Source: Haloarcula sp. CBA1129 (GTDB taxonomy: Archaea > Halobacteriota > Halobacteria > Halobacteriales > Haloarculaceae). Taken from it: a DNA stretch of 64,000 nucleotides. Below, one piece after another: positions 1 to 64,000 of the stretch (within the stretch, counting starts at the first letter, position 1; each line of letters begins with the position of its first letter). The notes beneath the pieces were generated by a model that saw nothing but the letters and a program-made list of their open reading frames with translations, ran no database searches and had not been told where the DNA came from. A program made the position numbers and the translations under genes. The stretch is taken from the NCBI RefSeq assembly GCF_008729015.1, contig NZ_RKSM01000001.1:3286001-3350000 (forward strand), written 5' to 3'.

Positions 1-369
1 GAAAGTGACTGTGCCGTCCTGTTGATTCGGACCGAGCGACGGCGACAGTGAGAGCGTCACGTTCCCTGCACTTCCTGTCTCGCCAGTCTTGACCGACGAA
101 AGCGTTGCTGTCCCGCTTTTTGTGACTACCGTCGCGCCGGACACGGGCGACCCGTTGGAATCTATGACGGTGACAACGACATCCTGTGTCCCCGGATTAG
201 TCACTTCGGGGTGAGGCTCCACATCGACTTCCGTTACTTGCAGCGTCTCGATTCCAGAGATGGTGCTCATCATCACGGAGAGGCAGGCGACGCCGACCAC
301 CAGTGCGATGACGAGCCGAATCGGCAGCCCCTCGATAGCACGTTCGTCACGCCACAGCGAATCTGACAT
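1..369 (-). CDS. Membrane-anchored protein with Ig-like/carboxypeptidase-regulatory domain (partial, C-terminus outside window)
   Basis: The minus-strand frame is open from an ATG at 367-369 to the window edge, giving the first 123 residues. Residues about 16-36 form one hydrophobic segment (LVIALVVGVACLSVMMS). An extracellular-looking region follows with repeats of the type 'NPGTQDVVVTVIDSNGSPVSGATV', typical of bacterial Ig-like or carboxypeptidase-regulatory beta-sandwich domains. It is read away from the HerA-like gene, with a 75-bp divergent promoter region between them. Function is unknown. It resembles haloarchaeal secreted or cell-surface proteins with N-terminal anchors, some of which are pilin-like; the short basic N-terminus fits either. 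The family assignment is inference, because the C-terminus cannot be seen. Confidence 0.6.
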   Translation of the reverse strand, partial: MSDSLWRDERAIEGLPIRLVIALVVGVACLSVMMSTISGIETLQVTEVDVEPHPEVTNPGTQDVVVTVIDSNGSPVSGATVVTKSGTATLSSVKTGETGSAGNVTLSLSPSLGPNQQDGTVTF

Positions 370-444
370 GGGCAGGGGTGGTTACGGGGTCGTATTTGAA
401 CCCTCGGACAAGCGTTCAAATACTGGAACGGACCAACCACCGGC

Positions 445-1509
445 ATGGTCGTTATCGGGTGCAAGGAAGCGACGGGAGCGACGGCGCGGCTGGGGCACTA
501 TCGGGCCCGCGATGGGAGCCGTGGCGCTGCGGTCGACCTCGATGTCGACCAGCCACACGTTGGCCTCGTCGTCGGCAAACGTGGGTCTGGGAAGACGTAC
601 ACGCTCGGCGTCCTCGCTGAAGGGTTGCTGGCCGCGGAGGGAGTCGCACCGGTCGTCGTCGACCCGATGGGGGCGTTCACACCGCTTGGCACCGCGGACG
701 TGTCTGCGATGGTGATCGACCCCAGCGTTCGCGCGGACGCGCTCGGCCCGCGCCAGTGGTGCATAGTGCTTGGCCTCGACCCGGAACAGGGCGCGGGAGC
801 GCTCGTGTGGCGAGCGGCGACCGAGTGTACGACCCTTGATGGGATGCGTTCGTGGGTGGCCGAATCGGATGCCGCGGCGAGCACTGCCCGCGCAGCGGCG
901 AACCATCTCGCACTCGCCGCGTCATGGGACATCTTCGATGCTGCGGGTATCGAGACGGAGGCGCTATTCACCGACGGCCTGACCGTACTCGACCTGTCGG
1001 GACTCGATTCGCGGCCGGCCGGTGTCGTTCTCGCTGCTGTCTCGACCGCGCTGTACGACGCTCGGATGGCCGAACAGACGAGTCGGCTGCCGTGGCTGCT
1101 GGTCGACGAGGCCCACGCGTTCACCGACGGGGTGGCCCGACGGCCGCTCCGCCGACTCGTCACTCGGGGCCGCCAGCCCGGCGTGAGTTGCGTGCTGGCG
1201 ACACAGCGACCCAATGCCATCCCGCCGACGACCGTCTCACAGGCGGACCTGCTCGTCGCCCATCGGCTGACGAGTACGGCTGACATCGACGCGCTACAGG
1301 CGGCCCAGCCGACGTATCTCGATGGAGACTTCGCGGCTCGGCTACCCGAGAAAACGGGTGACGCGCTCGTCGTCGATGACGGCACCGAATCCGTCCACCA
1401 CCTGACGGTCCGTGAGCGGCGGACGCCCCACGGCGGCGAGACGCCGCGAGCCAGTGCCCTCGTAGCAGACACACATCACGAAGTCTCTGCAGGGTGGTCT
1501 GAACCCTGA
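445..1509 (+). CDS. HerA/VirB4-like P-loop ATPase (DUF87-type ATP-binding protein)
   Basis: This 354-residue protein has a Walker A motif at about residues 44-51 (GKRGSGKT) and a Walker B motif near residue 220 (LLVDEAH). A sensor-type stretch follows (GVSCVLATQRPNAIPPT), which is characteristic of the HerA-FtsK superfamily. These are hexameric ATPases that move DNA or drive conjugation, and the cellular variants act with NurA in end resection. No NurA nuclease or Mre11/Rad50 is adjacent, so this is more likely one of the stand-alone haloarchaeal HerA-like ATPases of unknown role than HerA itself. The protein lacks the N-terminal HAS barrel seen in true HerA. The start was chosen because the protein begins shortly before the P-loop and lies 75 bp from the divergent gene. 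Confidence 0.75.
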   Translation: MVVIGCKEATGATARLGHYRARDGSRGAAVDLDVDQPHVGLVVGKRGSGKTYTLGVLAEGLLAAEGVAPVVVDPMGAFTPLGTADVSAMVIDPSVRADALGPRQWCIVLGLDPEQGAGALVWRAATECTTLDGMRSWVAESDAAASTARAAANHLALAASWDIFDAAGIETEALFTDGLTVLDLSGLDSRPAGVVLAAVSTALYDARMAEQTSRLPWLLVDEAHAFTDGVARRPLRRLVTRGRQPGVSCVLATQRPNAIPPTTVSQADLLVAHRLTSTADIDALQAAQPTYLDGDFAARLPEKTGDALVVDDGTESVHHLTVRERRTPHGGETPRASALVADTHHEVSAGWSEP

Positions 1510-1521
1510 TGCCTTGCAGGA

Positions 1522-1884
1522 TTACACGATCCGAACGACGCCCCAAGCTAACCCGATGCCGATCAGTGCACAGACAAGGTTCCCGACAGCGTTGAGCACG
1601 GAAAGCGTCACGTGGCCGTCCTCCCACAGCCGTACCGTCTCGACCGAAAACGAGGAGAACGTCGTGAACGATCCACACGCACCGACACCGAGTAGCAATG
1701 CCGCGTCGCCGGTCACACCAGCGAACGTCAGCAGTCCGAGGACGAAGCTTCCGATAGCGTTCACCGTGAGCGTCCCGAGCGGGAACGTCTCTCGCTTGAC
1801 GGCTCCCGTCAGGTAGTGGCGAGCGAGCGCGCCAATAGCGCCGCCGGCTCCGACCAAATGTGCTGGCTCGATAGTGACCATCAC
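1522..1884 (-). CDS. crcB: Fluoride channel CrcB/Fluc (subunit 1)
   Basis: This 120-residue protein is predicted to have four membrane segments. The family motifs GAIGALARHYL near the N-terminus and GSFTTFSSFSVE in the middle are visible; the phenylalanine/threonine track lines the fluoride pore in Fluc channels. The protein passively exports fluoride across the cytoplasmic membrane as a dimer in dual-topology arrangement. Its start overlaps the end of the second crcB copy by 4 nt (1881-1884), so the two are co-translated and probably form an antiparallel heterodimer, as in organisms with paired crcB genes. Family assignment is firm; the heterodimer is inference. Confidence 0.93.
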   Translation of the reverse strand: MMVTIEPAHLVGAGGAIGALARHYLTGAVKRETFPLGTLTVNAIGSFVLGLLTFAGVTGDAALLLGVGACGSFTTFSSFSVETVRLWEDGHVTLSVLNAVGNLVCALIGIGLAWGVVRIV

Positions 1885-2264
1885 CGCTCACCTCCGGCGA
1901 GCAGGCGGACGGCTGTCTGACCGACAAGGACGCCGGCAAACCCCATGGCGTAGCTGCCGACGATATTCGCGACGGCCCACTCGGGCGTCAGCACCGTCTC
2001 AACTACGAACGTACTGTAGGTGGTAAACGACGAAATGAAGCCAGTCGAGGCGGCCAGTTTCGTCTCACTGGCCAGCGCACCGACTTGCAGGCCTTCGTAC
2101 ACGAGCACGCCGAGCGCGAAACTGCCGAGGGCGTTGACCAGCAGCGTCCCCTGCAACCCCGGAAGGAAGAGGCCGACAAAATACCGGAGGTTCGAGCCCG
2201 CAAACCCTCCGAGACCGACGAGGACGATAGTTTCGACCGTTACCAGTGGGTGGGTGTCTGCCAT
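1881..2264 (-). CDS. crcB: Fluoride channel CrcB/Fluc (subunit 2)
   Basis: This 127-residue CrcB homologue has four hydrophobic stretches, GGFAGSNLRYFVG near the start and GFISSFTTYSTFVVE at the pore helix. It differs enough from the downstream copy to be a paralogue with likely opposite membrane orientation. It sits between a 115-residue hypothetical gene (2-nt gap) and the other crcB (4-nt overlap), so all three are probably one transcript read right to left. Fluoride resistance is the established role of the family. I saw no convincing fluoride riboswitch upstream. Confidence 0.93.
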   Translation of the reverse strand: MADTHPLVTVETIVLVGLGGFAGSNLRYFVGLFLPGLQGTLLVNALGSFALGVLVYEGLQVGALASETKLAASTGFISSFTTYSTFVVETVLTPEWAVANIVGSYAMGFAGVLVGQTAVRLLAGGER

Positions 2265-2266
2265 CC

Positions 2267-2614
2267 TTACTCCCCGAGTATCTCTGCCAATCGCGCTTCA
2301 CCGAGCGTGTCGACGAGCTGTGCGAGCTCAATAACCCGCTCTTCGCCGAGTGTCTCGACGAGTTCACGGATCTCGGCTGGGTCGAACGTTCGGGCGACGT
2401 AGCCTAAGTTCTCCACCATCCGGGTGGTCCGGTCAAGTGTCTCTTCATCAGGACGCAGTGTCAGCGGCCGGTTGGTGAACTTGCCGTTTGCATTGAAATA
2501 GCAGAACCGTAACTCGGCGGTGTCGCTGTCGTCCGGGTCGACGATCTGCAAGACACCGTGCCCACTGTCCCACTCGTCCAGTTCGACCTCAAGCAGCGTT
2601 TCGTAACGGGTCAT
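2267..2614 (-). CDS. Conserved hypothetical protein upstream of crcB pair
   Basis: This 115-residue acidic soluble protein has no membrane segment. The N-terminal half (ETLLEVELDEWDSGHGVLQIVD) looks like a beta-rich fold. The C-terminal half carries two similar helical stretches, 'IRELVETLGEERV' and 'LAQLVDTLGEARL', an internal repeat of about 17 residues. It ends 2 nt before the first crcB gene and is therefore probably co-transcribed with the fluoride channel. I do not recognise the family and assign no function; a role linked to fluoride stress would be guilt by association only. Confidence 0.7.
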   Translation of the reverse strand: MTRYETLLEVELDEWDSGHGVLQIVDPDDSDTAELRFCYFNANGKFTNRPLTLRPDEETLDRTTRMVENLGYVARTFDPAEIRELVETLGEERVIELAQLVDTLGEARLAEILGE

Positions 2615-2679
2615 ACGACCAGATTCCGATCACGCCGACTTATAGATTGGCATCTGAGACTGATCACAAGCGGAAAGAA

Positions 2680-2702
2680 TTGTTAAACACAACAAAACAC
2701 CA
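2680..2702. repeat. Left copy of 23-bp near-repeat bracketing sph3-rdfA
   Basis: This is the partner of the sequence at 5684-5706, with two mismatches (TTGTTAAACACAACAAAAC and then ACCA). It lies about 218 bp before the SMC-related start codon, too far upstream to be a core promoter element of that gene. Confidence 0.5.
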
Positions 2703-2890
2703 GAATTGGAGCCGTAGCAGGTTTCCCTCTCGTCAATACTTCTGTCTCGGAATAATATTGGTACAGGTGTTATTCCGGAATCGACTGTGGGTCTGTGTGC
2801 TGTCTGCCGTGTAGCATCGACGCTGCGTCTGCCGTGTCGGCCTGCAACAGGGACACCAGTCGGTAAATTGGTTTTCGGCAATGAAATTAT

Positions 2891-2898
2891 TTTTATAT
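2891..2898 (+). promoter_or_regulatory. TATA box of the SMC-related gene (leaderless start)
   Basis: TTTTATAT is centred about 27 nt before the ATG at 2921, so transcription is expected to begin at or next to the start codon. No Shine-Dalgarno sequence is present, which agrees with a leaderless message. Confidence 0.6.
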
Positions 2899-2920
2899 CC
2901 TCTCCGACAACAGCAGAGCA

Positions 2921-4882
2921 ATGTCAGAATCAAAGCAGGGATCTAGTGTCGCCCATTTCGATGTAACCAATATCGGTGGGATCGACGAGACGACAGTCGA
3001 TATTCCACCGGGCGTGACGGTGCTGACGGGGAAGAACGCCACAAACCGGACGTCGTTTCTGCAGTCTATTATGGCAGCGATGGGGAGTACGCAGGCGACG
3101 CTGAAAGGCGACGCCGACGAGGGGAGCGTTGCCCTCACGTACGGAGATGAGGTGTATGAGCGGACGCTCACACGGGCAGGCGACGCTGTTCAGTTTGACG
3201 GTGACGGATACCTTGACGACCCCGAGGTCGCCGACCTGTTCGCGTTCCTTCTCGAAACCAACGAAGCGCGCCGGTCAGTTGCCCGCGGCGACGATCTCCG
3301 CGAAATCATCATGCGGCCGGTCGACATCGACGCGATCCGTTCGGAAGTCGAACAACTGGAAGCGGAGAAAGGCGACATCAACGACGAACTCGCCACAGTT
3401 GAGTCCCGCCAGCGCGACCTTCCGGACCTCGAACAGCGCCGAACCGAACTCCGCGAACAGATCGAGGAGAAACGCGAGGAACTGGCCGAGCGCGAGGAGG
3501 AGATAGACAACAGCAGCCGGGATATCGAGGAGAGCCGTCAGGAACAGGATGTCCTCGAAGAGAAACTCGACGAACTCCGCTCGACGCGGTCAGACCTCGA
3601 ATCTGTCCGGCGTGATATCGAGGCACAGGAGGAGAGTATCTCCTCGCTGAAACGCGAACGATCCGATCTCGAAGACGAGCTGGACGAACTACCGGAGACG
3701 CCGATAGGCGACCAGCAGCACCTCGAAGACGAGATCGCAAGCCTGCGCGACCAGCGCCAGCGGCTGAACAGCGAGATTTCCGACCTCCAGAGCCTCATCC
3801 AGTATAACGAGGAACGGCTCGAAGAGGAAGACTACGACGTCATCCAGTCGCTCGAAGACGCGCCTGAAGGCTCCGACGGGGCGGTGACGGAGCAACTCCT
3901 CGAAGGCGAGGACGAGGAATCCGTCGTCTGCTGGACGTGTGGATCGACCGTTGATCGCGAGCAGATCGAAGATACCGTCGACCGCTTGCAGGACCTCCGC
4001 CGGCAGAAGGTCGAAGACCTCAACGACATCAAATCGGAACTCGACGACCTCAAGTCAGACCAGCGCGAAGCCGAAAAGAAGCAGCGCCGTCGCGAGAACG
4101 TCGAGCGGAAGATACAGGAGACGGAAACGGAGATCGAACGCCGCGAAGAGCAGATCACGTCGCTGAAGGATCGGCGCGAGGAGCTGACGGAGGATGTCGA
4201 GGCGCTGGAAGACGAGGTGGACAACCTCGAATCCGAGGACTTCGACGAAATCCTCTCGCTGCACCGGGAGGCGAACCAGCTCGAGTTCGAGATCGATAGC
4301 TTGGAGTCCGACCTCGATGACGTGTCGGCCGAAATCGAGGAGATCGAGGAGATGGTCAAGCGAGCCGACGACCTCCGCGAGGAGCGCGATGCGCTGGTCG
4401 ACGAACTCACCGACAAGCGGACGAAGATCGACCAGATCGAGGCTAACGCCGTCGACCAGTTCAACGAGCACATGGACGCTATCCTCGGGATTCTGGAGTA
4501 CGAGAACCTCGAACGTATCTGGATAGAGCGCGTCGAGCAGACCGTCCGCGAGGGCCGCCAGAAGGTCGACCGCACGGTGTTCGAACTCCACATCGTTCGG
4601 ACGACCGAGAACGGCGCGGCCTACGAAGACACCATCGAGCACCTCAGCGAGAGCGAGCGTGAAGTGACTGGGCTCATCTTCGCGCTGGCGGGCTATCTGG
4701 TGCACGATCTTCACGAGAGCGTTCCGTTCATGCTGCTTGACTCGCTGGAAGCCATCGACTCGGCGCGGATCGCCGAACTCGTCGAGTACTTCGCCGACTA
4801 CGCCGAGCATCTGGTCGTCGCCCTCCTGCCGGAGGACGCCCAAGCGCTCGACGACGACTTCAACCGCATTACCTCGATCTAA
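2921..4882 (+). CDS. Archaea-specific SMC-related protein (Sph3-like)
   Basis: This 653-residue protein has split ABC-type head domains separated by a long coiled coil (about residues 120-560). A single CxxC (C337-W-T-C340) lies at the middle of the coil, where Rad50 carries its zinc hook. The P-loop at residues 37-45 reads GKNATNRTS: it lacks the invariant lysine (Arg43 instead) and the normal glycines. The C-terminal head has LSESEREV at the signature position and FMLLDSLEAID at the Walker B position. These deviations are, to my knowledge, shared across the archaea-specific SMC-related family. It stands 44 nt upstream of rdfA. In Haloferax volcanii the homologous pair (sph3-rdfA) lies in a cell-shape locus together with ddfA. 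No ddfA is visible here. Whether the protein acts on DNA or on the cytoskeleton is open. Confidence 0.85.
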   Translation: MSESKQGSSVAHFDVTNIGGIDETTVDIPPGVTVLTGKNATNRTSFLQSIMAAMGSTQATLKGDADEGSVALTYGDEVYERTLTRAGDAVQFDGDGYLDDPEVADLFAFLLETNEARRSVARGDDLREIIMRPVDIDAIRSEVEQLEAEKGDINDELATVESRQRDLPDLEQRRTELREQIEEKREELAEREEEIDNSSRDIEESRQEQDVLEEKLDELRSTRSDLESVRRDIEAQEESISSLKRERSDLEDELDELPETPIGDQQHLEDEIASLRDQRQRLNSEISDLQSLIQYNEERLEEEDYDVIQSLEDAPEGSDGAVTEQLLEGEDEESVVCWTCGSTVDREQIEDTVDRLQDLRRQKVEDLNDIKSELDDLKSDQREAEKKQRRRENVERKIQETETEIERREEQITSLKDRREELTEDVEALEDEVDNLESEDFDEILSLHREANQLEFEIDSLESDLDDVSAEIEEIEEMVKRADDLREERDALVDELTDKRTKIDQIEANAVDQFNEHMDAILGILEYENLERIWIERVEQTVREGRQKVDRTVFELHIVRTTENGAAYEDTIEHLSESEREVTGLIFALAGYLVHDLHESVPFMLLDSLEAIDSARIAELVEYFADYAEHLVVALLPEDAQALDDDFNRITSI

Positions 4883-4926
4883 CCCCGTAGTCTTTTAGTT
4901 CCGGTTACCGTACGTGGGCACAACAG

Positions 4927-5544
4927 ATGGCGAATACGACAGACGGCCGACCGTCGAGTAAAGTCGCTCGGCTCATCGACGAGTACGAACTCGATGGACT
5001 CGGTGCGGAGATGGAGGCCCGCTGGACGGGCGACGGTGAAGAGCGCATGAGCCTCCGTGACCTCGCGGAGTTTTTCAACAAGCGCCTCCTCGAACGCGAA
5101 CTGGTCGGTGCGGGCCTAAGCGCCCTTGAAAGCGATGTGGAATCGACCTACGAGAACCTCACCGGTGACGACATCAGCACGGGCGTTCGGACTGACACTG
5201 TCAACCGACTCGAACGCAACGGCGTCGACGTCGAAAGTCTTGAAACCGATTTCATCACCTACCAAGCCATCCGGTCGTATTTGAAGGAGTGGCGCGGCGC
5301 GGAGTATCAGGGGCTGTCCGACGACGAGAAGATCGAAAAGGACCTCGAAAGCATCCAGCGGCTACTGACCCGAACACTGTCGGTCACCGACCAGCGCATC
5401 GAGAAACTGCGCGATACGGGCCGCATCGATATCGAGGACTTCGAGGTGTTTCTGGACGCGCAGGTACTGTGCCAGTCATGTGGCAGCCAGTACGCCGTCG
5501 CGGAGTTCTTCGAGCAGAGCGGCTGTGAGTGTCAGCAGGACTGA
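4927..5544 (+). CDS. rdfA: Rod-determining factor RdfA
   Basis: This 205-residue soluble protein has a helical N-terminal region (SKVARLIDEYELDGLG), a central helical segment and a C-terminal pair of cysteine motifs (CQSC and CEC) that could bind zinc. The sequence and the position directly after an SMC-related gene match RdfA, which in Haloferax volcanii is needed for rod-shaped cells in early growth. The start is the ATG at 4927, with a weak T-rich box (CTTTTAG) about 30 nt upstream inside the short intergenic gap. It may therefore have its own promoter as well as read-through from the SMC-related gene. The family is recognised from memory; the cell-shape role in this organism is inference. 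Confidence 0.8.
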   Translation: MANTTDGRPSSKVARLIDEYELDGLGAEMEARWTGDGEERMSLRDLAEFFNKRLLERELVGAGLSALESDVESTYENLTGDDISTGVRTDTVNRLERNGVDVESLETDFITYQAIRSYLKEWRGAEYQGLSDDEKIEKDLESIQRLLTRTLSVTDQRIEKLRDTGRIDIEDFEVFLDAQVLCQSCGSQYAVAEFFEQSGCECQQD

Positions 5545-5683
5545 AACGGACGCTGTAACTGTTTCGCGACGACTGCCCCTTTTGGCAACACGAAACGATT
5601 CATCCTGCCTGAGTCGGCCACATGGACCGTGTCTCTGTCCGGATAGCTACTAACAATCATGATATAAGAAAACAACCGTAATA

Positions 5684-5706
5684 GGTTGTGAAACTCAACA
5701 AAACAC
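5684..5706. repeat. Right copy of 23-bp near-repeat bracketing sph3-rdfA
   Basis: TTGTGAAACTCAACAAAACACCA at this site matches the left copy at about 2680-2702 at all but two positions, in the same orientation. Both copies lie in AT-rich intergenic DNA, one on each side of the SMC-related/rdfA pair. It could be a regulator site, a transcript end or the trace of an inserted segment. Confidence 0.5.
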
Positions 5707-5821
5707 CACTTTTGCTATCGATAACCAGTTCTGAAGCTAGTACCGTATCACCGTTCGGGCTCCCTCTGTAACTGCCAAAGGTCACACAGGGCTGAAGCCT
5801 CCCGAACTCGTGGGAGGTGAT

Positions 5822-6925
5822 ATGAACCCAGACGAACTCCGAGCGTCGATTCCGGCACTCGAACAGTGTACGTACTTCAACACAGGGGCAAGCGGGCCGA
5901 CACCGCGGCCCGTGGTCGACGCTGCAACGTCGTTTCTCGAACGGCACGCTTTCGATGCGCCGGCCGGCGACGGCCCATACGAAGTTGCGTGGGACGCCAT
6001 CGCGGCGGCCCGTGAAGTTGTCGCCGGCCACCTCGGAACTGAGGCGGAAAACGTCGCGTTCACCCGCAGCACCGCTGACGGGGTCAACATGATCGCCGGG
6101 GCAATCGACTGGCAGCCCGGCGATGTTGTCGTCCGGACTGACCTCGAACATCCTGCCGGCACGCTCCCATGGGACCGGCTGGCTGAAACTCACGATATCG
6201 AGGTCCGCGTGCTGGAAACCGACGGCGGTCGGCTCGATATGGCTGACGTGAAAGACGCCGTGGCCGACGCCAGACTGGTGGCGTTGAGTTCACTCACTTG
6301 GACCCACGGGACCAGACTCCCGGTCGCGGACGTTGTCGACGCGGCCCACGATGCTGGCGCGCAGGTACTCGTCGACGCCGTCCAGTCTGTCGGGCAACAT
6401 CCAGTCGATGTGACCGAATGGGGTGCTGATTTCGTCGCCGCGGCGGGCCACAAGTGGCTGCTGGGAATCTGGGGTGGTGGATTCCTCTACGTGGACCCGG
6501 ACGCCTACGACCGACTGCGCCAGACCCGTATCGGCTACCGGAGCGTCGAGGACCCAAGTGCGGACGTGTCTGAATACTACGGGGGCGCACGGCGCTTCGA
6601 GGTCGGGACCACCTCGCCGGTCCCCTACGTCGCACTCGCAGCGGCCATCGAGACGGTCGAAGCTGTCGGACTCGACACGGTTCAGGCACGCGTCGAACGG
6701 CTAACCGACCGGCTCAAGGACGGTCTCGGCGACCGACTGCTGAGTCCCGCCGAATACGAGTCGGGGCTCGTCACGTTCGCTGCCGACGACCCCGAGGAGA
6801 CCGTCGAACGACTCGCGGCGGAGGGGATAGTTATCAGGTCCCTACCCAACCCCGAAGCAGTCCGCGCGTCGGTCCACGTGTTCAACACCGCTGACGACAT
6901 CGACTGCCTGCTCGACGCGCTGTAG
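5822..6925 (+). CDS. Class V aminotransferase (SufS/cysteine desulfurase-like fold)
   Basis: This 367-residue PLP enzyme has the fold-type I signature AAGHKWLLG with the Schiff-base lysine at K211, and FTRSTADGVNMIA and DLEHPAGTLPWDRL as phosphate and cofactor contacts. Family members include cysteine desulfurases, isopenicillin epimerases and kynureninases. The usual desulfurase loop cysteine is not evident, so a desulfurase role is unsupported; the substrate is unknown. The ATG at 5822 was chosen because GGAGGTGAT lies directly before it (5813-5821). The in-frame GTG at 5810 lies upstream of that Shine-Dalgarno and is unlikely. Confidence 0.85.
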   Translation: MNPDELRASIPALEQCTYFNTGASGPTPRPVVDAATSFLERHAFDAPAGDGPYEVAWDAIAAAREVVAGHLGTEAENVAFTRSTADGVNMIAGAIDWQPGDVVVRTDLEHPAGTLPWDRLAETHDIEVRVLETDGGRLDMADVKDAVADARLVALSSLTWTHGTRLPVADVVDAAHDAGAQVLVDAVQSVGQHPVDVTEWGADFVAAAGHKWLLGIWGGGFLYVDPDAYDRLRQTRIGYRSVEDPSADVSEYYGGARRFEVGTTSPVPYVALAAAIETVEAVGLDTVQARVERLTDRLKDGLGDRLLSPAEYESGLVTFAADDPEETVERLAAEGIVIRSLPNPEAVRASVHVFNTADDIDCLLDAL

Positions 6926-7000
6926 TTCTGGTGGGCTGTTGCGCCCCGATTGCGCCCTCGCGCCCGGAGTTTCTTGTCCCGGCCGGCCGTTCGCTCTCGC

Positions 7001-8296
7001 ATGGAGACACGCTCCGTCGTGACCTGCTTCCTGCGCAGCGAGGGCGAGGTGTTGCTGTTGCGCCGGAGCGATTCCGTCGGGTCGTACCGAGACCAATGGG
7101 GTGGGGTCGCGGGGCACGTCACCGACGACGCCGGGCAGGTCCGGGACCCGGAGACGGCTGCTCGGGCCGAAATCGACGAGGAAACTGGGCTGGCCGACGC
7201 GGTCACGCTGGTCCGGCAGGGGGATTCGTTTCAGTTCGACGACGCCGACCGGGGTATCCGGTGGGCCGTCCACCCATTCCTGTTCGATTGTGAGGCCCGC
7301 ACAGTCGAGACCAACGAGGAGACGGCCGAGACTGTGTGGGTCCACCCGCCCGCGATACTGACTCGTGAGACAGTCCCGCGGCTGTGGACCGCTTGGGACC
7401 GCGTTCGGCCGCGGGTGGCAACCGTCCAAGAGAACCGGACCCACGGCTCGGCGTGGCTGTCGCTCCGGGCACTGGAGATACTGCGCGACGAGGCCGCCCT
7501 TGCGAATGCCGGACGGTCTGACGGTGCTGAGACGGCAGAGCGGGACGGCGACGACTGGAACGCCCTCGCCGCGCTCGCTGCCCAACTCCGCAAGGCACGC
7601 CCCTCGATGGTCGTCGTCACCAACCGGATCAATCGAGCGATGGCCGCCGTCACCGACGAGTCGCCGGCGGCCGTCGAGCGGGCAGCGACCGAGACGCTGA
7701 ACCACGCGGTGACCGCCGACCGGGTCGCTGCCGCCGTCGCCGCCGAGCACGTCGGCGACCGCCTCGCGACGCTGTCGCGCTCTGGAACGGTTCGTGCGGT
7801 GATCGACGCCGTCGCGCCAGCGGCCGTCCTCGTCTCCGAATCCCGTCCCGGCGGTGAAGGTGTCGGGGTCGCCGAGGCGTTCGCCGACAGCGTTGCGGTG
7901 ACGCTGACGACCGACGCAGCCTTCGGCCACGAACTGGACGCGTGGAGCGCCGACACGCTCGTCGTCGGAGCCGACCGCGTTCTTCCGGACGGCCGCGTGG
8001 TCAATAAGGTTGGGACCCGCTCAGCAGCGCTGTCGGCGGCCGCCGCCGGCGTCGACTGTTACGCCGTGTGTGCCACCGATAAGATTGCACCGCACGCCAC
8101 GTGGGAGCGAGAGGAACGCGACCCGCGGGAGCTGTACGACGGCGACGCCGACATCGCTGTGTCGAACCCGACCTTCGATGTGACGCCGGCGTCGACAGTG
8201 ACGGTCGTCACTGAACGCGGCGTTCTGGGGCGGGACGATATCGAGAAGATCGCTGACGCACATCGGGACCGGAGCGAGTGGATCGCGGGTGGCTAA
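7001..8296 (+). CDS. Nudix hydrolase-eIF2B alpha/beta/delta-like fusion protein
   Basis: This 431-residue two-domain protein has a Nudix domain at residues 1-140, with a Nudix box ending in AEIDEETGL (alanine replaces the usual arginine of REUxEE). From about residue 190 to the end it has an eIF2B/MtnA-type domain, marked by ESRPGGEGVGVAE, LVVGADRVLPDGRVVNKVGT and VSNPTFDVTP. eIF2B-like archaeal proteins include ribose-1,5-bisphosphate isomerase and MtnA. The GADxV and NKxGT motifs fit a sugar-phosphate isomerase rather than a translation factor. A Nudix domain that releases a nucleotide-linked sugar phosphate for isomerisation would be a coherent unit, but that is inference. The ATG at 7001 matches the expected Nudix start; an upstream extension in the same frame is arginine-rich and unlike protein. 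Confidence 0.85.
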   Translation: METRSVVTCFLRSEGEVLLLRRSDSVGSYRDQWGGVAGHVTDDAGQVRDPETAARAEIDEETGLADAVTLVRQGDSFQFDDADRGIRWAVHPFLFDCEARTVETNEETAETVWVHPPAILTRETVPRLWTAWDRVRPRVATVQENRTHGSAWLSLRALEILRDEAALANAGRSDGAETAERDGDDWNALAALAAQLRKARPSMVVVTNRINRAMAAVTDESPAAVERAATETLNHAVTADRVAAAVAAEHVGDRLATLSRSGTVRAVIDAVAPAAVLVSESRPGGEGVGVAEAFADSVAVTLTTDAAFGHELDAWSADTLVVGADRVLPDGRVVNKVGTRSAALSAAAAGVDCYAVCATDKIAPHATWEREERDPRELYDGDADIAVSNPTFDVTPASTVTVVTERGVLGRDDIEKIADAHRDRSEWIAGG

Positions 8297-8314
8297 CACC
8301 GATATTGTAGGCGC

Positions 8315-9061
8315 TCACTGCTCGTCCAGTACGACTGGGACGCCAGCTTCGGCCACGTCGGCGGCAAATTCGCGGGAATTGGCCTCTAGATTCGAGAAGG
8401 TGTTGTAGTGGACCGGCAACACGAGGTCCGGTTCGATGGTCGCGGCAAGGGCAGCAGCCTCGTGGCGGTCCATGGTCGCCCGCGGGCCGATGGGCGGACA
8501 CAGCAGCGAGACTTCGAGCGTCCGATGGCCCGGCAGCACGTCCGAATCGCCCGGATAGAACGCCCGGGTTCCCTCGACGGCGATCATGAAGCCACAGCCA
8601 AAACCCTCCGGGTGGTACGGCGTTCCGTCGTCGAGCGTGTGCGGCCCGTCCGGCTCGTTGTACGCCGGTGTCGACCAGATCGGCACGTCCTTGACCGTCG
8701 TCTGTGATTTCATCCCGACTTCGACGACATCGTACGGCAGCGACGACAGCGGCGGGAGGTCGCGGTCGCCGACGCGTTCGTCGATGCCCTCGTAGGCGAC
8801 GATTGTCGCGTCCTCGCTCGCGATGCGCTGGATTCCGTCGGGGTCGTAGTGGTGGACATGCGTTACACAGACCACGTCGCCGTCTTCCGGTCGGTAGTCG
8901 CTGCTGGGCGGATGGCCGATGCCGTCCTTGTGGGGCTCCCACTCGCCGGTGAGCACGCCGTACCGGCCCGGGTCGACGTACACCACCGTGTCATCGCCGG
9001 CGAACCGGAGTGTGGCGTACCCCAGCCAGTCGACGGTCAGCCCGTCGTGTCGAATCGTCAT
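8315..9061 (-). CDS. MBL-fold metallo-hydrolase (UlaG-like)
   Basis: This 248-residue protein has the layout of small metallo-beta-lactamase-fold hydrolases: a first strand ending in VDWLGYATLRF, VYVDP, a metal motif THVHHYDPDG, FYPGDSD for the bridging aspartate, and LPVHYNTF for the last histidine. The canonical HxHxDH becomes HVHHYD, so the usual Asp-His pair is displaced. This may be a lineage-specific metal site. Substrates of UlaG-like proteins include lactones and phosphodiesters; none can be chosen here. It converges on the Nudix-eIF2B gene with an 18-bp gap, and its promoter faces the protease gene. Confidence 0.8.
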   Translation of the reverse strand: MTIRHDGLTVDWLGYATLRFAGDDTVVYVDPGRYGVLTGEWEPHKDGIGHPPSSDYRPEDGDVVCVTHVHHYDPDGIQRIASEDATIVAYEGIDERVGDRDLPPLSSLPYDVVEVGMKSQTTVKDVPIWSTPAYNEPDGPHTLDDGTPYHPEGFGCGFMIAVEGTRAFYPGDSDVLPGHRTLEVSLLCPPIGPRATMDRHEAAALAATIEPDLVLPVHYNTFSNLEANSREFAADVAEAGVPVVLDEQ

Positions 9062-9145
9062 TAGGGTCCGATACGCGCTACACCCTGAATAAGTCCGCTA
9101 CTCGCGGTCAGAAGATATACCCGACCGCTGCCCGTTTGCTTGCCT

Positions 9146-10282
9146 GTGCGAAACTTCCACATCACGACGGTCTGGGGGATTCCGATACGGGTCAACATCT
9201 CGCTGCTCGTTTTCCTGCCGGTGCTGGCTTGGATTATCGGTAGCGGGGCACAGATAGCGGTGTACGCGGGTATCGTGAGTTCCCTGTCGGGCGTGACGCT
9301 CGATCTCACGACACTGACCGCGGGCCAGACGCCGTGGCTCATCGGCACCGCTGCGGCCGTCGGCCTGTTCGTCAGCGTCGCCCTCCACGAGCTTGGCCAC
9401 GCTTGGGCGGCGATGCGCTACGGGCTCGGCGTCGAGTCGATTACGCTCTGGATTCTCGGCGGCCTCGCCAGCCTCGAATCCATGCCCAAGGAGTGGAACC
9501 GGGAGCTCGTCATCGCGCTGGCTGGCCCTGCTGTGAGCGTGCTGACCGGTATCGCCTGCTACGCCGCGCTGTTTGCCCTGCCCGCGAGCGCGCAGGTGAC
9601 GCTGTTCCTCGTCGGCTGGCTGGCCGTCACGAACCTCTTTCTCGCCGTGTTCAACATGGTCCCGGCGTTCCCGATGGACGGCGGCCGCGTCCTCCGGGCG
9701 CTGCTGGCGCGCAAGCGGCCCTACGCTCAGGCGACACGTATCGCCGCCCGAATCGGCACCGCGTTCGCGGTCGTGTTCGCCGGCATCGGTATCATCTTTT
9801 TCGCCCCGATGCTCCTGTTGCTCGCGCTGTTCGTCTACGCCGCCGCCTCCAGTGAGTCCCGCACGGTCGCGCTCGCGGCCCTGCTTGAGGGCCTGACTGT
9901 CGATGACGTTGCCAGCCCACTCGACGCGACCATCGACGCCGACGCCAGCATTGAGGGTCTGGTCGACCGGATGTTCGCGGACCGACGGACGGAGTTCGCC
10001 GTCACGCGCAACGGCGACGTGGTCGGCGTCGTCACCGTCGCCGATTTCAAGGAACTCTCGAAGGCCGAACGCGAGGCCGATACCGTCGCCGACCTGATGG
10101 AGACCGACCTCCCGCGGTTCGTCTCGGACATGGCTGCCTTCGACGCACTGGTCGAACTCGACACCGCCCGGGCCTCAGCCGCCTTCGTCGACGGCCCTGA
10201 CGGCACTCGTATGGTCTCTCGTGAGGACTTCTCCGGCGCGATGGAGATGCGGCGGTTGGTCGGTTCGCCGGAACCGTTCTGA
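9146..10282 (+). CDS. Site-2 protease family membrane metalloprotease with two CBS domains
   Basis: This 378-residue member of peptidase family M50 has several membrane segments in residues 12-235. The zinc motif HELGH sits in the second or third segment and [13 protein letters not shown] provides the third ligand aspartate. A C-terminal CBS pair (about residues 250-370; [25 protein letters not shown]) probably senses adenine nucleotides. It cleaves substrates within the membrane; in bacteria and archaea the family releases regulators. I chose the GTG at 9146 because it gives the usual family start [19 protein letters not shown] at 9140 would add two residues. Confidence 0.9.
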
Positions 10283-10333
10283 CACCCCTTACTGTCGACA
10301 CACCCAAGAGGGGGCGACGTACACTACTGGACA

Positions 10334-11188
10334 ATGCAATCCGGCTTCGTCGAACTGTTCGTCGACCTCGTCGGTACCGACCCGCTGATAAACGGTCTCG
10401 TCGGTGGGGTCATCATCGCGACGATGAACCTCGTCGGCGCGTCGCTCGTGCTGGTCTGGCGTGATCCCTCGGAGCGGGCGCTTGACACGGCGTTGGGGTT
10501 CGCCGCCGGCGTGATGCTGGCCGCCGCGTTCACGAGCCTCATCATCCCCGGCATCGAGGAGTACTCGGGCGGGAACCCGATTCCGACGCTCGTCGGTGTC
10601 GCCTTGGGCGCGCTGTTTCTCGACCGGGCCGACGGGCTCGTTCCCCACGCTCATTACCTGCTGACGGGAAGCCGGCGGTCGGACGCAGCCAACCCCAGTC
10701 AGGACCTCTCAGTCGACGAATCCAAACTGACGGGCGTCATCCTGTTCATCCTCGCGATTACCCTGCACAACATTCCGGAGGGGCTGGCCGTCGGCGTCGG
10801 CTTCGGCGCGGCCGCTGGCGACCCGCTCAAGATCGGCGGTGCGCTCTCGCTGATGCTCGCTATCGGCATCCAGAACATTCCGGAGGGGCTGGCCGTCTCC
10901 GTCGCAGCAATCAACGCGGGGCTGGACCGGCGGCTCTACGCCGTCTTCTCCGGGATTCGCTCCGGTGTCGTGGAAATCCCGCTGGCGGTGTTGGGTGCGG
11001 TCGCCGTCGTAACCATCGAACCGCTCCTGCCCTACGCGATGGGGTTTGCGGCGGGCGCGATGCTGTTCGTGATTTCCGACGAGATAATCCCCGAGACGCA
11101 CCAGCGCGGCTACGAGCGCATCGCGACGCTCGGACTGATGGCCGGCGTCATCGTTATGCTGTACCTAGATATCGCGCTCGCGGCGTGA
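10334..11188 (+). CDS. ZIP family divalent metal transporter
   Basis: This 284-residue protein has about eight membrane segments. Two copies of the ZIP metal-binding motif NIPEGLAV occur (HNIPEGLAVGVGFG and QNIPEGLAVSVAAI), plus a late acidic segment ISDEIIPETH. ZIP proteins move zinc, iron or manganese into the cytoplasm. A histidine/acid-poor variable loop (about residues 110-135) separates the segments. It is 51 bp after the protease gene on the same strand and could share a transcript, although the gap leaves room for its own promoter. Substrate metal is not predictable from sequence alone. Confidence 0.92.
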   Translation: MQSGFVELFVDLVGTDPLINGLVGGVIIATMNLVGASLVLVWRDPSERALDTALGFAAGVMLAAAFTSLIIPGIEEYSGGNPIPTLVGVALGALFLDRADGLVPHAHYLLTGSRRSDAANPSQDLSVDESKLTGVILFILAITLHNIPEGLAVGVGFGAAAGDPLKIGGALSLMLAIGIQNIPEGLAVSVAAINAGLDRRLYAVFSGIRSGVVEIPLAVLGAVAVVTIEPLLPYAMGFAAGAMLFVISDEIIPETHQRGYERIATLGLMAGVIVMLYLDIALAA

Positions 11189-11198
11189 GCCAGCGGCG

Positions 11199-11498
11199 TT
11201 ACTCCTCGTAGGGCCAGTTCGGGTCGCGGTCGATGCCGGTCGGCTCCTCACAGTCGTCGACTTCGTCTGGAGTACAGGCCCCGTGTTCGCGGAAGTTCTC
11301 GCGCGCCTCGGTCAGTGACACGTGGTTCGTATCGCTGACGAACTCCCTATCGCCGAACTGGATTGGGTCGTCGAGCCAGTGACACACCGGACACGTCTCG
11401 TATGACCCGGGCCGGCCCTCCGGGAGCGTCTGGTAGCCACAGCACGGGCAGTAGCCCAACTCCCGTGCGGCTGGATTACCGGGTGTCTCGGTTGACAT
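11199..11498 (-). CDS. CPCC family cysteine-rich (zinc ribbon) protein
   Basis: This 99-residue protein has the motif YCPCCGYQTLPEG followed by TCPVCHWLDD, giving two CxxC pairs that would bind one zinc ion. The C-terminal NHVSLTEARENFREHGAC is typical of the CPCC cysteine-rich family. The role of this family is not established; the small size and zinc ribbon suggest nucleic-acid or protein binding. It converges with the ZIP transporter gene (10-bp gap). The nearness of a metal transporter is probably incidental. Confidence 0.8.
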   Translation of the reverse strand: MSTETPGNPAARELGYCPCCGYQTLPEGRPGSYETCPVCHWLDDPIQFGDREFVSDTNHVSLTEARENFREHGACTPDEVDDCEEPTGIDRDPNWPYEE

Positions 11499-11573
11499 GT
11501 TTCGTGGTATGTGTCTTCACACCATAGAATTATCGAACCGCAGTGACGGTCGAATGTCGGCGAGAATGATAGA

Positions 11574-11858
11574 CTACTCCGACTGTGCGTCTTCGACTTT
11601 CCCTGCGTACTCCTCCAGTTCGGCGGCGAGTTCACGAGCTTGAGCCGCTGACAGCGTCACCGAGTCCGCATGTGGCTTCACTGCGTCGAGGTCCGTGTTG
11701 TCCATCTCTAGCTGGAGTTCGATGTGGTCCGGGTTCTTGCGCGGCGCGGTCACGTTCAGCACGGCAAGGGCTTCTTCCTCGAAGCCATGCCCCTCTACTT
11801 CACCGTCGAGCAGGTCGAAGGTCGTGTACGCGTTGACCTTCATGATGCGGTCGACCAT
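11574..11858 (-). CDS. Small conserved haloarchaeal protein (DUF6360-like)
   Basis: This 94-residue acidic protein has a beta-rich N-terminal half (MKVNAYTTFDLLDGEVEGHGFEEEALAVLNV) and a C-terminal helix (SAAQARELAAELEEYAGKV). It resembles a conserved haloarchaeal family of unknown function that I associate with DUF6360. Two ATGs are possible (11858 and 11843); the longer is taken. It is a single gene without obvious operon partners. No function is assigned. Confidence 0.65.
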   Translation of the reverse strand: MVDRIMKVNAYTTFDLLDGEVEGHGFEEEALAVLNVTAPRKNPDHIELQLEMDNTDLDAVKPHADSVTLSAAQARELAAELEEYAGKVEDAQSE

Positions 11859-11892
11859 ACCGCAGTTTTGTGGGCCGGAGACTTAACGCCGG

Positions 11893-13056
11893 TTACTCGG
11901 CCGCGGTCACGCCCTCGTAGCCGACCCGCTCGGCGTCCGTCGCCGCGCGCTCGACGGCCGAATCGAGGTCGAACTCCCTGACGATGTCCCCGTCCCTGAT
12001 AAGCGGTTCCAGCAGCGACTCGGCGTTCTCCGGCGCTTCACGGTCGGCCAGCCCAACGTGGTGGCCGCCGTCGGCGGTTCGGTACACCGACTTCTTCCCG
12101 GTAAGCTTCCCCCGCTTGGCTGCCGGCTCGCCGTCTACTTCGACGATGTCCAGCGCGAAGTCCAGCGGGTCGGCGTTGGCGACGTAGCTCCCGACGCCGA
12201 AGCCGTCGGCCACGTCCCGAAGTTCCCGGAGCGTCGTCGGGGAGAGGCCCCCCGAGAGGAACAGGTCCACGTCCTCGTGGCCGTAGGCGTCCAGCGTCCA
12301 GCGCACCTCCCGAACGATGTGGCGGAAGTCGCCACGGCGGGACCCGGTCGTGTCCAGCCGGACGCCCGCGAGGTCGTCGACGGCTTCCGCCGCCCGGAGC
12401 GCTTCGTCGGTCTCGTCGCTGTAGGTGTCCGTCAACGCGATGCGCGGCGTCTCCTCGGGGACGGCGGCGTCGAACGCCTGCCACGCCGCCTCCTGATTGC
12501 CCCGGCCGAAACAGATCATGAGCGCGTGAGGCATCGTCCCGCCGGCGTCGCGGCCGACGACCTCGCCCGCGGCGACGTTCGAGATGCCGTCGAGTCCGCC
12601 CAGCAGCGCCGCCCGCTCGACCATCGCACCTATCGAGGGGTGGACGTGGCGTGAGCCAAAGGAGAGCACCGTCGACTCCGGCGCGGCGTAGCGCGCTTCG
12701 AGCGCCCGTGTCGCGATACCTGTCGGGTGCGACAGAAATCCGAGCAGTGCCGTCTCCAGACGACAGAACTCCCGGTACGACCCCTCGATGCGCATTACTG
12801 GGCCACCGTCGAACAATTGGCCCTCGGGGAGCGCGTCAACGTCTACGGGCCGCCCCTCCAGCAACGCAGCGGCGTCTTTCAGCCCCGCCAGCAGTTTCCA
12901 CCGCCCCGTCGCAAACTGGTTCGCCGTCACCTCGGCGACCACGTCCGGGTTCTTTCCCGCGTGCTCTAGCGCCTCCATCGTCCGGTCGAAGTAGGCGTCG
13001 GTCGCCCGCCCCTCGCGAATCGCCGCTGGTGAGACGATGTCGAATTCCTCGGTCAT
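11893..13056 (-). CDS. pncB: Nicotinate phosphoribosyltransferase
   Basis: This 387-residue enzyme has the barrel features of archaeal nicotinate phosphoribosyltransferases: TDAYFDRTMEAL near the N-terminus, LSFGSRHVHPSIG, ALMICFGRGNQEAAW, a phosphate-binding region VRLDTTGSRRGDF and FLSGGLSP. It converts nicotinate and PRPP to nicotinate mononucleotide in NAD salvage. The ATG at 13056 was preferred to upstream in-frame codons because it opens the conserved TEEFDIVSPAAI start and the extension is arginine-rich. A nicotinamidase-like gene lies 3.9 kb away on the other strand and could supply nicotinate. Confidence 0.9.
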   Translation of the reverse strand: MTEEFDIVSPAAIREGRATDAYFDRTMEALEHAGKNPDVVAEVTANQFATGRWKLLAGLKDAAALLEGRPVDVDALPEGQLFDGGPVMRIEGSYREFCRLETALLGFLSHPTGIATRALEARYAAPESTVLSFGSRHVHPSIGAMVERAALLGGLDGISNVAAGEVVGRDAGGTMPHALMICFGRGNQEAAWQAFDAAVPEETPRIALTDTYSDETDEALRAAEAVDDLAGVRLDTTGSRRGDFRHIVREVRWTLDAYGHEDVDLFLSGGLSPTTLRELRDVADGFGVGSYVANADPLDFALDIVEVDGEPAAKRGKLTGKKSVYRTADGGHHVGLADREAPENAESLLEPLIRDGDIVREFDLDSAVERAATDAERVGYEGVTAAE

Positions 13057-13179
13057 TGTCCCGTGTTCGGCCGGGCGAGGGAAAAAGCGGTCCGGTCGGC
13101 GGTCGCGAGACTGCCCTGTCAGCACGGCCTCGTCTCCGCCTCGTAACGCTTTCGACGCCAGCGCCGATACCTGCTGGGC

Positions 13180-13965
13180 GTGCTCAGTCCCCGCCGCTCC
13201 GTCGCCCTCCTGTTCGCGCTCGCGTTGCTCACCGCTGGGACCGGTCTCGCCGTTTCGCAGTACCTGACAGCGACCGGCTCCGACACGACGACGGGCACGG
13301 TCGAGACCGTCGAGATGGACAGCTATACCGAGATCGGACGGCCAACGCTCGGCGGGAATCGGTACTACCAGCCCAACGTCACCTACACCTACCGCGTCGA
13401 CGGCCAGACCTACACCGGACGCGACATTGCGTTCGGGTCAGATGTGGACACGAACCAGCGTGACCGCGCTGCGCGGGTGTTGCAGAACTACGCCGAAGGG
13501 GAGCCGGTCACCGTCTACTACGACCCGACTAGCCCCGGCGACGCCTACCTCGTCCAGCGTTTCGACTTCTTCCCCGCCGGCGTTCTGGTCGCGTTCGGCC
13601 TCCTGTTGCTCGGCGACGCGCTCACGCCGCGAACGCGGTGGGTCCGCTTTGTGCTGTCAAAAATTCCGCTGAACCAGAGCGAGCGGAGTCCGCTCGAACA
13701 ATCCGACGCCGGTGACGGCGTTCCCGATGACCCAACGCGAATTCTCGACCGAGATGGCACTGCTCCTGACGAGTCCGACAGCGCTGCCGCCCCGCTGGAT
13801 GGCCGCTGGGCTGTCGTCCTGTGGGCGCTCTGTGGCCTCGCCGCGCTCGGGACAGTCGCCACCTACCTCGCGGTCTCGCGGCCGCCCCACGACCTGATCG
13901 CCTACGCGACGGTCGTCGTCACCGTTCTCGGGGTCGGCCGCTTCGTCTACCGCTGCGTCGCCTGA
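13180..13965 (+). CDS. DUF3592 membrane protein
   Basis: This 261-residue protein starts at a GTG. It has an N-terminal membrane segment (SVALLFALALLTAGTGLAV), an extracytoplasmic beta domain with the DUF3592 features VTYTYRVDGQTYTGRDI and EGEPVTVYYDPTSPGDAYL, a second membrane segment near residues 127-145, a variable acidic stretch, and two more membrane segments at the C-terminus. The family has no established function. It is divergent from the phosphoribosyltransferase gene and converges on the surface lipoprotein genes with a 7-bp gap. Confidence 0.75.
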   Translation: MLSPRRSVALLFALALLTAGTGLAVSQYLTATGSDTTTGTVETVEMDSYTEIGRPTLGGNRYYQPNVTYTYRVDGQTYTGRDIAFGSDVDTNQRDRAARVLQNYAEGEPVTVYYDPTSPGDAYLVQRFDFFPAGVLVAFGLLLLGDALTPRTRWVRFVLSKIPLNQSERSPLEQSDAGDGVPDDPTRILDRDGTAPDESDSAAAPLDGRWAVVLWALCGLAALGTVATYLAVSRPPHDLIAYATVVVTVLGVGRFVYRCVA

Positions 13966-13972
13966 TAGCCGC

Positions 13973-15325
13973 TCACTCTCCGGCTCGGTGAATCTCGCCG
14001 AGGTCACTCACTGTCGGTCCGTTGACGATGCGGACGGTCGTGCCGGACCGCGTCACCCGAAACGCATCGTTGAACTGCGAGTCCGCGGGGACGACGTAGA
14101 CGTTGGCGCGGGGCTGGCTGGCGCCGTGTTCCTCGGTCAGCGCCGCCCGATACGCCTGTTCGAATTGCTTCGCGTCTTCCTCGGTGTCCCAGCGGGTCTC
14201 CCAGACGTACCCGTAGCCGCCGGAGCCGTTGCGGTAGGGCACGACGAGGTCGCCGCCCCAGCCCGCCGAAACCTCGCTCTCGTAGCTGTAACGGTCGCCT
14301 TCCGTCTGGCCGTTGTGGTACATCGTCGCGTAAATCGACGTTTCGCCGACCGTGTCGCCGACTGGCTCGTGGTCGAAGCGGCTCCACTCGTCGGTCGAGC
14401 GGTCCGAAACGCTGACACTGGCCGGCTTTTCGGCCGGATACTTCTCCGGATGGAGCACCTGTTCAGTACTGTCCGGGAAGTCGTCGTGGAGCGCGTCGAC
14501 AGCGTCCCAGCCGCCATCGGACCGTACTTGATCGATGAACCGTGGCCCAGTGACGTAGGGCTGATAGAGGACGGTGAACAGGCCCTCGTTGTAACTCGGT
14601 TCTTGGCTGGTGTCTCCGCCGCCGCTTCCCCCGTTGGTGGTCCGGTCCGGGAGTGCAATGCAGCCCCAGTCATTCCCACAGCGGCGCTCGTAGAGGATGC
14701 GGACGTAGTTGGCCTCGCCTTCGGTGACGCCCTGCCGTGACAGTTGCATGTCCTGTGTCTTCGCGGAGCCGTTCAGGCCGAAGTGCTGGTCCTGTAGCGC
14801 GTGGACGAGTTCGTGTGAGAGCGTCCGCCGGTCTATCTGTGGCGTCTCCGTCGGACTGACGATGACGATCTCGTCCTTGCTCGGCGAGTAGTAGCCCTGC
14901 ACCGTCGTCGAGAGCGTGTCGTCTATCGACTCGCTGCTGCCCGAATCCTCGCCGATAAGCAGCAGTGCCTCCCACACCTGATCGTTCCAGGGGTCCTGTG
15001 GCGGACTGCCGCCGCCGCTGTCGTTGCCCCCCGAACGGTTCTGGTACTCCGCCCGAGAGATGACCGAAACCGGGACCGGCTCTTTGAACTCTAGGTCGCG
15101 GACCTGCTCGACGCGGGCCATCGCCCGGGCGACGACAGCCTCACGCTCGCTCTCGTTCAGTCCGTCGTCGGTCGTCACCGACACCGAATCGTCGTACCAG
15201 TAGCCGTTCTCGTAGCCGAGTGCGTCCTCCCCGGTCGGCGTCTCGGGGTGATCGCTGCCGCCGAAGGATGGGACCGTACAGCCCGCTAAGACGACCGCCA
15301 GCGCGACGAGGAGCTCCTTACGCAT
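13973..15325 (-). CDS. Hvo_1808 family surface lipoprotein (copy A)
   Basis: This 450-residue exported protein has a signal peptide with lipobox LAGC (Cys16), so it should be lipid-anchored on the cell surface. Motifs shared with the next gene include YENGYWY, a central LSHELVHALQDQHFGLNG and EGEANYVRILYERRCG. The HELVH element plus downstream acidic residues resemble a zinc metalloprotease site (HExxH), although the family is annotated only as surface protein. Its start overlaps the end of copy B by 8 nt, so the two form one transcript. A tandem gene duplication is evident from full-length similarity. Confidence 0.85.
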   Translation of the reverse strand: MRKELLVALAVVLAGCTVPSFGGSDHPETPTGEDALGYENGYWYDDSVSVTTDDGLNESEREAVVARAMARVEQVRDLEFKEPVPVSVISRAEYQNRSGGNDSGGGSPPQDPWNDQVWEALLLIGEDSGSSESIDDTLSTTVQGYYSPSKDEIVIVSPTETPQIDRRTLSHELVHALQDQHFGLNGSAKTQDMQLSRQGVTEGEANYVRILYERRCGNDWGCIALPDRTTNGGSGGGDTSQEPSYNEGLFTVLYQPYVTGPRFIDQVRSDGGWDAVDALHDDFPDSTEQVLHPEKYPAEKPASVSVSDRSTDEWSRFDHEPVGDTVGETSIYATMYHNGQTEGDRYSYESEVSAGWGGDLVVPYRNGSGGYGYVWETRWDTEEDAKQFEQAYRAALTEEHGASQPRANVYVVPADSQFNDAFRVTRSGTTVRIVNGPTVSDLGEIHRAGE

Positions 15326-16778
15326 CGTGCACCTCGTCGAGTTCCCCAGTCGTCGGTGCGTTCACGACGGTGACCGTGTCCCCGTTGACTCTGACGGCGA
15401 CAGCGTCAGTGTAGGGACTGCCTTCCTCGATGACCCAGTGGCCCTCTACGGTTTTGGTGCCGCCCCAGTGAGCGATAACCGCCTCCCAAGCGTCGGCGAA
15501 CTCGCGGGCGTCGGCCTCGCTTTCCCATGCCGTTTTCCAGACGTACGCCGTCTCGTCGCCGTCGTCGTAGACGTGCATCCGGCCGCCCTGCCAGCCGTCA
15601 GTCGCGGGCAGGTCGTAGTTGTACGGGTCGCTGCTATCCAGCGATCCGTCCTCGTAATTGATGACGTCTCCCGTCTGGACGACGCTCGACTCGTTGTAGT
15701 CATCCGCGATGGTGTACGCCATTGAACCGGCGATAGCGGAGGGACCGACGACAGCGTAGTCCGGTCGGTCGCGGTCAGCCGAGGGTCTGACTCGCTCCCA
15801 GTCCTCGCTCGACTGATCCGCAAGCGAGACTGACTCGGGTTCCCATTCGGGGTATCGCTCGGGGTACGTCACCTCGGCGGCCCCGTCTGGATAGTCGTCG
15901 TAGGCGTCATTGACGGCACTCCAGCCGCCGCGTTCTCGGAGATCCCCGATCAAACCGGGGCCGTCACTGTAGGGGAAATACTGCATGAAGTTGATGCCGA
16001 AGTGGCGGTCGTCGCCGCCACCGCCGCTCTGGGCGGGCCTGTCGATGCAGCGCCACGCCTCGCCACAGCGGTCGGTGTAGGTCTGGGTGACGGCGACGGC
16101 ATCGCCTTCGACCATTCCGTTTCGGCCTTGCACCTGATCCCGCGTCCGCGCGTCACTTTCGAGGCCGAAGTGCTGGTCCTGTAGCGCGTGGACGAGTTCG
16201 TGAGCCAGCGTCCCTCGGCTTATTGTCGGCGTCTCGGAGTCGCTGACGATGACGATCTCACCGCGCTGGCTGCTGTAGTAGCCCAGCACGCTCTCGCCGC
16301 GGTTGCTGTTCTGGACGGCGATGGAATCGCGGTCCTCGCCGATGAAAAACAGCGCCTCGAACTTCGCGTTATCGAACCGGCGCAGCGACTCGCCAGTTTC
16401 GCCCCCGCCCGCGTTGTCGCGATACTCCGCGCGGGAGACAACGGAGACCGGCACTGTCTCGTTGAACTCCAGACCGCGAATCCGCTCGACGCGAGCCATT
16501 GTCCGGGCGACGACGGCTTCGCGCTCTGTCTCGTTCAGTCCATCCTCGGTTGTTACCGATAGTGATTCGTTGTACCAGTAGCCGTTCTCGTAGCCCAGCC
16601 GGTCCGTCGCAGGCGCTGCCGGGGCAGAGTCGTTGCTTCCGTAGTCGGTCGCGGGCTCGCTCGGCGTCAGGTCGTCGCTGCTTGACGCCGTCTGGCTGGC
16701 CGGCGCTCCGGGGGCCTGACAGCCTGCCAGCAGCAAAACGACGACACAGAAACAGATGAGGGCGAAAGGGCGACGCAT
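15318..16778 (-). CDS. Hvo_1808 family surface lipoprotein (copy B)
   Basis: This 486-residue protein is the upstream member of the tandem pair. Its signal peptide ends in the lipobox LLAGC (Cys19) and is followed by a Ser/Ala/Pro/Asp-rich tether of about 45 residues. The body repeats the domain of copy A: GYENGYWYNESLSVTTEDGLNE, LAHELVHALQDQHFGLES and RCGEAWRC. HExxH is kept in both copies, so purifying selection on that site is likely. The tether is longer than in copy A, which would place the domain farther from the membrane. Proteolytic activity is inference. Confidence 0.85.
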   Translation of the reverse strand: MRRPFALICFCVVVLLLAGCQAPGAPASQTASSSDDLTPSEPATDYGSNDSAPAAPATDRLGYENGYWYNESLSVTTEDGLNETEREAVVARTMARVERIRGLEFNETVPVSVVSRAEYRDNAGGGETGESLRRFDNAKFEALFFIGEDRDSIAVQNSNRGESVLGYYSSQRGEIVIVSDSETPTISRGTLAHELVHALQDQHFGLESDARTRDQVQGRNGMVEGDAVAVTQTYTDRCGEAWRCIDRPAQSGGGGDDRHFGINFMQYFPYSDGPGLIGDLRERGGWSAVNDAYDDYPDGAAEVTYPERYPEWEPESVSLADQSSEDWERVRPSADRDRPDYAVVGPSAIAGSMAYTIADDYNESSVVQTGDVINYEDGSLDSSDPYNYDLPATDGWQGGRMHVYDDGDETAYVWKTAWESEADAREFADAWEAVIAHWGGTKTVEGHWVIEEGSPYTDAVAVRVNGDTVTVVNAPTTGELDEVHDA

Positions 16779-16925
16779 CTACCTTCATGGTAGGTTACCA
16801 CAGTGAAAAGTCACACGCTAAGCGTGAGCACATTCGTCGGTCAGAACGACTTTCTGCGTCTGTCTTTGCCTTCCGAAACCCCTCGCCGGAGTAAGTTTCG
16901 TAGGCACGCCGCCCTAGGTTCTCGT

Positions 16926-17498
16926 ATGGAACTTGACCCAGCACAGACTGCCCTTGTCGTCGTCGATATGCAGAACGGTTTCTGTCATCCCGATGGAAGC
17001 CTCTATGCACCGGACAGCGAAGCGGCTATCGAGCCTTGCACAAAATTGGTCGACCGTGCCCGCGAGGCCGGCGCAAGCGTCGTGTTTACCCGCGATGTGC
17101 ATCCGCCCGACCAGTTCGAGGACACCCACTACTACGACGAGTTCGACCGGTGGGGCGAACACGTCGTCGAAGGTTCTTGGGAGACCGAACTCGTCGACGA
17201 CCTCGACCCGCGAGACGAGGAGTTGGTCGTCGTCAAGCACACCTACGACGCGTTCTACCAAACGGAACTGGAGGGGTGGCTCGATGCCCACGGCATCAGG
17301 GATCTGGCTATCTGTGGTACGCTCGCGAACGTCTGCGTCCTCCACACTGCCTCTAGCGCCGGCCTGCGGGACTACCGCCCGATCCTCGTCGAGGACGCCG
17401 TCGGCTACATCGAGGACGACCACCGCGAGTACGCACTGGAACACGCCGACTGGCTGTTCGGCGAACTGACCGGCCGTGACGAACTCTCCTTCGCCTGA
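16926..17498 (+). CDS. Cysteine hydrolase, isochorismatase/nicotinamidase family
   Basis: This 190-residue enzyme carries the catalytic triad of the family: Asp in ALVVVDMQNGF, Lys in LVVVKHTYDAF and Cys in GTLANVCVLHT. The metal-site region DVHPPDQFEDTHYYDEF resembles nicotinamidases, which bind zinc through Asp and two His. Nicotinamidase would turn nicotinamide into nicotinate, feeding the phosphoribosyltransferase at 11893-13056. The two genes are not in one operon, so the pairing is inference. The ATG at 16926 is used because the family begins a few residues before VVVDMQ. Confidence 0.85.
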   Translation: MELDPAQTALVVVDMQNGFCHPDGSLYAPDSEAAIEPCTKLVDRAREAGASVVFTRDVHPPDQFEDTHYYDEFDRWGEHVVEGSWETELVDDLDPRDEELVVVKHTYDAFYQTELEGWLDAHGIRDLAICGTLANVCVLHTASSAGLRDYRPILVEDAVGYIEDDHREYALEHADWLFGELTGRDELSFA

Positions 17499-17590
17499 CG
17501 GGTGTCGACCCGGCCGCAAACAGGGTTGAGGACGGCTTCGAGTCCGACCTGAGCTTCCGCGACCATCTGGAGCGGTGCGGGAAATCGTAG

Positions 17591-18445
17591 CTACGTGGAC
17601 GTTTTATCGCCGGTCGCGCCCCGCTCGATGGTCACGCGCACCTCGTCGCCGACAGCGAGGTCGATACCCTCACCGACGAGCTTCGCGCCGAAGCGCTCGC
17701 GCCCACAGAACAGCGCGATGCCAGTCACCGGCTCGCCGTTTGCCAGCACGGTCAGGTCGTCCCACGTGACTGTGCGGCCGTCGGCTGTCCCGACACGCGT
17801 TCCGGCGATAGCGGTCTCCTCGGTCCCGTTACCGGCCAGCAGTCCACCGCCCGCGTAGTGGGGCAGACCGCCGTCGAGGACCCCGGTATCGCCGCCGATG
17901 TCGTTCCCGATGCCGGCGAAGGATTCGCCCGGTGCTGGATGGGCCGGTTCGTCGAGTCGGACCCACGTCTCGCCGCCGTCGACGACGGTCCCGGTCCCGT
18001 CCCATGACAGCGCCGTCACGTCAGTGGCCACGTCAACTGGCAGTGACCCCGACGCCCGGTAGGGGTTCACGTTGGGCTCCCGGAAGCCGAGGTGGATGTG
18101 ATCCGGAACCCACGGGGCGAAAAAGCCCGCTCGGACAAGCGCTCCGAGGTCATCGCCGACGGCGACCGTCTCGCCGGGTTCGACAGCGGGGTCGACGTGT
18201 AGTAGCCGCGCTACAGTGTCGCCGGTATCGACCAGAATGAGGTGGTCATGCTCGGCGGCGTAGGACTTCGGTGGGGCCTGAACCGTCTTCGTATCCAGTA
18301 CCTCCCCGGCGACCGGCGACGGCGCGCGCCCGCCGTCGGGGTAGAGGTCGATGGCACAGCCCTCGTCGTGGGCGTCGAACGGCGAGTTGTACAGGGAGAA
18401 CCGGTAGTACTGAAAAAGCACGTCCCGCGGTATCGTGACGACCAT
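17591..18445 (-). CDS. M23/LytM-like domain protein of unknown function
   Basis: This 284-residue protein has the layout of an M23 (LytM) beta-sheet domain in residues 20-120: His26 and Asp33 in HDEGCAIDLYP, APSPVAGEVLDT, LVDTGDTVARLLHVDP, EPGETVAVGDDLG and the closing His-x-His pair His116/His118 in PDHIHLGF. The first metal motif is spaced HxxxxxxD rather than HxxxD. The C-terminal 150 residues are acidic, beta-rich and unfamiliar. No signal peptide is visible, and haloarchaea lack peptidoglycan, so any hydrolase substrate must differ from the bacterial one. The protein may simply reuse the fold. I do not assign a function. Confidence 0.6.
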   Translation of the reverse strand: MVVTIPRDVLFQYYRFSLYNSPFDAHDEGCAIDLYPDGGRAPSPVAGEVLDTKTVQAPPKSYAAEHDHLILVDTGDTVARLLHVDPAVEPGETVAVGDDLGALVRAGFFAPWVPDHIHLGFREPNVNPYRASGSLPVDVATDVTALSWDGTGTVVDGGETWVRLDEPAHPAPGESFAGIGNDIGGDTGVLDGGLPHYAGGGLLAGNGTEETAIAGTRVGTADGRTVTWDDLTVLANGEPVTGIALFCGRERFGAKLVGEGIDLAVGDEVRVTIERGATGDKTST

Positions 18446-18866
18446 TAGCGGTGATTAGGCGCGTATCGGTATGGCTCTGTTGTCCACGCCCACGTTTTTG
18501 GCGTCGAGTGGCTCGCGATGCTCGCCACCATTCTCTGAAAAACGTGGGCGAAAAAACACGCTCTCACAGAGTTCGAGTGCGGTACACCAAACGCTGACTG
18601 TGGATCGGTTTTCCTCTCCTCTCTTGACAGCCAGTGGTCCTTACGATGGCTTGTTTCGTTGCTGCACCTAGGTTGTCCGAGGGTTCAAGACCCATGCCGG
18701 GGCCACCGGTTCGTGTGCGCTGATGATGACCGCGGCGGGGGCAGCGGGAGCGCGACACGTCCCGCCGCGACGGCCATGTGTCGCCTGTTCGCTACCCGTC
18801 GCTGAGAGCGCTTCACCCGCTTGACTGGCGGACCGTTTTAACACTGCGGAGCCGTACTGCTCGACT
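18446..18866. other. 421-bp non-coding region with long hairpin
   Basis: No gene is supported here. The region contains a 64-bp hairpin with perfect 13-bp arms (18487-18550), preceded by GGCTCTGTTGTCC (18473-18485), which recalls IS6-type insertion sequence ends. It also contains a tRNA T-arm-like stretch (GGGTTCAAGACCC, 18681-18693) without a full cloverleaf. It could be the scar of a small mobile element. Confidence 0.4.
18487..18550. repeat. 64-bp inverted repeat (13-bp perfect arms)
   Basis: CGCCCACGTTTTT at 18487-18499 pairs exactly with AAAAACGTGGGCG at 18538-18550, and inner GTGGC/GCCAC arms extend the fold. It could be a structured terminator for the minus-strand gene's neighbourhood or a miniature inverted-repeat element. 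Confidence 0.6.
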
Positions 18867-19550
18867 ATGCGTCTGCTACGGGGTCGCGCCACTGACCCGA
18901 ACACTGACTTCGAGCGGACCCGCGAGATGGCGGCGACGGTTGCCGCGGACCGCGAACCGGCCCTTCGGGTCTGGCGACCGAACAGACAGGTCGCGTTCGG
19001 CCGCCGTGACGCGAACAGCAACGGCTACGACCGGGCGTGTCGAGCCGCTCGCGACCGGGGGTACACCGTTATCGAGCGCGCCGTGGGGGGTCGCGCTGTC
19101 GCCTATACTGGGTCAACCGTCTCGTTCTCCCTCGCCGTCCCGACCGAGGACCCGCGGGGGACCATCGACGATCGCTACGAGTGGGCCAAAGCCGCTGTGA
19201 AGCGCGCGCTCGACGACTGCGGTATCGCCGTTAGGACGGGCGAACCGGACGCCTCGTTCTGTCCGGGGAGCCATTCGCTGCAGGCGAACGGTAAAATCGC
19301 GGGACTCGCTCAGCGCGTCCGCCAATCCGTGGCCGTTGTCGGTGGCATCGTCGTCGTTCGAGACCACGAGGCTATCGCCGCGGTGTTGGCTCCCATTTAC
19401 GAGGCGCTTGATGTCTCGTTCGACCCACAGAGCGTCGGCAGCGTCGCCAATGCTGGTGGAACCGACGACCCTGAGCGAGTTATCACGGCGCTGGAGCGAT
19501 CGCTGGCAGACGGCCGTGACGTGTCGGTGAGTGCTATCCGAGAGACTTAG
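18867..19550 (+). CDS. Lipoate-protein ligase A family protein
   Basis: This 227-residue member of the BPL/LplA/LipB superfamily has VWRPNRQVAFGRRDANSN (lipoyl-adenylate pocket), ERAVGGRAVAYTGSTVSFSLAVP (the RRxGGG-like loop, here AVGGRA) and ANGKIAGLAQRV with the conserved catalytic lysine. Such enzymes attach lipoate to the E2 subunits of 2-oxoacid dehydrogenases and to glycine cleavage H protein. The loop is less basic than in classical LplA and the C-terminal adenylation domain is absent. A partner protein or an octanoyltransferase role is therefore possible. It is followed by pyrC after 24 bp. Confidence 0.8.
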   Translation: MRLLRGRATDPNTDFERTREMAATVAADREPALRVWRPNRQVAFGRRDANSNGYDRACRAARDRGYTVIERAVGGRAVAYTGSTVSFSLAVPTEDPRGTIDDRYEWAKAAVKRALDDCGIAVRTGEPDASFCPGSHSLQANGKIAGLAQRVRQSVAVVGGIVVVRDHEAIAAVLAPIYEALDVSFDPQSVGSVANAGGTDDPERVITALERSLADGRDVSVSAIRET

Positions 19551-19574
19551 GGGTGCGCCCGGCCGACTGGGCGT

Positions 19575-20906
19575 ATGCTCATCCGTAACGCGACGCTGCC
19601 GGACGGCGACCAACGCGACGTCCGGGTGCGTGGCGAATCTATCGTCGAGGTCGGCCGCGACCTCGACGCAACCGACCAGCACGTCATCGAAGCAACTGGC
19701 AAGCGTCTGTTCCCGGGAATGATTGACGCACATGTCCACTTCCGCCAGCCCGGTTACCCGCACAAGGAAACGTGGGAAAGCGGGTCCCGGGCCGCGGCGG
19801 CCGGCGGCGTCACAACTGCCGTCGACCAGCCCAACACCGATCCGCCGACCGTCGACGGCGAGGCGTTCGACCAGAAAGCGGAGTTCGCCGACAACTCAGT
19901 CGTCGACTGGGGTATCAACGGTGGCGTCACGGCTGACTGGATTCCGAACGTCCTCCTGCGTCGTCGCCTGTTCGCGCTCGGCGAGGTGTTCCTCGCGGAC
20001 TCGACCGGCGACATGGGTATCGAGGCTGACCTGTTTGCCGATGCGCTGGAGGCCGCTGCTGACAACGATGTCCCGGTCACGGTCCACGCCGAGGACGCCG
20101 ACTACTTCAACGACGACGCTCGTGCCCGCGACGACGCCGACGCTTGGAGTGCGTTCCGCACCGCAAAAGCCGAAGCAGAGGCCGTCAAGCGGGCCTGTGA
20201 GCTCGCTCAGGCTCACGATACGACGATACACGTCGCGCACACGTCCACGCCGGAAGGCGTCGATATCGCCAGCGAGGCCGGGATGACGACCGAGGTGACG
20301 CCACATCACCTGTTGCTCTCCCGGCGCGATCTCTCCGAGCTCGGGACGTTCGGGCGGATGAACCCGCCCCTGCGCCGCGAAAAGCGCCGCCAGAAGCTCT
20401 ACGAGCGTGTCGTCGACGGCACCGTCGACATGATCGCGACGGACCACGCGCCTCACACCCGTGAGGAGAAAGACACCGGCATCTGGGACGCGCCGTCGGG
20501 CGTTCCCGGCGTCGAAACCGTCTTGCCGCTCCTACTGGCGGAAGCACGCGGCCCGGACAGCGGGCTCACCTACGAGCGCGTTCGGGACCTCACCGCACGC
20601 AACCCTGCGGACGTGTTCGACATCCCACAGAAGGGGGCCATCGAAGCCGGCAAGGACGCTGATCTCGTGCTCGTCGACACGACCGAGACGAGCGACATCC
20701 GCGGTGAGACACTCCACTCGAAATGTGACTGGACACCGTTCGAGGGACGTGAGGCGGTGTTCCCCGAGTGGACGATGGTTCGGGGGACAGTTGTCTACGA
20801 GCGCGGCGATGCACTGGAAGCTGACGACAGCACTGCTCAAGAGGACGTGTTCTACGACCATCAGGGCCAGAACGTCCGTGGCGCGGACAGCGAACGGTTA
20901 GAATAG
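19575..20906 (+). CDS. pyrC: Dihydroorotase
   Basis: This 443-residue amidohydrolase has the metal motif DAHVHFRQPG, TTAVDQPNTDPPT, VTVHAEDADYF, TIHVAHTSTPEG, the long EVTPHHLLLSRRD and the catalytic aspartate in DMIATDHAPHT. It closes N-carbamoyl-aspartate to dihydroorotate in pyrimidine synthesis. The length and motif order fit the class I (B. subtilis-like) enzymes. It lies 24 bp after the ligase gene on the same strand and overlaps the convergent membrane protein gene by 9 nt. No other pyr genes are adjacent. Confidence 0.92.
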   Translation: MLIRNATLPDGDQRDVRVRGESIVEVGRDLDATDQHVIEATGKRLFPGMIDAHVHFRQPGYPHKETWESGSRAAAAGGVTTAVDQPNTDPPTVDGEAFDQKAEFADNSVVDWGINGGVTADWIPNVLLRRRLFALGEVFLADSTGDMGIEADLFADALEAAADNDVPVTVHAEDADYFNDDARARDDADAWSAFRTAKAEAEAVKRACELAQAHDTTIHVAHTSTPEGVDIASEAGMTTEVTPHHLLLSRRDLSELGTFGRMNPPLRREKRRQKLYERVVDGTVDMIATDHAPHTREEKDTGIWDAPSGVPGVETVLPLLLAEARGPDSGLTYERVRDLTARNPADVFDIPQKGAIEAGKDADLVLVDTTETSDIRGETLHSKCDWTPFEGREAVFPEWTMVRGTVVYERGDALEADDSTAQEDVFYDHQGQNVRGADSERLE

Positions 20907-21263
20907 CGCCGCGACGAGGGACGCCCCGACCATTATTCCGCCGCCACTGCCACAGATCCGGGCCATTGCCCGCCGCGAATCACGCTCGGTCCAGTTGCTT
21001 CGCGTGTCCATCTGTTCCTGCATAGCTTCGATGCCGCGACCGGCGAGTATCGACCCGGACCAGCCCAGCAGGCCGAAACCGAACACGAGCGCGCCGAGGG
21101 CAAACACCGTCGCTTCACTCGACCGCGCGTCACCGGTGTAGAGCGTCCAGCCCACCATGCCAACGCCACCAAGCACCAGACCAACGACCAAGCCGCTGCC
21201 CACCAGTCGCGTCCGGGCCACGACGTACTGTCGGAGCCGCGGTGGCTCACCGCGCTGGTCCAT
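20898..21263 (-). CDS. Small haloarchaeal membrane protein (DUF7268-like)
   Basis: This 121-residue protein has two membrane segments near residues 21-41 and 48-70 and a C-terminal hydrophobic glycine-rich tail (GSGGGIMVGASLVAALF). It is the last gene of the ABC importer operon: its ATG overlaps the stop of the second permease by one base. Position suggests co-expression with the peptide importer, but the sequence has no permease signature and a transport role is unproven. I recall it only as a conserved haloarchaeal family. Confidence 0.65.
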   Translation of the reverse strand: MDQRGEPPRLRQYVVARTRLVGSGLVVGLVLGGVGMVGWTLYTGDARSSEATVFALGALVFGFGLLGWSGSILAGRGIEAMQEQMDTRSNWTERDSRRAMARICGSGGGIMVGASLVAALF

Positions 21264-22192
21264 CAGTCGACCGCTTCACGCATCCGCGGATCGAGCGCGT
21301 CACGCATCCCATCGCCGAGCAGGTTGAACCCGAGGACGGTGATCGCGAGGAACAGTCCCGGGAAGAACGAAAGCCACCACTCGCCGGTCAGGAGGCCGTT
21401 TTCGACGCCGCGGGACAGCATCAGCCCCCACGAGGGTGTCCCGGCCTGCGCGCCGAACCCGAGGAAGGACAGCGCAGCGAGGTCGATGATGGCGAGCCCG
21501 AAATTCAGCGTCGACTGGACGGTAATCGGCGCGAGCGTATTTGGCAGGATGTGCCGGACGAGTACCCGAGGGTCGGTCGCGCCCAGTGCGACCGTGGCGT
21601 CGACGTACTCGTCTTCGAGCACTTTGAGCGCGGCCCCGCGGACGACCCGGGCGAACCGCGGCGTGTACACCAGCACGAGCGCTACCACGGCCCGCCAGAG
21701 CCCCAGATCTCGCGGGAAGATGGCGACCAGTGCCAGCGCGAGCAACAGCGGCGGGAACGCCAGTAGGACGTCCATCGTCCGCATGATGACGTTGTCGGTC
21801 ACGTCGCCGTAGTACGCCGCAATGATTCCTAGGCCGACACCAACGGTGGTCGAGGTACCGACGGTAATCGTCCCGAACTTCAGGGCCAGCCACGCGCCGT
21901 ACAGGCTCCGCTTGTAGATGTCACGGGCCGCCGCGTCCGTACCGAACAGTTGCTGGTTCGCGGGTGCGGGACCGAGCCAGCCAGGCGGTGCGCGGTCAGC
22001 GATCTCAGTACCGAGCTGTGAGCTGGTAAGCGCGCCGAAGTCGTAGGTCACCCGGGCGTAGATGGCAACAGCGGCCATGCTGAGGATGATCGTCAGCCCG
22101 ACGACGGCGAGGCGGTTCGTCAGGAGGTCCGCGAGGAACGGGGACGCCCGCAGGCGTCCCAGCGTGCCCCGTGTCTCGGTGTCCGTACTCAT
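21263..22192 (-). CDS. ABC transporter permease, DppC/OppC type
   Basis: This 309-residue inner-membrane permease has five to six membrane segments and the EAA loop (EYVDATVALGATDPRVLVRHILPN), which docks onto the ATPase. The N-terminal segment, LTNRLAVVGLTIILSMAAVAI, is typical of DppC-like subunits. It forms the translocation path with the 360-residue permease encoded just upstream (4-nt overlap). The substrate class is dipeptides, oligopeptides, nickel or similar small solutes; nothing here distinguishes them. Confidence 0.9.
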   Translation of the reverse strand: MSTDTETRGTLGRLRASPFLADLLTNRLAVVGLTIILSMAAVAIYARVTYDFGALTSSQLGTEIADRAPPGWLGPAPANQQLFGTDAAARDIYKRSLYGAWLALKFGTITVGTSTTVGVGLGIIAAYYGDVTDNVIMRTMDVLLAFPPLLLALALVAIFPRDLGLWRAVVALVLVYTPRFARVVRGAALKVLEDEYVDATVALGATDPRVLVRHILPNTLAPITVQSTLNFGLAIIDLAALSFLGFGAQAGTPSWGLMLSRGVENGLLTGEWWLSFFPGLFLAITVLGFNLLGDGMRDALDPRMREAVD

Positions 22193-23271
22193 TGTTGAAT
22201 CCGTGGGTCGAGGTAGCTGTAGGTGACGTCAACGAAGAGGTTTACGAGCGTGAACAGCAGGGCGAAGGTGAGCACCGTCCCCTGCACGACTGGGTAGTCC
22301 GAGACGCCGATGGCGGTGACAATGGTCAGCCCCATCCCGTTGATACCGAACACGGTTTCGGTCAGGACTGCCCCGCCGAGAAGCGTCCCGAACTGGATGC
22401 CGATAACGGTGACGACCGGAATCAGGGCGTTCCGGAAGCCGTGCTTCATCAGCGTGATCTTCGCACCTTGCCCCTTTGCTCGCGCAGTCCGGATGTAGTC
22501 CTGCCGGATGACCTCGAGCATCGAGGAGCGCATCATCCGGGAAATCAGCGCTGTCGAGTAGACGCCGATGACCACTGCCGGCAGGAACAGGTGATGAGCT
22601 GCCGAGAGGAACGCCTCAGTGTTCCCCAGCAAGAGCGTATCGACCGTTATCATTCCAGTGAGTGGCAGCTCACGACCCAGCAGCGTCCAAGTGTCGGGCA
22701 AGAACAATGTCGACTTGATGCGGCCGCTGGTCGGGAACACGTCGAGGTACGTCGAGAACAGCAGGATGAGCAGCGGCCCGGACCAGAAGATCGGAACGGA
22801 AATGCCTGTCAACGCCCCGATTCGGGTGACATGGTCCGTCAGCGAGTCCTGCTTGACTGCGGAGATGATGCCGAGCGGGAGGCCGAGTAGAATGCCGGCT
22901 ACTTGGCCGTAAATTGCGAGTTCGAGCGTGATTGGAAGTCGGTCGGAGATGACCGAGCGGACGCTGTTTCCGCGGCTAATGCTGTAGGACTGCCCGAAGT
23001 CGAACCGCGCCGCGTCCCACAGGAAGCTCAGGTACTGCTCCCACAGCGGCCGCCGAAGTCCCAGCTCGACACGTATCTGTTCGAGCTGTTCGGCCGATGC
23101 TCGCTGGCCAGCGATGATGATCGCCGGGTCACCCGGTGCCAGATGGAGAATCGCGAAGACGACCGACGCCACGCCAAACAGCACCGGGATGAGCAACAGC
23201 AGCCGCTTGATGACGAACCGTGGCGGTACAACCGGCTCTATCAGCCTGAAAAGAAATTGTGTCCAGTTCAT
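22189..23271 (-). CDS. ABC transporter permease, DppB/OppB type
   Basis: This 360-residue permease begins with the DppB-type first helix (RLLLLIPVLFGVASVVFAILHLAPGDPA). It has the EAA loop (DYIRTARAKGQGAKITLMKHGFRNALIP) and ends in a helix before the C-terminal DVTYSYLDPRIQQ. It pairs with the DppC-type subunit that overlaps it by 4 nt and follows the binding-protein gene after 18 nt, so the three are one operon read right to left. Confidence 0.92.
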   Translation of the reverse strand: MNWTQFLFRLIEPVVPPRFVIKRLLLLIPVLFGVASVVFAILHLAPGDPAIIIAGQRASAEQLEQIRVELGLRRPLWEQYLSFLWDAARFDFGQSYSISRGNSVRSVISDRLPITLELAIYGQVAGILLGLPLGIISAVKQDSLTDHVTRIGALTGISVPIFWSGPLLILLFSTYLDVFPTSGRIKSTLFLPDTWTLLGRELPLTGMITVDTLLLGNTEAFLSAAHHLFLPAVVIGVYSTALISRMMRSSMLEVIRQDYIRTARAKGQGAKITLMKHGFRNALIPVVTVIGIQFGTLLGGAVLTETVFGINGMGLTIVTAIGVSDYPVVQGTVLTFALLFTLVNLFVDVTYSYLDPRIQQ

Positions 23272-23289
23272 TCGGAAAGTCTTGAAGCG

Positions 23290-25026
23290 CTACTGTAGCT
23301 CGACTGTGTTAAGATACGGGCCACCGACGGAGCTGATCGTGTAGGTGTCCTCTGCAACGGCCTCGTTGACCGCCCGGAGCGTCTCGGCGTAGTCGAGGAA
23401 CACCCATGGGGACTCGTCGTAGGCTATCTGGCTGGCCTCCTCGTACATCGTCTTGCGGTCGCCCTCCGCGTAGGTCTTCTGGGCTTCCCGGACGAGTTCC
23501 ATGTAGTCGGTGTTGGCCCAGCCGGACACGTTGAGGGTGTTGTATCCGTCGGCGTCGAAGCTGACCCAGTCCTGTCCGTCGGGCACGGCGTCCATCTCCA
23601 CTTGCGGGTCAAGCAGGACGTACAGGAAGTTGTCCGGGTCGGCGTTGTCGGTGTACCAGCCGAGGAAACAGGCATCGTGTTTCCCTGCCGACGTATAGTC
23701 CAGATACGGCCCGAAGTTGGAGAACTGGTTGATGTTGACCGTCAGACCGATCTCCTCCAGATCCGACTTCACCTGATTTGCCGTGTTGACCGGGCTGGGG
23801 TTGTATCCGCGGGGGTTCGAGAACGTGGCGAGTTCGAACTCGAAGCCGTCGCCGTAGCCCGCCTCTTCGAGCATCGACTGTGCCTGCTCCTTATCGGTCG
23901 GATACGGATCGAGGTCGTCGTTGTGCCCGAGCACGTCCGGCGGGAGCGGCTGGGACGCTTGCGTTGCAAAGCCTTGGTAGATCTGGTTGACGATGGCCTC
24001 GGTGTTGACGGCATGAGCAATCGCCTGGCGGACCTGTTGGTCCCGGAACGGCTCGAACCGGGCCATGTTCATCGCCATGTAGCCGTGGTTGATGCCGTCC
24101 TTCCGCAACAGCGTCGCCGTCTCGCTTTCCTCGGCGCGCTGGAACCCGGAGGAGTCGAGGTTATCCGTGATGTGTGAGGCCCCGTTGATGACGTCCTGTA
24201 CTCGCGTGCTGTTTTCGGTGATGGTCTTGAAGATGACCGTCCCGACGTTCGGGCCGTCACCCCAGTAGTCGTTGTTGGCCGTCAGTCGGATGCGCTCGTT
24301 CGGGTTGTCGAGCGTGTCGAACTGGAAGGCTCCGGTACCTGCGGGTTCGTTTCCGAGGTCGGCCTGGTTGTCGCCCATCGCTTCGATCTGGGCTTTCGAG
24401 AGGACCGCCGAGGCGAACATCGCGAGGTTCCGCAGGAACGGCGCGTACTGCTGTGTGAGCTCAATCGTCAGCTCGTAGTCTTGGCTCGCGTCGACGCTTT
24501 CGATCCAGTCACCCAGCGTGAACGGGCCGTACCCCGACCGGGTATCGTCGCCGAGGTAGTACTCGTAGTCGCTCTGGGTGAACCGCTGCCACGTCGCTTT
24601 GAAGTCCGATGCAGTGAACTCTTCGCCGTTGTGGAAGGTTACGCCTTGTCGGAGTGTTAGCGTCGCGGTGCTTCCCTCGAGAGTGTAGTCGGTCGCGAGT
24701 GCGTCTTCCAGTTGGCCGCCGCTCCCGGGTGCGAACTGGATGAGGGTGTCGAACACCTGATTGGTGACTTTTGCGACCTCACCGCTGGTCGACTGCTGTG
24801 GGTCGTAGTTCTCGGGGTGGTCCCCGCGGGCGTACACGAGCGTCTGGTCGCTTCCGCCGTCCCCACCGTCGCCCCCGTCGCTACCAGTGCCGTCGCCACC
24901 GTCTTCACCTTCGGTTCCGCCACCATCGCCGCCGTCGCCGGAACAACCTGCGAGCGTTGCGGCTGCCGCGGCACTGCCGGCCGCGGTAAGGAAGCTCCGT
25001 CTGTCCAGAGAATCACCGGATGACAT
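23290..25026 (-). CDS. ABC transporter substrate-binding lipoprotein (peptide/SBP_bac_5 family)
   Basis: This 578-residue exported protein has the twin-arginine motif DRRSFLTAAG and lipobox LAGC, followed by an exceptionally acidic glycine-rich linker of about 40 residues. This combination is the usual haloarchaeal lipoprotein design. The mature domain has SBP_bac_5 features: TLTLRQGVTFHNGEEFTASDFKATWQRF and RQAIAHAVNTEAIVNQIYQGFA. It binds the solute outside the membrane and delivers it to the permease pair encoded next. A TTATAAT-type AT-rich stretch (25045-25090) precedes it and probably holds its promoter. Confidence 0.92.
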   Translation of the reverse strand: MSSGDSLDRRSFLTAAGSAAAAATLAGCSGDGGDGGGTEGEDGGDGTGSDGGDGGDGGSDQTLVYARGDHPENYDPQQSTSGEVAKVTNQVFDTLIQFAPGSGGQLEDALATDYTLEGSTATLTLRQGVTFHNGEEFTASDFKATWQRFTQSDYEYYLGDDTRSGYGPFTLGDWIESVDASQDYELTIELTQQYAPFLRNLAMFASAVLSKAQIEAMGDNQADLGNEPAGTGAFQFDTLDNPNERIRLTANNDYWGDGPNVGTVIFKTITENSTRVQDVINGASHITDNLDSSGFQRAEESETATLLRKDGINHGYMAMNMARFEPFRDQQVRQAIAHAVNTEAIVNQIYQGFATQASQPLPPDVLGHNDDLDPYPTDKEQAQSMLEEAGYGDGFEFELATFSNPRGYNPSPVNTANQVKSDLEEIGLTVNINQFSNFGPYLDYTSAGKHDACFLGWYTDNADPDNFLYVLLDPQVEMDAVPDGQDWVSFDADGYNTLNVSGWANTDYMELVREAQKTYAEGDRKTMYEEASQIAYDESPWVFLDYAETLRAVNEAVAEDTYTISSVGGPYLNTVELQ

Positions 25027-25123
25027 GGGACTTTCTTCAAACAGATCTATTATAATTGTACCGGATAGATCAATGATTCTGTTATATATCTGCTGAGAGT
25101 TATGTGCAGCTAAGTAATATTAT

Positions 25124-27796
25124 TCAGCTACTGCCTCCGTCATTCTGGTCGTAAAGGTGGCATGCTGCTGGGTGGGAGTCCGGCTGCAGTTCGGGATGTT
25201 GTGTCTCACAGACGCTCTCGAATCGGTCCCGCAGTACCGATGCGGCAGCGTCCCAGTCCTCGTCCGCGAGATGCTCGATCGACGTTTCGACGACACGTCG
25301 ATTCTCTCCGGTCAGGCTCGTTTCGAAGAACCGGCCGAACATCGTCTGTTTGAACGCTGCCATCGGCACCTGTCCCCTACCGCTCGATGCCTCGGTGAGG
25401 TCCGCGCCACCGTCCGTCGCCGCTGTGGTGCTGTCGGCTTTTTCGGCTTCCTCTCGCACTGCATCGATGGAGATGGCCGCATCTTCAACGCGTTGCCGGT
25501 AGTCCATCACCTCACGGTACGTCTCCTGTTCGATATCGATATCCGGTGGGATGACTTCGGGACAGCGAGTCCGGAAGTGACAGCCCGACGGCGGGTCAAT
25601 CGGCGACGGGACGTCGCCTTTCAGCAGTATCCGGTCGGCCTCCACGGTCGGATCCGGTTCCGGGATTGCTGACATGAGCGCCCGCGTGTAGGGATGTTTC
25701 GGGTCCGCGAACAGGTCCGGCGTGTCGGCGACTTCGACGACTTCCCCGAGGTACATCACCGCGACGCGGTCACAGATGTGGCGCACCACGGAGAGGTCGT
25801 GGGCGATGAACAGATACGTCAGGCCGAACTCATGCTGGAGGTCTTCTAGGAGATTGATTATCTGCGCCTGCACGCTCACGTCCAGCGCCGAAACGGGTTC
25901 GTCACAGACGATGAAATCGGGGTCGACGGCGAGCGCGCGAGCGATGCCGACTCGCTGGCGCTGTCCACCCGAGAGTTCGTGCGGGTAGCGGTCGTACTGG
26001 TCTGGGTCGAGCCCCACCGCCTCCATGAGGTCGGCCACTCGCTCGACACGTTGCTCGCGGCGGGAGCCGTCGCCGGTGTCTTCCGGGAGGTCGTGGATCT
26101 TCAGCGGCTCCATGATCGTCTGCCCGACGGTCATCCGCGGGTCGAGGCTTGACATCGGGTCTTGGAAGATCATCTGTAGGTCTCGCCGGACTTCCCGCAG
26201 GCCACCTTTATCAAGCTCTGCGAGGTCTTGTCCGGCGAAAACTACCGTCCCATCTGTCGGCTCTAGCAGTCTGAGGATTGTCCGACCGGTCGTCGATTTC
26301 CCACAGCCGGACTCGCCGACGAGTCCCAGCGTCTCGCCCTCGTAGATGTCCATCGAGACGCCGTCGACAGCCTTGACTGACTCCGGTTCGCGGCCGATGT
26401 ACTTGTCCAACAGGTCGTCGGCCCGTGAGAAGTGTTTTTTCAGCCCGTCGACTTCCATGAGCTGTCTGTCCGTTCGTGTTGTCTCCGTCGCGGCAACGCC
26501 GTCGTCACCGCTGCCGTATTCATCAGTATCGAACGATTCGAGAATACACTTCGAGCGATGGGTGACGTCGTCCGGGCCGTGCTGGAGATACGGAATGTCG
26601 CCCTCGCGACACTCTGGCTCGGCCCACGGACAGCGGTCTGCGAAGTGGCATCCGCTGGGCATGTCGATGAGACTGGGGACGTTTCCTTCGATGGGAGTCA
26701 ACCGTTCCGTCCCCTCGCCCGGTATCGATTCAAGCAGCGTGTACGTGTACGGATGGGACGGATTCTGGAATATCTCCTCGACCGGTCCCTCCTCGACGAT
26801 TTCGCCGGCGTACATCACGGCGACGCGGTCGCAGGTCTCCGCGACAACACCGAGGTCGTGCGTGATGAACAGCACCGACATCCCGAGGTCCGCTTGGAGG
26901 TCGTCGATGAGATCCAGAATCTGTGCCTGAATGGTCACGTCGAGTGCCGTCGTCGGCTCGTCAGCGACGAGCAGCTTTGGCCGGCACGCAAGCGCGATGG
27001 CGATGAGGACGCGCTGGCGCATCCCGCCGGAGAACTCGTGAGGGTACTCGTTGACGCGGTCGGCCGGCTCCGGGATACCGACCTCTTCCAGTAGCGAGAT
27101 AACGTCCGACCGGATCTCCTCGTTCATCTCACCGCCCCGGCTGATCGAGGGCGTGATCTCCCGGACGGCGTTGAACCACGAGTCGTTCCGCTTGTTCCCG
27201 TACCGGTGGAGCCGCAGGCTCTCCGCGACCTGCTCGCCCACCGTTATTGCGGGGTTCAGCGATGTCATCGGGTCCTGAAAGATCATCCCCATGTCGCCGC
27301 CGCGGATGTCCCGCATCACTCGTTCCGGGGCTGCCGTCAGGTCGACGTAGCCGTCGGTAATCGTGACGGGCGCGTCGCCGCTCTCTGGGAGAGCCTTCTT
27401 CGGGGCTTGTTGAATGAACTGCGTGGCCAGCGACAGGTCGTCAGCCGTCGTGTCAACTGATGCGGGAAGACGGCTCCGGTCGACCGTCGCCGCGTCGATA
27501 GTGATGAAACCGCTGTCGCTGTCGGCCGTCCGTACTGCCTTCGGATACTGCCGAGCCAGCCGTCTGACTGTCTCAAGTGCGCCGAACCGGATCTCCCCAC
27601 CGGCGATGTGTCCGGGCTCGTCGACGATATCCATTGCCGATAACGCTGTGACGGATTTTCCTGATCCTGACTCGCCGACCAGACCGACGGTTTCGCCCTC
27701 CCTGACAGTGAGGTCGATACCGTCGACGGCTTTGACGGTTCCGCGGTCCGTCTCGAACTGGGTTCGGAGGTCAGATAATGTTAAGAGGTCGCGCAT
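25124..27796 (-). CDS. Fused double ABC ATPase of peptide importer (DppD-DppF fusion)
   Basis: This 890-residue protein carries two complete nucleotide-binding domains. The first has Walker A GESGSGKS, signature FSGGMRQR and Walker B LLVADEP; the second has [16 protein letters not shown] and FIVCDEP. Each is followed by the oligopeptide-transporter C-terminal zinc-like motif ([14 protein letters not shown] and [10 protein letters not shown]). The first domain has an insertion of roughly 100 residues between Walker A and the Q-loop (IFQDPMTS), and the C-terminus has about 120 extra residues. The start at 27796 (MRDLLTL) opens the first beta strand. It lies upstream of the binding protein on the same strand (97-nt gap) and energises that importer. 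Confidence 0.9.
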
Positions 27797-27882
27797 CTGT
27801 CGCCTTCTTCTCAAAATACCAGTAAAACTGTTGTGCCACTGGCCCACCAACAATTTATCCCGGCCGCCGCCACACTCGACGT

Positions 27883-28410
27883 ATGAACGACCCTGTTGAC
27901 CCTGTCGACCCCGAGTCTAACCCCTTTGATCGTGTCGTCGGTCACTGGGAGCAGGTCATCGACGATATGGCGGCCACGGCATCACAGTATCGCGACGACG
28001 GGCGCGAAGCAATCGAACTCCACCCCGGAGACGTGACGGTGCTGACCGGCGAACCGCGGACGATGGCCGAACAGAACGGCGAATACGAGCCAGAAACCCG
28101 GCGGCTCGGCTTCGATGTCGTGGTTCCCGGCGACGAGTTCCAGCAGGTCGCCGACGCGCTCGGGAACCGCACCGTGGACCGTTCCGAAGTGTTCCGGGCG
28201 ACCGGTGACGGGATGGTGTTCCTGCTCGTGGCGCTGGAATGTGGCGACGACCTCGCCGTGCTCGTGCCGCTGTACTACGACCAGACCGACCGCGCGGACC
28301 TCTCGCAGGTCGCCGCCGACCACGGACTGTACTCCCATATCAGACCGCTCACCGACGACGAGGTGGTCACCGTTTCCCACGAGGATCCAGAGCCGTTCTT
28401 CCCAGACTGA
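27883..28410 (+). CDS. Conserved haloarchaeal protein (DUF7529-like)
   Basis: This 175-residue acidic soluble protein contains [23 protein letters not shown], then a beta-rich section ([23 protein letters not shown]) and [21 protein letters not shown]. No catalytic signature or membrane segment is seen. It is divergent from the ATPase gene, with an 86-bp shared promoter region. I associate it loosely with a haloarchaeal domain of unknown function and assign no role. Confidence 0.65.
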
Positions 28411-28443
28411 AATCCAGTTCTGGATCTGTCACTGACTGCGTGA

Positions 28444-28869
28444 CTACGACGCCTCTCGGACCCGGGTCAGACGGTACGCCGGCACGCCGAAGACGATGCC
28501 ATAGAGCACTCGGTTACCGATGACACCGACCCCAAAGCCCGAGAGTACGGCCGCGAGTACGAGCGCCACCGATGCCTCGGAAAGCGTTACGAGGCCGGCA
28601 ACAGCCCCAGAAAGCACGATGAACGACGCCAGTGCGGCGACTTCCGGGTAGACGCCCGGGATTGCGTCGTGTTCGACGACGGCCACTGTGATACCTGTCA
28701 GAAGCCCGAACCCGACAACCACCGGCAGTACGTCGAACAGTGCTGTCCCCGCTTCCGCGTAGCCAAGCACTGCCCCTCCGATGCCAATGGCAAGGTCCGT
28801 CCGCAGCACCTTCTGTGCCGCTTCGTGGACCGACATCGACGGCTGTGCGTCGGGATCGATGTCGCGCAT
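28444..28869 (-). CDS. Four-helix haloarchaeal membrane protein
   Basis: This 141-residue protein has about four hydrophobic segments: residues 27-47, 50-66, 76-97 and 101-125. The N-terminus (SMSVHEAAQKVLRTD) is cytoplasmic-looking. Its end converges with the preceding gene and its start is 11 nt from the end of the DUF5806-like gene, so both belong to one minus-strand transcript. Function is unknown. Confidence 0.65.
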   Translation of the reverse strand: MRDIDPDAQPSMSVHEAAQKVLRTDLAIGIGGAVLGYAEAGTALFDVLPVVVGFGLLTGITVAVVEHDAIPGVYPEVAALASFIVLSGAVAGLVTLSEASVALVLAAVLSGFGVGVIGNRVLYGIVFGVPAYRLTRVREAS

Positions 28870-28880
28870 CTCAGCCGTGT

Positions 28881-29606
28881 CTACTCATCTACCTCGAACT
28901 TGTTGCCACACTCCGGACAACACACCTCGTCGTGTCGCAGCGCCGCCGACTGCTCGCGGACCTCCCGCATCACCGAGGAGATCCGGTCTTCGGCCTCCAT
29001 CTCGTCCTCGACGGCGAGGTCGACGCCCTCGACTTCGAGCAGGAACTTCGCGACCTCCGTTGCCTCGTACATCACGTCGTCGAGGTCCTCGGCGGTGAAG
29101 AAGTCACACATCGCGCCGTAGAGGAACGTTGCCCCGGCCTTCCTGACCTTGTCCTCGAACGCGGCGCGGGCCTGATTGACCGCCTGTGGCGTGTACGTGT
29201 CTGTCATGAACGGGACGAGCTCTGGGAGGTTCTCCCCGATTTTCGTCATCTCGACGCCCGTTTCGGTCCGGAAGTCGGCACAGAGGCGGGCGATGGCCCA
29301 CTCGCGGGCGGTGATGTACGTCCGGTCACGCAGGAAATCGTTCGCGCGGTCGTATGTCCCGCCCTCGATTTTCTTGAAGCGGTCGTACTTCTGTACGTCG
29401 GCGGGGACATCACTGGCTGCCGACACCGCCGTCTCGCTGGCTGACTCGGCCGGTGCTGTCTCCTCGGTGGTCGAATCACCGGAGTCGTCTACCACGGTGT
29501 CGGTGCCGTCGTCGGCCCCGTCGTCCGCGGCCGCCGGCTGGTGTCCGGCCGACCCATCGTCTGCCGCCTCGACATCCGTCTCGTCCGGCGGTGCGCCCTC
29601 AGTCAT
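28881..29606 (-). CDS. DUF5806 family protein with C-terminal zinc ribbon
   Basis: This 241-residue protein has an acidic disordered N-terminal third (Asp/Ala/Thr-rich), a helical central domain (KYDRFKKIEGGTYDRANDFLRDRTYITAREWAIARLC) and a C-terminal CPECGNKFEVDE. With an earlier Cys in DEVCCPECGN, the last element may form a half zinc ribbon. The disordered acidic region is typical of haloarchaeal proteins. I recognise the central domain as DUF5806. It is cotranscribed with the membrane protein gene that follows. No biochemical role is known to me. Confidence 0.75.
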   Translation of the reverse strand: MTEGAPPDETDVEAADDGSAGHQPAAADDGADDGTDTVVDDSGDSTTEETAPAESASETAVSAASDVPADVQKYDRFKKIEGGTYDRANDFLRDRTYITAREWAIARLCADFRTETGVEMTKIGENLPELVPFMTDTYTPQAVNQARAAFEDKVRKAGATFLYGAMCDFFTAEDLDDVMYEATEVAKFLLEVEGVDLAVEDEMEAEDRISSVMREVREQSAALRHDEVCCPECGNKFEVDE

Positions 29607-29721
29607 AGCCGAGCATGCGTGCCCGCGGTGAAAAAGGGTATCGCCGCCGCCCCGCTGTCATTGTCTTCTACCAACAGTTCAGCCGGGTGGCTTTTTTACC
29701 GCTCCCATGCATGGCCCGACT

Positions 29722-30093
29722 ATGAAACTACTGCTCGGTGTCGGGGGCAGCGAACTGTCCTATCAGGCACTGACCGAAACACTCGAACGCGTCTCGGAAA
29801 CAGGAGACCAGCTGACCGTCGCCATCTTCGAAAACGAAGACATCGACGCCGATATCGAGACGATCCAACAGCGGATACAGGAGCAGATCGACGACAGCGG
29901 GCTCGAGCCGGCACTTCGCCGCGTCGAGGGCACCTCTCCGGGCAGCGAGCTGGTGAACATCGCCGAAAGCGAGGGGTTCGATAGAATCGTTCTGGGCGGT
30001 GGCGGCCGTTCGCCGCTCGGGAAGATACAGCTCGGCCCCATTGTCGAGTTCGTCCTGCTGAACGCACAGACGCCGGTGACTCTCATCCGATGA
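29722..30093 (+). CDS. Universal stress protein (UspA fold)
   Basis: This 123-residue protein begins KLLLGVGGSELSYQAL and ends in LGGGGRSPLGKIQLGPIVEFVLLNAQTPVTLIR, the G-2x-G-9x-G(S/T) nucleotide-binding signature of UspA proteins in shortened form. The usual middle helices are brief, so it is smaller than the 140-155 residues typical of the family. It overlaps the acetyltransferase gene by 4 nt and is translated with it. The role is ATP-binding stress adaptation in general; the trigger is unknown. Confidence 0.8.
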   Translation: MKLLLGVGGSELSYQALTETLERVSETGDQLTVAIFENEDIDADIETIQQRIQEQIDDSGLEPALRRVEGTSPGSELVNIAESEGFDRIVLGGGGRSPLGKIQLGPIVEFVLLNAQTPVTLIR

Positions 30094-30611
30094 CTCGCAC
30101 GTATCCAGACGAACCCGCTGAAGAGTTCCCACAGCCACCGCGGACGATCACCGACCGTGAGGACCGATCTATCGACGTCATCCCTGCCGACGACGCCGAC
30201 ACGGAGAGCCTCGTCGAGATGTATCTCGACTTCGATCCCGCCGACCGGGCGCAGGGCATCCCACCGGTCAAAGAGGAAGCCATCCGCGAATGGCTCGAAA
30301 CGATTCTCGACGGCGACTGTGTCAACGTCGTCGCCAAACACGACGACGCTGTCGCCGGCCACGCCACATTGGTCCCGGACAACGAGGACGAGCACGAACT
30401 CGCAATCTTCGTGTTACAGGCGTATCAGGGCGCTGGTATCGGGACGGCACTGGTCGAGACGTTGCTCGGCTATGGCCAGACCGAAGGCATCGACCACGTC
30501 TGGCTCACCGTCGAGCGGTGGAACGACCCGGCGATATCGCTGTATGAGAAGGTCGGGTTCGAGATCAGTAGTGCCGAGAGCTTCGAGATAGAGATGGCGA
30601 TCCGCCTTTAA
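30090..30611 (+). CDS. GNAT family N-acetyltransferase
   Basis: This 173-residue protein has the GNAT acetyl-CoA loop VLQAYQGAGIGTALVETLL (motif A, Q/RxxGxG/A) and the following LTVERWNDPAISLYEKVGFEI (motif B with the Asn and Tyr). An N-terminal acidic stretch of about 25 residues precedes the domain. It would acetylate an amine or a protein lysine or N-terminus. The 4-nt overlap with the stress protein suggests functional linkage, as seen for Usp-GNAT fusions elsewhere. Substrate is unknown. Confidence 0.85.
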   Translation: MTRTYPDEPAEEFPQPPRTITDREDRSIDVIPADDADTESLVEMYLDFDPADRAQGIPPVKEEAIREWLETILDGDCVNVVAKHDDAVAGHATLVPDNEDEHELAIFVLQAYQGAGIGTALVETLLGYGQTEGIDHVWLTVERWNDPAISLYEKVGFEISSAESFEIEMAIRL

Positions 30612-31045
30612 ACGGTGAGTACCGGCTGACTGGCGTACTCGATGACGTAGATCGCTGCGCGCCCGACGGCTTCTTCGCTTCCTTCCTCGCGCGGGACAAC
30701 GATGAAATCCGCGTCGATGTCTTCCGCCACGTCGAGGACGACGCTCCCCGGCGTCTGCATCAGTCGTGTCTCGGAGAACGCGGTCGCGGACGACGTTTCG
30801 AACACGCCGTCGTGGGCGTCGCGGAACCGCTCTTGGATACTCTTGGTGAACGCCTGATGCTCCTCGGCGATCGCGGCTGCGCTCACGTCGCCACTGTCGA
30901 TATCTTGGTGGAGCCGTTCGTCGATGACGAACAGCAAGTGGAGATCGGCGTCATACCGCTCCGCGACGGCGATCGCGTACTCGGCCGCTCGTTCCGACTG
31001 GTCGCTGCCGTCGACCGGCGCGAGTACGAGGTCGATGTCCATCAC
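30608..31045 (-). CDS. Universal stress protein (UspA fold)
   Basis: This 145-residue protein has the N-terminal strand DLVLAPVDGSDQSERAAEYAI and the helix ADFIVVPREEGSEEAVGRAAIYVIEYASQPVLTV in place of the classical GxxGxxxxxxxxxG(S/T). Arg/Glu residues replace the glycines, so ATP binding may be reduced. It converges with the GNAT gene by a 4-nt overlap and is divergent from the next stress protein gene. Together with its neighbours it makes a three-gene Usp cluster. Confidence 0.8.
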   Translation of the reverse strand: MMDIDLVLAPVDGSDQSERAAEYAIAVAERYDADLHLLFVIDERLHQDIDSGDVSAAAIAEEHQAFTKSIQERFRDAHDGVFETSSATAFSETRLMQTPGSVVLDVAEDIDADFIVVPREEGSEEAVGRAAIYVIEYASQPVLTV

Positions 31046-31165
31046 TCGTCACTGTGACCCCGGCCGGCAAAAATCCACCGAGGTTCGTGCCGACCCGTGG
31101 CATCATCCGGAGCGTCCCTCGCCGTGACCAACAGTGTATTTAGTCGCGGCTTCGATGCGTGGTGT

Positions 31166-31630
31166 ATGTTCGATACGGTGGTCATCGCCACGGACGGCTC
31201 CGGCAGCGCAGAGCGGGCCGTCGAAGCAGCGCTGGATCTGGCAGCGCGCTTCGACGCAACTGTCCACGGGCTGTACGTCGTCGACACCGGCGAGGTTGAG
31301 ACGACGCCTGAAGAGGTTCGCGAGGCGCTGGAGCGCGCGCTGGCGACCACTGGCGGCCGCGCCCTCTCGTTCATTCTGGAGGCCGCTGACGCCGAGGCCG
31401 ACGAGGAGCTTGTCACTGCTGTCCGGGAGGGCGACCCGGCCGACGAAATCTGCAAGTACGCGGCGGAACACGACGCCGATGTCATCGTCAGCGGGACCCG
31501 CGGCCGCCACGGTGAACACGGGTTCCTGCTGGGCAGCGTCGCCGAGGAACTCGTCCGAGAGGCTCCGATGCCGGTGCTGACGGTCCGCCAGCTCGAAGGC
31601 GAGCCAAACCCCGAGCGCGAGGACGTGTAA
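31166..31630 (+). CDS. Universal stress protein (UspA fold)
   Basis: This 154-residue protein has a complete UspA signature: FDTVVIATDGSGSAERAVEAAL at the start, then ADVIVSGTRGRHGEHGFLLGSVAEELVREAPMPVLTVR, which includes the G-2x-G-9x-GS nucleotide loop. It is therefore the best candidate in this cluster for ATP binding. The ATG at 31166 was chosen because it opens the first strand; the in-frame extension is not protein-like. It faces away from the second Usp gene, with a 120-bp divergent promoter region. Confidence 0.9.
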   Translation: MFDTVVIATDGSGSAERAVEAALDLAARFDATVHGLYVVDTGEVETTPEEVREALERALATTGGRALSFILEAADAEADEELVTAVREGDPADEICKYAAEHDADVIVSGTRGRHGEHGFLLGSVAEELVREAPMPVLTVRQLEGEPNPEREDV

Positions 31631-31673
31631 CGGAACTCGACGGCTTCTTGACGCCCCGTCCGCTTGCTGTGGC

Positions 31674-32765
31674 ATGGACGATTGGCTCATCGACGACGAC
31701 CGCCTCTCTATCGGCCGCAAATCCGTACTCCCCGGTGAGGGGTTCTTTATTCCGGATTCCTACGAGGAAGAGCAAGCTGAAGCCGAAGCCGCTGAGACGC
31801 TGGCAGACGCCGGCGTCATTGTTATCGCCGATCCGGACGCCGACGGACTGGCCTGTACCGCGCTGGTTCGCGAGGCCCGCGGCGAGGGTGCACTGTTGCC
31901 TGCCGGCCCGCACGAACTCACAGAAGCGCTCGAATGGACTGCCGAGTACGCCGACCCCGACGCGACCGTCTTTATCTGTGACCTCTGTCCCGACCGCGAG
32001 TCCGACATCGCACCGCTCGGCGGGCTTATCGAGCGCGTCGAACGTGTCGTCTGGTTCGACCACCACCAGTGGCCCGACGACCTCGCCGCCGACGTGGACG
32101 CCGCGGGCGTCGAGCGCACCGTCGGGGACAGCGAGGAAGTGTGTACCGCCGACGTGGCGCTGGCCGAACTCGACTACGACTTCGACGAGCAGTGGGCCGA
32201 CCTCGCCGCCGTCACCCGCGACCACGACCTCTGGATCCGCGACGACCCCCGCAGCGACGACCTCGCGGACCTCTCGTACTGGAGCGAGCCCGAGGAGTAC
32301 ATCGAGGCGGTCCGCGAACACGGCCCCGACCTCTCGCCGGAGTTCCACGAGTTCCTTGACGAGAAGCGCGTCGAGAAGGAGGCGCTCATCGAGAAGGCCG
32401 TCGAACGCGCCGAACTCCGCGAGGTCGGCGAGTGGACGGTCGGCGTCACCTACGGCCGCTGCTCACAGAACGAGGTCGCCGAGGCGCTGCGTGAGCAGGG
32501 TGCGGACGCCGCCGTCATCGTCAAGCCCGCCGGCTCCGCCTCCATCCGCGGGACGGACAGTTTCGAGCGTGCTCACGAGGTCGCCCAGCAAGTCAACGGC
32601 GGCGGCCACCCGAAAGCCGCGGGCTGCAAGCCCGATATCTACGACGACATGATGGACTACGCGCATCATTGGACGACACAGGGTGCGGTTGCGAAGCAGG
32701 CAATCGTGGACGCGTTCCGGCGGCTGCCCGAAGAAGAAGAGGAAGGCGTCGATACGGAGCGGTAG
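31674..32765 (+). CDS. DHH family phosphoesterase (RecJ/NrnA-like)
   Basis: This 363-residue protein has the DHH motifs: ADPDADGLACTAL (motif I), CDLCPD (motif II), WFDHHQ (motif III, the DHH triad), TRDHDLW (motif IV) and a C-terminal DHHA1 domain with GGGHPKAAGCKPD. Such enzymes are manganese-dependent phosphodiesterases or exonucleases, including RecJ-like nucleases, nanoRNases and cyclic dinucleotide hydrolases. There is no OB fold or S1 domain, which makes nanoRNase-type or single-strand exonuclease activity possible. The substrate is inference. Confidence 0.88.
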   Translation: MDDWLIDDDRLSIGRKSVLPGEGFFIPDSYEEEQAEAEAAETLADAGVIVIADPDADGLACTALVREARGEGALLPAGPHELTEALEWTAEYADPDATVFICDLCPDRESDIAPLGGLIERVERVVWFDHHQWPDDLAADVDAAGVERTVGDSEEVCTADVALAELDYDFDEQWADLAAVTRDHDLWIRDDPRSDDLADLSYWSEPEEYIEAVREHGPDLSPEFHEFLDEKRVEKEALIEKAVERAELREVGEWTVGVTYGRCSQNEVAEALREQGADAAVIVKPAGSASIRGTDSFERAHEVAQQVNGGGHPKAAGCKPDIYDDMMDYAHHWTTQGAVAKQAIVDAFRRLPEEEEEGVDTER

Positions 32766-32835
32766 ACGGACCGGCGGGCGATGTTTTGCTGCCCGACGCA
32801 ACGTTGATTTATTTCTCCGTCATCACTGCCGAGTG

Positions 32836-33273
32836 ATGCCCCGGTCCCTCCACACGCGAATCGCGAACGAGACAGCCGTGAGAAGACACTTCGGGAGCGC
32901 CGTCGCTGTCGGCGTGACGCTGTACGTTCTCGATGGCTCTGGACGGTATGCCGCGGTCGCGGCGGCGCTCGCCTTCTGCGTCTGGCTCGTTGCCGATACC
33001 GCCCAGATCGCTGTCGGCGACTACGCCGACCACATCGTGTTCGGGCTCCTCGTGTTCTGTTTCGTGGGGTACACAGTTGCCGCTGGCGGCCCGGTGTGGG
33101 CCGTCGCCCCGGGGACGCTTCTCGGCTGCTGGTTCCTCCTCGACGGTGTCCAGCACCTCCGCCACGGCATCACTCGCGACGAGGTCGGAATCAAGTATTC
33201 CTATGACGGCAGTCCTGTTACTGGCCTGCCGAAGGCACTGCTCGTCCGACTGGCTGAACCGGTCCTGCTGTAA
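32836..33273 (+). CDS. Small haloarchaeal membrane protein
   Basis: This 145-residue protein has three to four membrane segments (about residues 20-37, 39-54, 63-82 and 85-100) and a soluble tail (HGITRDEVGIKYSYDGSPVTGLPKALLVRLAEPVLL). The ATG at 32836 was chosen; codons before it do not encode a protein-like segment. It follows the DHH gene at 70 bp and converges on the DUF5807-like gene. Function is unknown. Confidence 0.65.
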   Translation: MPRSLHTRIANETAVRRHFGSAVAVGVTLYVLDGSGRYAAVAAALAFCVWLVADTAQIAVGDYADHIVFGLLVFCFVGYTVAAGGPVWAVAPGTLLGCWFLLDGVQHLRHGITRDEVGIKYSYDGSPVTGLPKALLVRLAEPVLL

Positions 33274-33274
33274 G

Positions 33275-33706
33275 CTACTCCCCGACGACCCACTTGTCGC
33301 TGTACCGTTCCCCGCAGGCACACACGGCGTAGGCGTGGACCACGTCGCCCTCGGCGTAGAGGCCGCCCACGTCCTCGTTCTGTTCCTCGGCGAAGGCGAA
33401 GACGAAGCGGGTGGTGTGGTCGCTCTCCGGTTCCTCCTCGGCGACCGGACAGACGGCACTGGTCAGGTCGTCGCCGATGTCGCCCTCGGTCCCCATCGCC
33501 TCTTGTGCCAGTCCCATCGGGTCGATGCCCGTCGCCGACTGGAACGCGCTGCGGCCGTCGTCACCGGGGAGGACGAGGACGTGACCGTCCTCGACTTCGT
33601 CGGCGTACTCGGCCAGCGCACCGGGGTTCGAGACGGCGTCCTCGTGCAGGAAAAACAGCACGTCTTCGGGCCGCTCACCCGACAGAAACTCCGCGTGTTT
33701 GGTCAT
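33275..33706 (-). CDS. DUF5807-like conserved haloarchaeal protein
   Basis: This 143-residue acidic protein begins MTKHAEFLSGERPEDVLFFLHEDAV. It has two Cys-containing spots late in the sequence (VCPVAEEEP and YAVCACGERYSDKW), which may bind a metal or sit in a strand. The sequence fits a conserved haloarchaeal domain of unknown function that I associate with DUF5807. The ATG at 33706 was preferred to one nine codons upstream because the upstream one adds a non-conserved basic piece. No function is assigned. Confidence 0.65.
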   Translation of the reverse strand: MTKHAEFLSGERPEDVLFFLHEDAVSNPGALAEYADEVEDGHVLVLPGDDGRSAFQSATGIDPMGLAQEAMGTEGDIGDDLTSAVCPVAEEEPESDHTTRFVFAFAEEQNEDVGGLYAEGDVVHAYAVCACGERYSDKWVVGE

Positions 33707-33810
33707 GCAGAGAGGCAATCGCTCGCCGGGCAAAAGTGCCGCGTTCCGCCCGCAGGTCTCTGTCCCGTCGTGGCCCCACTTTTAGGCACACTCGCGCAAT
33801 ACAATCGGGT

Positions 33811-34233
33811 ATGACCGACTTTGGCGAGTACGTCACGGATATCGTCCACGAACCGACCCAGACCGACAGCCCGGGGTTCGACCTGACCGTCGATTCGGTG
33901 TTCGAGGTCGTCGAGCCGGGGCGGATCGACTTCGGTGGCGGCGAGCTCGACGCGGCCGGCGTCACGCCCCACGCAAGTGAGAAGCGGAACCCGGACGACG
34001 ACTACGAGTGGTGGACGCTGCGGGGCGGCCAGTACCTCATCGAGTACAACGAGTCCCTGACCGGCGCGGCGACGGTGACGCTCCAGCCGCGGACGGAACT
34101 GCTCGAACGCGGGGCGACCCACCCGACGTTGCACGTCGACGCGCTCCCGCGCGTGCCGCTGACGGTCGGCGGTGCGGGGCTAACGCTCAAAGAGAACGCG
34201 CGAGTCAGCACGATTGTCGGGGTCGAGGAGTAA
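33811..34233 (+). CDS. dUTPase/dCTP deaminase-fold protein
   Basis: This 140-residue protein has sequence hallmarks of the trimeric dUTPase-dCTP deaminase fold: SPGFDLTVDSVFEV near the N-terminus, WTLRGGQYLIEYNESL for the core strands (the deaminase-like PGxFxLAxxxE region) and VGGAGLTLKENARVSTIVG for the closing strand. The canonical dUTPase motifs are degenerate and the catalytic aspartate of YxxRSG-type motifs is not obvious. It may hydrolyse or deaminate deoxynucleotides or have a regulatory role. It is a single gene just before the motility island. Confidence 0.65.
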   Translation: MTDFGEYVTDIVHEPTQTDSPGFDLTVDSVFEVVEPGRIDFGGGELDAAGVTPHASEKRNPDDDYEWWTLRGGQYLIEYNESLTGAATVTLQPRTELLERGATHPTLHVDALPRVPLTVGGAGLTLKENARVSTIVGVEE

Positions 34234-34253
34234 GCCGACGAGCAGCGACCACG

Positions 34254-35132
34254 TCAGGCGTTCACGTCTTCGAGGTGGCGGCTGGCGACGACCTTGCCGG
34301 TCGGCGTGAGCGTCGGCCCGTCGGTCCCGTCCTGTACGAGACCGTCCTCGGCAAGGTCTTGGAGAATCATCGACACCTGCGAGGAGTCCTTGCCGAGAAT
34401 ACTCGCCAGCGGCATCCCGTCCATATCGCCGGTCGAGTACATCGCGACCAGCACCTCTTTCTTGTCTTTCGTGAGCTCGACATTTTTGAGCTCTTCCATG
34501 AGTTCGGCGTACTCACGGCGGAGATAGCGCCCGAGGATGGACATCTTTCGGGTTGAGGCCATCGCTGCCAGCGTCGTCATGGCTGTCCCGTCTTTCATAT
34601 GCCGGACTGTCAGCACCGGCCGGCCCGTGCCGTTGATCTCTCGCGTGTTCCGGTCGAAGTCCGACACCGTTTTGAGATCGACGTTGAACGACCCGTCGCT
34701 CCGTCGGAACTCGACGTTGCCGGGCGTGAGGAACAGTTTCGCGGTCTTGAACGACTCGTCAGTGACGCGACCACCGACGCGGGCGCGCTCCTTGACTGTT
34801 GTTTCGGTGCCGTTGACGACAGCCTTGAACAGCACCGTTCCGAACTTCTCGATCTTCTCGTCGCCGGCCTCGATGGCTGCGACGAGTCGCTTCCCGTTGT
34901 GTTCGAAAGCAATCGTCACCGTCGAGTCGAAGAAATCGCCCAGATCGGGCGGGACCTGTCCGATTGCGATATCGAAAATTGAATCCAGTGGGATCGTCAG
35001 CTTGTCGTCTTCGCTCGCGGCCAGTACCAGCCGCTTTTGCGAGAGGACGATCCGACCCTTGATGGGGTCGCCCCGACCGGCCACTTCGGAGTTGAATTTG
35101 CCGACGAAATCCGCGATCACTGATTCCGACAT
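34254..35132 (-). CDS. cheF: Chemotaxis protein CheF (copy 1)
   Basis: This 292-residue archaea-specific chemotaxis protein (formerly DUF439) has an N-terminal domain with VGKFNSEVAGRGDPIKGRIVLSQKRLVLA, a central beta-rich section and a C-terminal winged-helix-like region (LTKDKKEVLVAMYSTGDMDGMPLASILGKDSSQVSMILQDLAEDGLV). CheF proteins bind CheY and the ArlCE module and are needed for chemosensory control of the archaellum switch. Here it is the downstream end of the minus-strand chemotaxis arm but is separated from it by rps6e and other genes, so it may have its own promoter. A second cheF lies at 37480. Confidence 0.9.
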   Translation of the reverse strand: MSESVIADFVGKFNSEVAGRGDPIKGRIVLSQKRLVLAASEDDKLTIPLDSIFDIAIGQVPPDLGDFFDSTVTIAFEHNGKRLVAAIEAGDEKIEKFGTVLFKAVVNGTETTVKERARVGGRVTDESFKTAKLFLTPGNVEFRRSDGSFNVDLKTVSDFDRNTREINGTGRPVLTVRHMKDGTAMTTLAAMASTRKMSILGRYLRREYAELMEELKNVELTKDKKEVLVAMYSTGDMDGMPLASILGKDSSQVSMILQDLAEDGLVQDGTDGPTLTPTGKVVASRHLEDVNA

Positions 35133-35232
35133 TCGTCCGTTGTCGGCTGTACACTAGCACTGATATTGAGCGTTTCGCGCGAGTATCAGCAGCAAAAATC
35201 AGCGTCACTCCGGAGAACGGGGGCTAGCGGCG

Positions 35233-35661
35233 TCAGTTGTCGAGGTTTCGAGCGATATCTGACAGCGAGGCGTCCGGCCCGCCAGTCGCTGTATAGACGA
35301 CGCGCTTGCCCGGCGTTCGGAGGCCGTACTCGGTTCCGTCAGTGACCACGTCGAGATGTGCCGAGCCGCCGAGCGAGACATCGCTGTCGGTGACCCACTC
35401 TCCGAGGCGATTTGTCCCGTCCCGTTCGCGGGCCAGTCGCCGGTTGTCGGTGACGTGTGAGATCACCGGCTCGCCGTCGAGATTTGTCTCGACGAGAGCG
35501 TGGTACCGGTCGCCGTCCAGCGCGAGTCGGAGAGTGTCACCGTCGTCGAACTCCAGTTCCGTCGGGAGCACGACCCGCGGTCGGTCGGTTCGGCCGACAG
35601 ATTCGACGGGAACGCGATGCGTCTCGACGGTTTCGTGGTCACTGGGAACGCGGTCCGCCAC
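35233..35661 (-). CDS. Haloarchaeal protein of unknown function (DUF7112-like)
   Basis: This 142-residue acidic protein contains VVLPTELEFDDGDTLRLALDGDRYHALVETNLDGEP, then LGGSAHLDVVTDGTEYGLRTPGKRVVYTATGG, a mostly beta fold without catalytic signatures. It starts 5 nt after the rps6e stop region on the same strand and is likely cotranscribed with that ribosomal gene. I associate it with DUF7112. The role is unknown; its link to rps6e hints at a housekeeping rather than a chemotaxis role. Confidence 0.65.
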   Translation of the reverse strand: MADRVPSDHETVETHRVPVESVGRTDRPRVVLPTELEFDDGDTLRLALDGDRYHALVETNLDGEPVISHVTDNRRLARERDGTNRLGEWVTDSDVSLGGSAHLDVVTDGTEYGLRTPGKRVVYTATGGPDASLSDIARNLDN

Positions 35662-35666
35662 GTTAC

Positions 35667-36053
35667 TTACTCGTCGTCGCCGAGGAGTTCGTCGACGGAC
35701 TCGCTACCGCGAGCAGTGATCTTTGCGTTAATCTGACGCGTGTCGTCGCTGACCTCGCGGCCGCGGACGGTGATGCGCTTGCGCTCGCCGTCGGTGGTCG
35801 GCTTGAAGCCGACGCCACCGTCAGACATGATTTCCTTCGTCGTGACGCCGCGAACGTCAGGTCGCATCGGTCGGCCGGAGGTGTCCGAGCCGCCGGTCAG
35901 TTCAAGCGTGTAACCGTCGAGGCCGACAGCGCCGCCGTCGACCTCGTCGCCGAGTTCGCGGCCGATGAAGCGGTTTGCGTCCTGTCCATCAACGTCGATC
36001 TGGTAGGTGTGGCCGTCCTCCGGATCGGAGACGGCGACTGTGAATTCTGCCAT
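35667..36053 (-). CDS. rps6e: 30S ribosomal protein S6e
   Basis: This 128-residue protein has the S6e signature: [60 protein letters not shown] and [24 protein letters not shown]. The archaeal protein matches only the N-terminal half of the eukaryotic one, lacking the phosphorylated tail. The ATG at 36053 was chosen because it precedes the conserved start; an ATG 12 nt upstream would add a non-conserved tetrapeptide. Placement between chemotaxis genes is unexpected but probably reflects gene order in the lineage rather than function. Confidence 0.93.
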
Positions 36054-36122
36054 ACCTGTTCTCAATCAACCGCGCTTCAAAAGCGCGTCGAACCATCCCG
36101 CTCGCCGGAGCCGTGCCGACAG

Positions 36123-37397
36123 TCACACGTTCGGAGGCAGGTCCGTAACGTCCTCGGAGACAATCATGCCGCGCCGTGTATCGCCATTGGTCGTGACTGG
36201 CAGCGCGTACACCCGATACTGCCGACCCTCGTACTCCTGCGTCCAGACCTGTTCGTCCCCGTCCAGCGCGGCGCGGTATTTGGGTCGCTGCACCTCGGCG
36301 ACCCCCGGCGGGAACACCTCCTCCAAGGTCTTTCCCTCAATGTCGTCCGGTGTGAGGCCGAGCACGTTCAGTCCCTCGCCGCGAGCGACGAGGTATCGAA
36401 GGTCGTCGTCGAACAGGAACACGCCGCCGTCGGGGAAGTTCTCCAGCAGCGTCTGATACCGCTGCTCCGCCTGTCGGAGGTTGCGTTCGAGGTGTGCCCG
36501 CTCGATGGCGTCCGTGAGGATGTTCGCGACGCCTCTGACGAACGTGATGTCGTCCTCGGTGAACTCCCGCTGCTCGTTCGTGTGCGTACCGAGCACGCCC
36601 CACGGTTCCGCGGGGGTCCCGATAATGACGCTGATGCCGCTCACGACGCCGTGGTCGAGCAGAAACTGCGGCCCGCTGAACCGATCTTCGGCCGCGAGGT
36701 TCGTCACCACGACCGGTTCTTCGGTCTGGAGCGTGTAGCCTGCCAGTGACTCCGTCCCGACCCCGACCGTGATCTCGCCGACCACGCCATCGTGCCACCC
36801 GTTGCCAGCCCGCATGCGGAAGTCGTTCCGAGACGAGCGGTATTCGAGTAACTTCGTGTACTCCGTTCCCAGCGCGTCTGAGACTGTTCGAACCGCTCGC
36901 TCGAACAGCGCGTCGAGGTCACACCCTGTCAGCGCGTACTGGCCGAGGTCCGCCACGGCCGCTTGCTGTCGCACCCGTGTCTGGAGTCCGTCTTCCGCGC
37001 GGTGCTGGGCGACGAGGTTCCTGATCCGGTTCGCAAGCAGTGTGTACCGCTCGGTTCCGCCCCGTTTCTGGAGGTAATCGCTCACGCCGGCTGAAATGGC
37101 CTCGCTGGCGATTTCCTCGCTCCCTTTCCCGGTGAACAGAACGAACGGGAGTTCCGGATACTCCGCACGGACGGTCCTGAGGAACTCGATGCCGTTCATT
37201 TCGGGCATGTCGTAGTCCGAGACGATACAGTCGAACACGGTGTCGGTGAGACGCTCCAACCCCTCACTGGCGCTGGTCACCGTCTCGACGCTGAAACCAT
37301 CGCTCTCGTGCCGGAGAAATTCGGCCGCTGTCTCCGCGAATCCCGGTTCATCGTCGACGTGCAGCACCGAGATTCGGGGGCTGGCGGTCCCTTCCAT
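36123..37397 (-). CDS. REC-GAF-PAS response-regulator-like protein
   Basis: This 424-residue protein has an N-terminal receiver domain with phosphoacceptor Asp61 (VSDYDMPEMNG), acidic pair DD15-16 and switch Thr in LFTGKG plus the conserved Lys in DYLQKRGG. It is followed by a GAF domain (about residues 150-290, FERAVRTVSDALGTEYTKLLEYR) and a PAS domain (about 305-405, YQTLLENFPDGGVFLFDDDLRYLVARG). No kinase catalytic domain or DNA-binding domain is present, so the output is unknown. It lies between cheF and rps6e on the same strand as cheA. It might integrate a small-molecule or redox signal into chemotaxis, but this is inference. Confidence 0.8.
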   Translation of the reverse strand: MEGTASPRISVLHVDDEPGFAETAAEFLRHESDGFSVETVTSASEGLERLTDTVFDCIVSDYDMPEMNGIEFLRTVRAEYPELPFVLFTGKGSEEIASEAISAGVSDYLQKRGGTERYTLLANRIRNLVAQHRAEDGLQTRVRQQAAVADLGQYALTGCDLDALFERAVRTVSDALGTEYTKLLEYRSSRNDFRMRAGNGWHDGVVGEITVGVGTESLAGYTLQTEEPVVVTNLAAEDRFSGPQFLLDHGVVSGISVIIGTPAEPWGVLGTHTNEQREFTEDDITFVRGVANILTDAIERAHLERNLRQAEQRYQTLLENFPDGGVFLFDDDLRYLVARGEGLNVLGLTPDDIEGKTLEEVFPPGVAEVQRPKYRAALDGDEQVWTQEYEGRQYRVYALPVTTNGDTRRGMIVSEDVTDLPPNV

Positions 37398-37479
37398 GTC
37401 ACTAAATAACACGGCGAGGGTATGTCGCTCTTGCGGTACACCGACTCTTCGACCACGCTAATTCAGGGACAGACTGGCG

Positions 37480-38343
37480 CTACTGGTCGGCCATCGCATC
37501 GCTCGCGATTGAGCGGCCGCGGGCCTCCAGCTGTACCTCCCGGCGCGTCCGGACCGGTTCGAGGATGTCGGCTTCCATCAGCCGGTCGTATACGTCTTCG
37601 ACTTCCTCGATCTCCATGTCGACGAAGTCCGGAATCTTGAACGGCGAGATACCGGAGTACAGCGCCATCAGCACCTGTGTCTCCTTATCCGAGAGGTCAA
37701 CGTCGTCGGCGATGTTGCGCTGCTCACCTTGCCGGACCAGCCCCTCGATAAGCGAGACGTGTCGGGGCGTCCCTGAGATGTGGGTCTCGACGCTGGTACC
37801 CTCGATTGTGTGTTCGACCTCTAGAAGCGGTCGCCCGTCGCCGCGGATCGTCTTCTCCTTTGCCTCGACGGTCCCCACGTCGTCGATGTCCAGCTCGACG
37901 AACGTGCCGCTGGCGATGGCCAGATTGATGCAGTCGCCGTCGAGTTTGAGCCGCCCTTTCTCCCAGCCGCCGTCCTGAACGACGCCACCCTTGACTGCGG
38001 GGTGGTTGACGAGGACGACGGTCTGATCAAGCAGCGTGCTGTAGAGCTTTTCCTGAAACTCCTCGGCCTGCTTCGCCGAGATGAGCGTCACGTTCCGGCC
38101 GGCCTGCACCTTGACGTAACTGTCCACCTGCGCGAGGGGCTGGTTCATCTGGCTGGCCGTGACGCTGCTGACCTTCGACAGCGGGATGGTCCGCTTGCCG
38201 TCGTTGGTCGCGAGGACGAGGCGCTTGTTCGAGAGAAGAATCCGACCCGGTAGCCACTCGATGTCGTTTCGTTTCCGCCCGTCCGAGACGACTTGGACGA
38301 ACTTCCCCTTCGTATCGACCAGTGCGTGTTCTCCGTCGCTCAT
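37480..38343 (-). CDS. cheF: Chemotaxis protein CheF (copy 2)
   Basis: This 287-residue paralogue of the CheF at 34254 shares the opening pattern KGKFVQVVSD-GRILLSNKRLVLATNDGKRTIPLSKV and the C-terminal winged-helix-like stretch LSDKETQVLMALYSGISPFKIPDFVDMEIEEVEDVYDRLMEADILEPV. It follows the HEAT-repeat protein gene after a gap of about 60 bp on the same strand. In Halobacterium the two CheF paralogues are not equivalent: loss of one has the stronger phenotype. Both are retained here, which suggests different partners or signals. Confidence 0.88.
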   Translation of the reverse strand: MSDGEHALVDTKGKFVQVVSDGRKRNDIEWLPGRILLSNKRLVLATNDGKRTIPLSKVSSVTASQMNQPLAQVDSYVKVQAGRNVTLISAKQAEEFQEKLYSTLLDQTVVLVNHPAVKGGVVQDGGWEKGRLKLDGDCINLAIASGTFVELDIDDVGTVEAKEKTIRGDGRPLLEVEHTIEGTSVETHISGTPRHVSLIEGLVRQGEQRNIADDVDLSDKETQVLMALYSGISPFKIPDFVDMEIEEVEDVYDRLMEADILEPVRTRREVQLEARGRSIASDAMADQ

Positions 38344-38402
38344 CGGTTAGCCAGCTATCGTTCTCGTGTATGCCCCGCCGCGTCTTAATCCACTCGGCTG
38401 CT

Positions 38403-39635
38403 TCATCCACGGCCACCGAGCTTCGAGATGGCCGAGAAAGCCTTCTTCCGGACCACGTCGTGTTCGGTCTCGTCGATGAGTTTATCCAGCGTCTTCCGGG
38501 AGCGCTCGCCTCCGACTTTCCCGAGCGTGAAGATGGCCTGACCCCGGACCTCGGGATCGATGCCGTCATCCTGCACAATTTTGAGGAGCCGCCGCTCTAC
38601 CATGTTGTCGTCGTCGCCGAGTTCAGCGAGGCTGGTGGCGGCAAACTGGCGGAGCATCTGGTCGTCCTCCTCCAGCGCCTCGACCAGCGATTCGATGACC
38701 CGGTCCCGCTCTTCCTGACTGGTGACCCGACCGAGCATCCATGCGGTGTTGCGCCGCTGGGCGGCCTGCGTGCTCTCTTCGAGAATCTCGACCAGCGGCA
38801 CGACGACGCTCCGGTCGTCCGTGTTCGAGAGTTTTTCGACGACGGTGTCCCGGATTTCGTGGCTCTGGTTGGTCGGAACGTTCGACAGGAGTTCGATGAG
38901 CGAGTAAACGGCTGTCCGCCGGACGGCGGCCGACTCGTCGGAAAGCGCTTCGATGAGATAGTCGACCGGCCGGTCGTTGCCGAAGTTCCCGAACGCGCCG
39001 ACGGCGATGCGCCGGACCCGCTCGTCGTCGTCCTCGTACAGCGGCAACAGTGCCTGAAGCGCCTGTCTGTTCCCGATGTTCCCCAGCGCGTCTGCCGCCT
39101 CACGCCTAACGCCGGCTTTCTGGTCCGTCAGCAACGATTCGAGCGGCGTCGTCGCCCGCGAGTCGCCGATCTTTCCGGCCGACCGGGCCGCCCGCGCCCG
39201 CACTCGCGGGTCAGCGTCCTCGAAACGCTCTGCGAGCTTCGGAACCGCATCGGCCTGATCGAGGGTTCCGAGGCCGTTTGCCGCTGCCATCCGGAGTTCC
39301 GGCACGTCAGCGTCGAGCACCTGCATGTACGCTTTCGCCTTCACCCAGTCGGCGGCGTCGTCTTCGAGGTCGACGCCGGCCATGCTGCCGATGAGTTGCG
39401 TGATCGCGTCGTCGCCGAGTTCGTCCAGCGAGTCGATAGCTGCGCCGGTGATCTCGTCGCTGTCGCTCTGGGCCGCGTCCACGAGCGCGTTGACCACGTC
39501 GCGCCGGTCGTCGTGGTCGTCGAAGTTCCCCAGTAGCTCCGCGGCACGGGTCTTGACCCGCTCGTTGTCGCTTTCTCTGAGGAGGCGGATGAGTTCCTGT
39601 GCCTTGCCGTCCCGTTCCAGTTCGTAGAGGCTCAT
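38403..39635 (-). CDS. HEAT-repeat (PBS lyase-like) chemotaxis-associated protein
   Basis: This 410-residue protein is built of about eleven tandem HEAT repeats of about 30-35 residues (for example AAELLGNFDDHDDRRDVVNALVDA and EAADALGNIGNRQALQALLPLYEDDDERVRRIA), forming an alpha solenoid for protein contacts. In Halobacterium the homologue is encoded next to the cheF genes and was reported to bind CheF. It starts 6 nt after the end of cheR, so it is translated with the chemotaxis operon. It probably scaffolds CheF and the motor switch. Confidence 0.85.
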   Translation of the reverse strand: MSLYELERDGKAQELIRLLRESDNERVKTRAAELLGNFDDHDDRRDVVNALVDAAQSDSDEITGAAIDSLDELGDDAITQLIGSMAGVDLEDDAADWVKAKAYMQVLDADVPELRMAAANGLGTLDQADAVPKLAERFEDADPRVRARAARSAGKIGDSRATTPLESLLTDQKAGVRREAADALGNIGNRQALQALLPLYEDDDERVRRIAVGAFGNFGNDRPVDYLIEALSDESAAVRRTAVYSLIELLSNVPTNQSHEIRDTVVEKLSNTDDRSVVVPLVEILEESTQAAQRRNTAWMLGRVTSQEERDRVIESLVEALEEDDQMLRQFAATSLAELGDDDNMVERRLLKIVQDDGIDPEVRGQAIFTLGKVGGERSRKTLDKLIDETEHDVVRKKAFSAISKLGGRG

Positions 39636-39641
39636 TGGTCG

Positions 39642-40451
39642 CTACACACGCCGGTAGATGCGGTGTCGTTTGTCGACCGCTTCGAAGGACTCCCGACACT
39701 CTGCGGGCAGCGTCTCGGTCATGCCGATCATGAGATAGCCGCCCTCGCGGAGCGATCCGCGGATCGTCTCGAAGATGGGGACCTTGAACTCCGAATCGAT
39801 GTAGATGAGGAGATTCCGGCAGAACACGAGGTCGAAATCGCGCTTGGGGTCGCCTCGGATGAGGTCGTGTTGCTCGAACGTGACCATCTCCTTGACGCGG
39901 TCCCGAACCTGAAACGTGTTGCCGTCCTGCTCGATGTACTCCGTGTAATCGTCCAGTGGCTCCAGTTCATCAGCGATGTCGGTCGTCTGGGAGGTCGCGT
40001 AGGTCCCGTCGCGGGCCTCTTCGAGGATGTCGGCGTTGATGTCCGTTGCTGTGATCTCGATTTTCCGGGCATCGATGTCGGGGTCATCAAGCGCCAGCAT
40101 CGCCGCCGAATACGGCTCGCGGCCGTCGGCACTCGGGGCCGACCAGAGCCTGACGCGACGGTTGTTCTCAGTGAGTTCTCGGAGGACCGGGCGTAGTCGC
40201 TCCCACGCGTCCGGGTTCCTGAAGAAGCCGGTGACGTTGATCGACAGCGAATCGAGCAGTTCCTCGCGCTCGCCGTCGTCGCGTTCCAGCAGCCGCTGGT
40301 AGGACTGGTAGTCCTCGATGTCGGTCCGGCGCATCCGCGCGGTGATACGGCGGTCGAGATACGAGTCGTTGTAAAAGCCCGACTCGAAGTCCATCTCCGC
40401 GCCGATGAACTCCACGAGGTCCTCGAAGGTGCGTTCGCTGCCTTTGTTCAT
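39642..40451 (-). CDS. cheR: Chemotaxis protein methyltransferase CheR
   Basis: This 269-residue enzyme has an N-terminal helical domain (FNDSYLDRRITARMRRTDIEDYQSYQRLLE) and a SAM-binding domain with RVRLWSAPSADGREPYSAAMLAL, IEITATDINADILEEA and DFDLVFCRNLLIYID. It methylates glutamates on chemoreceptors, opposing CheB. The SAM loop reads SAPSADGREPYS instead of the common SAGCSTGEEPYS; the variant without cysteine appears typical of haloarchaea. It overlaps cheA by 4 nt. Confidence 0.93.
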   Translation of the reverse strand: MNKGSERTFEDLVEFIGAEMDFESGFYNDSYLDRRITARMRRTDIEDYQSYQRLLERDDGEREELLDSLSINVTGFFRNPDAWERLRPVLRELTENNRRVRLWSAPSADGREPYSAAMLALDDPDIDARKIEITATDINADILEEARDGTYATSQTTDIADELEPLDDYTEYIEQDGNTFQVRDRVKEMVTFEQHDLIRGDPKRDFDLVFCRNLLIYIDSEFKVPIFETIRGSLREGGYLMIGMTETLPAECRESFEAVDKRHRIYRRV

Positions 40452-42439
40452 AGGGTCACCACGTCGAGGATGTGGACGATGTTCCCGTCGCCCAGTACGG
40501 CCGTGCCCGAGAGGCCGGGCGTGCCCGAGAGGATGCCCTCAAGCGGCTTGACGACGACCTCTTCCTGACTGTTGACAGAGTCACAGTGGAGCGCGACCTG
40601 CCGCTCGGATTCGCGTATTCGGACGAGCATCCCGTCGCCGTTGGCCGTCTCACCCTCGATGTCGAAGGTGTCGTCGAGGTGGATGACCGGGTAAATCTCG
40701 TCGTTGTGCTTGATGACCTCCTGACCGTTGACCTGTTTCGCCTCCTCCGTCCCGGTAATCTCGTCGACGTTCTTGATGGGGACGCCGTACTCTTCGCCGC
40801 CGACCTTGACGAACAGCACCTTGACGATAGCCATCGTCACCGGCAGTCGCAGCGAAACAGTCGTCCCCTCGCCCGGTTCGGAGTCGACGCTGACCGACCC
40901 GTCGAGCTGGGAGACCGTGTCGTGGACGACGTCCATGCCGACGCCACGCCCACTGGTGTCGGTCACTTCGTCGGCCGTCGAGAAGCCGGGATGGAACACG
41001 AGGTCATACACCGCGGAGTCGTCCATCGCGTCCAGTTCTTCGGGCGAGCGGACACCCTTCTCGACTGCTTTCTCTCTGATCCCTTCCACATCGAGTCCAG
41101 CCCCGTCGTCTTCGACCTCGATGATGACGTGGTCCCGCTCGCGGGAGGCCCGGAGCGTGATGTTGCCGGTGCGTGGTTTGCCCGCCTGTTCGCGCTCCTC
41201 GGGCGACTCGATGCCGTGGTCGACAGAGTTCCGCAGGATGTGCATCAGCGGGTCCGAGATCTCGGTGAGGATGGTCCGGTCGAGTTCGATATCCTCGCCC
41301 TCGATCTCGAACTCGATGTCCTTGTCGAGTTCGCGCGCGAGGTCGCGGACGAGTCGCGGGAACTTCCCGACGACCTTCTTCAGCGGAATGAGCCGCATGT
41401 CCATCACGGTGTTCTGGAGGTTCGCCGTGATCTTGTCCAGTTCGTTCAGCGTCTCGCCAGTGGAGTCGAGGTCGTCTTTCTCGACGCCACGCCGGAGCTT
41501 GATTCGGCTCGTGACCAGTTGCTCGACGAGCCCGTGAAGGTCGTCGAGCTGGTCCACGTCGACACGGACGGATTTGATCTCGTCGACGCTGTGTTCCTCT
41601 TCGGCATCGGTGTCGGGGTCCGAGCCTGCGTCCGAACCCGTGTCAGTGTCCTCGACAGCATCGGAGCCGGTGTCTGCCTCGCTCACCAGTTCGTCGGTCA
41701 CGTCAGTCACGTCGAAGCTGTCGACCTTCCCGGTCGTTCCCAGCTCGGCGTCGACAGTCGCCGCGTCGGGCCCGTCGAGATACAGGACGAACGTGTCCTC
41801 GAACTCGCCGTCCTCGATGTCGGCGCGGCTCGGGCTCGAATCGAGAATGTCGAACCGCCCCTCGATGGACTCGACGGCTAGCATCGAGTCGACGCCGAGC
41901 ATGTCCGACTCTCCGACGCTGATTTCGGCCTGCAGGACTCGCTCGTCGACAGCGTCGCCGTCGATGGCGACATCACTGACGTTGGCATCCGTGGAGAGCG
42001 ATTCGTCGCTCTCCGAGTCGTCGCTGTTACCTGTCGTTTCGGTGTCGCCCGCGGCGGCAGCCCCTTCTTCGAGGACGGCACGGAGCTCTTCGACCATCTC
42101 GTCGGTCTCTGTCCCCGATTCGCCGTGCTCTTCGATCTCCCCGACGATGACCTCTATCTGGTCGACGCCGGCGAAGACGAGGTCCATCAGGTCCGGCGTG
42201 ACCTCCATCTCGCCTTGGCGCATCTCGTCGAGCAAGTCTTCCATCGCGTGCGCGAGGTTCGCCGCGTTGTCAAAGCCCATGGCTCCGAAGTTGCCCTTCA
42301 GCGTGTGGGCTGTCCGGAAGATCGAATCCATCGCCTCCGTGTTAGAGGGGTCGGATTCGAGTTCGAGCAGTGAGTTGTTGAGTTCGGTTATCGCTTCTTC
42401 ACTTTCACGGATGAATGCGTCTAAATACTGGTCGTCCAT
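40448..42439 (-). CDS. cheA: Chemotaxis histidine kinase CheA
   Basis: This 663-residue kinase has, in order: the P1 phosphotransfer domain with phospho-His45 (HTLKGNFGAMGF), a long acidic linker and P2-like CheY-docking region (about 130-285), the P3 dimerisation helices (about 290-350), the P4 ATPase with N box HILRNSVDHGIE, G1 DDGAGLD, G2 SGRGVGMD and G3 GEGTTVSL, and the C-terminal P5 CheW-like domain. It phosphorylates CheY and CheB in response to receptors held by CheW. It overlaps cheR by 4 nt and lies 2 nt after cheB on the same strand. The acidic linker (Ser/Asp/Glu-rich) is longer than in bacterial CheA. Confidence 0.96.
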   Translation of the reverse strand: MDDQYLDAFIRESEEAITELNNSLLELESDPSNTEAMDSIFRTAHTLKGNFGAMGFDNAANLAHAMEDLLDEMRQGEMEVTPDLMDLVFAGVDQIEVIVGEIEEHGESGTETDEMVEELRAVLEEGAAAAGDTETTGNSDDSESDESLSTDANVSDVAIDGDAVDERVLQAEISVGESDMLGVDSMLAVESIEGRFDILDSSPSRADIEDGEFEDTFVLYLDGPDAATVDAELGTTGKVDSFDVTDVTDELVSEADTGSDAVEDTDTGSDAGSDPDTDAEEEHSVDEIKSVRVDVDQLDDLHGLVEQLVTSRIKLRRGVEKDDLDSTGETLNELDKITANLQNTVMDMRLIPLKKVVGKFPRLVRDLARELDKDIEFEIEGEDIELDRTILTEISDPLMHILRNSVDHGIESPEEREQAGKPRTGNITLRASRERDHVIIEVEDDGAGLDVEGIREKAVEKGVRSPEELDAMDDSAVYDLVFHPGFSTADEVTDTSGRGVGMDVVHDTVSQLDGSVSVDSEPGEGTTVSLRLPVTMAIVKVLFVKVGGEEYGVPIKNVDEITGTEEAKQVNGQEVIKHNDEIYPVIHLDDTFDIEGETANGDGMLVRIRESERQVALHCDSVNSQEEVVVKPLEGILSGTPGLSGTAVLGDGNIVHILDVVTL

Positions 42440-42441
42440 TG

Positions 42442-43548
42442 TCAGGTCACCTCAGTGGTAATCGTGTCGATAATGCCGTCCGCAATGTCGTCGATAGGCA
42501 AGACAGTGTCCACACAGCCCGTCTCGGCGGCGCGTTTTGGCATGCCGTACACCGCGGACGTGGCCTCGTCCTGTGCGATGGTCTTGCCACCGGCCTGCTT
42601 GATCCGCCGAATCCCGTCCGCGCCGTCCTCGCCCATCCCGGTGAGGATGAGGCCGACGAGCGGGTCGTCGATTGTCTCCGCGGCCGTCCGCATTGTCACG
42701 TCGACTGCCGGACGGACACTGTTGACTGGCTCGTCCTCTGTCAGCTTCGTCCGCAGCCGCCCGTTCCGGTAGTTCTTGACCTCCATGTGCCGGTCACCGG
42801 CGGCGACGAGCCCCTCGCCACCGCCGATGCGCGCCCCGTCTGTGGCTTCCCGGACCTCGTAGTCGCTTCGTGTGTTGATCCGCTCGGCGAACCGGCCGGT
42901 GAACCCCTCCGGCATGTGCTGGATGATAAGCACCCGGAGGTCGGCCTCGATGGGAAGGTTCTCCATTACCTGTTCCACCATCTTCGGGCCGCCGGTCGAA
43001 GAACCGATGACGAGCGTCGGGTTTGAGACGTATGTTGTCTGGGTCGACGCCGTCCCGGACGGGCTTCGGTCCGTCGCCGATCCGCCGGTTGTTGTCGGAG
43101 CCGTGCCACCGCTGCTTGTCCCGCCGTCTTTGCCTGTCGCGCCGACGTCGACCGCTGCGACGGTGCTGACCATCTCGACCAACTGGTCTTTCAGGCGGGA
43201 CATCTCCATCGACACCTCGCCACCGGGCTTGGTGAAAAAGTCGACCGCGCCCTTATCAAGTGCCTCGAACGTCACATCGGCGTTTTCGTCGGTGTGAGCT
43301 GACAGCATCAACACCGGTGTCGGAGACTCCGCCATGATCCGCTCCGTTGCCTCGATGCCGTTCATTACCGGCATCTCGACGTCCATCGTTACGACGTCGG
43401 GTTGGTGTTCGATAACGGCCGACACTGCCTCCTCGCCGTCACGCGCCTGCGCGACGACATCGATGCCGCCATCACTGAGGATATCAGAGATGACACTCCG
43501 CATGAAGTGAGAGTCGTCTGCGACCACGGCGCGGACACCGTCTGCCAT
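42442..43548 (-). CDS. cheB: Chemotaxis methylesterase CheB
   Basis: This 368-residue response regulator has phosphoacceptor Asp56 (VVTMDVEMP) in the receiver domain, a Ser/Thr/Gly-rich linker (about residues 140-180) and a C-terminal esterase with catalytic Ser in VIGSSTGGPKM, His in IIQHMPEGFTGRFAERI and Asp in ILTGMGEDGADGI. It removes methyl groups, or deamidates, chemoreceptor glutamates. It is the first gene of the minus-strand chemotaxis operon; the 170-bp gap to the plus-strand cheW is the divergent promoter region. Confidence 0.95.
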   Translation of the reverse strand: MADGVRAVVADDSHFMRSVISDILSDGGIDVVAQARDGEEAVSAVIEHQPDVVTMDVEMPVMNGIEATERIMAESPTPVLMLSAHTDENADVTFEALDKGAVDFFTKPGGEVSMEMSRLKDQLVEMVSTVAAVDVGATGKDGGTSSGGTAPTTTGGSATDRSPSGTASTQTTYVSNPTLVIGSSTGGPKMVEQVMENLPIEADLRVLIIQHMPEGFTGRFAERINTRSDYEVREATDGARIGGGEGLVAAGDRHMEVKNYRNGRLRTKLTEDEPVNSVRPAVDVTMRTAAETIDDPLVGLILTGMGEDGADGIRRIKQAGGKTIAQDEATSAVYGMPKRAAETGCVDTVLPIDDIADGIIDTITTEVT

Positions 43549-43718
43549 ATCACCAACGCTCCCGTCGGCTAGGAGACATCGGCGAACGAGACATCCTCAT
43601 ACCTACTTCCAACTCCCGTCCGGCCCCGAAATAAATACTCCGCCCACGTAATCAAAGTTGATAGCCCAGCAGGCACCTTTATGCGCCCCTATCCGCGAGA
43701 GTTTGGATAAGAACCGCA

Positions 43719-44153
43719 ATGGCAGCACAGTCAGCCACCACCGGCCAAGTGCTCGAGTTCCAGCTCGGCTCGGAAACGTACTGCGTGAGTATCGACTACG
43801 TGACTGAGATCGTCGACATCGGCGAACTCACGTCCGTCCCGAACGCCCCGTCGCATGTCCGTGGCGTCATGGACCTTCGTGGGCGCACGACATCAATCGT
43901 CGACCCAAAGGTCGTCTTCGGCATCGGAGACGAGGGCGAGGAGAAGCGCATTATCGTCTTCGACCCGGAGATCGTCGAGGAACAGGGTGCGGCCGGCTGG
44001 CTTGTTGACGAGGTGTATCAGGTCGTTCAGGTCACGCCGGAGCAGGTCGACCAGTCCCCCGCGAACGACGCCGGCTCGATCCGGGGCGTCATCAAGCGAG
44101 ATGACAGTTTTGTTATCTGGGTGGATCCCGCCGTCGTCCACGCTGGTGACTGA
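43719..44153 (+). CDS. cheW: Chemotaxis adaptor CheW
   Basis: This 144-residue adaptor has the SH3-like CheW pattern: VLEFQLGSETYCVSIDYVTEIVDIGELTSVPNAPSHVRGVMDLRGRTTSIVDPKVVFGI in the first half and ESLE-type contacts (LVDEVYQVVQVTPEQV) in the second. It couples chemoreceptors to CheA in the sensory array. TTTATG (43678-43683) could be its TATA box, placing transcription start near 43706 and leaving a short leader. It faces away from cheB. Confidence 0.93.
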   Translation: MAAQSATTGQVLEFQLGSETYCVSIDYVTEIVDIGELTSVPNAPSHVRGVMDLRGRTTSIVDPKVVFGIGDEGEEKRIIVFDPEIVEEQGAAGWLVDEVYQVVQVTPEQVDQSPANDAGSIRGVIKRDDSFVIWVDPAVVHAGD

Positions 44154-44241
44154 TTCCGGTTTGTTTAGCGACACACCAGCAAGACTTTTTAACATTCCCG
44201 ACAGAGAAGTATCTAATCAACTTCCAGTTCCTTCCGAAACT

Positions 44242-44967
44242 ATGATTGAGCAAACCAAAACGGGGATTGAAGGCCTCGACGACATTCTGAACGGTGGTAT
44301 TGTGAAGAACTCGACGACACTGGTGAGTGGCAACCCCGGAGCCGGAAAATCGATCCTCTGTCTCCAGTACATCTACAACGGCGTCGAAAAGTACGACGAG
44401 AAAGGTATCTATCTCTCCTTCGAGGAAGACGAGTCGGACCTCCGGGAGGCCGCCGAATCCATCGGCTTCGAAAACTGGCAGGACCACGTCGACAATGGCG
44501 ACATCAAGGTGTACGACAAGCAGGTGCTCCTGCGCGAGAACGACTTTACGTCCTCGCTGGATATTTTGCTGGAAGAACTCGAAGACGGCGACTACGACCG
44601 GCTGGTGCTTGACTCGCTTGCCATGTTCGAACTGTTCTTCGAGAACGAGAAGGAGAAACGGACGTATCTCCTGAAGTTCACTGACATCCTCAGCGACAGC
44701 GGCCTCACGACGCTGATGACCAACGAACAGGGGGCCGTCTTCCCGGACACCGATATCGGGCTGGAGAACTACCTGACCGACGGTAACATCTACCTCATCC
44801 AGACGCCAACTGATACCGGGGTGAACAGGTACGTCTGGGTCGCCAAGATGCGAAAGCAGAACATCGAGACCGACATCTATCCGATGGAGATAGACTGGGG
44901 CGGCATCGACGTCCACCAGAACGCCAGCGCCTTCTCGATGATGAGCGAGGAAGAATCACCAATTTAG
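44242..44967 (+). CDS. Single-domain KaiC-like (RecA fold) ATPase
   Basis: This 241-residue protein has one KaiC/RadA-type ATPase domain: TGIEGLDDILNGGIVKNSTTLVSGNPGAGKS (Walker A), IYLSFEEDESDLREAAESIGF with the catalytic Glu-Glu of KaiC, and YDRLVLDSLAMFELFF (Walker B with Asp). ArlH is a related single-domain ATPase but keeps only one of the two glutamates. The gene lies 88 bp downstream of cheW, with a CTTTTTAA box (44184-44191) as possible promoter. Its position between cheW and archaellin genes suggests involvement in motility signalling. Whether it cycles phosphorylation like KaiC is not known; no kinase partner is encoded here. Confidence 0.85.
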   Translation: MIEQTKTGIEGLDDILNGGIVKNSTTLVSGNPGAGKSILCLQYIYNGVEKYDEKGIYLSFEEDESDLREAAESIGFENWQDHVDNGDIKVYDKQVLLRENDFTSSLDILLEELEDGDYDRLVLDSLAMFELFFENEKEKRTYLLKFTDILSDSGLTTLMTNEQGAVFPDTDIGLENYLTDGNIYLIQTPTDTGVNRYVWVAKMRKQNIETDIYPMEIDWGGIDVHQNASAFSMMSEEESPI

Positions 44968-45090
44968 GAACAGGAATAGGTCATTATTACTCCATAGAAC
45001 GACGGATACAGACACACAGAACGCTATTTTCGCACGAACGTCCCGCAGTGCGTGTTTGCCCCTCCTTCACTCGATATCACAGGCGATAGC

Positions 45091-45098
45091 TTTATTAT
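45091..45098 (+). promoter_or_regulatory. TATA box of the winged-helix regulator gene
   Basis: TTTATTAT centred about 29 nt before the ATG at 45124 suggests a leaderless or near-leaderless message. The surrounding 150-bp gap has no gene-like frame. Confidence 0.55.
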
Positions 45099-45123
45099 CG
45101 ACTGAATTTATGATTTGATAACG

Positions 45124-45459
45124 ATGGATTCAGGGGAGATTCTTCAGACGCTTGGCAATAAATACAGTGCCGAAATCCTCGACGCGACGGACGAACCGGT
45201 CTCCGCACAGGAGCTCAGCGACGAACTCGGAATCCCCATCGCGACGTGTTACCGACGGATCGATGAACTGACCGAGCATGACCTACTGGAGCTACACGAC
45301 AATATCCTCTCTGACGACCGCCGTCGTATCAAGGTGTACCGGCGCAATGTCGACGAGGTCCGGGTCGACTTCGACGACGAACTGACTGTGCACATCGAAG
45401 AGCGGTCGGAAGTGACCAACAAACTCGACGAGGCGTGGCGGACCCTATCTGAGCGATAG
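45124..45459 (+). CDS. Winged-helix transcriptional regulator
   Basis: This 111-residue protein contains a winged-helix domain: GEILQTLGNKYSAEILDATDEPVSAQELSDELGIPIATCYRRIDELTEHDLLELHDNILSDDRRRIKVYRR. The wing (DRRRIKVYR) is basic while the rest is acidic, typical of haloarchaeal ArsR/MarR-type regulators. No metal-binding cysteines are present. The start codon ATG at 45124 fits the TATA box 29 nt upstream; an upstream TTG would add three residues. The next gene (DUF7521-like) often accompanies such regulators. A perfect 16-bp palindrome lies directly before that gene and is a candidate binding site. Confidence 0.8.
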   Translation: MDSGEILQTLGNKYSAEILDATDEPVSAQELSDELGIPIATCYRRIDELTEHDLLELHDNILSDDRRRIKVYRRNVDEVRVDFDDELTVHIEERSEVTNKLDEAWRTLSER

Positions 45460-45525
45460 AGCCTCTCAAACTGCCGTTATCACGAAAGATATTTTCGAGG
45501 GTGGATTTAATAACGGGTTCGCTGT

Positions 45526-45541
45526 AGCACTGTACAGTGCT
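45526..45541. promoter_or_regulatory. 16-bp perfect palindrome AGCACTGTACAGTGCT (candidate operator)
   Basis: This palindrome overlaps the expected transcription start of the small membrane protein gene (45543) and follows a TATA-like TTTAATAA (45506-45513). Dyads of this size at the start site are typical of archaeal repressor sites. The preceding gene encodes a winged-helix protein, so feedback control by that protein is the simplest hypothesis. Confidence 0.6.
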
Positions 45542-45542
45542 A

Positions 45543-45818
45543 ATGATAGAACTTCTCTATGCCATATCGACGTTGGTGTTCGTCGTTGCCGGACTGACAA
45601 TGGTCGGGATGGCCATACGGGCGTACATCCAGACCTCCCGACAGGCAATGCTCCACCTTTCAGTAGGGTTCTCGTTGGTGATCGCGGGGGCTGCCGCCAC
45701 GATGATCAGTGCATTCGTGAATAACTTTCAGGGTGTGCGGTCGCTTTTGCTCGTCAACAGCGGCCTGACGACGTTCGGGTTTCTGTTTGTGATGTACAGT
45801 CTCATCGCGTACGAGTGA
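45543..45818 (+). CDS. Small membrane protein next to winged-helix regulator (DUF7521-like)
   Basis: This 91-residue protein has three hydrophobic segments (about residues 5-27, 39-57 and 68-88). The pattern ELLYAISTLVFVVAGLTMVGMAIRAYIQTSRQAMLHLSVGFSLVIAGAA is one I associate with haloarchaeal membrane proteins paired with winged-helix regulators. A GTG six bases upstream (45537) is a possible alternative start at the transcription start site. The arrangement suggests a membrane signal feeding the adjacent regulator, which would be new for a motility locus; this is inference. Confidence 0.65.
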   Translation: MIELLYAISTLVFVVAGLTMVGMAIRAYIQTSRQAMLHLSVGFSLVIAGAAATMISAFVNNFQGVRSLLLVNSGLTTFGFLFVMYSLIAYE

Positions 45819-45946
45819 GGGACAACTGGATCGCCCCGCCAATTCGATTTTCAATACTGATTTCGCTTGTAGTGCCGCTCTCATCATCGGCCGAAATACG
45901 CCGTCAAATCGGACAACGCTGCTATCGATAACTGGCACCTCACCCG

Positions 45947-45982
45947 CCTCAAACCCTCATTATCAAGAGTAAAAATTTGAGG
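45947..45982. promoter_or_regulatory. Inverted repeat upstream of major archaellin gene
   Basis: CCTCAAA (45947-45953) pairs with TTTGAGG (45976-45982) in AT-rich DNA 60-95 nt before the archaellin start codon. It may be a regulator site or part of the upstream transcript end. A clear TATA box at about -27 of the archaellin ATG was not found. Confidence 0.35.
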
Positions 45983-46042
45983 GATGATGTTATTAGGTGG
46001 TACGTATTTGTTCCGATAGGGTCAGAGCGACCCGGACTACAC

Positions 46043-47467
46043 ATGTTCGAACGTATTACAAATCCAGAAGACCGAGGCCAAGTGGGTATCGGGACCCTCA
46101 TCGTGTTCATCGCGATGGTGCTCGTCGCCGCAATCGCGGCAGGCGTCCTGATTAACACTGCTGGCTTCCTGCAGAGTTCAGCTGAACAGACCGGCCAAGA
46201 AAGTAGCGACCAAGTGACCAACCAGATTCAGGTAGCGTCGAAGATTGGGTCTGTTTCTGGAAGCGGTCCAACAGACACCATCGTATTCGATAGCTCAGGG
46301 GCAAGCTCAGACTCCCACGGTGAGTTCGCAATCGACGACGGGTCTCAAATGGATGTCCTCGTCTCTGAAGACGGTGATGGCAGCATTGTTCTTACTGCAG
46401 CCAGCAGTAACGAGATTGCTGTCGAAGATGGTGACACCCTTACTTTCACGAAGGCAAGCGCCTCCTCAGTGGAAGTGCAGAACGATGCAACCGGTGCATC
46501 GATCACTGTTGACACCAGCGAAGACCTCTCGATAGATGCTTCGAACGCAGCTACCAGCGCTGATAGCATCCGTCTCCAGCGTACCTATGAGGACCCGATT
46601 AATGGAGAGGTCACTCTACAAACGTTGAAGCTAACGGACAGCGACGCAACTCCCGCTGACCAGACTCTCCCGATAGAGGTTAGCGAAAATACCGAGCAGT
46701 ACATCCCACTTTCCAGTAGTTCATCGACCGATCAACTGCTGGTCAGTGATGGTGAGGTGCTGACTGCTACGTCGAACACTGTTGACGCTGCGGAACTTGC
46801 GCCCAGCGGATCCGGTGGCGCTCTCGATGTCGACGCTGGCGACGAAATCCGCTTCGATGTCGTCTCCAACAATGAAGTCGAGGTAATTAACGTCGAATCG
46901 GGGGCATCATTCACCTTCAACCCGTTCGAAAACGAGCTCTCTGTCAGCAGCGATACCATCGAGTTCGAGAACGGAGATGGTGACACTATCACCGTCTCAG
47001 GCGGAGGGGCATTCTATGGTCTCGAACCTGACGACGTTGACAGTGGTATCACCATCACTCAAGGAACCGCTGCGGACTCCGCACTCCTCGTGAACGCGGA
47101 GTACAACAGCGGCGGCGGCGGCGTCTCTGAAATCAGCATCATCGCGATCAAAGGCTCCGGTGCGGACCAGATCAACCTCGAACAGACGACCATCACCACG
47201 ATCGGCCCCAGCGGCACGAACACGCTGACCTACGGCGGCACCAGCGCCTCCCAAGGTGAGACGTTCGGCGTCCAGGCCGTTCAGGACGAGGATGAGTCCC
47301 TGCCGGTGATGACCGACGCTGACCGCTTCCGCATCATCGTGGATCCCGGCACGCTCGAAACCGGCGCGACGATGACGCTTGAAGTGACGACAGAGTCCGG
47401 CGCGACCACGGAAATCCGCGTTAGCGTGCCCAACACGCTATCGGGCGAAACCGCAGTGCAGGTCTAA
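46043..47467 (+). CDS. Major archaellin (archaeal flagellin)
   Basis: This 474-residue filament protein has a 12-residue class III leader ending in RG, cleaved before [32 protein letters not shown], the conserved archaellin helix that forms the filament core. The remaining 420 residues are acidic, Ser/Thr-rich and beta-structured, longer than the 200-residue minimal archaellins. The C-terminal end reads [19 protein letters not shown], similar to the short archaellin at 48026. No N-x-S/T sequon occurs in the whole protein. The central section is less GC-rich than the C-terminal third. It lies 225 bp after the membrane protein gene. The ATG at 46043 matches the leader length; an upstream extension in this frame is not leader-like. 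Confidence 0.93.
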
Positions 47468-47479
47468 GGCTTCTTTCGA

Positions 47480-47512
47480 CTGCAGCAGTTTTTCTCTCTG
47501 TTTTCCACCCGC
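47480..47512 (+). terminator. T-rich transcript end after major archaellin
   Basis: CAGTTTTTCTCTCTGTTTTCC directly after the archaellin stop is a typical archaeal poly-T termination stretch. Confidence 0.4.
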
Positions 47513-48025
47513 GTAGCGACAGCCATCGCGTGTGGTCGTCTAGACGACTCCTGCGTTGCTTCGACATTGCGGTGGGCATACGCGATGTGCTGCGTTCCAC
47601 CACGACGTCTCTGTTTTCACGCTACTACCTGCCCGGTTCGCGGCGACGAGTGAACCCACGCCGGGATTAGTAGAACGTGGCATGGTCGGACAGGGTGGCC
47701 TCGGACACGTCAGCAACGCTCGCGTACTGCTCGCCGTCTTATTCTCGTCTCCGTACTGTGACGTGGGACGACGCCACCGACAGCGCAGCGAACCGCGTCG
47801 GCCTGTGGCAGCGCTGCGAAAGCAGCATGATGTCGTTCCTCGCCCACGTCGTCAGGGGCGAGTGCACCAGTCCACGTGTGACTGAACGACGACGTGTCTC
47901 GATGTGGGTGTCTGCCACCGGTGAACTGGTGGGCGTCGAAAGCCTCCCTGTCGGTCCACCTCTCGCCGGAGCGAGTGAGCCATCATACAGTTCGATAGCG
48001 TTCCGACCGATGCCGCGGCTGTCCG
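47513..48025. other. Non-coding region between convergent archaellin genes
   Basis: This gap lies between the major archaellin (plus strand) and the short archaellin (minus strand). Open frames occur but none has a recognisable domain, haloarchaeal acidic composition or ribosome-binding context. I see no RNA gene. An unusually long non-coding gap inside a compact operon is a possible insertion or deletion site. Confidence 0.4.
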
Positions 48026-48622
48026 TCAGACGGCGACCGTCGTCTCCCCGTCGAGCGTTGACGGGACCGATACCCGAACCGTCGTCGTCGCGCCGTCGGG
48101 CGACAGCAACCGTATCGTGCCGCTCTCGCTGGGCTGGAGTTCTACCCCCGTCAGCGCTGCGAGGTCGATACGCAGCGCCGCCCGGTCGCTTTCGTCGTTC
48201 AGAATCCCCCGTGAGAGCGAGTCGTCGTCGTCCGAGAGCGTAGTAAGTGAGATCTCGGTCGAGGAGCCCACCGCCGCGTCGGCCCCGCTTCCGATTGTCG
48301 TTCCGACGACGACATCGTTGAGGTCCATGTTTCCGCCCCCTTCCGCTCGCTTCACGACGAGTGTCACCGCCTCGACGGTGTTGCCGGTAGTGTTGACGTG
48401 ACCCGTCGTACCGATGACTTCGGCCCGTGCGACGACTCGGTCAGCGCTCTTGTCGCTGGCCGTGGCCGCGTCGGACTGGAACCCGCCGACCACCTCGAAC
48501 AACACGCCAGCTGTCGCCGCGGCGATCAAAAGCGCCGCGATCAGGAGGATTATCGACCCGACAGAGCTCTGCGCCCGCCGTTCGCTGGCCGTTCGCTCCC
48601 CTCGCTGATTCGGTGCGCTCAC
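48026..48622 (-). CDS. Short archaellin-like protein (minor filament subunit)
   Basis: This 198-residue protein has a class III leader ending in ERRA before QSSVGSIILLIAALLIAAATAGVLFEVVGGF, the archaellin core helix. Its C-terminus (TTTVRVSVPSTLDGETTVAV) is clearly related to that of the 474-residue archaellin. It carries one N-x-T sequon (NTT in HVNTTGNT). I place the start at the GTG at 48622, which gives a 17-residue leader; upstream ATGs on this strand would make an over-long leader. It faces the major archaellin tail to tail and is divergent from the coiled-linker protein gene. It could be a minor, capping or hook subunit. Confidence 0.75.
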   Translation of the reverse strand: MSAPNQRGERTASERRAQSSVGSIILLIAALLIAAATAGVLFEVVGGFQSDAATASDKSADRVVARAEVIGTTGHVNTTGNTVEAVTLVVKRAEGGGNMDLNDVVVGTTIGSGADAAVGSSTEISLTTLSDDDDSLSRGILNDESDRAALRIDLAALTGVELQPSESGTIRLLSPDGATTTVRVSVPSTLDGETTVAV

Positions 48623-48680
48623 AGTGTATCGATATCCACGACCAGCCAAAACCGTGTCGGCTACGCTGAGCAGCGACGGA

Positions 48681-48688
48681 ATTATATC
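48681..48688 (+). promoter_or_regulatory. TATA box of the linker-protein gene
   Basis: ATTATATC lies 27 nt before the ATG at 48711, with no Shine-Dalgarno, so a leaderless start is likely. Confidence 0.6.
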
Positions 48689-48710
48689 ACTCCCTCTCTC
48701 ATATATCGCC

Positions 48711-49280
48711 ATGGCCTCGGGGTCAGACGAACCGAATCCGGAAGACGGCAAGATACTCTCCCCGGAGGAGCTTGACATTGCGGACGACGAACACGTCACA
48801 GAAATAGACGAAGGCCGCTATGTCGTCTCCTCAGACGTACGAACCGACGATTCCTACGGCAATCAGGTTTCGTCCGACCCTGCACCGGAACCGGAACCCG
48901 AACCGGCTCCGGAACCCGACACACCCGAGTTTACTGACGCGAACGTTCACGAGTGGCTCGCCGAGCAGATGTCGGAATCAAACAGCCGCTACGGGTTCGA
49001 CGTGACCGCAAAGTTCGACGGCAATGTCGATCAACAACAGGTCGTGTCCAACGATATCATCACTGCGTTTGAGAGTTTCATGCTCTGGTACGGGCGGCAG
49101 ATGGATGGGTCAACGTCAGTGGAAAACGTGCTCGGTATCTTGCTCTCTGAGTCGAATGTCCCGGTAAAACATCCGCCCGAAAGCTTCAAGCGGATGGTAC
49201 AGTCGACCGGCCTCTCGCCTGACGACAGTATTGCTGATCTTGTTGCGGCTATCGAAGCGCGAGACGGCGCAACCTTCTAG
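48711..49280 (+). CDS. Motility-locus protein with PEPEP linker (DUF7500-like)
   Basis: This 189-residue protein has an N-terminal SPEELDIADDEHVTEIDEGRYVVSS segment, a proline-glutamate linker (PEPEPEPAPEP, about residues 60-70) and a helical C-terminal domain (FTDANVHEWLAEQMSESNSRYGFDVTAKFDGNVDQQQV and FESFMLWYGRQMDGSTSVENVLGILL). The linker is nearly identical in style to the one in ArlCE. It precedes cheY and is divergent from the short archaellin. It is conserved in haloarchaeal motility islands as far as I recall, but its role is not established; a switch or motor-tether component is possible. Confidence 0.7.
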   Translation: MASGSDEPNPEDGKILSPEELDIADDEHVTEIDEGRYVVSSDVRTDDSYGNQVSSDPAPEPEPEPAPEPDTPEFTDANVHEWLAEQMSESNSRYGFDVTAKFDGNVDQQQVVSNDIITAFESFMLWYGRQMDGSTSVENVLGILLSESNVPVKHPPESFKRMVQSTGLSPDDSIADLVAAIEARDGATF

Positions 49281-49393
49281 CGCAATCGTCTGTAATTGCT
49301 GTGCGGTTGCGCCAGTCGTTGCGGACAGAATCGGCGCGCAGTTGCTTGGTTTTGGAACCTGCCGATATCACACGCGATAATTTACGGGACACC

Positions 49394-49400
49394 TTTATCT
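49394..49400 (+). promoter_or_regulatory. TATA box of cheY-cheC-cheD
   Basis: TTTATCT is about 34 nt before the cheY ATG (49431), so transcription probably starts near 49421 with a very short leader. Confidence 0.45.
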
Positions 49401-49430
49401 AACTCATCACGATATGTAGGCTTGATAGGC

Positions 49431-49790
49431 ATGCCAGACGTACTGATCGCCGACGATTCAGAGTTTATGCGTAACCTCCTCCGCGAGATTCTCGAAGAAG
49501 ACCACGAGATTGTTGGGGAGGTCGAGAACGGAGTCGAAGCTGTGGAAGTGTTCAAAGAAGAAGGCCCGGATCTGGTCATGATGGACATCGTGATGCCCAT
49601 CCGTGACGGTATTGAGGCCACGGACGAGATCAAATCTTCTAATCCTGACGCGAACGTTATCATGTGTACAAGTGTCGGTCAGGAAGAGAAGATGAAGGAG
49701 GCCGTGAAAGCGGGGGCTGACGGGTACATCACCAAACCGTTCCAGAAGCCCAGTGTGATGGAGGCTATCGAGGACGTCGTCCCCTCATAG
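49431..49790 (+). CDS. cheY: Chemotaxis response regulator CheY
   Basis: This 119-residue single receiver domain has acidic pair Asp8-Asp9, phosphoacceptor Asp52 (VMMDIVMP), switch Thr80, Tyr99 and Lys102 (YITKPF). CheA phosphorylates it, and archaeal CheY-P binds CheF and ArlC to reverse the archaellum. The ATG at 49431 matches the first beta strand. The stop TAG (49788-49790) is followed immediately by the cheC ATG, and cheD overlaps cheC by one base, so the three form one unit. Confidence 0.96.
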   Translation: MPDVLIADDSEFMRNLLREILEEDHEIVGEVENGVEAVEVFKEEGPDLVMMDIVMPIRDGIEATDEIKSSNPDANVIMCTSVGQEEKMKEAVKAGADGYITKPFQKPSVMEAIEDVVPS

Positions 49791-51008
49791 ATGAACGTCG
49801 ATATTCAGTCGCTCGGCACGTTCAATCAACTCGCTCACGAGGGAGCGGAACAGGCCACCCAGTCGATGTCCCAGATGACGGGCATCGACGCCGTCGTCGA
49901 CGTGACCAAGATCACGCTACTCGACAGAGCGGATGTCGGCGAGGAACTGGCCGGCCGTGACTTCGTCGGGGTCCAGTTCTCTTTCGATGGCGTTCTCGAG
50001 GGCGATACTGTTCTTGCCTTCGATGTGGACAGCGCCGGCACGATCACCGAAGAGATGATGCCCGGCAGCAGCGAGGACGAGGCGATGGCTAGGAGTGGCA
50101 TCGAGGAGATCGGTAACATCATGATGAGCGGGTTCATCGACGGGTGGGCCGACTACGTCGGTGCGACTATCGACCACTCGCCGCCGGAGTACATCGAGGA
50201 GTCCGGTGGTGACGTGCTCCCCGATGCACCCGAGAACGGCGACCATCAGCAGGTGTTCGTGTTCAAATCGGAGATCGAGTGGATCGACGAGTCGGTGAAC
50301 TTCTACATCTACATGCTCCCTGAGTACGAATCGCTCACGGAGATGATGGTGGAGCACGTCGATACGGACGGCGACGCCATCCCCATCGACAAGCTCCAGA
50401 CGTTCAACGAGATGACGACCAGCGGCACCCAGAAAGCTGCTGACAACGTCGAAATGATGACCGGTATCCCGACGACGGCGGAGGTGACACAGATCAGTTT
50501 CGCCCCCATCGAGGACGTGCCAAAGCAGATCGGCACGGACACGTTCGTCGGGACAGTCGTCGAGTTCACCGGGACGCCCAGTGGCTACCTCATGGTGCTG
50601 TTCGACGAAGTCTCGGCGATCAACGTCGCGGAGGCGATGATGCCCATTGAGATGGACAGCGACGAGCTAACCGACCAGCACAAGGCCGCCATCGAGGAAC
50701 TGGGGAACATCATGACGAGCGGGTTCGTCGACGGCTGGGCGAACGTCCTGCAGACCTCAGTCGAACACACGCCGCCGCGGGTCGTCCACGATATGGGGCG
50801 GGCAATCATGGACCCGCTTGCGGCACAGGTCGGACAGTATCAGGAGCACGCGTTCATCATCGACTCCCAGATGCAGACTGATGACATCGAGTTTCAGGCT
50901 GAGATTCACGCCCTGCCCAACGAAAAAGAGTTGCGCGCCGCCCTCAACGACCTCGATGTCGAGCGAGCGACTGAGACGGGCGCGGACGTCGAACAGATAT
51001 TCAAATAA
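49791..51008 (+). CDS. cheC: CheY phosphatase CheC, tandem-domain type
   Basis: This 405-residue protein has two full CheC domains in tandem. Each domain carries the active-site pattern Glu-x2-Asn and a later Pro: EEIGNIMMSGFIDGWADYVGATIDHSPP in the first and EELGNIMTSGFVDGWANVLQTSVEHTPP in the second. A single bacterial CheC has about 200 residues with two such motifs, so this fusion doubles that. It hydrolyses CheY-P and binds CheD. The gene starts at the base after the cheY stop. Confidence 0.92.
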   Translation: MNVDIQSLGTFNQLAHEGAEQATQSMSQMTGIDAVVDVTKITLLDRADVGEELAGRDFVGVQFSFDGVLEGDTVLAFDVDSAGTITEEMMPGSSEDEAMARSGIEEIGNIMMSGFIDGWADYVGATIDHSPPEYIEESGGDVLPDAPENGDHQQVFVFKSEIEWIDESVNFYIYMLPEYESLTEMMVEHVDTDGDAIPIDKLQTFNEMTTSGTQKAADNVEMMTGIPTTAEVTQISFAPIEDVPKQIGTDTFVGTVVEFTGTPSGYLMVLFDEVSAINVAEAMMPIEMDSDELTDQHKAAIEELGNIMTSGFVDGWANVLQTSVEHTPPRVVHDMGRAIMDPLAAQVGQYQEHAFIIDSQMQTDDIEFQAEIHALPNEKELRAALNDLDVERATETGADVEQIFK

Positions 51009-51529
51009 TGAAAGTATACGATGGTAGTCAAACAGAGAGTCCCGAACAGAGTACTCCGGAGCGTATCAAAGTCGGCATCGCGGAGTACAAGGTGACTACA
51101 GAGCCGGCTGTGCTGACCACGAGCGGGCTGGGCTCCTGTATCGGGATTGCGCTATACGACACCCGGAACACGGTGGCCGGGCTCGTTCACGTCATGCTCC
51201 CGTCGGCGGCAGATATTGACGGCGGCAACCATGCGAAGTTCGCGGATACGGGCATCGAAGTGCTCATCGAGGCCATGGCGGATGCCGGGGCGTCGACGGA
51301 GGCGATGGAGGCCAAAATCGCCGGTGGGAGCGACATGCTCGACTTCTCCGAGAACGGCTCCTCCATTGGTTCGCGTAACGCCAAGAAGGTGCGCGAGACG
51401 CTGGATGAACACGGCGTTCCCGTTGTCGGCGAAGACCTCGGCGGTGACCACGGCCGGTCCGTCAAGCTCGAAGCGGACACCGGCAATCTCATCATCAAAA
51501 GCGCGAACACGGACTCAATTACGCTGTGA
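51008..51529 (+). CDS. cheD: Chemoreceptor deamidase CheD
   Basis: This 173-residue enzyme has the CheD catalytic Cys in TSGLGSCIGIALYD and His in VAGLVHVMLPSA, with a Thr in TGIEVLIEAM. It deamidates receptor glutamines and binds CheC, linking adaptation to CheY-P dephosphorylation. Its ATG overlaps the cheC stop by one base. A 240-bp gap then separates it from arlCE, where a new promoter is expected. Confidence 0.93.
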   Translation: MKVYDGSQTESPEQSTPERIKVGIAEYKVTTEPAVLTTSGLGSCIGIALYDTRNTVAGLVHVMLPSAADIDGGNHAKFADTGIEVLIEAMADAGASTEAMEAKIAGGSDMLDFSENGSSIGSRNAKKVRETLDEHGVPVVGEDLGGDHGRSVKLEADTGNLIIKSANTDSITL

Positions 51530-51769
51530 CGTGTGCGCGTCGGATCGTGTGTGGCTTCGGGCGTCAGACGAGTGACTGCCGCTCGTCTGCCGGGGGCGCA
51601 CTGACACGCTCTGTTCACCGACCTGCAGTTCGAAAGTAACCTGAAATGTAAGAGGCTAGTACTTGGACTGTTAATTTACTGTATCTGAGTCGGGAAAATG
51701 GGATATTATTATCAAATATGATACGCTAAGGGGAATATTGAAGAGTAGAAACAGCATGAGATACAAGAG

Positions 51770-53440
51770 ATGAGTAGTCTCGCTCTCGTGCCACTGGCCC
51801 CAGCCGTCTCACCGGAACTGGTTGGACTGGTGCCCGCCCTCTTTGTCCTCCTGACCGGCGGGCTGGTTGGTATGAGCATCAAGAATATGTTCGACTCGAT
51901 CCTGTCGGACGACGAGAGCGGGGACGCGAATGAGGGCGGCGGTAGCGGCGAGATGGCCGACGGCGGCGGCCTGATGGCTGATGACGGCGGTGGCGACGAT
52001 CTTGGCGGTGGCGGCGGTGACGACCTCGGCGGTCTCGGTGGCCTTGACGACGGCGGCGACGACATGGGTGGATTCGGTGACGACGAGTTCGGCGACATGG
52101 AAGACGCCAGCGGGCCCGATACCGACGAACTGGAACACCGTCTCGACGAACTGGAAAACGAAGTCGGCAGCCTCTCCTCGACGGTCAACACGGTTCGGAC
52201 GGAAAACGAGAGTATCTCCGAGTCCGTCGAAGAAACTGAGGAGAACGTCCGGAAACTCCTCGACATCTACGAGATGGTCACCCGTGGCGTCAACCCCTTC
52301 GCCGACGATGTCGACGGCGGCATGGGCGGCATGGGCGAGGGCGGCGGCTCCTTTGGCCTGTTCGACGATGATGGGAGCGACGACACCGAGAAGGATATCG
52401 ACGACGATGTCGCCAACGCCGATGCAGAAGGGTTCTTCGACGAAGATCTGACGGAGGACACTGGCGGTGACATGTCGATGGACGACGGCGGCGTCGACGA
52501 TATGTTTCCCGACGACGGTGGCGACGACACGGGCGGCTTTGAGGACGACGGCGGGTCGTTCGACGAGGAGTTCGACGACTTCGACGACACGGAGGACGAC
52601 ATGAGCATGGACGATGGGATGAGCATGGACGACGGGGAGAGTATGGACGAGGACAGCGACGACGGCGACGGCGGCAAATCGTTCGCAGAGCTCAAAGACG
52701 AGTACGAGTCCGGCGACGCCGAGTGGGCCGAGGGCGAGGAACCCGAGGATGACGCGAGCGACGACGATGACCTGCTTGGCGACGACGATGACGACTTGCT
52801 GGCTGACGAGGACGACGACCTGTTAAGCGAGGATGATTCGGACGGCGATGCAGGCGGACTGGAAGACGACGACCTCTTCGACGAAGTCATTGAGGACGAC
52901 GGGCTCGATGACGCCGAGGCGGCTACGGAGGCTGAGCCAGAGCCCGAACCAGAACCGGAGCCGGAACCGGACCCAGTCGCGGAGCCAGAGCCCGAACCGG
53001 AACCCGAACCAGACCCCGAACCGACTGCCACACAGACTGACACGGCGGCTACCGGGAGCACCGACGAGGCAGCGGTAAACGACGGCTCGGATGCGGACGA
53101 CGACGGGAAGCCGTACCTGTCGACGATGCCGGAGGGGTTCGCTGCGGACCTCATCATCGTTGAGTGGCTGGAGTTTCTGGTCCAACACTCGGGCTATCGC
53201 GAGACGGCCCGCGCTATCGACTACTACGAGACTATCGACTGGATCGATGAGTCGGTCGCGGACCAGCTCAAGGAGTACCTCCGCGGCTTCAACGACGTGA
53301 ACGACACCGGGGATGGGCTGTCTATCGACCACCACACAGAGAGCTTGCACTACATCTCGCAACTCGACAGTGACAGCGGCGCTGACGCCGTTGCGCTCTC
53401 GAAACTGGTGGGGGGTGGTTCCGATGGGATTCAGCGTTAG
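51770..53440 (+). CDS. arlCE: Archaellum switch-complex protein ArlCE (FlaC/E fusion)
   Basis: This 556-residue protein has an N-terminal hydrophobic patch (LVPALFVLLTGGLVGMSI), a FlaC-type coiled-coil region (about residues 120-185; LEHRLDELENEVGSLSSTVNTVRTENESISESVEETEENVRKLLDIYEMV), a long Asp/Glu/Gly-rich region (about 190-445, with repeats like MSMDDGMSMDDG and EPEPEPEPEP) and a C-terminal FlaD/E domain (PYLSTMPEGFAADLIIVEWLEFLVQHSGYRETARAIDYYETIDWIDE). The module receives CheY-P via CheF and rings the motor. It overlaps arlF by 17 nt. The acidic region makes it longer than most homologues. Confidence 0.92.
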   Translation: MSSLALVPLAPAVSPELVGLVPALFVLLTGGLVGMSIKNMFDSILSDDESGDANEGGGSGEMADGGGLMADDGGGDDLGGGGGDDLGGLGGLDDGGDDMGGFGDDEFGDMEDASGPDTDELEHRLDELENEVGSLSSTVNTVRTENESISESVEETEENVRKLLDIYEMVTRGVNPFADDVDGGMGGMGEGGGSFGLFDDDGSDDTEKDIDDDVANADAEGFFDEDLTEDTGGDMSMDDGGVDDMFPDDGGDDTGGFEDDGGSFDEEFDDFDDTEDDMSMDDGMSMDDGESMDEDSDDGDGGKSFAELKDEYESGDAEWAEGEEPEDDASDDDDLLGDDDDDLLADEDDDLLSEDDSDGDAGGLEDDDLFDEVIEDDGLDDAEAATEAEPEPEPEPEPEPDPVAEPEPEPEPEPDPEPTATQTDTAATGSTDEAAVNDGSDADDDGKPYLSTMPEGFAADLIIVEWLEFLVQHSGYRETARAIDYYETIDWIDESVADQLKEYLRGFNDVNDTGDGLSIDHHTESLHYISQLDSDSGADAVALSKLVGGGSDGIQR

Positions 53441-53861
53441 CGGCTCGGCGGCCATCATTTTCGTGGCCGCGTTCATCGGCTTCGGGATGTTCTACTCCGC
53501 GACCGCAAACAGCTTTGAGCGCGTCACTGACGCCCGCGAGGACCAGCGCGACCAACTCCTCGACCAGCAGAATACCGAGATCTCGCTCGTGTCGGCGACG
53601 TGGAACAGCAGCGGGAACGAAAACCTCGTTGTGACCGTCGACAACACCGGCTCGGAGACGCTGTCGGTCGAAGAGACCGACCTGCTGGTCGACAACGACT
53701 ACCGTACGGGCTACGAGACGTCCGTCGGTACTGACGACGCGACGGATATCTGGGCGTCACAGGAGCAATTAGAGATTACCGTCTCTTCGCTCAGCAGCCA
53801 GCCCAACCGGGTGAAAGTCGTCACCGAGAACGGCGTTGCTGACACGATGGTGGTGAGCTAA
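53424..53861 (+). CDS. arlF: Archaellum stator protein ArlF (FlaF)
   Basis: This 145-residue protein has an N-terminal membrane helix (SAAIIFVAAFIGFGMFYSATANSF) resembling archaellin helices, then a beta-sandwich domain (LVSATWNSSGNENLVVTVDNTGSETLSVEETDLLVDN). ArlF and ArlG form the S-layer-bound stator part of the motor. It starts inside the arlCE end (17-nt overlap) and is followed by arlG after 1 nt. Confidence 0.92.
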   Translation: MGFSVSGSAAIIFVAAFIGFGMFYSATANSFERVTDAREDQRDQLLDQQNTEISLVSATWNSSGNENLVVTVDNTGSETLSVEETDLLVDNDYRTGYETSVGTDDATDIWASQEQLEITVSSLSSQPNRVKVVTENGVADTMVVS

Positions 53862-53862
53862 C

Positions 53863-54315
53863 ATGGCGAGCGTCTCCGTCTCACACCTGATCCTATTCAT
53901 CGCGTCGATGGCTATCGCCGCGAGCGTGGCCGGCGTTTTTACGACCAGTATCGGCGAGCTGAGCAACGCTGTCTCGGAACAAGGGCTGGATGTAAGCAGT
54001 GACGTTCGGACCGACGTGGAGATAATCTCCGACAGCGGCAGCAACAATATCTATGACGACAGCAGTGAGACAACCACTATTCACGTCAAAAACACTGGTT
54101 CAGAGACGTTGGCCCCGGTTCCCGGACAAATAGATGTGTTCGTCGATGGGGCCTTCGCCAGTGATTACGCGGTGGCACTGGAGCCCAACGGCGGTAACAG
54201 CTGGCGGCCCGGCGAGGTCGTTCGCATCGACATCAACGGGAACCTCAACGGCGGTGACCACCGCATCAAACTCATCGTCAACGGCGACGAGGAGGTGTTT
54301 GAGTTCAACACATGA
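53863..54315 (+). CDS. arlG: Archaellum protein ArlG (FlaG)
   Basis: This 150-residue protein has an N-terminal helix ([31 protein letters not shown]) and a beta-sandwich tail ([28 protein letters not shown]). It is structurally parallel to ArlF and binds it; together they anchor the motor to the S-layer. The protein overlaps arlH by 4 nt. No leader cleavage site is apparent. Confidence 0.92.
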
Positions 54316-55073
54316 GTATCGCAAGTACTGACCTATTCTCGCTCGGACTGGACGACCACGACCGGCTGAACAAAGAACTGGGCGGCGGCATCCCGCCCGG
54401 TAGCATCATCCTCGTCGAGGGTGACTACGGGGCCGGGAAATCCGCCATGAGCCAGCGGTTCACCTACGGCCTCTGTGAAGAGGGTCACGAGGTGACCTAC
54501 CTCTCGACGGAGCTGACTGTCGGCAGCTTCCTCGACCAGATGCACTCGCTGTCGTATGACATGGTCGATCACATCCTCGACGAGGAGGTGCTGTTCCTCC
54601 ACGCCGACATTGGCGAATCGAACGCCCTCACCGGTGGTGATGAGCAGACCGACCGGAAAGAACTCCTCAAGCGGTTGATGGAGGCCGAAGTGATGTGGGA
54701 TGCCGATGTCGTCGTCATCGATACCTTCGACGCCATCCTCCGAAACGATCCCAAGTTCGAAGCCCTCGTCCGACAGAACGAGGAGCGACAGGCCGCACTG
54801 GAGGTCATCTCCTACTTCCGGGACGTCATCTCACAGGGCAAGTGCATCATGCTCACCGTCGACCCGTCGACGCTGGACGAGGAAGCCATCGGCCCGTTTC
54901 GGGCCATCGCTGACGTGTTCATCGAACTGGAGATGATCGAGGTCGGCAACGACGTCCGCCGACAGATCAACGTCCTCCGATTCGCCGGCATGGGCGAGCA
55001 GGTGGGTGACACCATCGGGTTCTCAGTCCGTTCGGGGACCGGCATCGTCATCGAATCACGGAGCGTCGCCTAG
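54312..55073 (+). CDS. arlH: Archaellum motor regulator ATPase ArlH (FlaH)
   Basis: This 253-residue RecA/KaiC-fold protein has Walker [22 protein letters not shown] (Walker B) and [15 protein letters not shown]. It binds ATP and docks onto ArlI, where it controls the assembly-rotation switch. Only one glutamate stands at the KaiC catalytic pair, in contrast to the KaiC-like protein at 44242. It overlaps arlG by 4 nt and lies 14 nt before arlI. Confidence 0.95.
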
Positions 55074-55087
55074 AGGTGACATAAGAT

Positions 55088-56761
55088 ATGACAGACCATG
55101 GACGTGCGAAACCGTCGGATGAACTTCGACAGATGGCAGCGCGACGGCCCCACCTTCGGGACCACCTGAAGAAGTTCAAGCAGATTACCGGTGAGTTCCC
55201 GATGCTCATCGACGAGGCCGACGACGAGTACGAGACGAACCGGCCGAATGTGCTCTACCCGGTCGGCGGCCCCATCTTCTGTCATATCTACGGTGACGTG
55301 GGTCAGGATATGAAGTACTACGCCATCGAGCCGGAACTCGACGAGGACGAGCGGACTGTCTTCGGGAAGGTCCGCAACCGCCTGCTCCAGCGCAGCGTCA
55401 ACAAGCCCGCGCCGGAGAACGAGGCCCAGTTCGACGACCGTATCGAAGAACTCCTGCAGGAGACCACCAAGGTCAGAGACGAGGACAGCGACAGCGGCGT
55501 CCTCACGCGGCTGTCGAACCTGACCGATGTGAGCAGCGTCGAGGTCACACAGGAGACCTACGAGAACATCCTCTATCGGCTGAACCGTGACATCGTCGGC
55601 CTCGGCCCGCTCGAGCCGGTCATGCGCGACCCGGCCAACGAGGACATTCACGTTATCGGCCGTAGCGAGTGCCACGTCGACCACGGCGTCTACGGCATGC
55701 TCGAAACCACTGTCGAGTGGCAAAGCGAGGAGGCCTTCGACCAGTGGCTCCGCAACATGGGCGAACGGATGGGCGACCCGGTCTCCGACTCGGACCCTAT
55801 CGTCGACTCGACGCTCCCGGATGGGTCGCGTCTGAACCTCATCTACTCCGACGACGTGAGCCTCAAAGGCCCTTCGCTCACCATCCGTCAGGGCGATGAC
55901 GTTCCGCTGTCTATCTTCCAGATTACCAAGTGGATGACGCTGTCGCCGCAACTGGCCGCGTACCTCTGGCTCTGTCTGGAAAACGAACAGACCGTGTTCG
56001 TGGTCGGGGAGACGGCGTCCGGGAAGACGACGACACTGAACGCGATCACCTCGTTCATTCCCGACGACGCGAAGATCTACACCGCGGAGGACACCGCCGA
56101 GGTGCTGCCGCCGCACAACACTTGGCAGCAACTACTGACCCGGGAGGGTGAAGACGAGGGGACCAGCATCGACATGTTCGACTTGGTCGCCGCCGCGCTG
56201 CGTTCTCGCCCCGACTACATCATTGTCGGGGAGGTTCGTGGTGAGGAGGGGCGGATGGCATTTCAGGCTGCCCAGACTGGCCACCCGGTGATGCTGACGT
56301 TCCACGCCAGCGACATCGTTTCGATGATCCAGCGCTTCACCGGCGAACCCATCAACGTCCCCGAGACGTTCATGGATGTCGCCGACGTGGCGCTGTTCCA
56401 GAACCGCGTCAAGCAGGGCGATCAGGTCCTGCGCCGCGTGACGAGTGTTCAGGAGATCGAGGGGTACTCGAAGGAGATGGACGGTGTCGTCACCCGGCAG
56501 GTGTTCAACTGGGACCCCGTCGAGGACGAGATCGTCTTCCAAGGGATGAACAACTCCTTCGTCCTCGAAGAGCAGATCGCGACGCTGCTGGGGTACGAGG
56601 ACACGCGTGACATCTACGACGATCTTGAGTTCCGCGCGAACCTCATCGAACGCGCCATGCAGGAGGGGATTCTGGGGTATCACGAAGTCAACGACTTCAT
56701 CTCTGACTTCCAGCGTGACGGTGTCGAAGGGATTCCGTTCAACATGGCCAGACCGGACTAA
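55088..56761 (+). CDS. arlI: Archaellum motor ATPase ArlI (FlaI)
   Basis: This 557-residue type II/IV secretion-family ATPase has Walker A VVGETASGKTTTLNAI and Walker B-type YIIVGEVRGEEG, plus the Asp and His boxes of the superfamily (YTAEDTAEVLPPHNTW; TGHPVMLTFHAS). The N-terminal domain (about residues 1-270) is the archaellum-specific variant. It powers filament assembly and rotation. Long haloarchaeal versions carry an acidic N-terminal extension. A 2-nt gap separates it from arlJ. Confidence 0.96.
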   Translation: MTDHGRAKPSDELRQMAARRPHLRDHLKKFKQITGEFPMLIDEADDEYETNRPNVLYPVGGPIFCHIYGDVGQDMKYYAIEPELDEDERTVFGKVRNRLLQRSVNKPAPENEAQFDDRIEELLQETTKVRDEDSDSGVLTRLSNLTDVSSVEVTQETYENILYRLNRDIVGLGPLEPVMRDPANEDIHVIGRSECHVDHGVYGMLETTVEWQSEEAFDQWLRNMGERMGDPVSDSDPIVDSTLPDGSRLNLIYSDDVSLKGPSLTIRQGDDVPLSIFQITKWMTLSPQLAAYLWLCLENEQTVFVVGETASGKTTTLNAITSFIPDDAKIYTAEDTAEVLPPHNTWQQLLTREGEDEGTSIDMFDLVAAALRSRPDYIIVGEVRGEEGRMAFQAAQTGHPVMLTFHASDIVSMIQRFTGEPINVPETFMDVADVALFQNRVKQGDQVLRRVTSVQEIEGYSKEMDGVVTRQVFNWDPVEDEIVFQGMNNSFVLEEQIATLLGYEDTRDIYDDLEFRANLIERAMQEGILGYHEVNDFISDFQRDGVEGIPFNMARPD

Positions 56762-56763
56762 CG

Positions 56764-58512
56764 ATGGCACAGGGCGAAGCCGAGAGCGACCTTGACCTGA
56801 CGATATCCGAGACGATCCAGTCGCTTCTGGAGTCCTACCGCCAGATGACGATTCCGCTAGAGCGGTATCTCCTTTTCATCCTGCTGCCGGCCGTCGCCTT
56901 CTTCATTATCTCCACAGTTGCCGCCTTTCTCATTGATGTCCCGATTGCGATCCGCGCGCCCATCCCGTTGCTTGGACTGCTGGTGATGGCATCAGCGGTT
57001 TTCTACCCAAAGATCCTGCTGAGCCAGCGCAAACGCGAACTCAACAACCGGTTTCATCTACTCATTACGCACATGACTGTGTTGGCGACGACGAAGATCG
57101 ACCGGATGGAGGTGTTCCGAACGCTTGCCGAGGAAGACGAGTACGGCGAACTCGCGATGGAGATGCACCGTATCGTCCAGCTAGTCGACACTTGGAACCT
57201 GAGCCTCGACGACGCCTGCCGTCGCCGCGCCAAACAGGTCCCGAGCCGCGCCGTTTCGGACTTCTTCGACCGTCTCGCGTACACGCTCGGAGCCGGGCAG
57301 GGACTCGACGACTATCTCCTGACCGAACAGGAGCAGATCATCCAGCACTACTCGACGGTGTACAAGAGCTCACTCGACAGTCTCGAAGTGATGAAAGACC
57401 TTTATCTATCGATGGTCCTCTCGATGACGTTCGCGCTAGTGTTCGCCGTTGTTCTGCCGGTGCTGACCGGAACGAACCCGACGATGACCGTCAGCGCCGT
57501 CATCGTGATGTTCGTGTTCGTCCAGACTGGCTTCTATCTCGCTGTCCGCTCAATGGCCCCCTACGACCCGGTATGGTTCCACCCGGTCGACTACCCGTCG
57601 CCGATTGAGTCCAAGCTCAACAAATCGATGGCCGCCGGCGTTGGGCTGTCGATGCTGCTCGTGTTCATCACGCTTGGTGGGATGCTCGGCGTCTCGCCGG
57701 TCACGCTGAATGACATCTTTTTCATGTTCGACGAGGTGCCGTTGCCGATGTACGCTGCTGCGCCGATCACCCCGATGCTCATTCCCGGGCTCGTCTTCCG
57801 GCAGGAAGAACAGCGCATCAAGGACAGGGACTCGGAGTTCCCGAACTTCATCCGCGCGCTCGGTGCGACCGAAGGCGCGAAACAGTCTACCACCGGTGCG
57901 GTGCTTCGTACCCTCCGGAAGAAGGACTTCGGCGCGCTCTCGCCCAATATCGACAACCTCTACAAGCGGCTGAATATGCGAATCGAGCCGACGTCAGCTT
58001 GGCGGTTCTTCACCGCTGACTGTCGCTCCTACCTCATCCAGACCTTCTCCGAGATGTACCTCATCGGCCGCGAGATGGGTGGGTCGCCCAAGCAGCTGGG
58101 TGAGCTCATCTCCGAGAACATGAATCAGGTGCTGCAGTTGCGCCAGAAGCGCAAGCAGGCGGCGACAACGCTCGTCGGCCTCCTGTACGGGATGACCGCG
58201 GCGTCGACGTTCGCCTTCTTCATCGGCCTGCAGGTCGTCAACATCCTCGCGGATATGTCGCTCAATCTGAGCACCGGCAGTCGCCTCGATGCCGCCTCGC
58301 TCATCAACACGAGCGTCTACAACATCCCGCTCATCGAATTCCTGCTCATAATTATCATCATGTTCGGCGCGATGCTGTCGTCGCTGATGATTCGAACCGT
58401 CGACGGTGGCCACAACGCGAACACCTACATGCACTTCGTCGTCCTGTCGTGGATTGGCGCGATTACCGGGACGTTTACGAAGTGGCTGGTGTCGCAGTTC
58501 CTCGCCATCTAA
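56764..58512 (+). CDS. arlJ: Archaellum membrane platform protein ArlJ (FlaJ)
   Basis: This 582-residue protein has about nine membrane segments. Two cytoplasmic regions interact with ArlI (about residues 90-200 and 345-480, KQVPSRAVSDFFDRLAYTLGAGQGLDDYLL and SEMYLIGREMGGSPKQLGELISENMNQVLQLRQKRKQA). It is the polytopic core of the motor, homologous to type II secretion GspF and pilus PilC. It is the last gene of the arl operon. Its stop codon is part of a 70-bp inverted repeat that may end the transcript. Confidence 0.95.
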   Translation: MAQGEAESDLDLTISETIQSLLESYRQMTIPLERYLLFILLPAVAFFIISTVAAFLIDVPIAIRAPIPLLGLLVMASAVFYPKILLSQRKRELNNRFHLLITHMTVLATTKIDRMEVFRTLAEEDEYGELAMEMHRIVQLVDTWNLSLDDACRRRAKQVPSRAVSDFFDRLAYTLGAGQGLDDYLLTEQEQIIQHYSTVYKSSLDSLEVMKDLYLSMVLSMTFALVFAVVLPVLTGTNPTMTVSAVIVMFVFVQTGFYLAVRSMAPYDPVWFHPVDYPSPIESKLNKSMAAGVGLSMLLVFITLGGMLGVSPVTLNDIFFMFDEVPLPMYAAAPITPMLIPGLVFRQEEQRIKDRDSEFPNFIRALGATEGAKQSTTGAVLRTLRKKDFGALSPNIDNLYKRLNMRIEPTSAWRFFTADCRSYLIQTFSEMYLIGREMGGSPKQLGELISENMNQVLQLRQKRKQAATTLVGLLYGMTAASTFAFFIGLQVVNILADMSLNLSTGSRLDAASLINTSVYNIPLIEFLLIIIIMFGAMLSSLMIRTVDGGHNANTYMHFVVLSWIGAITGTFTKWLVSQFLAI

Positions 58513-58579
58513 ATTTTTACTTCGGGGGGTGTCCTCGGCCGCAGTTCGGCCTGCGGGCACCCCCACTCGCAAAAATTTA
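58510..58579 (+). terminator. 70-bp inverted repeat overlapping arlJ stop codon
   Basis: TAAATTTTT (58510-58518) pairs exactly with AAAAATTTA (58571-58579), and inner GGGGGTG/CACCCCC arms continue the fold. The left arm contains the arlJ stop codon. The stem is strong enough to act as terminator or RNA end protection. Confidence 0.55.
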
Positions 58580-58592
58580 GTACAAAAACGAC

Positions 58593-58624
58593 CTCCGAGT
58601 CGCGGCCGCTGGCCGCGCTCGGAG
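58593..58624. terminator. Near-perfect 32-nt hairpin between convergent genes
   Basis: CTCCGAG (58593-58599) pairs with CTCGGAG (58618-58624), and CGCGGCC/GGCCGCG pair inside around a GCT loop. A third short dyad, ACCGC/GCGGT, follows at 58630-58650. Together they occupy the junction of arlJ and the aminopeptidase gene and probably terminate transcription in both directions. Confidence 0.55.
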
Positions 58625-58777
58625 TGAAACCGCTCGCTGCGCTCGCGGTACATCACAACAGCATCAGCACAGCCCTCGGCAAACCTGCCCTTCCCCGGGT
58701 CGCGCCACGCAGGGCGCTCCCGGCCCACGGCATCATGTCATCTATTCCCGGCCCACAGAACCGCAGTACAGCGACAG

Positions 58778-59875
58778 CTATCCCTCGAAGCCGTCTTCCC
58801 ACCGGAACACGCCGTCTTTCTGGACGATTTCGCCGTCGACCTCTAGTCTGGAACCCTCACCCATCGTCGTGATGAGGTCCTCGTGGACGGCGCTGTCGTT
58901 GCCGGATTCTCCCTCGGGGAGACAGGCGTCGTACGCGCGCCCGAGTGCGAGGTGGACTGTCCCACCCATCTTCTCGTCGAAGAGGATGTTGTCGGTGACG
59001 CGGTCGACGCCGCGATTCATCCCGATGCCGAGTTCGCCCAATTGGCGCGAGCCGCCGTCGGTCCCGATGATTTCGTCGATGACTGCCTCCCCCTGCTCGG
59101 CCGACCAGTCGACGACAACGCCGTCTTTGAAGGTTAACTCGACGTTCTTGACGCGGCGGCCCTGAATCGTCATCGGCACGTCGAAGGTGACGACGCCGGC
59201 AGTGTCGTAGGGCGCGGTGAACACCTCGCCGGAGGGGAGGTTGTGTGAGTCGTAGGCCACGCTGGCGGCGGAGTTGACGGCGATGCGGCCGTCGATGAAC
59301 AGCGTGATGTCCGTCCCGTCGGCGACGATACGGACCTTTTCGCCGTCGTCCAGAATTTCTTTCAGCTGGGCCTGTTCTGCCGCCAGCGCTTCCCAGTCGC
59401 GCAGCGTCGCGTCGTAGACGAAGTCCGCGTAGTCGGCGTAGGCCATGCCGGCCTGCTGGGCCATCGCCCGCGTCGGGTGCTGGGTCGACACCCAGTCAGT
59501 GTCCAACCGGGCCTCCCTGATTGCTTGTCTGGCTGTCGAGTACGCCTGCCGGCGGTCGCTGTCCACGTCAGCTGTCTCAGTGGTGTTTCTCGACCCTTTC
59601 AGGAACAGCACGCTGTCGGCCCGTTCGTACAGCGCCAGTTCGTACTCGGGGTTCTCGGTGAATGACTCGTCGTGGGCCTGCAGATAGGCCCGCGTGAGTT
59701 CGTCGGACTGGTACGTCGACAGGAGGTTCGCGCCACAGTCACCCAACTGTTCTGCCACGGCAACTGCGAGGTCGTGGGCTCCGTCCTCAACAGCCACGAC
59801 CACATCGTCGCCCGCGTCGATGCGAGCGCTCCAGTCGACGAGAATACGAGCGTGTTCGCGTACGCGTTCGTCCAT
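58778..59875 (-). CDS. Aminopeptidase, family M29 (thermophilic metalloprotease type)
   Basis: This 365-residue enzyme starts RVREHARILVDWSARIDAGDDVVVAVEDGAHDLAVAVAEQLG and has the M29 metal-site pattern: GEVFTAPYDTAGVVTFDVPMTIQG (Glu), IGTDGGSRQLGELGIGMNRGV (Glu), FDEKMGGTVHLALGRAYDACLPEGESGNDSAVHEDLI (His and Asp). The family binds two divalent metals and removes N-terminal residues from peptides. It converges on the arlJ hairpins. A 264-bp divergent region separates it from 6-phosphogluconate dehydrogenase. Confidence 0.9.
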   Translation of the reverse strand: MDERVREHARILVDWSARIDAGDDVVVAVEDGAHDLAVAVAEQLGDCGANLLSTYQSDELTRAYLQAHDESFTENPEYELALYERADSVLFLKGSRNTTETADVDSDRRQAYSTARQAIREARLDTDWVSTQHPTRAMAQQAGMAYADYADFVYDATLRDWEALAAEQAQLKEILDDGEKVRIVADGTDITLFIDGRIAVNSAASVAYDSHNLPSGEVFTAPYDTAGVVTFDVPMTIQGRRVKNVELTFKDGVVVDWSAEQGEAVIDEIIGTDGGSRQLGELGIGMNRGVDRVTDNILFDEKMGGTVHLALGRAYDACLPEGESGNDSAVHEDLITTMGEGSRLEVDGEIVQKDGVFRWEDGFEG

Positions 59876-60139
59876 ATTCCCTGCAGGAGTGGCCGGAACA
59901 AAACGGCGGTGGTCCCCGAACTGTCACGGACGATGTAATTGTATTCCGTAGATTTTTTGCGTTCCAGAACCGGATTACGCAGTGCAGTACGGGACGGCAT
60001 TTGGCGATTGCTCCGCCACGACCGCTTCCGGGACGCCGGTTGGTGGCGGTACTATGACTGACGACGGCACGGGTGGTGTTCGTGCCACACTTTTCTGTCG
60101 AACCGCAATCCCTACCTGTTCGGTCGGCGACTCCTCGGT

Positions 60140-61039
60140 ATGGAACTTGGCGTCATCGGACTCGGACGCATGGGCCGCATCGTCGTCGACCGCGTACTCG
60201 AAGCCGGCCACGAGGTCGTCGTCTTCGATATCGACGAGGAGAGCGTCGCCGACGCGGCCGAAGCCGGCGCACAGCCGGCGTCGTCTATCGAGGACCTCGC
60301 GGAGAAACTCGGCCCGGAGAAACGCATCTGGCTGATGGTCCCAGCGGGGGACCCGGTCGACGCTGCGCTGGACGAGCTGGCCCCGACACTCGGCGATGAT
60401 GATGTCGTGGTCGACGGCGGGAACTCCTACTTCGAGGACTCGCTTCGTCGCGCCGAGTCGACCGACGCGGCCTACCTCGACTGTGGCACTTCCGGTGGTC
60501 CCGCCGGCGCGGAGCTGGGCTTCTCGCTGATGGTGGGCGGCCCGCAGTGGGCCTACGACGAACTGGTCCCCGTCTTTGACGCCGTCGCGACCGGCCCCGA
60601 CGGCCACGACCGAATGGGGCCGGCGGGCTCCGGCCACTACGTCAAGATGGTCCACAACGGCGTCGAGTACGCGCTGATGCAGACCTACGGTGAGGGCTTC
60701 GAACTGCTGGCTAACGGCCGGTACGACCTCGATCTGGAATCGGTCGCCAACACGTGGAACAACGGGGCCGTCATCCGCTCGTGGCTGCTGGAACTCTGTG
60801 AGGAGGCGTTCCACGAGGAGGGCAACGACCTCGGCGACGTGGCCGACCGCGTCGAGGGCGGGTCGACCGGCACTTGGACCGTGCAGGAAGCGCTCGAACA
60901 GGAGGTTCCAGTGCCGCTCATCTACCAAGCGCTATCCGAGCGGTTCGGTTCGCGGGCTGACGACGGTCGCTTCTCGCGCCGCCTCGCCAGCAGACTCCGG
61001 TACGGCTTCGGTCGCCACGACGTCCCACGCCGGAAGTAA
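60140..61039 (+). CDS. gnd: 6-phosphogluconate dehydrogenase, decarboxylating (GntZ type)
   Basis: This 299-residue protein has a Rossmann domain opening MELGVIGLGRMGRIVVDRVLEAGHEVVVFDID, the substrate motif GGNSYFEDSLRRAE, DCGTSGGPAGAELGFSLMVGG and YVKMVHNGVEYALMQTYGEGFELL with the catalytic Lys and Asn. The acidic residue after the second strand (DID) indicates NAD preference, as in the short GntZ subfamily. It oxidises and decarboxylates 6-phosphogluconate to ribulose 5-phosphate in the haloarchaeal oxidative pentose phosphate pathway. The length matches the short form (about 300 versus 470 residues). Confidence 0.92.
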   Translation: MELGVIGLGRMGRIVVDRVLEAGHEVVVFDIDEESVADAAEAGAQPASSIEDLAEKLGPEKRIWLMVPAGDPVDAALDELAPTLGDDDVVVDGGNSYFEDSLRRAESTDAAYLDCGTSGGPAGAELGFSLMVGGPQWAYDELVPVFDAVATGPDGHDRMGPAGSGHYVKMVHNGVEYALMQTYGEGFELLANGRYDLDLESVANTWNNGAVIRSWLLELCEEAFHEEGNDLGDVADRVEGGSTGTWTVQEALEQEVPVPLIYQALSERFGSRADDGRFSRRLASRLRYGFGRHDVPRRK

Positions 61040-61057
61040 GCGTGCGACCGTGCCGCT

Positions 61058-61507
61058 TCAAGACTCGCTTACTGGAGCGGTGCTTTTTGCGAGTACTGTT
61101 GTCTGGTCGTCTCCGTGCCAGACGAGTCTGACTTCGGCTCCGCCCTCGACGCTAACGCTCGACTGATCGCCGATAGTTACCTCGCCGTCGTCATCGTCCC
61201 ATCCCACTGTTGGTCCATCTGCCACTTCGATAGTAAGCTGCTCCGCGCTGATCGTCTCACCACCGTCGTGCGTCACGACAGCAACGACGCCGTCTGTCGT
61301 CTCCTCGTACTCGAACGTGAACGAGACCTGCGGGGCCACAGCTACGTCGCCCCCACTGCTACCCATGCCCAACACGAAGGACGCAATTACCGCCGCGACG
61401 ATGATGATAATCGGAATCAGGATGAACAGGACGGCCATACCGACGCCCAGTCCGACGAGTACCTTTCCAGCGGTACCGAGATTGCTCCACGAATCTTTTA
61501 GTCCCAT
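61058..61507 (-). CDS. Type IV pilin-like membrane protein
   Basis: This 149-residue protein has a hydrophobic helix (LVGLGVGMAVLFILIPIIIIVAAVIASFVLG) near its N-terminus and a beta-rich tail with SFTFEYEETTDGVVAVVTHDGGETISAEQLTIEVADG, a pattern common in haloarchaeal pilin N-terminal-domain proteins. No clear prepilin peptidase site precedes the helix, so processing is uncertain. The ATG at 61507 is favoured over one at 61519. It converges on gnd with an 18-bp gap. Confidence 0.65.
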   Translation of the reverse strand: MGLKDSWSNLGTAGKVLVGLGVGMAVLFILIPIIIIVAAVIASFVLGMGSSGGDVAVAPQVSFTFEYEETTDGVVAVVTHDGGETISAEQLTIEVADGPTVGWDDDDGEVTIGDQSSVSVEGGAEVRLVWHGDDQTTVLAKSTAPVSES

Positions 61508-61652
61508 ATGGTGTGCCATTAATTGAGGGAACTAAGTGCTATGGAAATTAATTGCACCCCAGCAGGCACACAGTCGTCTGATGCCCGGGCCGCTCGCGGG
61601 TGGCTGCGGGTGAAACAACAGCTAATTAAACCAGTATTCCATAGCCGTGCAC

Positions 61653-62237
61653 ATGGTAGAACTCGTTGGACTCGCCGCCGGGGCCACGCTTACCCTGATA
61701 GTGGTCGCGCTCCACTACGCCAAAGGGACCGGTTGGGAGGCACCGGAAGACATCTCCCAGGAGGTTCTGGAGCAGCGAGCCGCGACAGTCCCCGAGACGG
61801 ACTTTCCGGAGCCGTACAACCGCTCTATCGGCGGTGGCGGTGCCACAGCGATTCCGGCTGGTGAGGCCGAAGGTGAACTCGGCGAGGGAGAGGAGGCCGA
61901 GGAAGAGGACGAGGGCTTCGACCCCGACGACATCGCCGACGACGAGGTCGAGTACTACGAAATCGAATTCGCCAAGGAAGGCGAGACGATCGAGGTCGCT
62001 AACAACGAGACGATTCTGGAAGCCGGTGAGGAGGAGGGCTGGGACCTGCCGTACGCCTGCCGTGAGGGTCAGTGTATCTCCTGTTCCGGTCATATCGAGG
62101 ACGGCCCGGCGACGGACCACATCCGTCACAGCAACAACGACTCGCTGATGGACGACGACATGGAAGAGGGGTACTGCCTGACCTGTGTCGCGTACCCGAC
62201 CAGCGAGTTCACGATCGAAACCGGCGAGTCTCCCTGA
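61653..62237 (+). CDS. Membrane-anchored 2Fe-2S ferredoxin
   Basis: This 194-residue protein has an N-terminal membrane segment (LVGLAAGATLTLIVVALHYA), an acidic glycine-rich linker (residues 58-95) and a plant-type ferredoxin domain with ligands CREGQCISC and a fourth Cys in YCLTCVAYP. The halophilic ferredoxin signature includes WDLPYACREGQCISCSG and an acidic insertion before the domain. It would donate electrons at the membrane. The extra N-terminal anchor distinguishes it from the soluble ferredoxin of haloarchaea (about 129 residues). The ATG at 61653 is preferred to the GTG at 61647. Confidence 0.9.
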   Translation: MVELVGLAAGATLTLIVVALHYAKGTGWEAPEDISQEVLEQRAATVPETDFPEPYNRSIGGGGATAIPAGEAEGELGEGEEAEEEDEGFDPDDIADDEVEYYEIEFAKEGETIEVANNETILEAGEEEGWDLPYACREGQCISCSGHIEDGPATDHIRHSNNDSLMDDDMEEGYCLTCVAYPTSEFTIETGESP

Positions 62238-62286
62238 CGCCCCGGTTCACAACCGTTAAAACAGACAGCCTGATACTACCTTTTGT

Positions 62287-62359
62287 GGGCGGCTAGTTCA
62301 GCGGACAGAACGCCTGGTTCCGGACCAGATGGTCGGGGGTTCAAATCCCTCGCCGCCCG
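62287..62359 (+). tRNA. tRNA-Arg (anticodon CCG)
   Basis: The acceptor stem GGGCGGC (62287-62293) pairs with GCCGCCC (62352-62358) and the discriminator base is G (62359). The D arm is GTTC/GAAC, the anticodon loop is TTCCGGA giving CCG, and the T arm GGGGG/CCCTC encloses the loop TTCAAAT. CCA is not encoded and no intron is present. One mismatch (C-A) closes the anticodon stem at its outer pair. Several imperfect copies of its 3' end follow downstream. Confidence 0.93.
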
Positions 62360-62842
62360 TGCAGCGAACCCGAGTTTTACGAGCGGTGAGCGAACCGGCA
62401 GCGAGGATTTGAATCAGGGAGTGTAGCGGCGCGGAACGACCGTGGTTCAAATCCCTCGCCGCCCGCTTTCTCCGACGAACAGACATGAGATGCGAAAGCG
62501 GAACCGAGGATTTGAATCCTGCCAGTCGCGCGCAGCGGAGCGAGCACGTCTGGCTTCGGTTCAAATCCCTCGCCGCCCGTTTTTCGGCGAACTAATGTGA
62601 GCCGTGAAAACGGCCCGAGTATTTGCGAGGCGTTCGCGTGGTTCAAATCCCCCGCCACCCGCTATTTTACGACGAACAGACGTGAGGAGCGAAAGCGGAA
62701 CCGAGGATTTGAACCCTGCCAGTCGCGCGCAGCGGAGCGAGCACGTCTGGCTTCGGTTCGAACCTTCCGAACCCGACGCCCGGCACTTTCGACCCGGGAA
62801 TCGCCGCAACGTCCTTGGGGTTTCGACACAAGGTACGAACAT
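62360..62842. repeat. Array of tRNA-Arg 3'-end copies inside inverted repeats
   Basis: Downstream of the tRNA, copies of the segment ending TTCAAATCCCTCGCCGCCCG lie at 62444-62465, 62558-62579, 62640-62661 (two changes) and 62755-62775 (degenerate), spaced 106, 114, 82 and 115 bp. Each copy is preceded by a reverse-complement of the T-arm region (GAGGATTTGAATC or variant), so each unit is a hairpin. Units 62466-62557 and 62662-62754 are almost identical. The minus strand encodes repeated GGEGFEP peptides that are artefacts of these copies and not genes. The array runs up to the promoter of the next gene. Confidence 0.8.
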
Positions 62843-63727
62843 ATGCGTGTGCTCGTTGTGGGTGCGACCGGATTCATCGGACAGCGACTGGTTCGTTCCC
62901 TGAACGACGCAGGCCACGATGTGGTGGCGTTTTCCCGGAGCGCGAGCGAAGACTCTTTTCCTGACGGAGTCGAGCCGTTTGAGGGCGACCTTGGCGAACC
63001 CGACTCTCTTGACGGCCTCTGTGACAATGTCGATGTCGCGTACTACCTCATTCACTCGCTCACGTCCGAGAACTTCGCCGAGCTGGACCGGCGCTACGCT
63101 CGCCGGTTTGCCGACTCGGCGTCGGCTGCGGGTGTCGACAGGGTCGTCTATCTCAGCGGTATCAGCGGTGACGAGGAGAATCTCTCACCCCATCTGGCGT
63201 CGCGGCGCGAAGTCGAATCGGTGCTGGCGGAGGGGTCGTTCGACCTGACGGTACTCCGGGCGGCGGTCATCATCGGCCCGGAGAGCGCGAGTTTCCGGAT
63301 CGTCGACGACCTGACCGACCGCCTACCGCTGATGCTCGTCCCCAAGTGGGTCCGAACACCGTGTCAGCCCATCGGCGTCGACGACGCGATCAGCTACCTC
63401 GTGGCGTTACTCGATGCCGATGCAACCCGCGGCGAGACCTACGATATCGGCGGGCCGTCGGTGTGGTCCTACGAGTCACTGTTGAAACTTACCGCGGCGG
63501 AAAAGGGCAAGCGGGTGTTTATTATCCCCGTGCCAGTGATGACGCCCGGCCTCTCCTCGCACTGGCTTCGCTTCACGACGGACGTGCAGTACGCTATCGC
63601 CCGGCCGCTGGCCGAGAGCATGCGGAACCCAGTCACGGTCGACCCGGCGATGAACCTGCAGGATGTCGTGCCGATCGACCAGACGCCGATTAAAGACGCC
63701 GTTCGACGGTCGTTGATGGCGTCGTAG
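62843..63727 (+). CDS. NAD(P)-binding protein (atypical SDR, NDUFA9/YbjT-like)
   Basis: This 294-residue protein opens MRVLVVGATGFIGQRLVRSLNDAGHDVVAFSR with the GxxGxxG motif, then YLIHSL, VYLSGI, a C-terminal region HWLRFTTDVQYAIARPLAESMRNPVTV. It fits the atypical short-chain dehydrogenases that include NmrA, YbjT and NDUFA9-like proteins, most lacking the Tyr-Lys catalytic pair; here YLSGISGDEENLSPHLASRREVE has no YxxxK. It may be a sensor of redox state or a subunit protein. The ATG at 62843 was chosen because it starts the Rossmann strand; the in-frame extension upstream is the repeat array. Confidence 0.85.
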   Translation: MRVLVVGATGFIGQRLVRSLNDAGHDVVAFSRSASEDSFPDGVEPFEGDLGEPDSLDGLCDNVDVAYYLIHSLTSENFAELDRRYARRFADSASAAGVDRVVYLSGISGDEENLSPHLASRREVESVLAEGSFDLTVLRAAVIIGPESASFRIVDDLTDRLPLMLVPKWVRTPCQPIGVDDAISYLVALLDADATRGETYDIGGPSVWSYESLLKLTAAEKGKRVFIIPVPVMTPGLSSHWLRFTTDVQYAIARPLAESMRNPVTVDPAMNLQDVVPIDQTPIKDAVRRSLMAS

Positions 63728-63780
63728 GCAGCGACGGACTCTGCGGGACTGTTTTGGGGCTGTACCTAGCAGCCCTACGT

Positions 63781-64000
63781 ATGCCCAAATCGGTCGCCGT
63801 CACTGGTGGAAACGGCCGCGTCGGCCAGCACGTTCTCGAATACCTGACCGCAGAGGGGTATCGCACGGTTAATCTTTCCCGTGGGAAACGCGAGGAGGAC
63901 CGCTCAGACGTATACGTCAAAACTGACCTGCTCGACGCAGGAGAGGTCTACGGCGCACTCGCCAAATCTGACCCTGACGCAGTTGTCCACCTCGGGATGG
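63781..64000 (+). CDS. NAD-dependent epimerase/dehydratase (partial, C-terminus outside window)
   Basis: The 73 visible residues begin MPKSVAVTGGNGRVGQHVLEYLTAEGYRTVNLSRGKR with the extended-SDR glycine motif GGNGRVG, and continue to DAVVHLGM, the strand that carries the nucleotide. The substrate cannot be judged. It is 53 bp downstream of the other NAD-binding protein on the same strand, and both may form a small operon. Confidence 0.8.
   Translation, partial: MPKSVAVTGGNGRVGQHVLEYLTAEGYRTVNLSRGKREEDRSDVYVKTDLLDAGEVYGALAKSDPDAVVHLGM

Follow-up and report, generated by a model that had tools for sequence, protein, structure and literature searches.

Archaella as a whole have been described as highly N-glycosylated (PMC12488501). 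The archaellins of Halobacterium salinarum (structures 9eq7, 9esm, and 9etu; PMC6591318, PMC11239922) are about 190 residues long and carry three N-glycosylation sites. Those in the core, N80 (VNLTVR) and N93 (GADNINLS/T), are both glycosylated (PMC6591318, PMC11239922), and the N-glycans hold the filaments apart and prevent bundling (PMC11239922). In Haloferax volcanii, the archaella formed by ArlA1 and ArlA2 were reported to be stable only with the N-glycans added by AglB (Tripepi 2012, as cited in PMC8241124 and PMC7349177). A precedent for an archaellum without the usual AglB is that of Aeropyrum pernix (7txi), for which the STT3/AglB gene was reported missing (PMC2952790) and the filament has been solved. 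In Haloarcula marismortui, FlaB and FlaA2 each build functional archaella alone (PMC6528647).

The window analysed here is a stretch of 64,000 nucleotides from Haloarcula sp. CBA1129. It carries the gene of a long archaellin of the flaB type (P0001; 46043..47467, plus strand), which encodes 474 residues and has a single, terminal stop. The protein belongs to the Pfam family PF01917 (Arch_flagellin), with an E-value of 4.5e-28 and a score of 99.1 bits, the cut-off being 29.5. Its first 12 residues (46043..46078, plus strand) are a class III signal peptide (PibD), delimited from the sequence and its alignment with 9eq7, 9v95, and 9v96, and a hydrophobic helix follows, an arrangement conserved in nearly all the long homologues; on the basis of the conserved archaellin motif, cleavage would be expected before QVGIGTL. 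The export and processing route is shared with ArlA1 and ArlA2, and the N-terminal helix and the core are as in the H. salinarum archaellins. Residues 1-72 align with 9eq7 (a 72-residue match), covering the N-terminal core helix region (residues 13-72; 46079..46258, plus strand; helix at residues 16-53 in the predicted model), and the globular core (residues 361-474; 47123..47464, plus strand) matches the 9eq7 core at residues 364-472. Unlike the H. salinarum proteins, P0001 has a beta-rich outer insert of roughly 290 residues between helix and core, unaligned to 9eq7 (residues ~73-360; 46259..47122, plus strand; boundaries approximate), which was recognised from this gap, from a repeat, and from a beta model of low-to-medium confidence. 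The predicted model of the whole protein (medium confidence, mean pLDDT 63) consists of one long helix, the rest being strands, and its best Foldseek matches were the archaellins 9eq7, 7ofq, and 5ya6 (E 2.8e-6 to 3e-5), as expected of an archaellin core fold. The repeat is a duplication inside the outer region, between 46421-46525 and 46829-46933 (residues 127-161 and 263-297, 40% identical, E 1e-4).

P0001 is 64% identical to the chromosomal FlaB of H. marismortui (WP_011224081) over all 474 residues, and 56% identical to its FlaA2 (WP_011222137; plasmid pNG100) in an end-to-end alignment. H. marismortui also shares the gene order, in which genes for an HTH protein and a DUF7521 protein are followed by flaB and then, on the opposite strand, by flaB2. 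Judged from sequence and gene order, P0001 is the orthologue of the chromosomal FlaB, a member of the long FlaB type. FlaB and FlaA2 resemble P0001 in their inserted outer region and in having zero sequons. Two deposited structures probably represent these filaments: the chain of 9v95 (454 aa) is as long as FlaB, that of 9v96/9xtb (463 aa) is as long as FlaA2, and all align end to end with P0001, which suggests that 9v95 is H. marismortui FlaB and 9v96/9xtb are FlaA2, the entries being titled just 'Flagellin'. H. marismortui has FlaA2, whereas the search of the 4.05 Mb genome studied here gave two archaellin genes, P0001 and a short one at 48026-48799, plus FlaF/FlaG-like Pfam matches, and no FlaA2 copy, so that P0001 is its sole long archaellin. 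The first-pass annotation had named P0001 the major archaellin, an interpretation in agreement with these two genes and with the building of the H. marismortui filament from FlaB and FlaA2. Relatives of P0001 were found by the genome search, and none by scans of the genome-contig and viral-contig sets.

A regular-expression scan of P0001 found 20 Asn, zero N-X-S/T, and zero N-X-C, confirming the absence of sequons noticed at first pass. Shuffled sequences of the same composition contain a mean of 4.5 sequons, and the probability of obtaining none is 0.005-0.006. With 0 of them, the protein lacks the canonical sites of the N-glycosylated haloarchaeal archaellins. In the alignment with 9eq7, Halobacterium N80 corresponds to S365 of P0001, and the N93 site (INLS/T) corresponds to N378-L-E (residues 378-380; 47174..47182, plus strand), with Glu in place of Ser/Thr at +2. 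Read from this alignment, both Halobacterium core sites are lost in P0001 by substitution, the second retaining its Asn. An error in the reading frame hiding a sequon, a caveat raised at first pass, is unlikely and was rejected, since P0001 aligns end to end with FlaB, FlaA2, 9v95, and 9v96.

The first-pass annotation had treated this protein as an exception and had pointed to the FlaA2 and FlaB paralogues for comparison. The same absence of sequons is found there, and the exception turns out to be the rule: the pattern is genus-wide, and archaella built from sequon-free subunits are known to be functional in Haloarcula. The four long Haloarcula archaellins (P0001, H. marismortui FlaB and FlaA2, and the FlaB of a third species) have 0 sequons against 21.0 expected by shuffling, with 15 occurrences of the reversed motif S/T-x-N. 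Among 41 short Haloarcula archaellins we counted 28 sequons against 85.3 expected by shuffling; 27/41 have none, and some retain 4-5 (in genomes G023 and G028). We also computed an offset profile on representatives sharing <70% identity. In the long Haloarcula set, Asn with Ser/Thr at +2 occurs 0 times against 20 expected, the other offsets are at 0.68-1.20 of expectation, and the Asp control is normal (36 vs 38 with Ser/Thr at +2). In the short Haloarcula set other offsets stray too (Gln at +2 occurs 5 times vs 21 expected), and thus the offset profile does not by itself settle the matter for the short proteins.

To allow for shared ancestry, a homology-preserving test was added. Each alignment column was shuffled among rows, which keeps conserved positions and treats the rows as exchangeable, so that it is not a full phylogenetic test. 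The +2 counts were 0 vs 3.8 for the long Haloarcula archaellins (1.75% of shuffles as low), 11 vs 25.1 for the long archaellins of other genera (0/400 shuffles as low), and 27 vs 43.0 for the short Haloarcula archaellins (0/400). In all three sets the depletion is found at +2 only, offsets -2, +1, and +3 being normal, and the control set of 99 short archaellins of other haloarchaea showed no sequon depletion (252 vs 236). The four long Haloarcula sequences are related to one another, and the homology-aware P for them alone is only 0.0175. When 68 archaellins were placed on a quick tree, 13 changes were needed to account for the distribution of the sequon-free state, at least 9 of them forced by well-supported branches. 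The absence of sequons in P0001 is therefore ordinary within its genus, and is part of a broader pattern of sequon avoidance, of which our literature search found no description.

Outside the genus, in genome G176 and in G120, a member of the same family (loci L061 and L115), all three archaellins found are without sequons, which suggests independent losses.

The loss of the glycosylation enzyme was considered as a cause and rejected. AglB (TIGR04154) was matched in 32/32 Haloarcula genomes, in all but one of them (31) with a score over the cut-off, the remaining genome being 71% complete, and the copy of the AglB-bearing genome studied here is full length with the WWDYG motif. A. pernix is the opposite case: there the enzyme is missing, whereas here it is in place and it is the sites that are lacking. 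The idea that exported proteins avoid sequons in general was rejected as well. Three S-layer-like PGF-CTERM proteins of the same genome are enriched (13 vs 6.3, 17 vs 9.3, and 11 vs 4.7 expected; these counts are partial, the reading frames being cut at the locus ends), and the summed count for six further exported proteins from the window is at expectation (15 sequons vs ~15.2). With AglB present and the S-layer-like proteins rich in sequons, other surface proteins look like AglB targets.

Elsewhere in the window, two adjacent, related, secreted protease-like proteins (13973-15325 and 15318-16778) are rich in sequons, with 5 each vs 2.2 expected.

The reading that we favour, with a probability of roughly 0.6, is that P0001 is a FlaB-type subunit of an archaellum without canonical N-glycans, in which sequons were lost and are kept out by selection, and in which the protein surface replaces the glycans. 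The best reading of the data is counter-selection against N-glycosylation on the filament, rather than missing machinery. The sequons of the archaellin core would have been lost in the Haloarcula lineage, and new ones would then have been excluded by selection because AglB, still active in the cell, would glycosylate them. If N-glycans were merely unneeded, sequons would be expected at the chance rate; they are instead rarer than that, precisely at the offset read by AglB, which suggests that it is harmful for these subunits to acquire adventitious glycans. Since FlaB and FlaA2 are each functional alone, canonical sequons are not required in Haloarcula. The solubility and spacing that N-glycans provide in Halobacterium would probably come from the surface, which is highly acidic, and from the large outer beta insert. 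An acidic surface had been proposed at first pass, and it is plausible in view of the composition of the mature protein (16.2% Asp+Glu, 2.2% Lys+Arg, pI ~4). The outer region cannot be the full explanation, because the short Haloarcula archaellins, which have no such insert, are depleted too.

Some published observations speak against this reading. AglB uses non-canonical sites in Haloferax, in PilA6 and HVO_2160 (PMC8241124), and non-canonical AglB use was also reported for a Halobacterium NAS site changed at Ser (Zeitler 1998, as cited in PMC2952790). In addition, modifications of the H. marismortui proteins have been mentioned, and some glycosylation of FlaB was assumed from gel bands, one of which was taken as FlaB with possibly incomplete glycosylation (PMC6528647). 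The short Haloarcula archaellins that retain 4-5 sequons and the relatedness of the four long sequences also weigh against it. Extending counter-selection to Haloarcula and several other haloarchaeal lineages, we would give even odds that selection excludes N-sites from archaellins while AglB glycosylates the rest of the surface; filament N-glycosylation would then be a switchable trait, harmful in some designs.

It is possible, if unlikely, that O-glycans on the Ser/Thr-rich outer region of P0001 replace the N-glycans. Ser and Thr make up 23.8% of the mature protein (computed mass of the unmodified chain ~47,074 Da), and there are reports of archaellum O-glycosylation in M. hungatei and in S. 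acidocaldarius, with a likely further case in a Chloroflexota archaellum (PMC12488501). The anomalous migration of the H. marismortui archaellins on gels, put down to low pI and modifications, would also fit; however, the low pI accounts for it by itself, and O-glycans alone leave the depletion of sequons below chance unexplained.

Chance or relaxed constraint, by which filament N-glycosylation became unimportant, sequons were then lost, and none were regained, appears a little less probable still. The single-protein P is modest (0.005), the long Haloarcula sequences have a shared ancestry, and the loss of sequons recurs on the tree, all of which this explanation would accommodate. Relaxation predicts sequons at the chance level, however, not below it, and it does not account for column shuffles in which three sets are depleted at +2 only and the control set is not.

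We consider it improbable that AglB glycans sit instead at non-canonical Asn (e.g., N-x-A or N-x-L), where sequon counts would miss them. Such sites exist in Haloferax and Halobacterium, and P0001 has N-T-L twice, N-A-A, and N-T-A. Nevertheless, in Haloferax they amount to 3 confident sites in 3 proteins vs 102 N-glycosites in all (PMC8241124), and swapping canonical for poor sites would not give a depletion specific to Ser/Thr at +2.

The suggestion, made at first pass, that filament glycosylation is carried by the short archaellin FlaB2 is very improbable: its NTT site is indeed present, and is kept in three Haloarcula species (those of genomes G000 and G010, and H. marismortui), but a minor subunit with a single conserved site could not provide a coat for the filament, and in H. 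marismortui, where the filament is reported to consist of two other archaellins (PMC6528647), FlaB2 is of unassigned function, which makes it an unlikely carrier of the glycans.

The counter-selection that we favour, and the sequon-avoiding archaellins of Haloarcula on which it is based, run counter to the view of archaella as always N-glycosylated. A genus with AglB and with archaellins that avoid sequons, two of them with deposited structures, is a natural test of the role of the glycans, be it spacing, stability, or something replaceable by the protein surface.

As regards the other archaellum genes of the window, named from homology and gene order, FlaF and FlaG (53313..54315, plus strand) start the archaellum motor operon, which continues with flaH (54312), flaI (55088), and flaJ (56764). 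The divergent short archaellin of the FlaB2 type (48026..48799, minus strand; start codon uncertain) has the one conserved NTT sequon discussed above and an unusual processing site, RRA/QSSVGS. Just upstream of flaB lie an HTH_20 protein of 114 aa (45115-45459), identical in H. marismortui (L070:12000-12344), and a DUF7521 membrane protein (45537-45818); this couple is a candidate regulator pair of archaellin expression.
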